Assembly: GCA_902798365.1 (NCBI GenBank)
Contig: CADBWP010000021.1
Span: forward strand, 1 to 32,173
Direction of reading: 5' to 3'
DNA from: an uncultured Ruminococcus sp.
Lineage (GTDB): Bacteria; Bacillota; Clostridia; Oscillospirales; Acutalibacteraceae
Length of the DNA: 32,173 nt
Part shown: piece by piece, positions 1 through 32,173 of the stretch
Layout: each line of letters begins with the position of its first letter
Numbering within the stretch: the stretch's first letter is position 1
Translations under genes and position numbers: made by a program
The notes under the pieces: generated by a model
Databases searched by the model: none
What the model was told of the DNA's origin: nothing
Seen by the model: only the letters and a program-made list of their open reading frames with translations

Positions 1-39
1 CTCATCGTCAAACGCTGACAAACTCATTTGTTTGTTCAT
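1..39 (-). CDS. Transposase, N-terminal 13 codons only (probable IS5 family)
   Basis: An ATG at 37-39 on the minus strand opens a frame reading MNKQMSLSAFDDE that runs off the window. This opening resembles the first residues of IS5-family transposases from clostridia, which typically begin with a short Lys/Gln/Met-Ser stretch followed by an acidic segment. The domain with the catalytic acidic triad is outside the window, so activity cannot be judged. It sits 57 bp inside a recognisable transposon end (82-96), a normal leader length for such elements. The call is by short similarity and position only. Confidence 0.45.
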   Translation of the reverse strand, partial: MNKQMSLSAFDDE

Positions 40-96
40 GCTTTTATTATATCATAAATCGGCAATTTCCGAAACTTCTTTTTGTGCGGTGTTGCC
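1..96 (-). mobile_element. End of an IS5-like insertion sequence, cut by the window edge
   Basis: The minus strand from position 96 begins with the 15-base end GGCAACACCGCACAA (complement of 82-96). A short leader with a TATAAT-like box near 45-50 follows, then the first codons of a transposase-like protein at 39. The same 15 bases form the left end of the small element at 4988, which marks this as a transposon end. The boundary lies 8 bp beyond the stop codon of the STAS/kinase gene at 105, so the insertion is intergenic. Only this end is visible. The IS5-family assignment rests on the first residues of the protein and on the TTAA target of the related small element; it is an inference. Confidence 0.6.
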
Positions 97-104
97 CTAT
101 GTAT

Positions 105-1238
105 TTATTGTGACAGAATATGTTTGAGCGCTTCTGCGTTCGGCATAACGACAGGGCGCAGCAGATTATTGATGATCAACGGTGCGCGAACGTCTCGCTG
201 TGTCACAGAAGGGAGCAGCATAACAACATTGAACGCATACACCAGCCCCAGCTGCTTCATATATCCCTCCAACACCTGCGGATCGGTGATACCGGTATAT
301 ATTGCTATGAACTTGGCGCCAATCTCCATTGCCCATTCCGGTTCCAAGCCCATACTCGTGCGGCAAATATCGGGGTTGCTTTTCGGCGCCGAGATCAAAT
401 CGCGGAAAACGGACGCCACGTCATAAATCGGAACGCCGCGGGTGACCTCGCCCATATCTATGAGCATCAGGTCGCCGTTTTGCAGCATGATGTTGCCGGG
501 ATGAAAATCGCCGTGAACAAGGGTATCAACATCCTTCATCGCGTCGATGATACTTCTCAGAGTGTCAATCTCCTCCGGCTTTAGATTCTCTTTCATAAAG
601 TCATCGTCAAGCCGTTTATACAGCATGCTTTTCAGGGTTTCAATTGTATCGCCGGTCACCGTAGTGGTGTGCAGCGTTTTGGCGAGCTGTACATACTTCA
701 TCAGATATTCGTCGCGTTTGTCCGGCTCGGTCGATAACGCGTGACCGAGGCTGTCGGAGTTCATCGCTTCAAAAACTACGCCGTAGTTATCGCCTGCTTT
801 AACAACGTCGAACGCGATAACGGAAGGGATACCGCTGACGAACGCTGCTTTTGCATACTGCTGCTCGCGCTCGATATACTCAAGGCTGTGCTCGCTGCGG
901 TACACCTTGACTATGCGCTCGTCATCGAGCCGATAGACCGTACCGTTACCGCCCTGACCGATGATCGGTTTTCCGCTAAGGTCGATTTCTTTATAAGCCT
1001 TTTTTACGTTGAGAATACTCGTGAAACCCGTGATGTCGAGGATCTCATAAACCTCGGGATTGACGTTGAAGACTGTCACATCGCCGACAGTTTTTCTCAG
1101 CTTCAATAACACACGCAAACCGGCTGATGATATATATTCCAGCTCGGCAGCGTCTATTTCGTTCGGCAGCGCAGCCATGATCTCCTTTTCAAATTTCGGT
1201 GAGTTGTTTGAGTCGATTTTACCTTTGATTTGATACAT
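105..1238 (-). CDS. STAS domain fused to a phosphotransferase/kinase-like domain
   Basis: This is a 377-aa cytosolic protein. Residues 1-85 form a STAS (anti-sigma-antagonist-like) domain with the hallmark EYISSAGLRVLL (34-45); Ser37 or Ser38 is the position phosphorylated in SpoIIAA-type proteins. Residues 90-377 look like an aminoglycoside-phosphotransferase/kinase fold: glycine loop GQGGNGTV (94-101), Lys111, catalytic HGDFHPGN (242-249) and metal-binding DMGE (261-264). These residues suggest an active ATP-dependent kinase; the substrate is unknown, and the attached STAS domain is a possible target. The ATG has a GGGGGTT site upstream. The gene begins 11 bp after the phosphatase gene on the same strand, so the two are probably cotranscribed, a kinase/phosphatase pair. 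It resembles the TIGR02172-type kinase family; the STAS fusion is the unusual feature. Confidence 0.8.
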   Translation of the reverse strand: MYQIKGKIDSNNSPKFEKEIMAALPNEIDAAELEYISSAGLRVLLKLRKTVGDVTVFNVNPEVYEILDITGFTSILNVKKAYKEIDLSGKPIIGQGGNGTVYRLDDERIVKVYRSEHSLEYIEREQQYAKAAFVSGIPSVIAFDVVKAGDNYGVVFEAMNSDSLGHALSTEPDKRDEYLMKYVQLAKTLHTTTVTGDTIETLKSMLYKRLDDDFMKENLKPEEIDTLRSIIDAMKDVDTLVHGDFHPGNIMLQNGDLMLIDMGEVTRGVPIYDVASVFRDLISAPKSNPDICRTSMGLEPEWAMEIGAKFIAIYTGITDPQVLEGYMKQLGLVYAFNVVMLLPSVTQRDVRAPLIINNLLRPVVMPNAEALKHILSQ

Positions 1239-1249
1239 AATAACCCCCG

Positions 1250-2062
1250 TTAATCAAGATATTTATTTCTTAAAATATTTAAGTCATTTTGTTTTATATT
1301 CAACCTGTTTATTATATAGCCCTCGACTGAACCGTAATTCTTTTTCAAATGGTCTATGGCGCTGCTCATAAAGCTTTGATCTACAGAGTCAAATATGAGC
1401 AAGGCTTTGTTGATAAATCCTTCTTCAAAGCGCTTTTCGGTCAAATACCGTCTTGTAGCCGCGATCCGCTCAGCGTTGTAATCGTTGGTGAGCAAAAAAT
1501 CCTCCATAACGGTTTTTTCATCGACCCCGAGAGCCGAAAGCAGAAGCATAGCCGCAAGCCCGGTTCTGTCCTTGCCGCTCGTGCAGTGCCAGAGCACAGC
1601 CCTGCCGGGCTCTGTATCAAGAAGTATCGAGAAGAACTCTGAAAAAGCTTTTTTGCCAAAGTCGGATTCAAGAAAGCCAATATACATTTTTTCGTTGAGC
1701 ATTCCCGATTTGATCGTCATTTCTGTCATCTGAATGAGGTCAAAGTTGCTTATATCTATATCGGCATTCATTGAACCGAACACCGACGGATCGATCACAT
1801 CAAGATGATGATACCCGACGCCGTCAATTGTCGGGTCGTCGGATCCCGCAAGCTCCATAGCCATACGGAAATCAACGATTTGCCCGAGGCGGTAACGGTC
1901 TCTAAGTATGGCGATATCCTCGTCTGTAATATTGTCAAGTCTGCCTGTGCGCAGCAGCAAGCCATGTTTTACGGATTTGCCGTCGCTTGTTTTATAGCCG
2001 CCAAGCTCACGGGCGTTATTAACGCTTTTCAGCGGAAGCGAAACGGTTTGTTTGCTATTCAT
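1250..2062 (-). CDS. Tyrosine/serine phosphatase-like protein (Y_phosphatase3 type)
   Basis: This is a 270-aa cytosolic protein without a signal peptide. It has the family opening NARELGGY near the N-terminus and the phosphatase loop HCTSGKDRTG with the nucleophile Cys160 and its arginine intact. This places it with the dual-specificity protein or lipid phosphatases of the PF13350 type, which act on phosphotyrosine and sometimes phosphoinositides. The ATG at 2062 is chosen because AGGAGA lies about 10 bases upstream; an earlier in-frame TTG and ATG would put that site inside the gene. It lies 11 bp before the STAS/kinase gene on the same strand. A second, exported member of the same fold lies at 12260-14791. 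The substrate is not evident. Confidence 0.85.
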   Translation of the reverse strand: MNSKQTVSLPLKSVNNARELGGYKTSDGKSVKHGLLLRTGRLDNITDEDIAILRDRYRLGQIVDFRMAMELAGSDDPTIDGVGYHHLDVIDPSVFGSMNADIDISNFDLIQMTEMTIKSGMLNEKMYIGFLESDFGKKAFSEFFSILLDTEPGRAVLWHCTSGKDRTGLAAMLLLSALGVDEKTVMEDFLLTNDYNAERIAATRRYLTEKRFEEGFINKALLIFDSVDQSFMSSAIDHLKKNYGSVEGYIINRLNIKQNDLNILRNKYLD

Positions 2063-2281
2063 TATTATATTTCTCCTCATCAAACGATTTCAATTTCTCA
2101 GTATAGAATAAAGGCGCCCGGCTTATATTGCGCTAATAATCTTAACATAAATCAGCAAAAAACACAAGCGAAAATCATTTACTATCCTTATTCGTTAAAT
2201 GATGTCCTGATCTGCTTCGGAAACCTTTCCGCATTTGGGGAGAGAGGACGAAAAGGAAGTCCGCTTTGATCATCCGATAAA

Positions 2282-2330
2282 AATATGTTAAAAAACATAT
2301 TGACACGACGTAAATAATATGCTGTATTAT
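2282..2330 (+). promoter_or_regulatory. TetR-gene promoter with overlapping perfect palindrome (candidate operator)
   Basis: AATATGTT (2282-2289) and AACATATT (2294-2301) form a perfect 8-bp inverted repeat with a 4-bp AAAA spacer. Its right arm overlaps the -35 box TTGACA (2300-2305). The -10 box is either TGTATT (2323-2328, 17-bp spacing) or TATTAT (2325-2330, 19-bp spacing). A palindrome across the promoter of a TetR gene is the usual layout of autoregulation. The rest of the 306-bp gap between the divergent genes (2063-2281) holds no gene that I can support. A TATACT at 2100-2105 on the minus strand could be the -10 of the phosphatase/kinase operon, but it lacks a clear -35. Confidence 0.65.
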
Positions 2331-2368
2331 ATTTACACAATGTAACTAACAAATAGAGGGTGGATCAT

Positions 2369-2989
2369 ATGCCTAAAGTAACCGAAGAACACAAGGAAAA
2401 ACGAAAGCAGGAGATTATCGACGCCTGCGAGAGGATATACAGGGAAAAGGGATTTACCGCTGTCAATATCAAAGAGATCAGCACAGCCATCAGCTTTACC
2501 CGTCCTGCAATATACTCTTACTTTGAAACAAAGGATGAGATTTTGCTTGTTCTTCTGAACCGTGAATACGAGAAGTGGATCGACTCTTTAGAAGAAACCG
2601 AAAAGCAGATCGAACAGGGCGACAGAGAGCAAACCGCAGCTTTGATCGCCCATACGCTGGGAGATAGGGGAATCCTCCTGCGTATTCAAAATATGAATCT
2701 GTTTGAGATGGAGCTCAACTGCCGTGTGGAACGGCTCGCGGAGTTCAAGGTGTTGTACCGTACCGTGGTTGAGACCCTGACGCGGATAGCCGGAGCGTAC
2801 AATCCTCAAAGCACGGTGGAAGAAATCAATCGCTTTTGTATGAACTTCAATGCCTTTTTGTTCGGCGTTTATCCGTTTGTTTATCACACCGAGAAACAGC
2901 TTGAAGCGTTGGAGCTTGCAAAAGTACCGCGCATTGATACCACCATATTCGATATGGCTTATCATTGTTTGATAAAAGTTTTACCATAA
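2369..2989 (+). CDS. TetR/AcrR-family transcriptional regulator
   Basis: This is a 206-aa protein with a TetR helix-turn-helix at about residues 12-55, including the characteristic RPAIYSYFETKDEIL segment of the recognition helix and its cap. The remaining all-helical part would bind an unknown ligand. The ATG at 2369 has GAGGGTGG six bases upstream; an in-frame GTG at 2360 lies inside that site and is less likely. The flavodoxin lipoprotein gene starts 32 bp after its stop with no terminator between, so the regulator and the two flavodoxins probably form one transcript controlled from the palindrome at 2282-2301. TetR regulators beside flavodoxin genes often respond to redox-active or toxic small molecules; the ligand here is unknown. 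Confidence 0.9.
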   Translation: MPKVTEEHKEKRKQEIIDACERIYREKGFTAVNIKEISTAISFTRPAIYSYFETKDEILLVLLNREYEKWIDSLEETEKQIEQGDREQTAALIAHTLGDRGILLRIQNMNLFEMELNCRVERLAEFKVLYRTVVETLTRIAGAYNPQSTVEEINRFCMNFNAFLFGVYPFVYHTEKQLEALELAKVPRIDTTIFDMAYHCLIKVLP

Positions 2990-3021
2990 TTCCCACTACT
3001 AAACAAAAGGTGAAATACACC

Positions 3022-3684
3022 ATGAAAAAAGTAATCGCATTATTATCCGTTTTAACACTTATTTTTGCATTAGCAGGCTGCGGAGCAGGCAACACCGGCA
3101 TTCAATCCGAAGCGGAAACGAAAGCTGCGGAAACAACAAAAGCAGAGACCTCGGCAAACACATCCGAATCAACAGACGAAAATGAGGAAGAGCAGAGCAA
3201 CGAAAACGCTGACGGCAGCAAAACTTTGGTGGTTTATTTCTCTGCAACAGGCACGACAAAAGGCGTTGCCGAGCAGATCGCAAGCTACACCAATGCAGAC
3301 ACATATGAGATCACAGCGGCACAGCCATATTCCGAGGATGATCTTAACTGGCACGACAGTAACAGCCGCACCACCAAGGAACAGAACGACAAAACAGTCC
3401 GCCCCGAGATCGGCAGCGAAAAGATAAGCCTCGACGGTTACGACACCATATTCATCGGCTTCCCGATTTGGTGGGGAGAAGAGCCGAGGATAATGGACAC
3501 CTTTGTTGAGAGCTATGATTTTACAAGCAAAACGGTGATCCCATTCTGCACCTCGGGCGGCTCAGGGATCGGCAGCAGCGGCGACAACCTCAAAACAAAC
3601 GCCGGCAGCGGCAACTGGCTTGAAGGCGAGCGCTTGACCGGATCGGATGTTCAACGCTGGATCGACAACTTGAACTTATCATAA
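3022..3684 (+). CDS. Flavodoxin domain lipoprotein (Flavodoxin_4 type)
   Basis: This is a 220-aa precursor. Residues 1-20 are a lipoprotein signal peptide with lipobox LAGC and acylation at Cys20. An acidic, Thr/Glu-rich linker spans about residues 25-65. The flavodoxin domain follows, with the FMN phosphate loop SATGTTKG and the aromatic flavin-stacking region [11 protein letters not shown]. The protein should be an extracytoplasmic FMN protein on the outer face of the membrane, which is unusual because flavodoxins are classically cytosolic. The ATG at 3022 has AAGGTG upstream and starts the signal peptide cleanly; an upstream in-frame start would overlap the TetR gene. The next gene encodes a soluble relative 25 bp downstream, suggesting duplication followed by relocalisation. 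The electron partner is unknown. Confidence 0.85.
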
Positions 3685-3709
3685 TAAAATAAAAAAAGGA
3701 GAGAAAACC

Positions 3710-4183
3710 ATGAGCAAAAAGTTAGTAGCGTATTTTTCCGCAAGCGGCACCACCGCAAGAGTTGCAAAGAATTTGGCAAACGCCGCAGGAGCGGATTTGT
3801 ACGAAATAAAGCCTGCCGTACCTTACAGCAGGGCAGACCTCAACTGGATGGACAAGCAGAGTCGTAGCTCCGTTGAAATGCGCGACAGCGCTTCCCGTCC
3901 CGCGCTCGCCGATACCGACGCGAATATTGCCGCTTACGACACTATCTTCATCGGCTTCCCGATCTGGTGGTATATCGCGCCGACGATAATCAACACCTTC
4001 CTTGAAGCCTACGATTTCAGCGGTAAGAGAATCGTGCTGTTCGCTACCTCCGGAGGATCGGGCTTTGGAAAAGCAGTCGCTTCGTTGCAGCCGAGCGCAC
4101 CGCAAGCAGAGATAATTGCGGGCGAGATTCTCAACGGCAACCCGAACGATAAGAAACTCAAGTTATTTGCAGACAAATATTAA
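3710..4183 (+). CDS. Flavodoxin, cytosolic (Flavodoxin_4 type)
   Basis: This 157-aa single-domain flavodoxin has the FMN phosphate-binding loop [10 protein letters not shown] near residues 10-19, the motif [13 protein letters not shown] in the middle and [10 protein letters not shown] later. These are the three loops that surround FMN in this family. It carries no signal peptide. It closely resembles the lipoprotein encoded just upstream, sharing [12 protein letters not shown], so the pair probably arose by tandem duplication. A strong AAGGAGAG lies about 6 bases before the ATG. A strong terminator follows 5 bp after the stop, ending the TetR-flavodoxin-flavodoxin unit. The likely role is low-potential electron transfer or quinone/redox-stress reduction under TetR control. 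Confidence 0.9.
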
Positions 4184-4188
4184 TTAGC

Positions 4189-4216
4189 AAAAGCTCCGAA
4201 TTTGCTCGGAGCTTTT
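4189..4216 (+). terminator. Rho-independent terminator after the flavodoxin pair
   Basis: AAAAGCTCCGA (4189-4199) pairs perfectly with TCGGAGCTTTT (4206-4216) around a 6-base loop, giving an 11-bp stem ending in a T run. It starts 5 bp after the flavodoxin stop. The gap from here to the next promoter at 4337 holds only a 12-codon frame starting at GTG 4240, which I do not call a gene. Confidence 0.85.
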
Positions 4217-4336
4217 CTGCCAAAAGAGGTGAAAGCCGTGAAAAAGACAATCAAAAGGGTATCTGTTAGGAAATAGTTTGTAAATAATAACACAGGGCGG
4301 TGAAAATCGCTCTGTTTTATGTTTTTTAAAAAATCC

Positions 4337-4365
4337 TTGACAAATTATCAAAAGTAATATATAAT
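4337..4365 (+). promoter_or_regulatory. Consensus sigma-70/sigma-A promoter for DUF3793-flavodoxin
   Basis: TTGACA (4337-4342) and TATAAT (4360-4365) are separated by exactly 17 bp, a full consensus match. Transcription should start near 4372, inside the first of two operator-like palindromes. Such a strong promoter with overlapping operators suggests control by repression. Confidence 0.9.
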
Positions 4366-4369
4366 GCAA

Positions 4370-4422
4370 GTTAGCGATAGCTAACCGCTTTTATTTTTGA
4401 CTACAAGTTAGCGAAGGCTAAC
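4370..4422 (+). promoter_or_regulatory. Two near-identical palindromic operators, DtxR/iron-type
   Basis: GTTAGC-GATA-GCTAAC (4370-4385) and GTTAGC-GAAG-GCTAAC (4407-4422) share identical 6-bp arms and differ only in the spacer. The flanking bases are also similar (CAA before, CC after). Their centres are 37 bp apart, covering the predicted transcription start and the leader up to the ribosome binding site (AAGGAGA, 4424-4430). The TTAGN-GCTAA form resembles sites of DtxR-family metal regulators (IdeR/MntR type). Control of a flavodoxin by iron would fit the replacement of ferredoxin by flavodoxin during iron limitation. The regulator is not encoded in this window, so its identity is an inference. 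Confidence 0.65.
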
Positions 4423-4435
4423 CAAGGAGAAACCT

Positions 4436-4987
4436 ATGTCAGAGGAAGTAATAGTAAAGTATTGCTCGCCGACCTTGGCGGGGCTGAAAACAGGCAGCTT
4501 GTTCAGCTGTTCTTATGATGATCAAAATGAGCTTCTCGGGTTTTTGAGGGAGTTGAATCTCAGCTTGGGGAGCAAAGGTATCCGATTTTTGCCTTTGCGA
4601 CTAAGTAACAAAAAGGCTTTGATTTATGCTTTTCGACCTTCACGGCTTTTTTCGGAATTGAAAAACGAGGGGGCGGAAAAGCTGCTCTCGGAGCGCGGTT
4701 ATCATACTGATAATTGCGGAAAATGCCTTGCGCGACTGAGAAAACGCCTCGGCGAAAGCAGAGAATTCCCTCACGAAATCGGGCTGTTTCTCGGCTATCC
4801 TGTTGAGGATGTAAAGGGCTTCATCGAGAACAAGGCAGCCTGCGCAAAATGCGTAGGCTGTTGGAAGGTCTATGGCGACGAGAAAAAGGCGAAGCGATTA
4901 TTTGCTCAATACAAAAAATGCACCTGTGTTTATGAAAAACAATGGTACGCAGGCAAACCGCTGACAAAATTAGCGGTAGCAAGTTAA
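4436..4987 (+). CDS. DUF3793 family protein
   Basis: This is a 183-aa soluble protein with the features of the DUF3793 family of clostridia: an N-terminal LAGLKTGSLFSC, a central RPSRL segment and a cysteine-rich C-terminal half (NCGKC, CAKCVGC, KCTC). The cysteine pairs suggest metal or Fe-S binding, though the biochemical function is unknown. Members of this family commonly sit beside flavodoxin and ferrous-iron transport genes, which agrees with the DtxR-like operators in front of this one. The ATG has AAGGAGA six bases upstream. The stop codon TAA (4985-4987) lies within the TTAA target of the miniature transposon that now separates it from the flavodoxin gene. Without that insertion the two genes would be about 30 bp apart. 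Confidence 0.8.
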   Translation: MSEEVIVKYCSPTLAGLKTGSLFSCSYDDQNELLGFLRELNLSLGSKGIRFLPLRLSNKKALIYAFRPSRLFSELKNEGAEKLLSERGYHTDNCGKCLARLRKRLGESREFPHEIGLFLGYPVEDVKGFIENKAACAKCVGCWKVYGDEKKAKRLFAQYKKCTCVYEKQWYAGKPLTKLAVAS

Positions 4988-5094
4988 GGCAACACCGCAC
5001 AATTCAAGGCGCACGGCTTGCTTGAATATTGTTCCGTCAGCTTGCCCAAAAAATCTCGGCAAGGCGACAGCCTTACCTCGCGGTATTGCCTTAA
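4984..5094. mobile_element. Miniature inverted-repeat element (MITE) with TTAA duplication
   Basis: GGCAACACCGC (4988-4998) and GCGGTATTGCC (5080-5090) are terminal inverted repeats with one mismatch. The element is 103 bp and is flanked on both sides by TTAA (4984-4987, 5091-5094), a likely 4-bp target duplication of the YTAR type used by IS5-like elements. It encodes no protein. Its first 15 bases, GGCAACACCGCACAA, are identical to the IS end at 82-96, so it is probably a non-autonomous relative of that IS. The insertion is precisely at the DUF3793 stop codon and leaves the reading frame intact. An internal AAGGC-gaca-GCCTT hairpin lies near 5061-5074. Confidence 0.8.
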
Positions 5095-5122
5095 TTATTT
5101 TATCACAGAAAGGAAAATGTAT

Positions 5123-5542
5123 ATGAAAACAGCAATTGTATTTTGGAGCGGCACGGGAAACACCGAGGCTATGGTTCAGGCTGTTGCCGAAGGCGCTAAA
5201 GCCGCAGGAGCGCAGGTCGATGTACTTACCTGCGATATGTTCAACGAAACTATGATAAGCGATTACGACGCTATAGCCTTTGGCTGTCCCTCGATGGGAG
5301 CGGAACAGCTTGAAGAAGATGAATTTGAGCCGATGTTCAGCGCTTGCGTTCCAAAGCTTGGAGGAAAGAAGATCGCACTTTTCGGTTCCTACGGCTGGGG
5401 CGACGGCGAATGGATGCGCAACTGGCAGGACGAGTGCGAAAGCGCCGGCGCAGTATTGACATCCGAGCCCGTGATCTGCAACGACGCTCCCGACGACGAG
5501 GCGGTTGCCGCGTGCAAAGCGCTCGGCGAAGCTTTGATATAA
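5123..5542 (+). CDS. Short-chain flavodoxin
   Basis: This 139-aa protein is the usual length for a short-chain flavodoxin. It has the FMN phosphate loop WSGTGNTEAM at about residues 8-17, FGCPSMGAEQLEE in the middle (first flavin-flanking loop) and GSYGWGDGEWM (second flavin loop with the stacking aromatic). It should carry one electron in place of ferredoxin. The ATG at 5123 has AAGGAAA at a good distance; an ATG six bases earlier is too close to that site. It lies downstream of DUF3793, separated only by the miniature transposon, and probably shares the promoter and the two operators at 4337-4422. The insertion may weaken that link. It is distinct from the flavodoxin pair at 3022-4183. Confidence 0.92.
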   Translation: MKTAIVFWSGTGNTEAMVQAVAEGAKAAGAQVDVLTCDMFNETMISDYDAIAFGCPSMGAEQLEEDEFEPMFSACVPKLGGKKIALFGSYGWGDGEWMRNWQDECESAGAVLTSEPVICNDAPDDEAVAACKALGEALI

Positions 5543-5584
5543 TTAATTATGAGTTTTTCCATCCCATTTCATATTTCTGCACAG

Positions 5585-5606
5585 ACGCTCGCTTTTCTGC
5601 GGGCGT
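5585..5606 (+). terminator. Possible weak terminator after the short flavodoxin
   Basis: ACGCTCGC (5585-5592) pairs with GCGGGCGT (5599-5606) with one G-T pair around TTTTCT. The T run after it is short (TTTAT), so termination may be partial and some transcripts could continue into the metal-binding protein and ABC genes. Confidence 0.4.
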
Positions 5607-5634
5607 TTATGCACTTAAAAGAAAGGAAGTCGTT

Positions 5635-5892
5635 ATGATAAAATCAACATTAAAAATCGACGATATGATGTGCTCGATGTGTGAGAGCCACATCAACGAT
5701 ACCGTTCGCCGGAGCTTTAAGGTAAAGAAGGTCAGTTCCTCGCACTCAAAGGGAATAACCGAGATAATCAGCGAAAACCCGCTTGATGAAAAAGCCCTGC
5801 GTGAAGCTATAGGCAAGACGGGTTATAAGGTATTGGAGATAAAAACAGAGCCATATGATAAAAAGAAATTTTCGCTGTTCGGGAGGAAATGA
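5635..5892 (+). CDS. Heavy-metal-associated (HMA) domain protein
   Basis: This is an 85-aa protein. Residues 1-65 form a ferredoxin-like HMA domain with the metal site MMCSMC (Cys13 and Cys16), the copper-chaperone CxxC pattern. A short basic tail ends in KKFSLFGRK. The family binds Cu(I) or other soft metals and passes them to transporters; the metal here is not determined. The ATG has AAGGAAG upstream. Its stop codon overlaps the first possible ATG of the ABC ATPase gene, so the two are tightly coupled. An HMA protein in one operon with a MacB-type transporter rather than a P-type ATPase is uncommon. Confidence 0.85.
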   Translation: MIKSTLKIDDMMCSMCESHINDTVRRSFKVKKVSSSHSKGITEIISENPLDEKALREAIGKTGYKVLEIKTEPYDKKKFSLFGRK

Positions 5893-5894
5893 TT

Positions 5895-6596
5895 ATGTCG
5901 ATCGTACAATTTGAGAAGGTAACAAGAGTATATACAAGCGGCGAGCACGAATTAAAGGCGCTCGATCAGGTCAGCTTTACGCTTGACGAGGGCAAGTTCG
6001 TTGTTATCCTCGGACCGTCGGGAGCGGGCAAAAGCACTCTGCTAAATCTGCTCGGCGGGCTTGACAGCCCCACGGACGGCACCATCACCGTAAACGGCAG
6101 GGATATAAGCACGCTCTCCGATAACGAGCTCGCAGATTACCGCGCGGCGACGGTCGGTTTTGTATTCCAGTTTTACAATTTGATACCCACGCTGACCGTT
6201 TATGAGAATGTGGAGCTTGTTTCCACGATCTCGCCCGATGCTATAGACGCAAAGCAGATGATAGCAGAGGTCGGCCTTACCGACCACTTACACAACTTCC
6301 CGTCCGAGCTTTCGGGCGGTGAGCAGCAGCGTGTGTCCATTGCGCGTGCCTTGGCGAAAAATCCTAAGATACTTCTCTGCGACGAGCCGACGGGCGCGCT
6401 TGATTCCGATACGGGCGTGATGGTGCTCAAACTGCTGTTGAGTATGGCGAAAAACTACGGAAAAACTATCGTCATCGTCACGCATAACCAGAGCATCGCC
6501 AAGATGGCAGACGTGGTCATCCGCGTCAAGAACGGCAAAATTCGCTCGATCGCCGAACAGGAGAACCCGATGAGCGCGGACGAGGTGGAGTGGTAA
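5895..6596 (+). CDS. ABC transporter ATP-binding protein (MacB/LolD type)
   Basis: This is a 233-aa ATPase with Walker [10 protein letters not shown], a Q-loop (FVFQFYN), signature LSGGEQQR, Walker [13 protein letters not shown] and a switch histidine in VTHN. The DEPTGALDS sequence and overall length are typical of the MacB/LolD/FtsE group, which powers permeases with large extracytoplasmic domains instead of classical channels. The ATG at 5895 is preferred because GGGAGGAAA (5881-5889) sits at the right distance; an ATG at 5889 overlaps that site. Its stop overlaps the permease start in TAATG (6594-6598), indicating translational coupling. Substrates of this group include peptides, antibiotics and lipoproteins. 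Confidence 0.93.
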
Positions 6597-8983
6597 TGCT
6601 GATACGCAAATTATTCCGTACCGCTTGGAGCTACAAGGCGCAGTTTATCTCGATGGTGATTATGATAACGCTCGGTATGGGAATGTTCCTCGGCTTCAAT
6701 ATGGAGTGGAAATCCATCGAGGTCGATACCGGCAAATTCTTTGAGGACACCAACTACGCCGATTATCGCCTTTATTCCGAGAAGGGCTTTACAACGGACG
6801 ATTTAGATAAAATATCGGACATTGACGGCGTTGACGCTGCGACGCGCTATCTGTCCGTGAATTTGGATATTAAAGGCGAAAAGAATAAAAGCCTTGCGCT
6901 GGACGTGAGCGAGAACTACACGGTATCTACCTTTATTGTCACGGATGGCGAAGAATACGACAAGAACGGCGACGGCTTTTGGTTGAGCGATAAATTTGCC
7001 GCCGCCAATGATTATGAGCTCGGCGATACGCTCACGCTCGAATTTCAGGGGACGGAGATAACCGGAAAGATCGTCGGTTTGATAAAAGCGGGCGAGCATA
7101 TGATATGCGTTGCCGACAAAAACCAGATGATGCCCGACTACAGCACCTACGGCTACGCCTATATCTCGCCAAAAAAGCTCAGGGAAACAGTCAAAACAAA
7201 GCTGAGAGATAATATAATCGCCGAGCTTGAAAAATCGGGCGTTCCGAAAGAAATGCTCGACGAAAGCGTAAATACGCTTATGACTGATGAGACAATCAAC
7301 GAAGCGCTTGATAAGGTATATGCGCAGGTCAATCTGCTATCCGACCTTTCAAAGGAAACGCTCGAGGACAGCGTAAAAAACGCGCTCGGCAGGACGATAA
7401 TGGTGACGTCGAAGGACGACCACGTTGCCTACAAGGAATCGAACGGCGAGGCTGAGGAAGGCAAGACGATGGGCTCCGTGCTGCCCGTGCTGTTCCTCTT
7501 GATCGCTATCCTCACGATGGTGACGACGATGCACCGCATCGCCACAAAGGAGAAAACGCAGATCGGCACACTTAAAGCCTTGGGCTTCAAAAACCGCCGT
7601 ATTCTCCGCCACTACACCTCATACGGTCTGTTTATCGGCTTAGTCGGAACCGCACTCGGCGTCGCTCTCGGCTACGCGGTTTGCAAGGCAATTATGAGCG
7701 AGGGCGGAATGATGGGCACCTACTTTGATATGCCCGACTGGGGCGCGGCGATACCCGAATTCTGCTATCCCGTTATGGCGGCGACGATAATCTTATTGAC
7801 GCTTATAAGCTATCTGTCCGTCCGCAGCCAGTTAAAAGGCACAGCCGCAGACGCGCTTCGCCCTTATACGCCGAAGAAAATGCGCAAAACGCTTTTGGAG
7901 CGCTTCCGCTTTTGGGATAAGCTGCACTTCGGTACAAAATGGAATATCCGCGACCTCAGCCGTCACAAGAGCCGCTCGGCGATGACCCTGTTCGGAATCA
8001 TCGGATGTATGGTACTGATGGTCGGCGGCTTGGGTATGCGCGACACGCTGACGGGTTTTCTCGATTTGCTCGACAACGATATAAGCAACTACACCACAAA
8101 GGTCAACCTTATCGACGACGCGGATTTGGAGAAGTCAAAGGAGCTGTACAAGGAGCTCGGCGGCGATTGGGAGAGCCTGACGGGAATAAGTCTTGACGGA
8201 GACACGATCGCACTTGATATCGTTCATAACCCGAACGATCTGTTCAACGTCATTGATGAGGACAACAACCGTATTGAATTAAGCGACGAGGGAGTATATC
8301 TCTGCCTCAGACTAAAGGATAGAGCAGAGGTAGGCGATGAGATAGAGTTCTCACCCTACGGCTCAAAGGACACATACACAGCAAAGGTGATCGGCTATAA
8401 CCGCTCGATCATGACCGAGAGTGTAACGATGACAGACGCGTTTGCCGATAAACTCGGAATAGATTACAGCATTTCTTCGATATACACGGATAAGAAAACG
8501 AATGAGATCGCTTCAAATGATCTGATCTCCGGCAAGCAGGACAAGGCGCAGCTGATGGATTCCTTCAACAGCTTTGTGCAGATAATGGACAGTATGGTCA
8601 TCATTCTTGTCATTGCCGCTGTAATCCTCGGAATCGTTGTGCTCTATAACCTCGGTGTTATGAGCTATGTTGAGCGCTCGCGTGAGCTTGCTACGTTGAA
8701 AGTTCTCGGCTTCCGCAACAGGGCGATCGGCAAGCTGTTGATCTCGCAAAACATTTGGCTGACCTTTATCGGCGTTATCATAGGTCTCCCTGCGGGAGTC
8801 GGTGTGCTGTATTGGCTGCTGACAGCACTTGCTGGCGAATATGAAATGAAGCTGATGTTGGGTCCGCTGACCTACTGCGTATCCATTCTGCTGACCTTCG
8901 GAGTTTCACTCTTGGTCGGCTTGATGGTAGCGAGGAAGAACAAGAAGATCGATATGGTAGAAGCGCTCAAATGCGCTGAATAG
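6596..8983 (+). CDS. MacB/FtsX-type ABC transporter permease
   Basis: This is a 795-aa membrane protein. It has an N-terminal membrane segment (about residues 12-35), a large extracytoplasmic domain (about 40-290), then FtsX-type membrane helices (about 295-425) with the EKTQIGTLKALGF segment. A second extracytoplasmic domain follows a membrane segment near 455-480, and a second FtsX block (about 655-790) contains SRELATLKVLGF. Two FtsX units in one chain mean that a single protein can supply both halves of the permease. The ATG lies in the TAATG overlap with the ATPase gene, preceded by GAGGTGGAG. This is the long Firmicute form (COG0577), often linked to peptide or antimicrobial export or defence. 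The HMA protein is encoded two genes upstream. The substrate is unknown. Confidence 0.9.
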   Translation: MLIRKLFRTAWSYKAQFISMVIMITLGMGMFLGFNMEWKSIEVDTGKFFEDTNYADYRLYSEKGFTTDDLDKISDIDGVDAATRYLSVNLDIKGEKNKSLALDVSENYTVSTFIVTDGEEYDKNGDGFWLSDKFAAANDYELGDTLTLEFQGTEITGKIVGLIKAGEHMICVADKNQMMPDYSTYGYAYISPKKLRETVKTKLRDNIIAELEKSGVPKEMLDESVNTLMTDETINEALDKVYAQVNLLSDLSKETLEDSVKNALGRTIMVTSKDDHVAYKESNGEAEEGKTMGSVLPVLFLLIAILTMVTTMHRIATKEKTQIGTLKALGFKNRRILRHYTSYGLFIGLVGTALGVALGYAVCKAIMSEGGMMGTYFDMPDWGAAIPEFCYPVMAATIILLTLISYLSVRSQLKGTAADALRPYTPKKMRKTLLERFRFWDKLHFGTKWNIRDLSRHKSRSAMTLFGIIGCMVLMVGGLGMRDTLTGFLDLLDNDISNYTTKVNLIDDADLEKSKELYKELGGDWESLTGISLDGDTIALDIVHNPNDLFNVIDEDNNRIELSDEGVYLCLRLKDRAEVGDEIEFSPYGSKDTYTAKVIGYNRSIMTESVTMTDAFADKLGIDYSISSIYTDKKTNEIASNDLISGKQDKAQLMDSFNSFVQIMDSMVIILVIAAVILGIVVLYNLGVMSYVERSRELATLKVLGFRNRAIGKLLISQNIWLTFIGVIIGLPAGVGVLYWLLTALAGEYEMKLMLGPLTYCVSILLTFGVSLLVGLMVARKNKKIDMVEALKCAE

Positions 8984-8996
8984 AAAGGAAGAACGT

Positions 8997-9590
8997 ATGA
9001 AAAAACAAAAACAACCGTCTCCGCTCTCACGGCTGATGGAATATGCGGGCAGCTACAAAATACTGACGTATCTTTCGTGGGTGTTGTCATTTATCAGCGC
9101 GTTGACGGCGCTTTTGCCGCTTGTATATATTTTCTTCATCAACAGGGAAGTGTTGGAGGTCGCGCCCGACTTTTCAAGGGCGACCTCGATCGTGCACAAC
9201 GGTATTATGGCAGTCGTGTTCTCGGCTGCTGCACTCTTAATCTATTTTGGCGCATTGATGTGTTCACACGTCAGCGCGTTTCGGATAGGTAGCAATATCA
9301 AGCGCAGATTGCTCAAACACATCACCAAGCTTCCGCTCGGTTTTTCGGATGAAATGGGCAGCGGTAAAATCCGCAAGATCATCAACGATTCATCTACTGC
9401 GGCGGAAACCTACCTTGCGCATAATCTGCCCGATATGGCGGGCGCTGTCGGTACTCCGCTCGGAATGGTCGTGATGATGTTCGTTGTTGACTGGCGGTTC
9501 GGGTTGGTATCTGTCTTTCCTGTAATTCTCGCATTTTTATGTATGGGCAAGATGCTGGGTCCCGCAATGAAGGTGGATATGAAGCCATAA
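8997..9590 (+). pseudogene. Truncated ABC exporter (N-terminal membrane part only)
   Basis: The 197-aa product resembles the first third of a half-size ABC exporter (type-I exporter fold). It has membrane helices near residues 20-45, 70-95 and 150-185, and the cytosolic stretch SNIKRRLLKHITKLPLGF followed by GKIRKIINDSS, typical of the coupling region. A complete member would be near 580 aa with a C-terminal ATPase domain, which is absent. Homology appears to end around MKVDMK (near 9585), where the DNA becomes the reversed 3' end of a different gene. The start has GAAAGGAAG upstream, 13 bp after the permease gene, so it was probably the last gene of that operon. The partner exporter gene is not visible. 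Confidence 0.8.
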
Positions 9591-9894
9591 TGTAGTTGAC
9601 GTTTTTCGGAAGCGAATAGCTGAACAGAACGCTGCCGCTGTTGCCTGTCTTTGTGCTGATGATCTTGCCTGCGGAATAGTTTGCAGTACTTGTTGCGTAC
9701 TTTTGAGTGCTGCCGAACCAGCTTGACTGAGCCGAGCCGTCCATGCTGGCTGTGCCTGCCGTAAAGATTTCAGCGCCTTGTATAAGCACGGTGCCGTCTG
9801 CGTCGAGAGGTGAGTTGTCGCCGCCCGACTGCATGCTGAATACCGCCTGAGTACCGCCGTACAGATACAGGCCGCCATTGGAATCGAGACCGTC
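9573..9894 (-). pseudogene. Remnant of a Cthe_2159-type carbohydrate-binding protein (C-terminal part)
   Basis: Read on the minus strand, 9894 down to 9573 encodes a C-terminal fragment beginning DGLDSNGGLYLYGG and ending near NYIMASYP. It includes SPLDADG and a Gly/Ser/Thr-rich stretch. The DGLDSNG...YGG repeat matches the style of the intact protein at 17600-18925 (DGVDSNGDIIINGG), a family of beta-helical polysaccharide-binding proteins. There is no start, signal peptide or N-terminal two-thirds. One end abuts the truncated ABC gene and the other stops abruptly at about 9895. The fragment is a displaced piece, left by a rearrangement or, less likely, an assembly join. Confidence 0.75.
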
Positions 9895-9900
9895 GCAGAT

Positions 9901-9969
9901 TTCTTGACAACTACCGACGCTGTTACAGAAGATGACAGGGTGACTTTTGAACCAACTCTATATCATTAA
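9901..9969 (+). other. Possible C-terminal tail of a lost plus-strand gene
   Basis: From about 9901 a plus-strand frame reads FLTTTDAVTEDDRVTFEPT and ends at TAA (9967-9969). Its composition looks like protein-coding sequence, but nothing upstream in frame belongs to it because the remnant of the carbohydrate-binding gene lies there in the opposite orientation. It may be the last residues of a third gene caught in the same rearrangement. I do not recognise a family. Confidence 0.25.
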
Positions 9970-10022
9970 TGAACATTTTTATTTGACGGATTAAAAAATG
10001 GGTAGTTTTTTATCTTTATCTC

Positions 10023-10169
10023 TCAATTAGCTTTTTTACCGGACAAAAATCCGCCAAGCCAATTAACAATATACGATGCTAGCCCCGTCGATGAAATACT
10101 TTTAGGTTTGTTATTCAAATATTCAATCGCAGTCTTGACTTTCCGTGCTATAAGTGATATTATTTTCAC
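10023..10169 (-). other. Small cationic open frame (48 codons), doubtful gene
   Basis: A minus-strand frame opens at GTG (10167-10169) and stops at TGA (10023-10025). The 48-residue product is basic and amphipathic, beginning VKIISLIARKVKTAIEYL and containing IVNWLGGFLSGKK. It could be a short leaderless-bacteriocin-like peptide or the tail of a deleted protein. Against a real gene: no ribosome binding site precedes the GTG, no ATG is available, and the frame lies across the recQ promoter on the opposite strand. I list it because the residue pattern is more protein-like than chance frames nearby. Confidence 0.2.
10135..10163 (+). promoter_or_regulatory. recQ promoter
   Basis: TTGACT (10135-10140) and TATTAT (10158-10163) are spaced by 17 bp. 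The recQ start codon lies 43 bp downstream behind GAGGCGG. The 616-bp stretch 9591-10206 otherwise contains only gene remnants and the doubtful small frame. Confidence 0.8.
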
Positions 10170-10206
10170 AGAGAATGTATGTTCGCATTAGTGAGGCGGT
10201 GATTTG

Positions 10207-12042
10207 ATGGCGGATAAGTATGAGGTGCTTAAACAATTCTTTGGTTACAGCTCTTTTCGCAACGGGCAGGAGGTGTTGGTTGACGCTCTGCTCGCGGGGC
10301 GTGATGTTCTCGGCATTATGCCTACAGGCGCGGGAAAATCCCTGTGTTATCAAATCCCGTCCATTATGATGAACGGAATAACTCTGGTAATCTCTCCGCT
10401 TATATCGCTTATGAAAGATCAGGTCAACGCTTTGGTTCAGCAGGGGGTCAATGCCGCTTATCTCAACCGCTCACTTAGCGACGTGCAGTATAAAAAAGCC
10501 CTTTCCAACGCCGAAAGAGGCAAATACAAAATAATCTATGTTGCTCCCGAACGCCTTGAATCAAATTCCTTTTTGAGGTTCGCATTGAAAGCGGACATCT
10601 CTTTGATCGCGGTAGATGAAGCCCATTGTGTTTCGCAATGGGGGCAGGATTTTCGCCCGAGTTATCTGAATATCATATCCTTTATTTCAAAGCTGGAGCG
10701 TCGCCCGGTGGTAGGCGCGTTTACTGCAACCGCTACCGAGGAAGTCAAAAATGACATCGTAAGATTATTGAATCTGAATAACCCCCTAAGTGTAACAACC
10801 GGCTTTAACCGCCCAAATCTGTTTTTTTCTGTATTGAAGCATCAAGACAAATCGTCAAAGCTGCTCGAGCTTGTCAGAAAGAGAAACAATCAATCGGGAA
10901 TCGTTTATTGCTCAACACGCAAGGGGGTAGAGCAGGTCTGCGATTTGCTCAATAATAACGGAATAACCGCGACGCGCTATCATGCAGGGTTGGAGGACAC
11001 GGAGCGAGTTAAAAATCAGGATGATTTTGTATTTGACCGCAAAAGCGTGATGGTGGCTACAAACGCATTCGGAATGGGCATCGACAAGTCAGATGTTCGT
11101 TTTGTTATCCACTACAATATGCCGAAAAACATCGAAAGCTATTATCAGGAGGCAGGTCGAGCAGGGCGTGACGGTATGGACGCGGACTGCATTTTACTTT
11201 ACGCAAAATCCGACGTAAGCACTTGCAGGTTTTTCATAGAAAACATTGAGGACAACGCGGATTTATCCAAAGAGCAGAAGGAATATTTCAGGCAGAGGGA
11301 AGAGGAACGCCTTAAGCAAATGGTATTTTACTGCACCACAAGCAACTGCCTGCGCGGATATATGCTGCGTTATTTCGGCGACAAATACATGAGGGTATGC
11401 GGAAAATGCTCGAATTGCCTCGGTCGCTTCGATACCGTTGATATTACCGTTGAAGCGCAGAAGATCCTTTCCTGTATCATTAGGACAGGTCAGCATTACG
11501 GTGCAAAAATGATAATTGATGTATTGCGTGGGATTTCCTCCGAAAGAATACAGAGAGCAGGGCTTGACCTACAGTCAACCTTTGGAATAATGAAGGACGT
11601 TGAGCCTTCAGAGATACAAAACATCATAGAGAAGCTGGAGGAACAGGAATATATTGTTTCGGTCGGAGCCGAAAAACCTGTTTTGCGCGTAAAGGAAAAG
11701 AGTTATCCCGTGTTGAAGGGTAAAGCAAGCGTAAAAATCCTTAAAGCAAAACAATCTAAGCAAAAAGCTCCGAAACCAAAAGCTTCTAAACCAAATCCTC
11801 CCGCTGTTGATCCCGAGCTGTTCAACGCGCTTAAGGTTGTCAGAATGTACTTTGCGAAAAGGATGGGCGTACCTGCGTTTGTGATCTTCTCAGACGCCAC
11901 CCTTACGGATATGTGCAGAGTAATGCCTACAACATATGCTAAATTCCTGTTGGTCAGCGGCGTAAGCATAAACAAGCTCGAAAAGTACGGCGAAGCATTT
12001 TTAAGGGTTATCAGAGAATATATGGCAAAAAATACAAATTAA
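10207..12042 (+). CDS. recQ: ATP-dependent DNA helicase RecQ
   Basis: This is a 611-aa superfamily-2 3'-5' helicase of normal length. Motif I is MPTGAGKSLCYQ (residues 38-49), motif II DEAH (137-140), followed by the aromatic-rich loop SQWGQDFRPSY that couples DNA binding to ATP use. Motif V/VI is GMGIDKSDVRFVIHYNMPKN...QEAGRAGRDG. A four-cysteine zinc site (CLRGYM...CGKCSNC) and a winged-helix RQC region follow. A lysine/proline-rich linker (about 510-535) leads to a C-terminal HRDC domain, which binds unusual DNA structures. RecQ unwinds recombination intermediates and stalled forks. The ATG is chosen over the adjacent TTG because GAGGCGG is nearby. The gene has its own promoter and appears to be monocistronic. 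Confidence 0.96.
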   Translation: MADKYEVLKQFFGYSSFRNGQEVLVDALLAGRDVLGIMPTGAGKSLCYQIPSIMMNGITLVISPLISLMKDQVNALVQQGVNAAYLNRSLSDVQYKKALSNAERGKYKIIYVAPERLESNSFLRFALKADISLIAVDEAHCVSQWGQDFRPSYLNIISFISKLERRPVVGAFTATATEEVKNDIVRLLNLNNPLSVTTGFNRPNLFFSVLKHQDKSSKLLELVRKRNNQSGIVYCSTRKGVEQVCDLLNNNGITATRYHAGLEDTERVKNQDDFVFDRKSVMVATNAFGMGIDKSDVRFVIHYNMPKNIESYYQEAGRAGRDGMDADCILLYAKSDVSTCRFFIENIEDNADLSKEQKEYFRQREEERLKQMVFYCTTSNCLRGYMLRYFGDKYMRVCGKCSNCLGRFDTVDITVEAQKILSCIIRTGQHYGAKMIIDVLRGISSERIQRAGLDLQSTFGIMKDVEPSEIQNIIEKLEEQEYIVSVGAEKPVLRVKEKSYPVLKGKASVKILKAKQSKQKAPKPKASKPNPPAVDPELFNALKVVRMYFAKRMGVPAFVIFSDATLTDMCRVMPTTYAKFLLVSGVSINKLEKYGEAFLRVIREYMAKNTN

Positions 12043-12180
12043 CAGCACCGAACGGCATGAGTATTGCCGGGCGGTATTTAAAAGAACGCCGTAGGCTGAT
12101 TAATTTCGGCTTGCGGCGATTATTATAAACCATTGGATAGATAATATTGATGATTATTGATAATTTTTGCATAGAAATTA

Positions 12181-12209
12181 TTTACATATGATAAAAATTC
12201 AGGTATAAT
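12181..12209 (+). promoter_or_regulatory. Promoter of the exported phosphatase gene
   Basis: TTTACA (12181-12186) and TATAAT (12204-12209) are spaced by 17 bp. The start codon lies 51 bp downstream behind GGAGG (12250-12254). The preceding recQ-downstream region (12043-12180) shows short GC-rich inverted repeats such as CGGCA...TGCCG near 12053-12070 but no T run, so no clear terminator. Confidence 0.75.
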
Positions 12210-12259
12210 ACAATAAAAGAACCTAAGATAGAAAGTATAATATGCTTTTGGAGGCGATT

Positions 12260-14791
12260 ATGTTGACAAATAGTATTAAAAACAAGGTCGATAAACACAT
12301 TGTTCCTGTTTTGCTCTCTCTGATAATTATACTCGGAGCTCTTCCCACGGCTGTTGTCGCTTTCGCCGAGGAAGCTACCCAACCGGTAAGGATCACAGCC
12401 GAGGCTCTCGGCAACCATGTTTCGATACACAGCAAGTTGCAGGAGCAGTACCTGAACGGACCTATGCAGGATATTGCAAGCTATGCCGACGGCACGGCAG
12501 AGCGCAGTCGCCCGGCATATATCACGCTTTCATGGAATACAGAGATAGACGAAGCATATGCCGCTGAAAACGAAGTGTCGGCAGAGGGCTGTAATTATGA
12601 GGTGTATTTCGGAAAAACAGCCGATTTTTCCGACGCTAAAATATATTATACTGCCGAAACATCATATCAGGTAACAAATCTTGAACTGAATACCACATAC
12701 TATTGGAAGGTCGGAGCCGAAATAGGCGGAGTGCGTTATGAAAGCGAGACTGCACACTTCACGACCGAGCGAAACGGACCGCGCAATCTGTATGTGAGCG
12801 GAATCACAAACGTGCGCGACATAGGCGGATATACGACCCTTAACGGCGATACCGTAAAGCAGGGACGCATTATTCGCTGTGGCAAGCTGCATCGCAGCGA
12901 CGGAACCCAAAAAATATCGGATAAAGGCATTGCCGAAATGAGGGATAACCTCGGCATAAAATCTGAAATAGATCTTCGCAAGGCGTCAGACAACGAGTAC
13001 GGCGGAGTAAGCGGCAGCATGCTTGGAGATGATGTTAATTACTATCTTATGCCGATGCACTATTCGGGCAACATGTTTGAAGGCACATTTGATGAAGACA
13101 ACATCGCTTCTCTTCGCGGTGTGTTTGAAGTGCTTTCTAATGAAGAGAATTACCCCGTCATCTTCCATTGTGCGATCGGAACAGACCGCACGGGAATGGT
13201 CGCGTATTGCATTGAGGCGCTGCTCGGCATGAGCGAGACGGATATTATCCGCGATTACCTGTTTTCTAATTTCGGCAACATCGAAGGTTCACGCTCTGTT
13301 TCGTCTATCCGTTCAAGATACCCCAAGTTTATCAAGGACTATGACGGCGAAACCTTACAGGAAAAGACTTACAAGTTTTTGAACGAATATGTTGGAGTTC
13401 CTGCCGAACAGCTCGATACCGTGATAAGACTCAATCTTATTCCGCGCGACGACACCCTGCGCGGTGAGCCGATCTATTCCCAAGAGGATTTCCTTTCGAT
13501 GAAGGACGACGGCAATTATTATCTTGCAAGGGATATTATACTCACGTCCGGCTATGAGCCGCAGTTTTTCGGAACGCTTGACGGAAACGGTCATACCGTA
13601 ACAACCACGGCTCCGATGTTTTCAAACCTGAGCGGCGTGGTCAAAAATCTTACGATCCGCGGCAACATTTCTTCCTCCGACGGCAGGATCGGAGCACTCG
13701 CCTGCGACGGGTCACGGCTTATCTGTATCAATGTAAAAAATTATTCCGATGTTTCCGCGACGGGTAAGTATTACTCCGCAGGACTTGTCGGATACTCCAA
13801 CGTGTGGGCGTCGTTTATCGACTGTGAAAACCACGGAAAAATCAAATCGGCGTATCATGCCGGCGGTATCGTCTGCCGAACCAAGGGCGAGCTGACGCTT
13901 TCCAACTGCAAAAACGACGGCAGCATAACAGCGAATCCTCAGGATATTTCATACTACGCGGGCGGCATGGCGGCAAAAACCGGCGGCTCGCTTATGATGC
14001 AAAACTGCCGGAACAGCGGCGCGGTTAAAACATCGGCAAAGTATGTCGGAGGTCTGGGCGGCTATCTGGGCGAGGAAGATGTTATGAAAACCTTCATTTC
14101 ATGCGATAACAGCGGCAGCGTTACCTGCGGCAGCAGTAACGCTCAGGAGCTTTCGTATGCAGGAGGAGTTATTGGATACCTGAAAGGCGGCAAGTCATAC
14201 TGCACCCTTTCGCATTGCACAAATTCCGGCGAGATAATATCAAATGCCGGCGGCAAGGTAATTCTTTGCGGTATTTGCGGATATGTCAATTCCGAGTCGA
14301 TGGTCATTTCCTTCTGCTCGAACACCGGAAGCGAATCGGCGCCGAACGCCTCAGAGAATATCTGTTATCATTTGTATTACAATCCAACAGCCTCGGAGGA
14401 AAAGTATATCCACGACAACGACCCGTGGAAATATGACAATGTTTCGTTTAGCATCGACGGAGCGGGTTCGTATTATTTGCCGCATGAAACAACATTCGGC
14501 GAGTGGATACTGCTTGACGGAAGCTCTGTCGGCAACTCTGCGGTTTGGGTTTCTCCGGTAACGGGTTTAACAGAAGAACAAATAGGCGATGATCCTGCTT
14601 TTTCGGGAGTGTGGAGCTTTTACCGCGATGATTTACAGGGACAGCTGTACGCCGAGATCCCCTCACATCGTGACATAAGGGGCGATGTGATTCTGCCTGA
14701 GAATAAGCTGTTAAATCCTGACGGTTCACCGCTCACAATATACGATGTGATAACGCCTAATTACGAATATATCCGTCGATCTGTAAATTGA
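12260..14791 (+). CDS. Exported Fn3 / tyrosine-phosphatase / GLUG-repeat protein
   Basis: This is an 843-aa protein. Residues 1-35 form a signal peptide with a likely cut after AFA. Residues about 70-165 resemble a fibronectin-III domain (ITLSWNTEID...YEVYFGKT...LELNTTYYWKVG). Residues about 170-400 are a tyrosine-phosphatase domain of the PF13350 type: VRDIGGY, then HCAIGTDRTG with nucleophile Cys304 and its arginine intact. Residues about 420-690 hold four to five GLUG-like beta-solenoid repeats (AGLVGYS, AGGIVC, AGGMAAK, VGGLGGY, AGGVIGY). A C-terminal region without recognised domain follows. No sorting motif is seen, so it may be secreted or held through its repeats. The ATG at 12260 has GGAGG 5 bases upstream; an earlier ATG is less well placed. 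Secreted members of this phosphatase fold exist in host-associated bacteria (Listeria LipA). The substrate here is unknown. Confidence 0.85.
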   Translation: MLTNSIKNKVDKHIVPVLLSLIIILGALPTAVVAFAEEATQPVRITAEALGNHVSIHSKLQEQYLNGPMQDIASYADGTAERSRPAYITLSWNTEIDEAYAAENEVSAEGCNYEVYFGKTADFSDAKIYYTAETSYQVTNLELNTTYYWKVGAEIGGVRYESETAHFTTERNGPRNLYVSGITNVRDIGGYTTLNGDTVKQGRIIRCGKLHRSDGTQKISDKGIAEMRDNLGIKSEIDLRKASDNEYGGVSGSMLGDDVNYYLMPMHYSGNMFEGTFDEDNIASLRGVFEVLSNEENYPVIFHCAIGTDRTGMVAYCIEALLGMSETDIIRDYLFSNFGNIEGSRSVSSIRSRYPKFIKDYDGETLQEKTYKFLNEYVGVPAEQLDTVIRLNLIPRDDTLRGEPIYSQEDFLSMKDDGNYYLARDIILTSGYEPQFFGTLDGNGHTVTTTAPMFSNLSGVVKNLTIRGNISSSDGRIGALACDGSRLICINVKNYSDVSATGKYYSAGLVGYSNVWASFIDCENHGKIKSAYHAGGIVCRTKGELTLSNCKNDGSITANPQDISYYAGGMAAKTGGSLMMQNCRNSGAVKTSAKYVGGLGGYLGEEDVMKTFISCDNSGSVTCGSSNAQELSYAGGVIGYLKGGKSYCTLSHCTNSGEIISNAGGKVILCGICGYVNSESMVISFCSNTGSESAPNASENICYHLYYNPTASEEKYIHDNDPWKYDNVSFSIDGAGSYYLPHETTFGEWILLDGSSVGNSAVWVSPVTGLTEEQIGDDPAFSGVWSFYRDDLQGQLYAEIPSHRDIRGDVILPENKLLNPDGSPLTIYDVITPNYEYIRRSVN

Positions 14792-14865
14792 TGATACTAA
14801 ATAAAGAAAAAAAAGCTCGAAATTATTTATAAAATTGTATATTTTCTATTGATTTGTTTGGTCAA

Positions 14866-14896
14866 ATATAATATACCTGCAACAGGTATATTATAT
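14866..14896. repeat. Perfect 14-bp inverted repeat (candidate operator or element end)
   Basis: ATATAATATACCTG (14866-14879) and CAGGTATATTATAT (14883-14896) are perfect inverted repeats separated by CAA. The core is ACCTG-CAA-CAGGT. It lies in the 345-bp gap between the exported phosphatase and the GLUG pseudogene. There is no T run, so it is not a standard terminator. It could be a regulator site or a relic of a mobile element end. Confidence 0.7.
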
Positions 14897-14950
14897 ATTC
14901 TTATTGCATAAGGACTTGACAAATATGAGTAAACGGGCGACAATGGTATC

Positions 14951-14982
14951 AATCAATCAATCAATTAATTAATCAATCAATC
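14951..14982. repeat. Tetranucleotide microsatellite, eight AATY units
   Basis: Eight 4-bp units run in tandem: AATC three times, AATT twice, AATC three times. They begin inside a 15-codon frame (ATG 14925, preceded by AAGGA) that ends in the repeat. Changes of unit number would alter spacing or frame, but no long frame downstream depends on it. Confidence 0.85.
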
Positions 14983-15023
14983 GGACGACTGCGCCCTTTT
15001 TCAGGAACAGAATAAAACAATAA

Positions 15024-15062
15024 AAAAGCACAGACGTGGTGTATAGCTGCGTCTGTGCTTTT
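15024..15062. terminator. Strong hairpin terminator
   Basis: AAAAGCACAGACG (15024-15036) pairs perfectly with CGTCTGTGCTTTT (15050-15062), a 13-bp stem with a 13-base loop. The A and T runs on the two sides make it usable in both directions. It stands 233 bp after the exported phosphatase gene and 75 bp before the GLUG pseudogene. Confidence 0.8.
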
Positions 15063-15136
15063 ATGATTTTTTAATTTTTGCTGCGGATAACGGTTAATTA
15101 CAGAAAACAAATAATTTTGATGATAGGAGGATTCCC

Positions 15137-15658
15137 ATGAAGATAAAGAGACGATATCGCAAAGTGAAGAAACAATACCCCAAAATAATACTGACTATGA
15201 CGCTTATTCTTGCAATCCTTCTGATCCCCTTTAATATTCCAGCGACGGGCGTTTCCGCAGGAGCTTCGGTGGGCGCAGGCGATCAGTCCTATTATATTCA
15301 TTCTGCATCCGACTGGGATACATTCGCCGGGAATGTGAGCAACGGAACGGATGATTACGAGGGCAAAACTGTTTTTCTGGATGAAGATATTGAGGTTTCC
15401 GCGATGGCGGGAACTCATATAAACGTTAGTAATTTTGATTACAGCGGTAATGCTTTTAAGGGTACATTTAACGGTCAGGGACACACGCTAACGGTAAATA
15501 TCAGCGGCAGCCGCTGCGCCGCGCCCTTCCCAAATGCCGACGGCGCGGTGTTTAAAAACCTGAGAGTTAAAGGTTCGGTCACCGGTTCCTCGGCGCACGC
15601 CTCCGGACTCGTCGGCTCTGCAAAAGGTACCGTGATCTTCCAAAATATAGTAACCTGA
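15137..15658 (+). pseudogene. Exported GLUG-repeat protein, frameshifted 5' part
   Basis: The first 173 codons encode a basic N-terminus, a membrane signal segment (about residues 18-40, ending near GVSA) and the start of a GLUG-type beta-solenoid: FKGTFNGQGHTLTV, FKNLRVKGSV, ASGLVG and IFQNIV. This is the same architecture as the C-terminal half of the 12260-14791 protein. The frame stops abruptly after QNIVT. Just past that point the +1 frame reads TSCTAV, the expected continuation, and the third frame later reads SNSGALPGRVCFGGFSHMG, again GLUG-like. More than one frameshift therefore seems present. The ribosome binding site is TAGGAGG. Most of the protein is missing, so I call it a decayed gene. 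Confidence 0.7.
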
Positions 15659-15672
15659 CGTCTTGTACCGCC

Positions 15673-16128
15673 GTGCGCACCTTTATAGCAATTCAGGAGC
15701 ACTTCCCGGGCGAGTCTGTTTCGGAGGATTCTCACACATGGGTCAGATACGCCGCACATCCCGGCAAGTTTGTATTCTTAAGGGATATAAAGGGCGGTTA
15801 CAGAATATGCTCCAACGTTGCAAGCCGTTCCAGAAGCAATAACGCGAATTTCTATCAAAAAATGTTCGAGGTCGATTCTGCCGGCTTTGAGGAAGCGGTC
15901 AAGATCGCAAAGATATACGACACCATGGGCGGTCTTGATGAGGATGATATCAGAACGGCATTCTATGTGCGTTTGGCTCTCAGCCTGCTCAACGGTGAAT
16001 CTGTTAAGTATTGTAAAAAATCCTTGGAAAAGGCGCTGGCGGTTTCAAAAGAAAAAACGCTTCAGTATATTGATCAGCTTTATTGCGCTCCCGAATATAA
16101 AGAGAGCATGAGGGCTTTGGTTCATTAA
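15673..16128 (+). pseudogene. Unrecognised C-terminal fragment joined to the GLUG relic
   Basis: An open frame of 151 codons from GTG 15673 has no ribosome binding site. Its first 25 or so codons overlap the out-of-frame GLUG remnant and are probably meaningless. From about FVFLRDIKGGYRIC onward the sequence looks like a genuine soluble protein end, mostly helical, with an acidic stretch (GLDEDDIRTAFYV) and a C-terminus YKESMRALVH. I do not recognise the family. It is best read as the 3' end of another gene that was joined to the GLUG gene by deletion. The junction lies roughly at 15740-15780. A hairpin terminator follows directly, consistent with a true gene end. Confidence 0.5.
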
Positions 16129-16135
16129 AAGGGTT

Positions 16136-16164
16136 CAGCGGGGTCAACACAAAATGCCCCGCTG
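16136..16164 (+). terminator. Terminator after the relic fragment
   Basis: CAGCGGGG (16136-16143) pairs with CCCCGCTG (16157-16164) around a 13-base loop, followed by TAATTTATT. It starts 8 bp after the stop at 16128. Confidence 0.7.
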
Positions 16165-16244
16165 TAATTTATTGAAAAGCCCGAATAACGCCATTTGTCA
16201 GTATAAACCATTATTTGACATTTAATTACAATTATGAATAAATG

Positions 16245-16273
16245 TTGACAATATCGTAGAAAACCGTTATAAT
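16245..16273 (+). promoter_or_regulatory. Consensus promoter of the aminotransferase gene
   Basis: TTGACA (16245-16250) and TATAAT (16268-16273) with exactly 17 bp between. The leader to the start codon is about 80 bases. Another TTGACA at 16215-16220 lacks a matching -10 box. Confidence 0.9.
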
Positions 16274-16359
16274 ATATAGAGTTAAAATGGGTTTGTTATG
16301 GATTGCATTTTGGCGTTATTACTTACGGATAAAGTTTCCGGGTGCTTGGAGAGATTATT

Positions 16360-17544
16360 TTGGAATATGCTCCCTTTGAAAAGAAGGTCTGGCTTTCTTC
16401 ACCTACAATGCACGGTGAAGAGCTGGAGTATATGAAGCTTGCCTTTGACACAAACTGGATGTCAACCGTGGGCGGAAATATTGACGCTGTTGTTGAGGAA
16501 ATATGCAAATTGACAGGCAACAAATACGCGGTTCCGCTTTCCTGCGGCACATCTGCCATACATATGGCTGTAAAGCTTGCGGAAATCAAACCCGGTGAAA
16601 AAGTTTTTTGCTCCGACATGACATTTTGCGCAACTCAGAATCCCGTTGTGTATGAGGGCGGTATCCCTGTATTCATTGACACCGAGCGCGATACATGGAA
16701 CATGTGCCCAAAGGCGCTGGAGAAAGCTTTTGAGAAATATCCCGATGTAAGGGTCGTGGCATTGGCGCATCTTTACGGAACACCTGCAAAGCTCGATGAG
16801 ATAAAATCGGTTTGTGACGGGCACGGCGCATTATTGATAGAGGACGCCGCCGAATCTCTCGGTTCCACATATAAGGGAAGGCAAACGGGAACCTTTGGCA
16901 AATATAATATTATAAGCTTCAACGGCAACAAGATCATAACGGGTTCTGCCGGCGGAATGCTTTTGACCGACGATGAAGAGGCTTACAACAAAGCGTGGAA
17001 ATGGTCTAATCAGTCGCGCGAGCCTGCCGCTTGGTATCAGCACGAGGAGCTTGGCTACAATTACCGCATGAGCAATGTTATAGCCGGCGTTGTGCGCGGA
17101 CAGCTTCCGTATTTGCAGAAGCATATCGCTCAAAAGAAGGCGATATATGAGCGTTATAAGGAAGGCTTTAAGGATTTGCCCGTTACCATGAATCCGTTTG
17201 AGGAGTGCAGCAAGCCCAATTTCTGGCTTAGCTGCCTGCTGATAGACAAGGATGCTATGTGTGTTCAGGAGCGCGGCGAGCTTTCGGCAAGCTACCGTGA
17301 TGAAGCGGGGAAGAGCTGTCCCACACAAATCCTCGAGGCTCTGGCAAAGCACAACGCAGAGGGAAGACCATTGTGGAAGCCCATGCATATGCAGCCGCTG
17401 TTCAAGGACAACGATTTTGTTTCCCTCGGCGACGATGTGAGCGCAGATTTGTTTGAGCGCGGGCTTTGCCTGCCGAGCGATAACAAAATAACTCCCGAGA
17501 TCCAATACAGAATAATTCAAATAGTTAAGAGTTGCTTTGAATAA
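16360..17544 (+). CDS. DegT/DnrJ/EryC1-family sugar aminotransferase
   Basis: This is a 394-aa PLP enzyme of fold type I. Recognisable parts are the N-terminal KVWLSSPTMHGEE, the SCGTSAIHMA cofactor-phosphate segment, VALAHLYGTPAK, LIEDAAESLGS (aspartate holding the PLP ring nitrogen) and SFNGNKIITG with the Schiff-base Lys191. The family transfers an amino group from glutamate to a nucleotide keto-sugar, giving 4-amino or 3-amino sugars for surface glycans. The TTG at 16360 is chosen because TGGAGAG sits six bases before it and family members start close to KVWLSSP; an upstream GTG at 16342 precedes that site and lacks one of its own. The gene stands alone between a perfect promoter and a perfect terminator, with no dehydratase or nucleotidyltransferase next to it. 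It may serve the EPS locus at 19085-27256. Confidence 0.9.
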   Translation: MEYAPFEKKVWLSSPTMHGEELEYMKLAFDTNWMSTVGGNIDAVVEEICKLTGNKYAVPLSCGTSAIHMAVKLAEIKPGEKVFCSDMTFCATQNPVVYEGGIPVFIDTERDTWNMCPKALEKAFEKYPDVRVVALAHLYGTPAKLDEIKSVCDGHGALLIEDAAESLGSTYKGRQTGTFGKYNIISFNGNKIITGSAGGMLLTDDEEAYNKAWKWSNQSREPAAWYQHEELGYNYRMSNVIAGVVRGQLPYLQKHIAQKKAIYERYKEGFKDLPVTMNPFEECSKPNFWLSCLLIDKDAMCVQERGELSASYRDEAGKSCPTQILEALAKHNAEGRPLWKPMHMQPLFKDNDFVSLGDDVSADLFERGLCLPSDNKITPEIQYRIIQIVKSCFE

Positions 17545-17552
17545 AAGAATTG

Positions 17553-17585
17553 CCCTCCGCATTAAGCGGAGGGTTTGTTTTTTTG
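17553..17585. terminator. Strong terminator shared by convergent genes
   Basis: CCCTCCGC (17553-17560) and GCGGAGGG (17566-17573) form a perfect 8-bp stem with a 5-base loop, followed by TTTGTTTTTTTG. It lies 8 bp after the aminotransferase stop. On the minus strand it is 27 bp past the end of the convergent lipoprotein gene, where it is followed by a weaker T-rich run and may also act. Confidence 0.9.
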
Positions 17586-17599
17586 TTGTGTTTTCAGTA

Positions 17600-18925
17600 T
17601 TATCTCATCTGCATCTGACCGCCGGGGCCACCCATGCCGCCCTGCATTTGTCCGCCGGGCTGCATTCCGCCTCCCATACCGCCGCCCATCGTCTGGTTGG
17701 ATATCGTGTCGGTTTCTGTGCCGTTGATTATTATGGTGCCGCCGTTCTTTTCAGCCTTGCCGTCGTAGTCAAAGGTCGATTGTCCGTTTACGCTTATCGT
17801 GCCGCCGTTGATGATTATGTCGCCGTTGGAGTCAACGCCGTCGGTGTCGCCCTGACCCATGTCTATCGAGGTCTCGCCGCCGTTGAATTCTGCCAAAACG
17901 CTGTATTTAGACGATTTGTTTGCGGCGTTAATTCCGTCGTCGGAGGCGGAGATGTTAATTTTGCCGCCGTTTATCTGCACCCACGTAGCCTCAATTCCCT
18001 CGGCGCCTGTTATATTGAACGTTCCTCCGTCTATCTGGACTATAGTTGTTGCGTGTATGCCGTCGTCCGAGGCATTAATGCTAAACGTTCCGCCGCATAT
18101 ATACACATAGCCTGCCGAGTCATCCTCGTCGTTTTCGGCGTGCAGACCGTCCTTTTGGGAGTTGATCGTTATGCTGCCGTCGGCTATTTCTATTGAATCA
18201 TTAGCTTCAACAGCGTCTGCTGTGCAGTCGATGGTTATGGCGCCGCCCGTGATTTTTACTGTGTCCTTGCCCGAAATGCCGTTTTCGGTTGAGCTTATCG
18301 CCAGCGTACCCGTGCCGTTCAGCACAAGGTCGTCCTTAGAGAATATCACCGCGTCGGTGTTGGTTTCGCCGTCTGCGATAAAGCTTCCCGTCACCGAAAG
18401 ACTGCTGCTGCCAAGCGTGGTGACAAACACCTTGTCGGCGCTCTTAACATAAACAGCGGGGGAGCTTGTGTTGGTTATTGAAGCTCCGTCAAGCACTATC
18501 TGCACCTTGTCCTCGCTTGCCGCATCAACTGTTACGGTCACGTTGCTTGCGTTGCCCTTTAAAACATACACGCCTGCCGAGGTTATGCTGATATTCTGCC
18601 CGTCACTCAGGGTGAAGGTCTGTGCAGAGGATGTGTACGCCGTCTGGGTCATATCTCTGTCGGTGAACATGCTGCCTGCGTCAATAGCGCCGTCAGTCGT
18701 TACGTTGGCTGTTGTCGCCGTGCTCTCTTTTTTGTCGTTGTTCGATTCGGTCTGAGCCTCGGTTTGTGCTTCGGTCTGTGTCTCGGCGCTGCTTTGCGCC
18801 GCCGTTGTTACAGCCGCTGTGGTTTGATTGTTGTCCGATGTCCGGTTCTCCTGTGTGCCGGTGCAGGCTGTAAGCGAAGCCGCCAGCAGGGCTGTTATTA
18901 TGATTGCTGCATATTTCTTTTTCAT
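17600..18925 (-). CDS. Cthe_2159-type carbohydrate-binding lipoprotein
   Basis: This is a 441-aa precursor with a lipoprotein signal peptide (lipobox LTAC, Cys21). A Thr/Gln/Glu-rich linker (about 25-75) follows. A long parallel beta-helix region (about 95-400) has repeating GGTF, GGKI and GGAI turns and Asp-rich DGI or DDGIHA motifs. The tail is rich in Gly, Met and Gln (MGGGMGGGMQPGGQM). Cthe_2159 of Clostridium thermocellum is a calcium-dependent polygalacturonate-binding protein of this kind, so a role in holding pectin, EPS or another acidic polysaccharide at the cell surface is likely. The Met/Gly tail is unexplained. GGAGG lies 7 bases before the ATG. A relic of a second family member lies at 9573-9894. 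It is encoded next to, but apart from, the EPS operon. Confidence 0.85.
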   Translation of the reverse strand: MKKKYAAIIITALLAASLTACTGTQENRTSDNNQTTAAVTTAAQSSAETQTEAQTEAQTESNNDKKESTATTANVTTDGAIDAGSMFTDRDMTQTAYTSSAQTFTLSDGQNISITSAGVYVLKGNASNVTVTVDAASEDKVQIVLDGASITNTSSPAVYVKSADKVFVTTLGSSSLSVTGSFIADGETNTDAVIFSKDDLVLNGTGTLAISSTENGISGKDTVKITGGAITIDCTADAVEANDSIEIADGSITINSQKDGLHAENDEDDSAGYVYICGGTFSINASDDGIHATTIVQIDGGTFNITGAEGIEATWVQINGGKINISASDDGINAANKSSKYSVLAEFNGGETSIDMGQGDTDGVDSNGDIIINGGTISVNGQSTFDYDGKAEKNGGTIIINGTETDTISNQTMGGGMGGGMQPGGQMQGGMGGPGGQMQMR

Positions 18926-18972
18926 GGTTTGCCTCCTTGTCGTGATCTGCTTTTGTTTTCTTCTGTGACTGT

Positions 18973-19005
18973 ATTATAAGACGGAAAACTTAAACAAAGC
19001 TTAAA
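18973..19005 (-). promoter_or_regulatory. Lipoprotein gene promoter with OmpR-like direct repeats
   Basis: On the minus strand a TATAAT (complement of 18973-18978) has no good -35 box. In its place TTTAAG occurs twice in direct orientation (complements of 18989-18994 and 19000-19005) with an 11-bp period. Such 11-bp direct repeats over the -35 region are how OmpR/PhoB-family response regulators activate promoters. No response regulator is encoded in the window. Confidence 0.5.
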
Positions 19006-19036
19006 TTTTAAAAAGTTTTTTAAACAAAAAAGGCAA

Positions 19037-19072
19037 GGAATAAAAGCTCTTGTTTAAGCGAACTTTTATTCC
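19037..19072 (-). terminator. Terminator at the end of the EPS operon
   Basis: GGAATAAAAG (19037-19046) and CTTTTATTCC (19063-19072) form a 10-bp stem with a 16-base loop. In the minus direction it begins 12 bp after the flippase stop and is followed by TTGCCTTTTTTG. Confidence 0.65.
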
Positions 19073-19084
19073 CGACCATTATAA

Positions 19085-20563
19085 TTAACTGTCCTTATTT
19101 TCATTTTTCAGCTTTCTGAACGACAGAAGCTGTTTTACATATGCGGAAACCTTTTTGCGGAAGATAATCACCGTCAGGGCTATCATGCCCACCATGCAGT
19201 ATCTGAGGATGGGGTAGTCGTAGGTAAGCAGCAGCAGCAAGCCGGCCGCAACAAAAACTACCGACATACCCAGCAGTACCTTGGGGTCATATGGCTGCAT
19301 GTTGTTCAGGTGCTTTTTGCACACCCAATGCATACATACATAGTGCCCCAGCGCGTACATTATGTAGCAGATAAGCGTAGTGTAGCCTGCGGCGACGTAG
19401 TCGCACCCGAGCTTGCCCAAAAACAGATAGTTGAGCGCGATATTCAGCACAGCGCCCATTATGCTGGCGCCCATGATGAACCACGACTTTTCGTAGTAAA
19501 ACTGGAACGAGGCAAACATGTCGTACATAAACATAAAATACACGCTAAGCGCAACGGGCGGAATAACCCATATGGCGTCGCCGTATTTCGGCGGAGCAAA
19601 CAGCGTAACCGCCTCGGGCGCGAGCAATATCAGCGTAAGGTTGGCGCCGGCTATTATCAGCAAGGCGGAATATACCACGGGAGCCATGTCCTTTACCTGC
19701 TTGTCTTTTATTTTTTTGTATATCCACGGTCCCATGGTCTGTGTAAGAGCCTGGTTGAACATGGTCATAAGCACCGCTATCGAATATGCGATGCTGTATA
19801 TGCCCGCGGCGTCGTTGCTTTGGTAGCGGCCTACCATTATTCTGTCAACGCCGTACAGCATGTTCTGTGACAGATAGTGGGGAATAAGGGGAATGTTAAG
19901 TTTTAGCGCGTATATCCAAAACCTTTTTGAAAAGAACACCTTGCCGCGCTTAAGCTGAACAAAGGCGCACCACACATAGCCTGCAAGCTCGGCGGCGAGC
20001 ATTGCGAGTATTCTCGCCGTAGCCTTGTCCTCCGAGTTGAGCACAAGCACCACGCCCAGCGCCGGCTTTATAAACAGCACCAGCATGGTTATAACCACAA
20101 GAAGGCGGTACTTGTTGTTTACGCGCTGCTCCGATGACCAAAACTGGAACGCTGCGGTGGCCCAGATCATCAAAAGCATCGCAACCATCTGCACGGTCTT
20201 CATGCCAAGCAGTTCGTTGAAGAAGTCGCGGAATATAAGGTAGAGCAGGGTCCATGCCGAGCACAGCACAAGGGTAAGTCCCTGCAGCGAAGATGCATAC
20301 ACCTTCGCCTTGTCGCTGAATTTTACCAAGCCTTGCATAAACATGCCGTAGCTCAGGTTCATTGTAATAATTACCGAGATCATGCCCATCCACGACAAAA
20401 ATACATTGTATTCGCCGTATTGGTCGGTAGTCATCAGGCGTGTAAATATCGGCGTAGAAATGACCGACATCGCCTTTTGGAAGAAGGTGCATACCAAAAA
20501 CCACAACGAAGCCTTTACCTGAACGGGCATAGACGCATATTTGTTTTTCAGCTTTGAAAGCAT
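19085..20563 (-). CDS. Polysaccharide flippase (Wzx-like, MOP superfamily)
   Basis: This is a 492-aa integral membrane protein with about 12-14 hydrophobic helices and a short charged C-terminal tail (FRKLKNENKDS). The N-terminal segment, with FFQKAMSVISTPIFTRLMTTDQYGEYNV, is the classic start of Wzx-type flippases, including the F-TRLL/M-T...YG pattern. The protein should move the undecaprenyl-linked repeat unit across the membrane before polymerisation. GGGGAT precedes the ATG. It is the last gene of the EPS operon, 37 bp after the polymerase gene, followed by a hairpin terminator. The flippase, polymerase and initiating transferase together mark a Wzx/Wzy-dependent pathway. Confidence 0.9.
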   Translation of the reverse strand: MLSKLKNKYASMPVQVKASLWFLVCTFFQKAMSVISTPIFTRLMTTDQYGEYNVFLSWMGMISVIITMNLSYGMFMQGLVKFSDKAKVYASSLQGLTLVLCSAWTLLYLIFRDFFNELLGMKTVQMVAMLLMIWATAAFQFWSSEQRVNNKYRLLVVITMLVLFIKPALGVVLVLNSEDKATARILAMLAAELAGYVWCAFVQLKRGKVFFSKRFWIYALKLNIPLIPHYLSQNMLYGVDRIMVGRYQSNDAAGIYSIAYSIAVLMTMFNQALTQTMGPWIYKKIKDKQVKDMAPVVYSALLIIAGANLTLILLAPEAVTLFAPPKYGDAIWVIPPVALSVYFMFMYDMFASFQFYYEKSWFIMGASIMGAVLNIALNYLFLGKLGCDYVAAGYTTLICYIMYALGHYVCMHWVCKKHLNNMQPYDPKVLLGMSVVFVAAGLLLLLTYDYPILRYCMVGMIALTVIIFRKKVSAYVKQLLSFRKLKNENKDS

Positions 20564-20600
20564 TTCTATCCCCTTTCGGTAATATCAGGCGCAGCGCAGG

Positions 20601-21944
20601 TCAATGCGAGGCGCGGTGGAAGCGAAAACGAAGCCTTACCATCGGCGCGCGGCCGCGCAGCACGCGTTCGGTAAGCTGTGGCTCTTCAATGCCCCTGAGA
20701 GACAGAAGGGCGGCGCATATGATCCACCAGAACATAGAGGCGGAAACACAGCTTAGTGAAAAGAAAGATATAACAAGCACAATAAGCGGAAGAAAGTGGT
20801 CGGTGTTAAGCCTTTCCGAGGAAATCGCTACCAGTCCTCTTATTGTTGTAAAGAAAATCGAAATAAACACCGCCAAGCCGATAAGTCCCCACGAAAGCAC
20901 TATATCTAAATACGTGTTGTGAGAGATGTTCGATTCAAAAAACTTGTTGTAATGCACTCCGTAGCCGAACAAAAGCAGAATAGGGTTAACTATCAGCTTG
21001 TTCATATACATCACCTGCAGGGTGGATCGCCTTGTGGTGAGCTTGTCAAGCGTCATGTTGGTGCCGCGCGCGAACACACGCGTCATCAGCTTGTCTATCA
21101 TTGTAACAACAAACTGACTGAAAACGGCAACAAGCACAGCGCCTATGATTATCAGCCGCCTGAAAAACTTTGTTTTGCGCGAAAAACCGCTGTATATCAT
21201 CTTGGCGGAAAAGTATATGAGCATAAGCAGAATGAGAAGTATTGCCATTTTTGAGGCGGTGAACAGCTCTATTGCTATCAAAGAAAAGATAATTATGTAA
21301 TCGTATATCAAATGCTTTTTCAAAATCAGTATCATTGCTATTGAAAGGCATATATACAGGGAATAATAGTTGGGGTCGGAGGCAAACGCCGTGTAGCGGT
21401 ATCCGCGGAAGTAGCGGCTCATGTCTATATATTTTGTATATATTATAAAATAGAACACCGCCGAAAAAATAGCTCCCAGCGCAAGCGCACGCGCGGCGTG
21501 CGAAAGCCTGATTATGGTGTTTTTGTCAAGAAGGGTGCTCTCTACAAAATACAAAACGAGAATAGACGAAGCATTGGGAATAAGATCCTCAAAGTTTCTG
21601 TTGTACATAATATGTATCAGGTCAATTCCCAGCAGCAGAGTGGTGTGGGCGAGAGCGGTGAAGTTGATTTTTCTAACCCTAATAAACCGCGTCGCAACAG
21701 GCGTCAGAAGCATCAGGTTGGTTAATACCTGGATACCGCCGACGTCCATCATGCGTATGTTCGGTACCAAAAACAGCGCAAAGCAAATGCAGTATTCGTC
21801 GTCTCCAAAGAAAAAGCTGACCTCTGCTGCGGCAAACGCCACAAGCATAACGGGCAGCGAGACGAGCCATTTGCCCGTAAACGCCAGCAGTATGTATGAC
21901 GCAAACAAAAAATAAGCGAGCCTTTGTTTGTTTAATCTTAACAT
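20601..21944 (-). CDS. O-antigen ligase/polymerase-like protein (Wzy-type)
   Basis: This is a 447-aa membrane protein with roughly ten to eleven helices, and a long loop near residues 290-350 containing the NISHNTYLDIVLSWGLIG segment. That HN-YL--L---G-IG pattern is the mark of the O-antigen ligase/Wzy (PF04932) family. It probably polymerises repeat units on the outer membrane face. Wzy proteins vary greatly in sequence, so the call rests on topology, this motif and context. The start codon lies 7 bp after the glycosyltransferase stop; the GGAG used for initiation lies inside that gene, which implies translational coupling. The C-terminus is basic (RLRFRFHRASH). Confidence 0.8.
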   Translation of the reverse strand: MLRLNKQRLAYFLFASYILLAFTGKWLVSLPVMLVAFAAAEVSFFFGDDEYCICFALFLVPNIRMMDVGGIQVLTNLMLLTPVATRFIRVRKINFTALAHTTLLLGIDLIHIMYNRNFEDLIPNASSILVLYFVESTLLDKNTIIRLSHAARALALGAIFSAVFYFIIYTKYIDMSRYFRGYRYTAFASDPNYYSLYICLSIAMILILKKHLIYDYIIIFSLIAIELFTASKMAILLILLMLIYFSAKMIYSGFSRKTKFFRRLIIIGAVLVAVFSQFVVTMIDKLMTRVFARGTNMTLDKLTTRRSTLQVMYMNKLIVNPILLLFGYGVHYNKFFESNISHNTYLDIVLSWGLIGLAVFISIFFTTIRGLVAISSERLNTDHFLPLIVLVISFFSLSCVSASMFWWIICAALLSLRGIEEPQLTERVLRGRAPMVRLRFRFHRASH

Positions 21945-21951
21945 ATGGGTA

Positions 21952-23025
21952 TCAGTTCTCCGTGTTAACGTATTTGCGGTATTGCCTTACAGCCGTAAGC
22001 GCGACCTTGTCCCATTCAAATTCACGCGAAAGCCTAAGGGCGTTTTCGCTGAGCTTTTTCATATCCGAGCGTTCCGCAACGATTTTTTTCAATGCGTCGG
22101 CAACAGCGTCGGCGTCGGTTTTTACACCGCGGCCTGCTTTGAAGCTCTCAACGGCGTCGGCAAGAGTGGTGCCCTGTGTAACAACGCAGGGGAGACCGGT
22201 AGCAAGCGCCTCAAGCACGCCCATAGGCATACCGTCCGAGCGGGAGGTCTGAACAAAAACATCGCTTTCAAGCAATACGCTGCGTTTGTCGTCGCCGGAT
22301 ACGGAATCGTGAAGCCTGATGAGCTCTTGGGCGTTTTCGGCGTCGATTAGCGCCCTTATTCTGTCGTCAAAGCGCTCCCCCCGGTGGTTGAACGGACCGT
22401 AAATGTCAAGACGGCAGTTGTTTTTTTCAAGAAACACCTTTTCGCGGGCAAACGCCTTTATCATAATGTCGAGCCCTTTTATATAAGGCTCAAGCCTGCC
22501 TATGAACACAAAGCGCGTACTGCTTTCGCCAAAGCTTTGTTTTGTGTGCTCGGGAGGATAAAAGCCGTTTGTGGCAACAAACAGATCGCGCCCGAACACG
22601 CTTTCACGCTTTTCGGTTTCGGAAAGACATTGGATACCCGCCGCGTTATCGCAGAAGGGTCTGAACATCAAAAGATTCGCCGGCAGCTTTTTGATCCTGC
22701 TCTTTTTTTGCGCCGCACGGTTAAGCGAGCTGTGCGGAACGACCACATAGGGGATACCAAGCCTTCTCAGTTCCTTTGATATGGGTATATACTTCGGCTT
22801 ATACACCTCATGAAACACCGCTATATCGGGCTTGCTGTAGGGTTCGGGCAATGAGCCGAGCGAATCGCCCGTAAGCGTTTTGTCAAGTGAGGCGATCTGC
22901 ACGCCCTTAAGGTTCCATAGCGCCGTGTCGGCATATTTTGCCTGGGCAACAACATGCTGCGGAACAACAGTATCAACTCCGCTGACGGGATTATCGTCAA
23001 CGCAGGCTATGTGCAAAATTACCAT
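21952..23025 (-). CDS. Glycosyltransferase, family 4-like (GT-B fold)
   Basis: This 357-aa protein has GT-B architecture. The N-terminal half contains the GVDTVVPQHV loop near residue 16 and VVPHSSLNRAAQ. The C-terminal half has FIGRLEPYIKGLDIMIKAF, the usual F-GRL-P-KG entry to the donor domain, and SDGMPMGVLEALATGLPCV, which holds the nucleotide-sugar ring (the E-x7-E-like motif of family 4). It should add one sugar to the lipid-linked repeat unit at the inner membrane face. GGAGGA lies 6 bases before the ATG. It is the only dedicated non-initiating glycosyltransferase in the operon, so either the repeat unit is very short or other transferases are encoded elsewhere. Confidence 0.9.
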   Translation of the reverse strand: MVILHIACVDDNPVSGVDTVVPQHVVAQAKYADTALWNLKGVQIASLDKTLTGDSLGSLPEPYSKPDIAVFHEVYKPKYIPISKELRRLGIPYVVVPHSSLNRAAQKKSRIKKLPANLLMFRPFCDNAAGIQCLSETEKRESVFGRDLFVATNGFYPPEHTKQSFGESSTRFVFIGRLEPYIKGLDIMIKAFAREKVFLEKNNCRLDIYGPFNHRGERFDDRIRALIDAENAQELIRLHDSVSGDDKRSVLLESDVFVQTSRSDGMPMGVLEALATGLPCVVTQGTTLADAVESFKAGRGVKTDADAVADALKKIVAERSDMKKLSENALRLSREFEWDKVALTAVRQYRKYVNTEN

Positions 23026-23051
23026 CTGTGTCCTCCGGTCGGCGGACGTTA

Positions 23052-23738
23052 CTATTTTTGCCCCGCCTTAAACAGCACGACGGCGACAGACTTCGCCATT
23101 ATTTTAGCGTCCATTTTTACCGACATATTCTTTATATATTCAATGTCATATACTATTTTTTCCTCGGGCTTAAGATAATATCCGCCATACACCTGCGCAT
23201 AGCCCGTAAGCCCGGGCTTTACCTTCATCCTCTCGCTGAAGCCGTGAATGTAGGTTTCAAATTCCTTTATAAAGCAGCGCCTTTCGGGTCGCGGACCTAT
23301 AAAGGACATATCGTTTTTCAGTATATTGATAAGCTGAGGCAACTCGTCCATCTTGGTTTTTCTCAAAAACGCACCCACTTTTGTGGAGCGTTCATCGGTG
23401 TCGGGCGCCCAGCGCGCGCCGTCCTTTTCGGCATCTACCATCATCGACCTGAACTTGTAGATCCTAAAGGTTTTGTCGTTTTTGCCTTGCCTTCTCTGCT
23501 TGTACATCACAGGACCCTTTGAGTCCAGCTTTATGCACAGGGCTATTACAAGCATGGGTATTGCCAGAATAATAAGAGATACAAGAGAAATTACGATGTC
23601 AAATAGGCGTTTTACAAAGGCATAGCCGGGGTTGAGCTTTACCTCGCCCAGATCCTCAATAAAATACTCGCCTGTTTTTTGACACGGTAAGATGACGTTG
23701 CGGTTTTCCTCAGCTTGTGCAGCAGTTGCACTCGCCAT
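23052..23738 (-). CDS. Initiating sugar-phosphate transferase (polyprenyl-P glycosyl-1-phosphate transferase)
   Basis: This is a 228-aa protein of the short monotopic type (PF02397). Residues about 35-65 hold KRLFDIVISLVSLIILA, the characteristic re-entrant membrane helix. The catalytic domain carries GPVMYKQRRQGKNDKTF, IYKFRSMMVDAE, the LRKTKMDELPQLINIL segment and SFIGPRPE, followed by KPGLTGYAQVYG. It places the first sugar phosphate on undecaprenyl phosphate to begin each repeat unit. The long polytopic N-terminus of WbaP-type enzymes is absent. GGAGGA lies just before the ATG. It follows the BY-kinase gene by 33 bp; in related systems the kinase/phosphatase cycle can control this step. 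Confidence 0.93.
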   Translation of the reverse strand: MASATAAQAEENRNVILPCQKTGEYFIEDLGEVKLNPGYAFVKRLFDIVISLVSLIILAIPMLVIALCIKLDSKGPVMYKQRRQGKNDKTFRIYKFRSMMVDAEKDGARWAPDTDERSTKVGAFLRKTKMDELPQLINILKNDMSFIGPRPERRCFIKEFETYIHGFSERMKVKPGLTGYAQVYGGYYLKPEEKIVYDIEYIKNMSVKMDAKIMAKSVAVVLFKAGQK

Positions 23739-23771
23739 GTTCTTCCTCCGGGTTCAATTGAAATTGCTTTA

Positions 23772-24497
23772 TTACTTCTTGTATTCGTAGTAGTAATATT
23801 TGGAATTTTTCTTGTAGAACTTCTTCGCATTAGGTCTGTCGTTATACACAAAGCCCATAATGTTCGCGTTGGCAAAGTTCATTTGTCTAATGGTTTCCTC
23901 AATTTCAGACATCTCGGAGGTTTCGTGGCGTACCACAATCAGATAGCCGTCGATGACCGACGACAGTATCGCCGCGTCGGACACAACGCCCACGGGCGGA
24001 AAATCGACTATAACATAGTCGTAAATTTCCTTAAGTATGTTCAGCATATTGGTCATCTGAGGAGATTCAATAAGCTTTGTGGGGTCGGGCGGTATGGTTC
24101 CTGCGGGAATAACGTCTATATTCATTTCGTTGTTTCGGATTATGGGCAGATTCTCAAAGCCGTTGTCACCGGTCAGATAGTCGCTCAGTCCGAAATTGCC
24201 CTTTGTCATGCCAATCTTTGAGGCTACGGTAGGCAGGCGCATGTCGCAGTCTATGATAACCACTTTTTTTTCAATTTGAGCCAGCGAAATAGCAAGATTA
24301 AGCGATATTGTGCTTTTGCCCTCGCCGCGGTTGGCACTGATAACGCCCACACAACGGCTTCTGTCGCCGGGCAGCGAAAACGCCACGTTGGTTCTCAGGG
24401 TTTTGTAAGCCTCCTGCATAGAGAAGCCGGAGCTATCCGAAAGCAGATTTTTGCTTTTGTCAAAAACGGAGTCGGTTGTTCTTTTTTTGCGCTTCAT
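23772..24497 (-). CDS. Capsular polysaccharide BY-kinase (CpsD/CapB/EpsB-like)
   Basis: This is a 241-aa cytosolic bacterial tyrosine kinase. Walker A is SANRGEGKST (54-63), Walker A' VIIDCDMR (80-87) and the Walker B-like segment VIVDFPP (162-168). A C-terminal tyrosine cluster (Tyr228, 234-237 and 239, in SKYYYYEYKK) is the autophosphorylation tail. Residue RSRCV near 47-50 precedes the first strand as usual. The kinase works with the adjacent Wzz-like membrane adaptor, whose cytosolic end activates it, to control chain length and export. Its ATG overlaps the Wzz stop in TAATG, so the two are coupled. No CpsB- or Wzb-type phosphatase gene is in the operon. The only phosphatase-like proteins nearby are those encoded at 1250 and 12260. 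Confidence 0.95.
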   Translation of the reverse strand: MKRKKRTTDSVFDKSKNLLSDSSGFSMQEAYKTLRTNVAFSLPGDRSRCVGVISANRGEGKSTISLNLAISLAQIEKKVVIIDCDMRLPTVASKIGMTKGNFGLSDYLTGDNGFENLPIIRNNEMNIDVIPAGTIPPDPTKLIESPQMTNMLNILKEIYDYVIVDFPPVGVVSDAAILSSVIDGYLIVVRHETSEMSEIEETIRQMNFANANIMGFVYNDRPNAKKFYKKNSKYYYYEYKK

Positions 24498-25333
24498 TAC
24501 GGACGACCCCCTTTCTTTTTATCGGTATCGTTGGCGTGCTTTGTTGCTTGTGCATAAGAGCCGTAGTAGCTGGAATAGTTGTAGTAGCTTGAGTAATCGC
24601 CGCTTGACCTTAAATCGTTAGAGTTGGGTATAATGCCTATTACGGGGAATCCGAAGCGTCCCTCAAGGTCGCCCTCCGACTTGACGCTGTCGTCCTTAAA
24701 GTATCTTATAAGAACTATCACAATGGCAGCCAAGGCGCCCACAAAGCCGCCCACTATGCCTATGCTCACGTAATTCGGGCGGTATCTTTTGGTAGAAAGC
24801 TGCGGAGGGTCGATAATGCGCATCGAGCTGCCGTCGATTATCTGAGCCATGTAGGTGGGGGAGGTGTGAGCTATTGCCTGAGCCAGCTTGTAGGAATTTT
24901 GAGCCGAGGGAGTTTCAACATATACGGTAATAATCTCGGTCTCATCCTCTATTTCGGTCGTGACAGAGCTTGAAAGAGCGTCCTGCTCCATGTCGATATT
25001 GCTGAACTCGGCTGAGGCGATCAAAACTGAGTTACTTGTAAGAACCTTTGAATAGGTTTTTACAAGATCCTTGGATGCCTGCGTATCAACGCTCGAAAGC
25101 GATTCTCTTGACGTTTGCTGCGTCTGATTGTTTACGTAGGCGGTAAAATAGCTGCGATAGGTGGGCTTTAAAAACATCTTTGAGGCAACAAACGTAGCGC
25201 CTGCGGTAATAACGGCAACCAAAATGATGATCCATATCTTTTTGGCGAGTGCCACCAAAAGCGGCGCCAGGTTAACCTCTATTTCGCGCACGCTTTTGTC
25301 GTTTTTGTTTTGAGTGACAATTTCTTTTTCCAT
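24497..25333 (-). CDS. Chain-length determinant / kinase activator (Wzz, CpsC/CapA-like)
   Basis: This is a 278-aa membrane protein with two membrane helices, near residues 30-50 (IWIIILVAVITAGATF) and 193-213 (VSIGIVGGFVGALAAIV). Between them is an extracytoplasmic domain with coiled-coil tendency and the Pro-rich RIIDPPQLSTKRYRP before the second helix, as in Wzz proteins. The cytosolic C-terminus is Tyr/Ser-rich (SSYYNYSSYYGSYAQ), unusual for the adaptor, and it could itself be a target of the kinase. AGGAGA lies before the ATG. Together with the BY-kinase it forms the split Firmicute version of the Wzc complex. It is the fourth gene of the operon, 59 bp after the nucleotidyltransferase-like gene. 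Confidence 0.9.
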   Translation of the reverse strand: MEKEIVTQNKNDKSVREIEVNLAPLLVALAKKIWIIILVAVITAGATFVASKMFLKPTYRSYFTAYVNNQTQQTSRESLSSVDTQASKDLVKTYSKVLTSNSVLIASAEFSNIDMEQDALSSSVTTEIEDETEIITVYVETPSAQNSYKLAQAIAHTSPTYMAQIIDGSSMRIIDPPQLSTKRYRPNYVSIGIVGGFVGALAAIVIVLIRYFKDDSVKSEGDLEGRFGFPVIGIIPNSNDLRSSGDYSSYYNYSSYYGSYAQATKHANDTDKKKGGRP

Positions 25334-25392
25334 GTACTTCGGTCTCCTGTGTTTAATGATACGATCGTAAGATCAGGCTGCGGCGCATGCCG

Positions 25393-26547
25393 TCATTCCT
25401 TATCCTTTTCAAGCTTTTTTATATAGCTTATTTCCTTTTTTATATCCTTGCGCTTGTGAATCGCCTGAACGGGCATATTAAGCGCAACATAAACGGGGAA
25501 AAGCAGCTTGTGCTTTGCTATGCCGGGATTCCGACTTTTGATTTTTGCGGCGTAGCCCGATATTCTGTGCCGGTAGTAACGCACTCTTGAGCCGCCCCCG
25601 CCCGAAAAGCATTCGTTGAACATATTTTCATAGTAATGCTCGTCAGCGCCGAACATGCCGCTCGTAAGAATATACTGAAGCATTTCCTTTTCGTCGGCGT
25701 CAAGTGCGTCAAAGCCGTCTTTTACGGCTGATTTGTCCGAAAACAGCTTCAGGGTAAGCCTGCGAAGCGTTTCCTCAAACGAAACAGCGCCCGTTTTTTC
25801 AAGCTCGCGCCGGACATAGTCAAAGTCGATGTCGGTGTAATTTTTAAGTATGAGGTACTCGTCGGTAACGGTGCGAAAGCCCGTGCCGTTAACTGTATAG
25901 TGCTTGAACGCGTGTAATATAAAGTAAATGTAAAAATCACTTTGGGTAAAGTGATAGCCGTAACCGCTGCCGTCGGGCTCAAGCCTTTCCTTTATGTCGC
26001 TGTAATAGGAGTGGATGTCAAAGCCGTTCAGGTTTTTGTCGCGGTCATACAGCGAGTGGTGCAGCTCAAAATTATAGAACGGATCCTTTGAATACTCGTC
26101 GGCGCAGGTGAAGTCGGCGCGCAGGGTATAGCCGTTTTTAAGCATATATTCACGCATGGTGTCGCGGAAGTTTTCGTCAAAAAGAATGTCGTTATCGGCA
26201 AATTCCCTCGTGCCATAGTGGGGATACAGTCTTCCGATGACCGCGCCCTTGAGAAGCATGTACCAAATTTTGTTCTGCTCCATAAAGGCAATCAGTTTTT
26301 TTCTTTCCGCCTCAAAAAGAATCGTTTTTTTGATCTGATGGTTAAGCGCATCATTCCAGCGGCGTTTTTCGTCATCTGAGGCGTTGCCGAGCAATCCTGC
26401 GCCCGACAATGCTTTTGCCGTAAGCGCCGCCATGCCGTGTGCCGACGCCAGCTTCCACAACGCGTCATAGTCGATTTTGTCTAAAACGGGATTTTCGCCT
26501 GTGAGGGAGCAAACGGAGAGATATACAAACTGTGTTACGGTGTTCAT
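25393..26547 (-). CDS. NTP_transf_5 family nucleotidyltransferase-like protein
   Basis: This is a 384-aa soluble protein. The diagnostic segment is residues 96-124, with WYMLLKGAVIGRLYP followed by REFADNDILFDE: a Lys-Gly pair (100-101) and acidic residues Asp118 and Asp120 that would bind metal and nucleotide in a polymerase-beta-like fold (PF14907). Substrates of this family are not established in general. Members occur in peptide-tailoring clusters, such as some phosphorylated lasso peptides, and in polysaccharide loci with PqqD-like and HprK-like partners. Its ATG overlaps the stop of the S24/S26-type gene (ATGA, 26544-26547), with GGAGG before it. The tight overlap with the two upstream genes argues that the three products act together. 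Confidence 0.8.
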   Translation of the reverse strand: MNTVTQFVYLSVCSLTGENPVLDKIDYDALWKLASAHGMAALTAKALSGAGLLGNASDDEKRRWNDALNHQIKKTILFEAERKKLIAFMEQNKIWYMLLKGAVIGRLYPHYGTREFADNDILFDENFRDTMREYMLKNGYTLRADFTCADEYSKDPFYNFELHHSLYDRDKNLNGFDIHSYYSDIKERLEPDGSGYGYHFTQSDFYIYFILHAFKHYTVNGTGFRTVTDEYLILKNYTDIDFDYVRRELEKTGAVSFEETLRRLTLKLFSDKSAVKDGFDALDADEKEMLQYILTSGMFGADEHYYENMFNECFSGGGGSRVRYYRHRISGYAAKIKSRNPGIAKHKLLFPVYVALNMPVQAIHKRKDIKKEISYIKKLEKDKE

Positions 26548-26999
26548 TTATTACCTCCGTTAAAGAATCTTTTTTTTGCCTTCCAAAGAACGTGCTCAAC
26601 GCCGTGCAATACATATCTGGGAGCGTACAAAAAGTTCCACAACCGCGAGTATAGCCTGTAGCCGCGCTCATTTACGCTGTGATTTTTGCCCTTGCGCTTA
26701 AACTCGGAAAGCACGCCTATCACGTTTTGCCTGGGAATATACTCCTTGCGGTAGGTGTTGTCGCCGCGAATGATATACACGCCGTCTCCAAAGCCGATTA
26801 TGCGGTGCAAAACATACCTTCCGTCGCACTCTCTTACATACAGCGGTACGTCGTATTTTTTCAGCTCTCCGCTTACCGGGCGTATTATAACCAAATCTCT
26901 GTTTTGCTTGAACAGGGGGCGCATACTCGAGCCCTGTGTTTTGTATATGAGAACTCCGTTTTCGTTCAGGAGCTTTTCAAACGTTCCGCTTGATTTCAT
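26544..26999 (-). CDS. S24/S26-type peptidase, His-dependent, lacking a membrane anchor
   Basis: This is a 151-aa protein. Residues 19-31 read YKTQGSSMRPLFK with Ser25 in the signal-peptidase box S-M-x-P. VLHRIIG (63-69) supplies His65 where the SipW/Sec11 type uses histidine as the base, and RGDNT (78-82) matches the conserved GDN box. Bacterial LepB-type enzymes use lysine instead, so this is the archaeal/ER-like type. No N-terminal membrane helix is present; the C-terminal part is basic with a moderately hydrophobic segment. The target is unknown. It could cut a peptide handled by the PqqD-like protein. It overlaps both neighbours by 4 bp (ATGA junctions), so the stoichiometry of the three proteins is probably linked. 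Confidence 0.78.
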   Translation of the reverse strand: MKSSGTFEKLLNENGVLIYKTQGSSMRPLFKQNRDLVIIRPVSGELKKYDVPLYVRECDGRYVLHRIIGFGDGVYIIRGDNTYRKEYIPRQNVIGVLSEFKRKGKNHSVNERGYRLYSRLWNFLYAPRYVLHGVEHVLWKAKKRFFNGGNK

Positions 27000-27256
27000 T
27001 CGTCAAGCGCTCCCACTCTGCGCAGGGTAGCAATAACCTCGTCAACGTCGGCAGCTATTACCTCGCGCGGAGCGTCGTATTCCGCAAGCATTTTGTCGAT
27101 GACCTCGTCACGCGTGGTCTCTTCCTTCATGTAATTGATTATCTCGGCTGCGGTCTTGTTGCTGCGCACTATTCCGCTGAATTTTGCGTCGCCGGCAGCC
27201 ACCATCACCTGTGTGTCGTCAATATCCTGAGTAAGAAAATTTCCGTTTAATTTCAT
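26996..27256 (-). CDS. PqqD-family protein (peptide-binding RRE-like domain)
   Basis: This is an 86-aa protein with the PqqD fold: three short strands in the first 35 residues, with DDTQVMVAAGDAKFSGIVRSN, then a helical part with TAAEIINYM and the C-terminal VDEVIATLRRVGAL. PqqD-like domains recognise leader peptides in ribosomally made, modified peptide pathways and present them to enzymes; others work in HprK/PqqD systems of unknown product. The ATG has AAAGGA 9 bases upstream. It is the first gene of the EPS operon, directly behind the promoter at 27328-27356. No precursor-like small gene is visible beside it: the longest short frame in the leader is 27 codons and lies over the promoter. 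Confidence 0.82.
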   Translation of the reverse strand: MKLNGNFLTQDIDDTQVMVAAGDAKFSGIVRSNKTAAEIINYMKEETTRDEVIDKMLAEYDAPREVIAADVDEVIATLRRVGALDE

Positions 27257-27327
27257 GCTTTTTTATCCTTTCCGCAACAGCGTTCATGGCAAATCGACGC
27301 TATTGCGCTATTATTTCATTCTGTACC

Positions 27328-27356
27328 ATTATATCAATAAATACGTGTGCCGTCAA
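27328..27356 (-). promoter_or_regulatory. Promoter of the PqqD/EPS operon
   Basis: On the minus strand TTGACG (complement of 27351-27356) and TATAAT (complement of 27328-27333) are spaced by 17 bp. The leader to the PqqD start codon is about 65 bases. No other strong promoter was seen before the operon end at 19085, so all nine genes probably depend on it. The 253-bp gap 27257-27509 otherwise holds only the terminator at 27439-27474. Confidence 0.85.
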
Positions 27357-27438
27357 ATGGTTTTTTTTGTAATAAATTGTCATGAAAAACAAGAATCCGT
27401 GTTATATTGTTATTATTTTGTCTTTAATGCGAATAAAA

Positions 27439-27474
27439 CAAAAAGCGATGTATTATTGCACAAAATACATCGCT
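27439..27474 (-). terminator. Terminator after the HprK-like gene
   Basis: AGCGATGTAT (27444-27453) and ATACATCGCT (27465-27474) form a perfect 10-bp stem with an 11-base loop. Read on the minus strand it begins 36 bp after the HprK-like stop and is followed by TTTTTG and further T-rich sequence. It separates the GH13/EndoU/HprK operon from the PqqD/EPS operon. Confidence 0.85.
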
Positions 27475-27509
27475 CAAATTTGTAAGATATAAACAATTGC
27501 CGCTGCCTG

Positions 27510-28244
27510 TCAGCGGCTCACAGCCTCATAGCATATTCTCGCCGCTTCGGGTGAAATATCGCATTGAAGTGAATAAAGCTTTACGGACGAAAGCAAACGG
27601 GTCTGCAACGCCAGGGACAGCGCTTTGTCGGCAACACAGTCTCTTTGAAACGTCGCCGCAAACAGCTCGGGAACCATTTCGCTGACGGCGGCGGGTCTGA
27701 TAATATTCTCATTGCCGCGGCTCAGCTTGATTATCGCCTTAAGCGGAGCGCTTGTGTTTTTGCCGGGATTTTCGTTTCCGCTCCACGGGCTTCCGTAGGC
27801 AATTGCGCCGTTGCCGGTAGGGCGGATAAACGGCTTGTCATCGTTTAGAATCCGGGCGCGGCTGCCCAAAAGCTCGCACCAAAGACGTGTGTGTGTGGAT
27901 TTTCCCGTTCCGCTGCGTGCGGTAAACAGATATGCCTGGCCGTCGGCAATTATTGCAGAGCCGTGGATCATCAGCACGCCGCGCTTGAGCAGGGCAGAGG
28001 TGATAAGGCGGAATATGGCGCTGTTCTCGGCAACGTTGTCATAGTGCTTGTATGACATGTCGCCGCGCGCAAGGGCGTTTTGCTTAAGCTCAGCCGCCGC
28101 TCTGTCACATTCCTCCAAGGTTGCCTCAATAACAGTATCCGTCGGCTCGTCTGTCATATAGTCCTCAAAAAAATCTTTTACGAAACCGTAGCGGCAATGA
28201 ATCCTAAAGACCTCGTCCGCTATTTTAACGTTGAACTTTATCAT
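27510..28244 (-). CDS. HPr kinase-like protein (HprK-related, PEPCK-like fold)
   Basis: This is a 244-aa protein corresponding to the kinase domain of HprK without its N-terminal domain. It has MIHGSAII (92-99), the P-loop ARSGTGKSTHT (109-119), LNDDKPFI (133-140) with the metal-binding Asp pair, and GSPWSGN (151-157). These are the shared marks of HprK-related kinases in PqqD-associated systems. True HprK phosphorylates HPr; relatives such as the lasso-peptide kinases phosphorylate a peptide serine. The start overlaps the preceding gene by 20 bp and has only a weak ribosome binding site, implying translational coupling. It ends the GH13-EndoU operon, and the PqqD-like gene begins the next operon 253 bp on. 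The real substrate is unknown. Confidence 0.85.
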   Translation of the reverse strand: MIKFNVKIADEVFRIHCRYGFVKDFFEDYMTDEPTDTVIEATLEECDRAAAELKQNALARGDMSYKHYDNVAENSAIFRLITSALLKRGVLMIHGSAIIADGQAYLFTARSGTGKSTHTRLWCELLGSRARILNDDKPFIRPTGNGAIAYGSPWSGNENPGKNTSAPLKAIIKLSRGNENIIRPAAVSEMVPELFAATFQRDCVADKALSLALQTRLLSSVKLYSLQCDISPEAARICYEAVSR

Positions 28245-28536
28245 ATTGCTTTTTGTATGCCTTTGTTATTCTTTTAAGATCGCGGGTGGGAGCCTCGATC
28301 TCCTCGCCGTTTATGTCGTTTGTCACCTTTGTGTTTTCGGGAGTAATAAATATCGAAAAAGCGTTGCCCGAAAAGGAAGGATTCTCCTCACCGCTTTCAA
28401 ACGCCTCAACTATTTTGTCCAGAAAGCTTCTTTCGGCAAGCAAAAGCTCGGCAAACAGGCTGTAATAGCTGTCCTCAAAAACAACCTCGGGAAGACGTCG
28501 CTTTTTGCCTGCGGGCGCTATTTTGTATTTCAGCAT
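28225..28536 (-). CDS. Conserved-looking 103-aa protein, possible EndoU partner/immunity
   Basis: I do not recognise the family. The protein is soluble with a basic N-terminus (KIAPAGKKRRLPE), a helical acidic middle (FAELLLAERSFLDKIVEAF), a beta segment (SGNAFSIFITPENTKVTNDI) and a basic C-terminal helix ending KAYKKQYDKVQR. The size and layout resemble cytosolic immunity or antitoxin proteins. GGAG lies about 8 bases before the ATG. It starts 2 bp after the EndoU-like lipoprotein stop and overlaps the HprK-like gene by 20 bp. It could therefore be the immunity partner of the EndoU domain or a partner or substrate of the kinase; sequence alone does not decide. Confidence 0.7.
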   Translation of the reverse strand: MLKYKIAPAGKKRRLPEVVFEDSYYSLFAELLLAERSFLDKIVEAFESGEENPSFSGNAFSIFITPENTKVTNDINGEEIEAPTRDLKRITKAYKKQYDKVQR

Positions 28537-28538
28537 AG

Positions 28539-29219
28539 TCAGTCTCCTTCATAAACGGGGTAGGCGGTGGTTATTTTTTTGCTGCCGTCAAGGTACATGT
28601 CAATCTCCAAATCGCCGCTGTAGCCTATCCACAGCGAGCCGTGAGGATTGTCGGGGTCGCTCAGGGCATAGTCATACGCCTCGTTTATGGCGTCAACCAC
28701 CTGCTGTGGTGTGTAGCTTTCGGGATAAAAGGAGCTGAAACCGTTTTTCTTTACACCGCTCACCTTTACCTCGCCGGTAAATACGCCGTGGCGGTCGGTT
28801 GACGAGCGTGTGCCGCTTATTATTTCGCCCTTGCTGTCGGAAACAAGGGTATAGTGATAGCCCGTCGCCTTGCCCTTGCCGTTGATGGTGCCGTCAAAAA
28901 TGTGTTCAAGCGTGTTTTTGGCAAAGTGTTCGGTGTTTTTCAGCTTTTTTATATCCGCCATGGTGTAGCTGCCGGCGGAAGCTTTGTCGTCTGTATTGTC
29001 GCCTTGGCTTTCCGGGCTGCTCTGCTTTGAGCTATGCGAGCCGTTCAGAGCGTCGTCAATGTAGCTTTGCGCGTTGTCAATGACGCTTTCGGCATTTGAC
29101 TTTATGGTGGATTCGGCTGCGTTTTTAAGCTCATCTACCATCTCGGAGCAGCCGCCGAGCACAATGCACAGCGCAAGCAGCAGAGCTGCAACAGCGGAAA
29201 GGATTCTGTTTTGCTTCAT
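28539..29219 (-). CDS. Lipoprotein with a bacterial EndoU-like nuclease domain
   Basis: This is a 226-aa precursor. The signal peptide ends with lipobox LGGC (Cys24). A helical stretch (28-58) and a Ser/Asp-rich linker (60-85) follow. Residues about 95-185 match the bacterial EndoU pattern: LEHIFDGTI (His106), ATGYHYT (His122), and VKKNGFSSFYPESYTPQQV with Lys157 or Lys158 and the SxFYP box. His, His and Lys are the catalytic residues of EndoU RNases, so the site looks complete. A short C-terminal extension (GSLWIGYSGDLEIDMYLDG) follows. EndoU domains are common toxin tips; on a lipoprotein it would sit outside the cell, where its RNA target is unclear. The ATG at 29219 has CGGAGAAA upstream; an ATG nine codons earlier overlaps that site. 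It follows the GH13 gene by 27 bp. Confidence 0.75.
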   Translation of the reverse strand: MKQNRILSAVAALLLALCIVLGGCSEMVDELKNAAESTIKSNAESVIDNAQSYIDDALNGSHSSKQSSPESQGDNTDDKASAGSYTMADIKKLKNTEHFAKNTLEHIFDGTINGKGKATGYHYTLVSDSKGEIISGTRSSTDRHGVFTGEVKVSGVKKNGFSSFYPESYTPQQVVDAINEAYDYALSDPDNPHGSLWIGYSGDLEIDMYLDGSKKITTAYPVYEGD

Positions 29220-29246
29220 ATTTTCTCCGTTAAATAAGATTTGCAA

Positions 29247-30977
29247 TTATTTTCTTACGATCAGCACGCCGTTCTTTTTCAGCGTTCCGTCGCTGTAAAG
29301 ATTTGAAAATGCAGTTTCGCCGTCGGCTGCAACTGTGCAGGGCTTGTCTCCCGCGTTGATAAACACGGTCAGGTTGTCGCGCCTGTAGCAGACAAGCCGC
29401 GGATATTCCTTGTCGGGGAAGAAGGAAAGCCTGCTCACGGGGGAATCGGGAAGCTCGCGCCTTACCTTGAGCAGAGCGGCGACCTTAGCTATCATTGCGT
29501 CATGGTGACCTGCGTCTATTTCGTCCCACGGCATACAGCTGCGGTTGTAGGGCGTGCCGGGACCGCGCATTGCTATCTCGGTGCCGTAATACAGGCACGG
29601 GCTGCCGGGCAGGGTCACAAGCAGCGCCAGCTTTTGCAGCAGCTCGTCGGTGTTCTCACACTTTTCAATGGCGCGCGGAGTATCGTGGGTGTCAAGGAAG
29701 GTGAACAGGGTCTCGTTTATCTGCTTGGGATAGAGCGACAGGCAGAAGTTCATGCGGTGCATAAAGGACGTTGAGTCCATATCCTTGTCGCGCCAGAAGT
29801 CACCTACACCGCCCGTAAACGGATAGTTCATCACCGAGTCGTATTCGTAGCCGTTGAGCCAGCCGATAGAGTCGAACCATATCTCGCCCAGCATGAACAG
29901 GTCGGGTTTTATGCGCTTAAGCCGCGTATTCAGGCTGCGAATAAAGGCGTGGGATATTTCATCGGCAACGTCAAAGCGTATTCCGTCGATGTCCCAGCTC
30001 TTAATCCAGTATTCGCACACGTCGCCGAAGTAATCCATCACCGCAGGATTGTTGGTGTTCAGCTTGGGCATTGGCGCCCAGAACGAGAACGTGTAGTAAC
30101 GCTTGTCGGCGGTGGTAAAGTCGCGTTTTATAAAATCATCGCTGTTTATAAAGAACCAGTCATAGTAGGGCGAATTCTTGCCGTTTTCACACACGTCCCT
30201 CCAAGCGAAGAACTCGGTGCCGCAATGATTGAACACAGCGTCAAGCATAAGGCGTATGCCCAGCGCGTGAGCCTTGTCGGAAAGCTCGCGCAGGTCTGCG
30301 TCGGTGCCGAAGTCGGGGTCGATGGTTTTATAGTCGAAGGTGTTGTATTTGTGGTTTGAGTTGGACAAAAAGATGGGGGTAAGGTAAATTCCGCTTATTC
30401 CAAGCTCCTTAAGATAGGGCAGCTTTTCGGTTATGCCCTTTATCGTTCCGCCGTACAGGTCGTTAAAGCCGGGCTTGGTCATGTCGCCCCACTCGCGGAA
30501 TTTTAGGCTTTGGCGCGCGTTTTTGTCGCGGCAAAAGCGGTCGGGCATAATCTGATACCAAATTGTTCGGCGCACCCACTCGGGCGGAGCGATAACGTCC
30601 GCAGGGTTTATCCACGGAAACTTGAAGTATTCCGTAGAGATCCTGTCGCGCTCCTCCTCGGGGCACAGCTTGTTTTCAAAAACGCAGTACTGCCGTCCCT
30701 TTTCTTCAATAACAAAGTAATATTGCAGCCTTTTGTACTCGGGCTTTATCTCTACGCTCCAAATAACGTGGTCGGCAAGCTTCATGTCAAGCTTCATCTC
30801 GCTCATGGAGCCCTCCCATTCACCCTCGCGTCTGAGCTCGTGAATAAAAGGATCCTCGCTGAAAATATAGGCATGCTCAACGTCGTAGCCCGTCCTAAGA
30901 TTGACCACGACGGTGTCTGTGTCGAGCGCGTAGCACCAGCTCCCCGTTGACCTGTGATATACCGCAGATAAGTCCAT
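29247..30977 (-). CDS. GH13 alpha-glucan hydrolase (neopullulanase/cyclomaltodextrinase-like)
   Basis: This 576-aa cytosolic enzyme lacks a signal peptide. Residues 1-120 form an N-terminal beta domain of the CBM34-like kind. The GH13 barrel follows: YQIMPDRF (141-148, typical of the neopullulanase subgroup), LMLDAVFNHCG (243-253), DGIRFDVADE (331-340) with nucleophile Asp336, FMLGEIW (361-367) with acid/base Glu365, and TFLDTHDTPR (426-435) with Asp432. All catalytic residues are present. It should split maltodextrins, cyclodextrins or pullulan inside the cell. GGGGGTGA precedes the ATG. It is the first gene of an operon continuing into the EndoU-like lipoprotein, the 103-aa protein and the HprK-like kinase, a combination with no obvious metabolic logic. 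Confidence 0.93.
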   Translation of the reverse strand: MDLSAVYHRSTGSWCYALDTDTVVVNLRTGYDVEHAYIFSEDPFIHELRREGEWEGSMSEMKLDMKLADHVIWSVEIKPEYKRLQYYFVIEEKGRQYCVFENKLCPEEERDRISTEYFKFPWINPADVIAPPEWVRRTIWYQIMPDRFCRDKNARQSLKFREWGDMTKPGFNDLYGGTIKGITEKLPYLKELGISGIYLTPIFLSNSNHKYNTFDYKTIDPDFGTDADLRELSDKAHALGIRLMLDAVFNHCGTEFFAWRDVCENGKNSPYYDWFFINSDDFIKRDFTTADKRYYTFSFWAPMPKLNTNNPAVMDYFGDVCEYWIKSWDIDGIRFDVADEISHAFIRSLNTRLKRIKPDLFMLGEIWFDSIGWLNGYEYDSVMNYPFTGGVGDFWRDKDMDSTSFMHRMNFCLSLYPKQINETLFTFLDTHDTPRAIEKCENTDELLQKLALLVTLPGSPCLYYGTEIAMRGPGTPYNRSCMPWDEIDAGHHDAMIAKVAALLKVRRELPDSPVSRLSFFPDKEYPRLVCYRRDNLTVFINAGDKPCTVAADGETAFSNLYSDGTLKKNGVLIVRK

Positions 30978-31004
30978 TACGTCACCCCCGTTTTTACTTC
31001 TTCT

Positions 31005-31033
31005 ATTTTACCACATTTTTTTTATTAAAACAA
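31005..31033 (-). promoter_or_regulatory. Promoter of the GH13-EndoU-HprK-like operon
   Basis: On the minus strand TTGTTT (complement of 31028-31033) and TAAAAT (complement of 31005-31010) are spaced by 17 bp, in an AT-rich stretch 28 bp before the GH13 start codon. Confidence 0.65.
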
Positions 31034-31138
31034 CATATATATAAGATTTTTTCATGTCAATCTGTTCGTTCATATCTTTTGATCAAGGCAATATTCCTTC
31101 GTTTCGGGCATATACATATGGAATAAACAAATAACGGG

Positions 31139-31984
31139 GTGGTCACAATTCTTACATCATTCAGCGTAAAGGCTCTGCCCGGGGCAAAGGGGCTTGCGCG
31201 GCTTTGGCGGCGCGACAGGGTTGAAATCAGCTTTGCACGGGCGAGGGGCGTAACCCTTAAGCGCGTAACATACTTGAGCACGGGCGGCGAAATAAGGCTT
31301 GACAAGCTTGACGCGGCTGTGGGAGCTCAGCGAGACAGGCTTTTGTGTTCTGACAAATACATTTTTCCGCGGCACAGCGGCTACAAAAGGTTTGTGTCGC
31401 GCAGGTTTTCAGCCCGACTGTGCGCAAACATGGCGGTAGAGGCTTTGTCCCGCTGCAAAAACAACGCCGCTGTTTGCGTGGGCATTTACGATGTTTCGGG
31501 AGCCTGCTCCGACCTGCTTACGGCGGTTTTGCGCATGTGCGCGGACGTTACCGCAGTAACCTCCTGTCCCGCACCGTACCGAGAGGCGGCGCGGCAGGCA
31601 ATGGAGGAGCTGGGAGCTTCGGCGCTTGTTACCGCAAGGCGGGAGGAGCTCGGGCGGTGTGCGCTCATAATAGCTCCCGACGTTATCCGTGAGCCGCTTT
31701 GCACTTCAACGGATGCGGTGGTGCTGACCGTTGCTCCGCCTGAGGCAGAGGTGAACGGCAGCGTATATTACCGCTACGGCTTTGCGGTGCCGAACGGATT
31801 TGCAGGCATAAAGCCGCCCGACCTTGACGCCGAATACTTTTGTTCCGCGCTCTATTCGCTGGGTGCGCAGTATGAGCTCGGCTCGATAGTTCCGCTTACC
31901 GCCGAGGGAGAGGGAAGAAGATGCACGCTCAATTCCCTTTGCGATTGTCTTGACAAGCAGGCGCAAACAATATATAATGTATAA
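31139..31984 (+). CDS. Uncharacterised 281-aa protein upstream of greA
   Basis: I do not recognise the family. The protein is soluble, Ala/Arg/Cys-rich and without a signal peptide. The N-terminal third is basic (residues 20-40 and 85-110). The middle (about 110-200) looks like alternating strands and helices of a Rossmann-like unit (AAVCVGIYDVSG, DVTAVTSCPAPYREAA, CALIIAPDVI, DAVVLTVAPP). The C-terminal part is mixed. The start is uncertain: GTG at 31139 lies within the purine run GGGGTGG (31136-31142), which would be better placed for an ATT codon at 31148, and there is no ATG nearby. It is divergent from the GH13 gene, and its last codons contain the greA promoter. Confidence 0.75.
   Translation: MVTILTSFSVKALPGAKGLARLWRRDRVEISFARARGVTLKRVTYLSTGGEIRLDKLDAAVGAQRDRLLCSDKYIFPRHSGYKRFVSRRFSARLCANMAVEALSRCKNNAAVCVGIYDVSGACSDLLTAVLRMCADVTAVTSCPAPYREAARQAMEELGASALVTARREELGRCALIIAPDVIREPLCTSTDAVVLTVAPPEAEVNGSVYYRYGFAVPNGFAGIKPPDLDAEYFCSALYSLGAQYELGSIVPLTAEGEGRRCTLNSLCDCLDKQAQTIYNV
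31950..31978 (+). promoter_or_regulatory. greA promoter inside the upstream coding region
   Basis: TTGACA (31950-31955) and TATAAT (31973-31978) with exactly 17 bp between. Both boxes lie in the last dozen codons of the 281-aa gene. The leader to the greA start is about 58 bases and includes AAAGGATG before the ATG. Confidence 0.88.
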
Positions 31985-32042
31985 GCTAAATTAGAAAAGC
32001 AACGGCGTATTTTACGCTTTATTAATTGAAAGGATGATAAAA

Positions 32043-32173
32043 ATGGCGGCAAAACCAACAATGCTCACCGAGGAAGGCCTCAAAAAGCTTGAGGAAGAGC
32101 TTGAATACCTACACAACGTCAAGCGAAAGGAAATCGCTGAAAAAATCAAGGTGGCGCGTTCTTACGGCGACCT
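32043..32173 (+). CDS. greA: Transcription elongation factor GreA, N-terminal part (runs off the window)
   Basis: The first 43 codons begin [20 protein letters not shown] and continue with [26 protein letters not shown] in pieces typical of the GreA coiled coil. This is the N-terminal domain that enters the RNA polymerase secondary channel and rescues backtracked complexes by stimulating transcript cleavage. The remaining roughly 115 residues, including the C-terminal FKBP-like domain, lie beyond the window. AAAGGATG precedes the ATG, and a full consensus promoter lies within the upstream gene. The identification is secure for a fragment of this length. Confidence 0.93.

Follow-up and report, generated by a model that had tools for sequence, protein, structure and literature searches.

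A probable clostridial LPP-type module

Four genes in an uncultured Ruminococcus sp. look like a clostridial version of the machinery for linear polyphosphorylated peptides (LPPs). The genes lie in a 32,173-nucleotide stretch of DNA (the window, by which we mean the whole stretch analyzed), and the set matches the core genes of the lpp cluster of Paenibacillus alginolyticus, from the Bacilli, as described in the parts of the defining paper considered here; the core of that pathway was reported by Popov et al. in May 2026 (PMC13381572). We put the probability that the module is an LPP-type peptide maturation machine acting in trans at roughly 0.78, and it very probably acts on a peptide. Our reading of the whole is an LPP-like system that is split, acts in trans, and is linked to secreted surface proteins. 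The link is observed, while its function is our inference, as are the chemical steps and a role for the system in surface or matrix proteins.

All four genes are on the minus strand. They encode an HprK-like, LppK-like kinase (27510-28244, 244 amino acids); a discrete RRE of the PqqD family (LppB-like, 26996-27256, 86 amino acids; Pfam PqqD, E = 5.6e-14); an LppS-like leader peptidase of the S24/S26 type (SipW/archaeal-type, S26B-like, 26544-26999; Pfam Peptidase_S24, E = 3.3e-5, scoring 24.0 bits where the cut-off is 23.3); and an LppN-like NTP_transf_5 nucleotidyltransferase (25393-26547, 384 amino acids; PF14907, E = 3.1e-37). The open reading frames bear out the initial annotation of these genes, including the two 4-bp overlaps that join the PqqD, peptidase, and nucleotidyltransferase genes. 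The LppK-, LppS-, and LppN-like labels are provisional. A gene for a 103-amino-acid protein (28225-28536, minus strand), which has no Pfam or NCBIfam family, overlaps the start of the kinase gene, and a 107-amino-acid open reading frame occupies the equivalent position in locus L195.

The HprK-like name of the kinase rests on motifs and context because no family match was over its cut-off. In Pfam, PEPCK_ATP matched below cut-off (E = 0.0096). In NCBIfam, the similarity is distant, with scores far below cut-off: ScmC (2e-5), HprK_rel_B (2.1e-4), and HprK_rel_A (2.1e-3; 17.2 bits against an equivalog cut-off of 200). These sub-cut-off matches are also the only point of contact with the proteobacterial HprK/PqqD loci that the initial annotation had brought in as a parallel. 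Among solved HprK structures, the link in sequence is weak (1ko7, E = 0.23), and no match was above the PDB cut-off. For the PqqD protein, a profile of 21 relatives matches TbiB1 (1.7e-11), TfuB1 (1.2e-7), 9x90 (2.1e-6), and LppB (9x8z, 4.6e-6), and it is closer to TbiB1 than to LppB. For the peptidase, a profile matches SEC11A as well as signal peptidases, at E values from 0.001 to 0.006, and no N-terminal membrane helix is apparent in the protein by eye.

These genes recur together. PqqD and/or the peptidase adjoins the kinase, or is one gene off, in 28 of the 38 kinase loci that we read in the window's family (out of 59 places found); the kinase is alone in the other 10. In the stretches around 80 named kinase loci, we found PqqD at 64, the peptidase at 56, NTP_transf_5 at 36, and an ABC exporter at 35. 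The active sites are also preserved. The P-loop (GTGKSTH) and the NDDKP motif of the kinase are intact, and H94, G114, K115, T117, H118, D136, K137, N180, and C228 are among its invariant columns (30/30, including the window). Ser25, His65, and Asp80 of the peptidase are invariant (22/22, with the window's row included); the published leader peptidase has the triad S29, H68, and D93 (PMC13381572, parts considered here). D118xD120 of the nucleotidyltransferase is invariant in 8/8. The proposal that the four families co-occur beyond chance, with kinase and nucleotidyltransferase sites intact in relatives, thus held up, and our data support a single module whose active sites are not eroded.

If the module works as the LPP pathway does, its PqqD domain would bind the YxxP leader of a precursor peptide and the HprK-like kinase would phosphorylate a near-invariant serine where leader and core meet (DVITxS). 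The leader would be removed by the SipW-like peptidase, presumably soluble; an ABC exporter encoded outside the module in the window would secrete the core; and the nucleotidyltransferase would attach a further group.

Precursors are encoded in trans

The initial annotation saw no precursor and expected a new product. There is indeed no precursor in the window, but the claim was partly wrong, because the gene set matches the LPP core (PMC13381572, parts considered here) and because a precursor family exists. The genome has two members in trans, on other contigs. One (contig C11) lies 49 bp 3' of the gene for a 473-amino-acid secreted protein, and the other (contig C7) lies 34 bp 3' of the gene for a 135-amino-acid secreted dockerin protein. 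The module's precursors would be supplied from these two sites, both of which follow a gene for a secreted protein, an arrangement also seen in relatives.

Members of the family have a leader like MKKYxxPExEIxxFDxEDVITTS and a variable core. When aligned to the family model, the leader's Y is conserved in 116/126, P in 100/127, F in 100/126, D in 111/125, and Ser in 113/124, and nothing is conserved afterwards. Standard genome annotation overlooks these peptides (0 of 45 had a confident Pfam or NCBIfam match). They are scattered over the genomes, with up to 24 matches per genome, and a precursor lies within the stretch around the kinase in 28 of the 80 named loci.

Genomes with precursors nearly always encode the kinase. 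Across 100 genomes of the family, the kinase is present in all 26 precursor-bearing genomes and in 46 overall; without the 10 genomes behind the first alignment, it is in 16/16 versus 36/90 (P = 3e-8). Across 291 genomes of the class, it is in 40 of 41 precursor-bearing genomes and in 85 overall. Every row of the precursor query came from the window's family, and with that family removed from the class, the kinase is in 38/39 precursor-bearing genomes versus 83/285 (P = 7e-23). One genome (G357) has four precursors and no kinase found at E = 0.001.

Could these peptides instead be lasso peptides of the paeninodin type, with the cyclase and B2 protease encoded elsewhere in the genome? Paeninodin-type clusters also contain the kinase, the RRE, and the nucleotidyltransferase (PMC13381572, parts considered here; PMC7533575), the precursor leader has a lasso-like YxxP motif, and some cores could close a ring on paper. 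However, by eye the cores lack a regular acceptor residue. Also, the lasso B2 family (PF13471) is above cut-off in just one of the 100 genomes of the family, G068, where the kinase had no match. Among the 15 family genomes with any PF13471 match at E = 0.001, the kinase is in G026 only, whose PF13471 match is sub-cut-off, and the window's genome has none at that threshold (the assembly is 86% complete). No Asn-synthetase-like macrolactam cyclase is among the genes named in the window. On the PF13471 search, we set aside a lasso peptide made in trans as very improbable.

A motif scan of all open reading frames identified a radical SAM enzyme at 10 of the 80 named kinase loci; radical SAM loci include L159 and L229. 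The core contains cysteine in all 9 precursors at radical SAM loci versus 1 of 25 at other loci. (The counts were 8/8 versus 2/26 before we reassigned L158, whose radical SAM gene was hidden by a shadow ORF.) This is expected if the precursor peptides are substrates of the enzyme.

Precursors are paired with genes for secreted proteins

Among 75 dispersed precursors that we assessed, 64 have a same-strand gene that ends at most 150 bp upstream (median 17); this count omits 4 precursors at contig edges, and the loci were chosen from the better matches, not at random. Pairing was absent or unclear by script for 11 of the 75. L115 and L137 were scored as unpaired, yet a partner is visible at both on inspection, and at L133 the close upstream gene encodes UvrC. 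The partner genes mostly encode secreted proteins: by a crude hydrophobicity rule of our own making, a signal-peptide-like start is found in 50 of 53 partners versus 88 of 283 neighbours, leaving out 11 partners that are cut at the locus edge and have no signal peptide.

Partners fall into two C-terminal-domain families in 56 of 71 cases, versus 8 of 503 neighbouring controls that match; the queries were the partners alone, and the count omits L123, L133, L286, partners below 180 amino acids, and gaps above 250 bp. Two considerations weaken this domain claim. First, in a reverse control, 57 of 166 control queries with signal-peptide-like starts were linked together via their C-termini (the largest groups had 17 and 13 members), and 5 controls reached a partner. 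Second, the 71 partners stem from 45 genomes and include same-genome paralogues (36 of the 45 genomes have a two-family partner). A single universal C-terminal domain was considered and rejected, as a comparison of profiles for three groups gave no clear link; the two families emerged later. The predicted structure of the first domain (CTD-A) is a beta-sandwich with a pLDDT of 90.4. Its structural neighbours are only generic beta-sandwiches (the best is ApaG, E = 8e-4, TM = 0.51), so no function follows. The prediction for CTD-B has a mean pLDDT of 56.

The tight pairing with secreted-protein genes, and the frequent distance between peptide and module, would also fit peptides that regulate the secreted protein encoded upstream, or act as its chaperones, with the kinase module serving something else. 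We consider this unlikely because the precursors co-occur with the kinase, because their leader motif is of the RRE-binding type, because they have a serine at the position that is phosphorylated in LppA, and because of the core cysteines at radical SAM loci.

Returning to maturation in trans, the location of the peptides behind secreted-protein genes hints that the module serves the cell surface, and the scattered pairs give a testable lead: the peptides probably work together with surface proteins or act on them. As a tentative extension, which we hold to be rather less probable than not, each secreted protein would be co-transcribed with its own LPP peptide and one central module would phosphorylate and trim all of them in trans. 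After export, each mature peptide might be joined to its partner's C-terminal beta-sandwich, or complete it, and so anchor the partner in the wall or in the exopolysaccharide made by the same operon. If so, the system would sort or decorate proteins, with a separate modified peptide as the tag.

The exopolysaccharide operon

In the window, the PqqD, peptidase, and nucleotidyltransferase genes head an exopolysaccharide operon. All of its further genes are on the minus strand. The continuation given by the initial annotation stands for Wzz (24497-25333; Pfam, 4.3e-14), a BY-kinase-like ATPase (23772-24497; AAA_31, 9.3e-15), a priming sugar transferase (Bac_transf, 23052-23738; Pfam, 4.2e-66), and, through sub-cut-off NCBIfam matches to several GT4 families (best 2.6e-25), a GT4-type glycosyltransferase (21952-23025). 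In contrast, the NCBIfam scan gave no match for the proteins that it labelled as a Wzy-like membrane protein (20601-21944) and a Wzx-like flippase (19085-20563). L156 and L211 have genes of similar length at the position of the Wzy-like gene, and by eye the N-terminus of the Wzx-like protein is similar to that of a 499-amino-acid protein encoded behind the peptidase gene of L195.

The kinase gene seems to end the upstream operon. By eye, it is followed by an 11-bp inverted repeat and five T (about 27474-27440, minus strand), a probable terminator, although an automated scan gave another hairpin instead (27517-27499). A sigma-70-like promoter (TTGACG-17-TATAAT, 27356-27328, minus strand) precedes the PqqD gene; it is a consensus match only (11 of 12 positions), from a scan that found 4 promoter-like sites versus 2.0 expected in shuffles.

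Another explanation is that the module regulates or tailors this operon, with the kinase and nucleotidyltransferase modifying an exopolysaccharide protein and the dispersed peptides being coincidental. Indeed, the module genes lead into Wzz and BY-kinase genes in the window, L156, and L211, and a Wzz-BY-kinase fusion is near the kinase locus in L061. However, most module loci lack such genes (Wzz like the window's is at 3 and BY-kinase at 3 of the 80 named loci), and the precursors track the kinase across the class, so this seems improbable. The tie of the module to polysaccharide and surface biology, as first suggested, is supported; the exopolysaccharide link is real in the window, yet it is a minority arrangement among kinase loci.

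Comparison with known systems

HprK/PqqD with exopolysaccharide, RRE with Ruminococcus, and PEP-CTERM with an HprK-related kinase returned nothing on point in the literature that we searched, and the term "linear polyphosphorylated peptide" appeared only in PMC13381572. According to that paper, the biological role of LPPs is unknown. Its main text contains none of the terms clostridi-, ruminococc-, surface, secreted, or radical SAM.

Taking the same parts of PMC13381572 for comparison, the window shares with the LPP pathway an HprK-like kinase, a discrete PqqD/RRE protein, a SipW-like Ser-His-Asp leader peptidase, and an NTP transferase, as well as a capsular or exopolysaccharide setting and a module without a cyclase. 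The precursors share a YxxP leader, a conserved serine after it, and variable cores. The leader itself differs from the Bacilli consensus (YxxPxVLxHQxIxFETxxS), and its distance from Tyr to Ser is 19 rather than 18. LPP clusters have 1-3 precursor ORFs each (searched within 5 kb), whereas the module in the window has neither a precursor (present only in trans) nor an MsbA-like exporter beside it, and the clostridial precursors are scattered and paired with secreted proteins. This arrangement is apparently new. Also unlike LPP clusters, some clostridial loci add a radical SAM enzyme. An LPP-like system is thereby extended from clusters in Bacilli to many gut and rumen Clostridia, including cultured carriers; genomes encode many substrates, and those of the radical SAM branch contain cysteine. 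The cultured carriers include Kandleria vitulina DSM 20405 and Ruminococcus flavefaciens Y1, the latter with 8 precursor matches, one kinase, and a complete kinase-PqqD-peptidase-ABC-NTP operon.

Lasso clusters of the paeninodin/pseudomycoidin type share the kinase, nucleotidyltransferase, and RRE with the window's module (PMC13381572, parts considered here; PMC7533575). Their leaders have WxxP rather than YxxP, and the window's module has an S26B-like peptidase, with no lasso B2 protease in the genome at E = 0.001.

In the PEP-CTERM/exosortase and LPXTG/sortase systems, one machine serves many surface proteins that bear a C-terminal domain. A similar sorting role for the clostridial module is a hypothesis by analogy; here, the conserved signal would be a small peptide with its own gene behind that of the protein, and not a C-terminal tail.

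Gene Organization and Active Sites of the Module

The initial annotation correctly placed the genes for an HprK-like kinase (27510-28244, minus strand), a PqqD-like protein (26996-27256, minus strand), an S24/S26-like peptidase (26544-26999, minus strand), and an NTP_transf_5 nucleotidyltransferase (25393-26547, minus strand), as the open reading frame positions agree. Among these genes, Pfam assigned PqqD, NTP_transf_5, and, only just, Peptidase_S24. The NCBIfam model nearest to the peptidase is the archaeal-type signal peptidase I (score under the cut-off), and the kinase had no family match above cut-off in Pfam or NCBIfam. The kinase gene is probably the last member of the upstream operon. 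A promoter scan found a promoter-like site 5' of the PqqD gene, and the genes downstream of this site run PqqD, peptidase, nucleotidyltransferase, Wzz, BY-kinase, sugar transferase, and GT4. Two loci from uncultured Ruminococcus (L156 and L211) keep the window's gene order, and there too the kinase is set apart from the genes that follow, by ∼150 to 250 bp. (In L156, no peptidase gene was detected within the otherwise window-like order.) In another locus, L195, the kinase, PqqD, and peptidase genes are followed by a flippase-like gene. The length of the alpha-amylase-type gene upstream is likewise conserved at these places. Adjoining the kinase operon, at 28539-29246 (minus strand), is a gene whose product resembles a lipoprotein and contains an EndoU nuclease domain (Pfam); homologs occupy the equivalent place in L156 and L211.

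The initial annotation had named erosion of the kinase and nucleotidyltransferase active sites as evidence against its reading, and no erosion was seen. Invariant columns include H94, G114, K115, T117, H118, D136, K137, N180, and C228 of the kinase (alignment of 30) and D118 and D120 of the nucleotidyltransferase (alignment of 8). S25, H65, and D80 of the peptidase are also invariant (alignment of 22).

Recurrence in Related Genomes

With the window's kinase as the query, we found matches in 46 of 100 Acutalibacteraceae genomes, at 59 places. Co-occurrence of the module families in other genomes, on which the initial annotation's reading turned, was seen: in 28 of the 38 loci that we read (the window plus 37 of the 59 places), PqqD and/or the peptidase adjoins the kinase or is one gene away. 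The kinase is alone in the other 10, two of which are in the window's own genome (contigs C40 and C48). This genome also has a PqqD-peptidase pair (C5) and a PqqD-NTP_transf_5 pair (C65). We also counted genes in the stretch around the kinase in the best 80 named loci listed from a species-level genome collection. PqqD, the peptidase, and NTP_transf_5 are present in 64, 56, and 36 of these 80, respectively. An ABC exporter occurs in 35 of them, a precursor peptide (see below) in 28, and Wzz and BY-kinase in 3 each.

Other arrangements were observed as well. At L037 (7446-9941), and similarly at L204 and L232, a GroEL-like gene (Cpn60) and a small partner gene adjoin PqqD, which may or may not be accompanied by the peptidase. 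At L061 (222-5403) and L071 (417-5900; by clustering only), the module lies near a Wzz-BY-kinase fusion, a T2SSE-type ATPase, and a LysM/Secretin_N-like protein, which is odd for Clostridia. Finally, a longer HprK-like subfamily (about 290-320 amino acids, matching in the kinase core only) occurs in many clostridial genomes in which no precursors were detected.

A Family of Precursor Peptides

A scan for small open reading frames with a ribosome-binding site found peptides of 35-55 amino acids with a shared start beside modules. An iterated profile gave 13 precursors in ten genomes at first and many more later. Across 127 distinct peptides, the leader columns are Y (116/126), P (100/127), F (100/126), D (111/125), and then Ser (113/124), after which conservation stops. 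The leader may be cleaved after the T of DVIT, but this is a guess. None of 45 precursors scanned had a confident match in Pfam or NCBIfam; the best was to the lasso_cyano model (E = 0.063, 3 members matching). The initial annotation's remark that no precursor is visible holds for the window, where we found none, but two are encoded elsewhere in the same genome (C7, 5165-5326, and C11, 11719-11844). By eye, short cores in several precursors of the named loci (e.g., L188, L192, L199, and L214) have a common TxMPE/TPEYP/TPIxP-like motif. In Kandleria vitulina DSM 20405 (L340, 9229-9582), a precursor-like frame of 117 amino acids, far longer than the others, lies beside the module.

The precursors track the kinase. 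In the 100 family genomes, precursors (E up to 0.1) were found in 26, all within the 46 with the kinase; without the ten genomes that supplied queries, 16/16 precursor genomes had the kinase, as compared to 36/90 overall (P = 3 × 10−8, ignoring phylogeny). Among 291 genomes of Clostridia, 41 had precursors, 85 had the kinase, and 40 had both; outside the query-supplying family, 38/39 precursor genomes had the kinase, as compared to 83/285 (P = 7 × 10−23, again ignoring phylogeny). The single precursor genome that lacks a kinase match is G357: it carries four precursors, and the kinase was not found there even at E = 0.001. (Partner proteins in this genome, at L281, L300, and L342, include ones of 2228 and 1104 amino acids.) Another genome, G314, has 24 precursor matches. 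Among 299 genomes of Bacillota, precursors were found in 3, all among the 8 with the peptidase family.

A radical SAM protein of 441-477 amino acids is encoded in 10 of the best 80 loci listed (three assigned by Pfam, all ten by motif). The precursor core contains Cys in 9/9 precursors from seven of these loci vs. 1/25 in other named loci. This joint occurrence of the maturase and core Cys speaks for the peptides being substrates of the neighboring enzymes.

Pairing with Secreted Proteins

Away from kinases, we read 75 precursor loci with 79 precursors; leaving out four at contig edges, we assessed 75. In 64 of these 75, a same-strand "partner" gene ends within 150 bp upstream of the precursor (median 17 bp). 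As a background figure, 10 of 338 genes have a large signal-peptide gene on the same strand within 150 bp upstream. We looked for signal-peptide-like starts in the 53 partners that begin within the locus, or that have a recognizable signal even though they do not, and 50 of these have one; among other proteins with a length of 180 amino acids or more, 88 of 283 do. Partners range from 127 to 2334 amino acids, and their domains include InlB-type and List_Bact repeats, Cna_B, BspA-type LRR, subtilase, GH16, and DUF6273; one close upstream neighbor, UvrC, is clearly not secreted. Both precursors of the window's genome follow genes for secreted proteins: the one on C11 is 49 bp after the gene for a protein of 473 amino acids, and the one on C7 is 34 bp after the gene for a dockerin protein of 135 amino acids.

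Judged by their last 140 residues, most of 71 partners belong to one of two families: CTD-A, with 42 proteins from 29 genomes, and CTD-B, with 14 proteins from 8 genomes. Only 8 of 503 other proteins from the same loci match either, but this contrast is softer than it appears, because partners served as queries, paralogs were counted, and 57 of 166 control proteins with signal-like starts share C-termini among themselves. A beta-sandwich is predicted for CTD-A (pLDDT 90.4), and its neighbors in the PDB are generic ones only. CTD-B matches the C11 partner (E = 10−14) and three partners from R. flavefaciens Y1. Our guess is that peptide and secreted protein cooperate in attachment or decoration at the cell surface.

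Comparison with Linear Polyphosphorylated Peptides

Popov et al. (2026; PMC13381572) describe linear polyphosphorylated peptides (LPPs) and the genes LppA, LppK, LppB, LppS, LppD, and LppN, which in Bacilli lie inside capsular polysaccharide loci or close to them; the role of LPPs is given there as unknown. LppK puts several phosphates on core Ser3, LppS cleaves after Thr-1 and requires LppB, and LppN had no visible effect in the authors' host. The window's four genes match K, B, S, and N. Also, the conserved Ser follows the leader Tyr by 19 residues here vs. 18 in the published consensus, so this Ser is likely to be the phosphate acceptor. Given the parts list and the behavior of the precursors, we consider it beyond reasonable doubt that the machinery is LPP-like. 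However, with neither the exporter nor the precursor in cis, the window's locus does not qualify as a canonical LPP cluster. A literature search, with most subscription papers outside its reach, found no publication describing a clostridial design of a single module with many scattered substrates, each beside a secreted protein. This design seems to be the new point.
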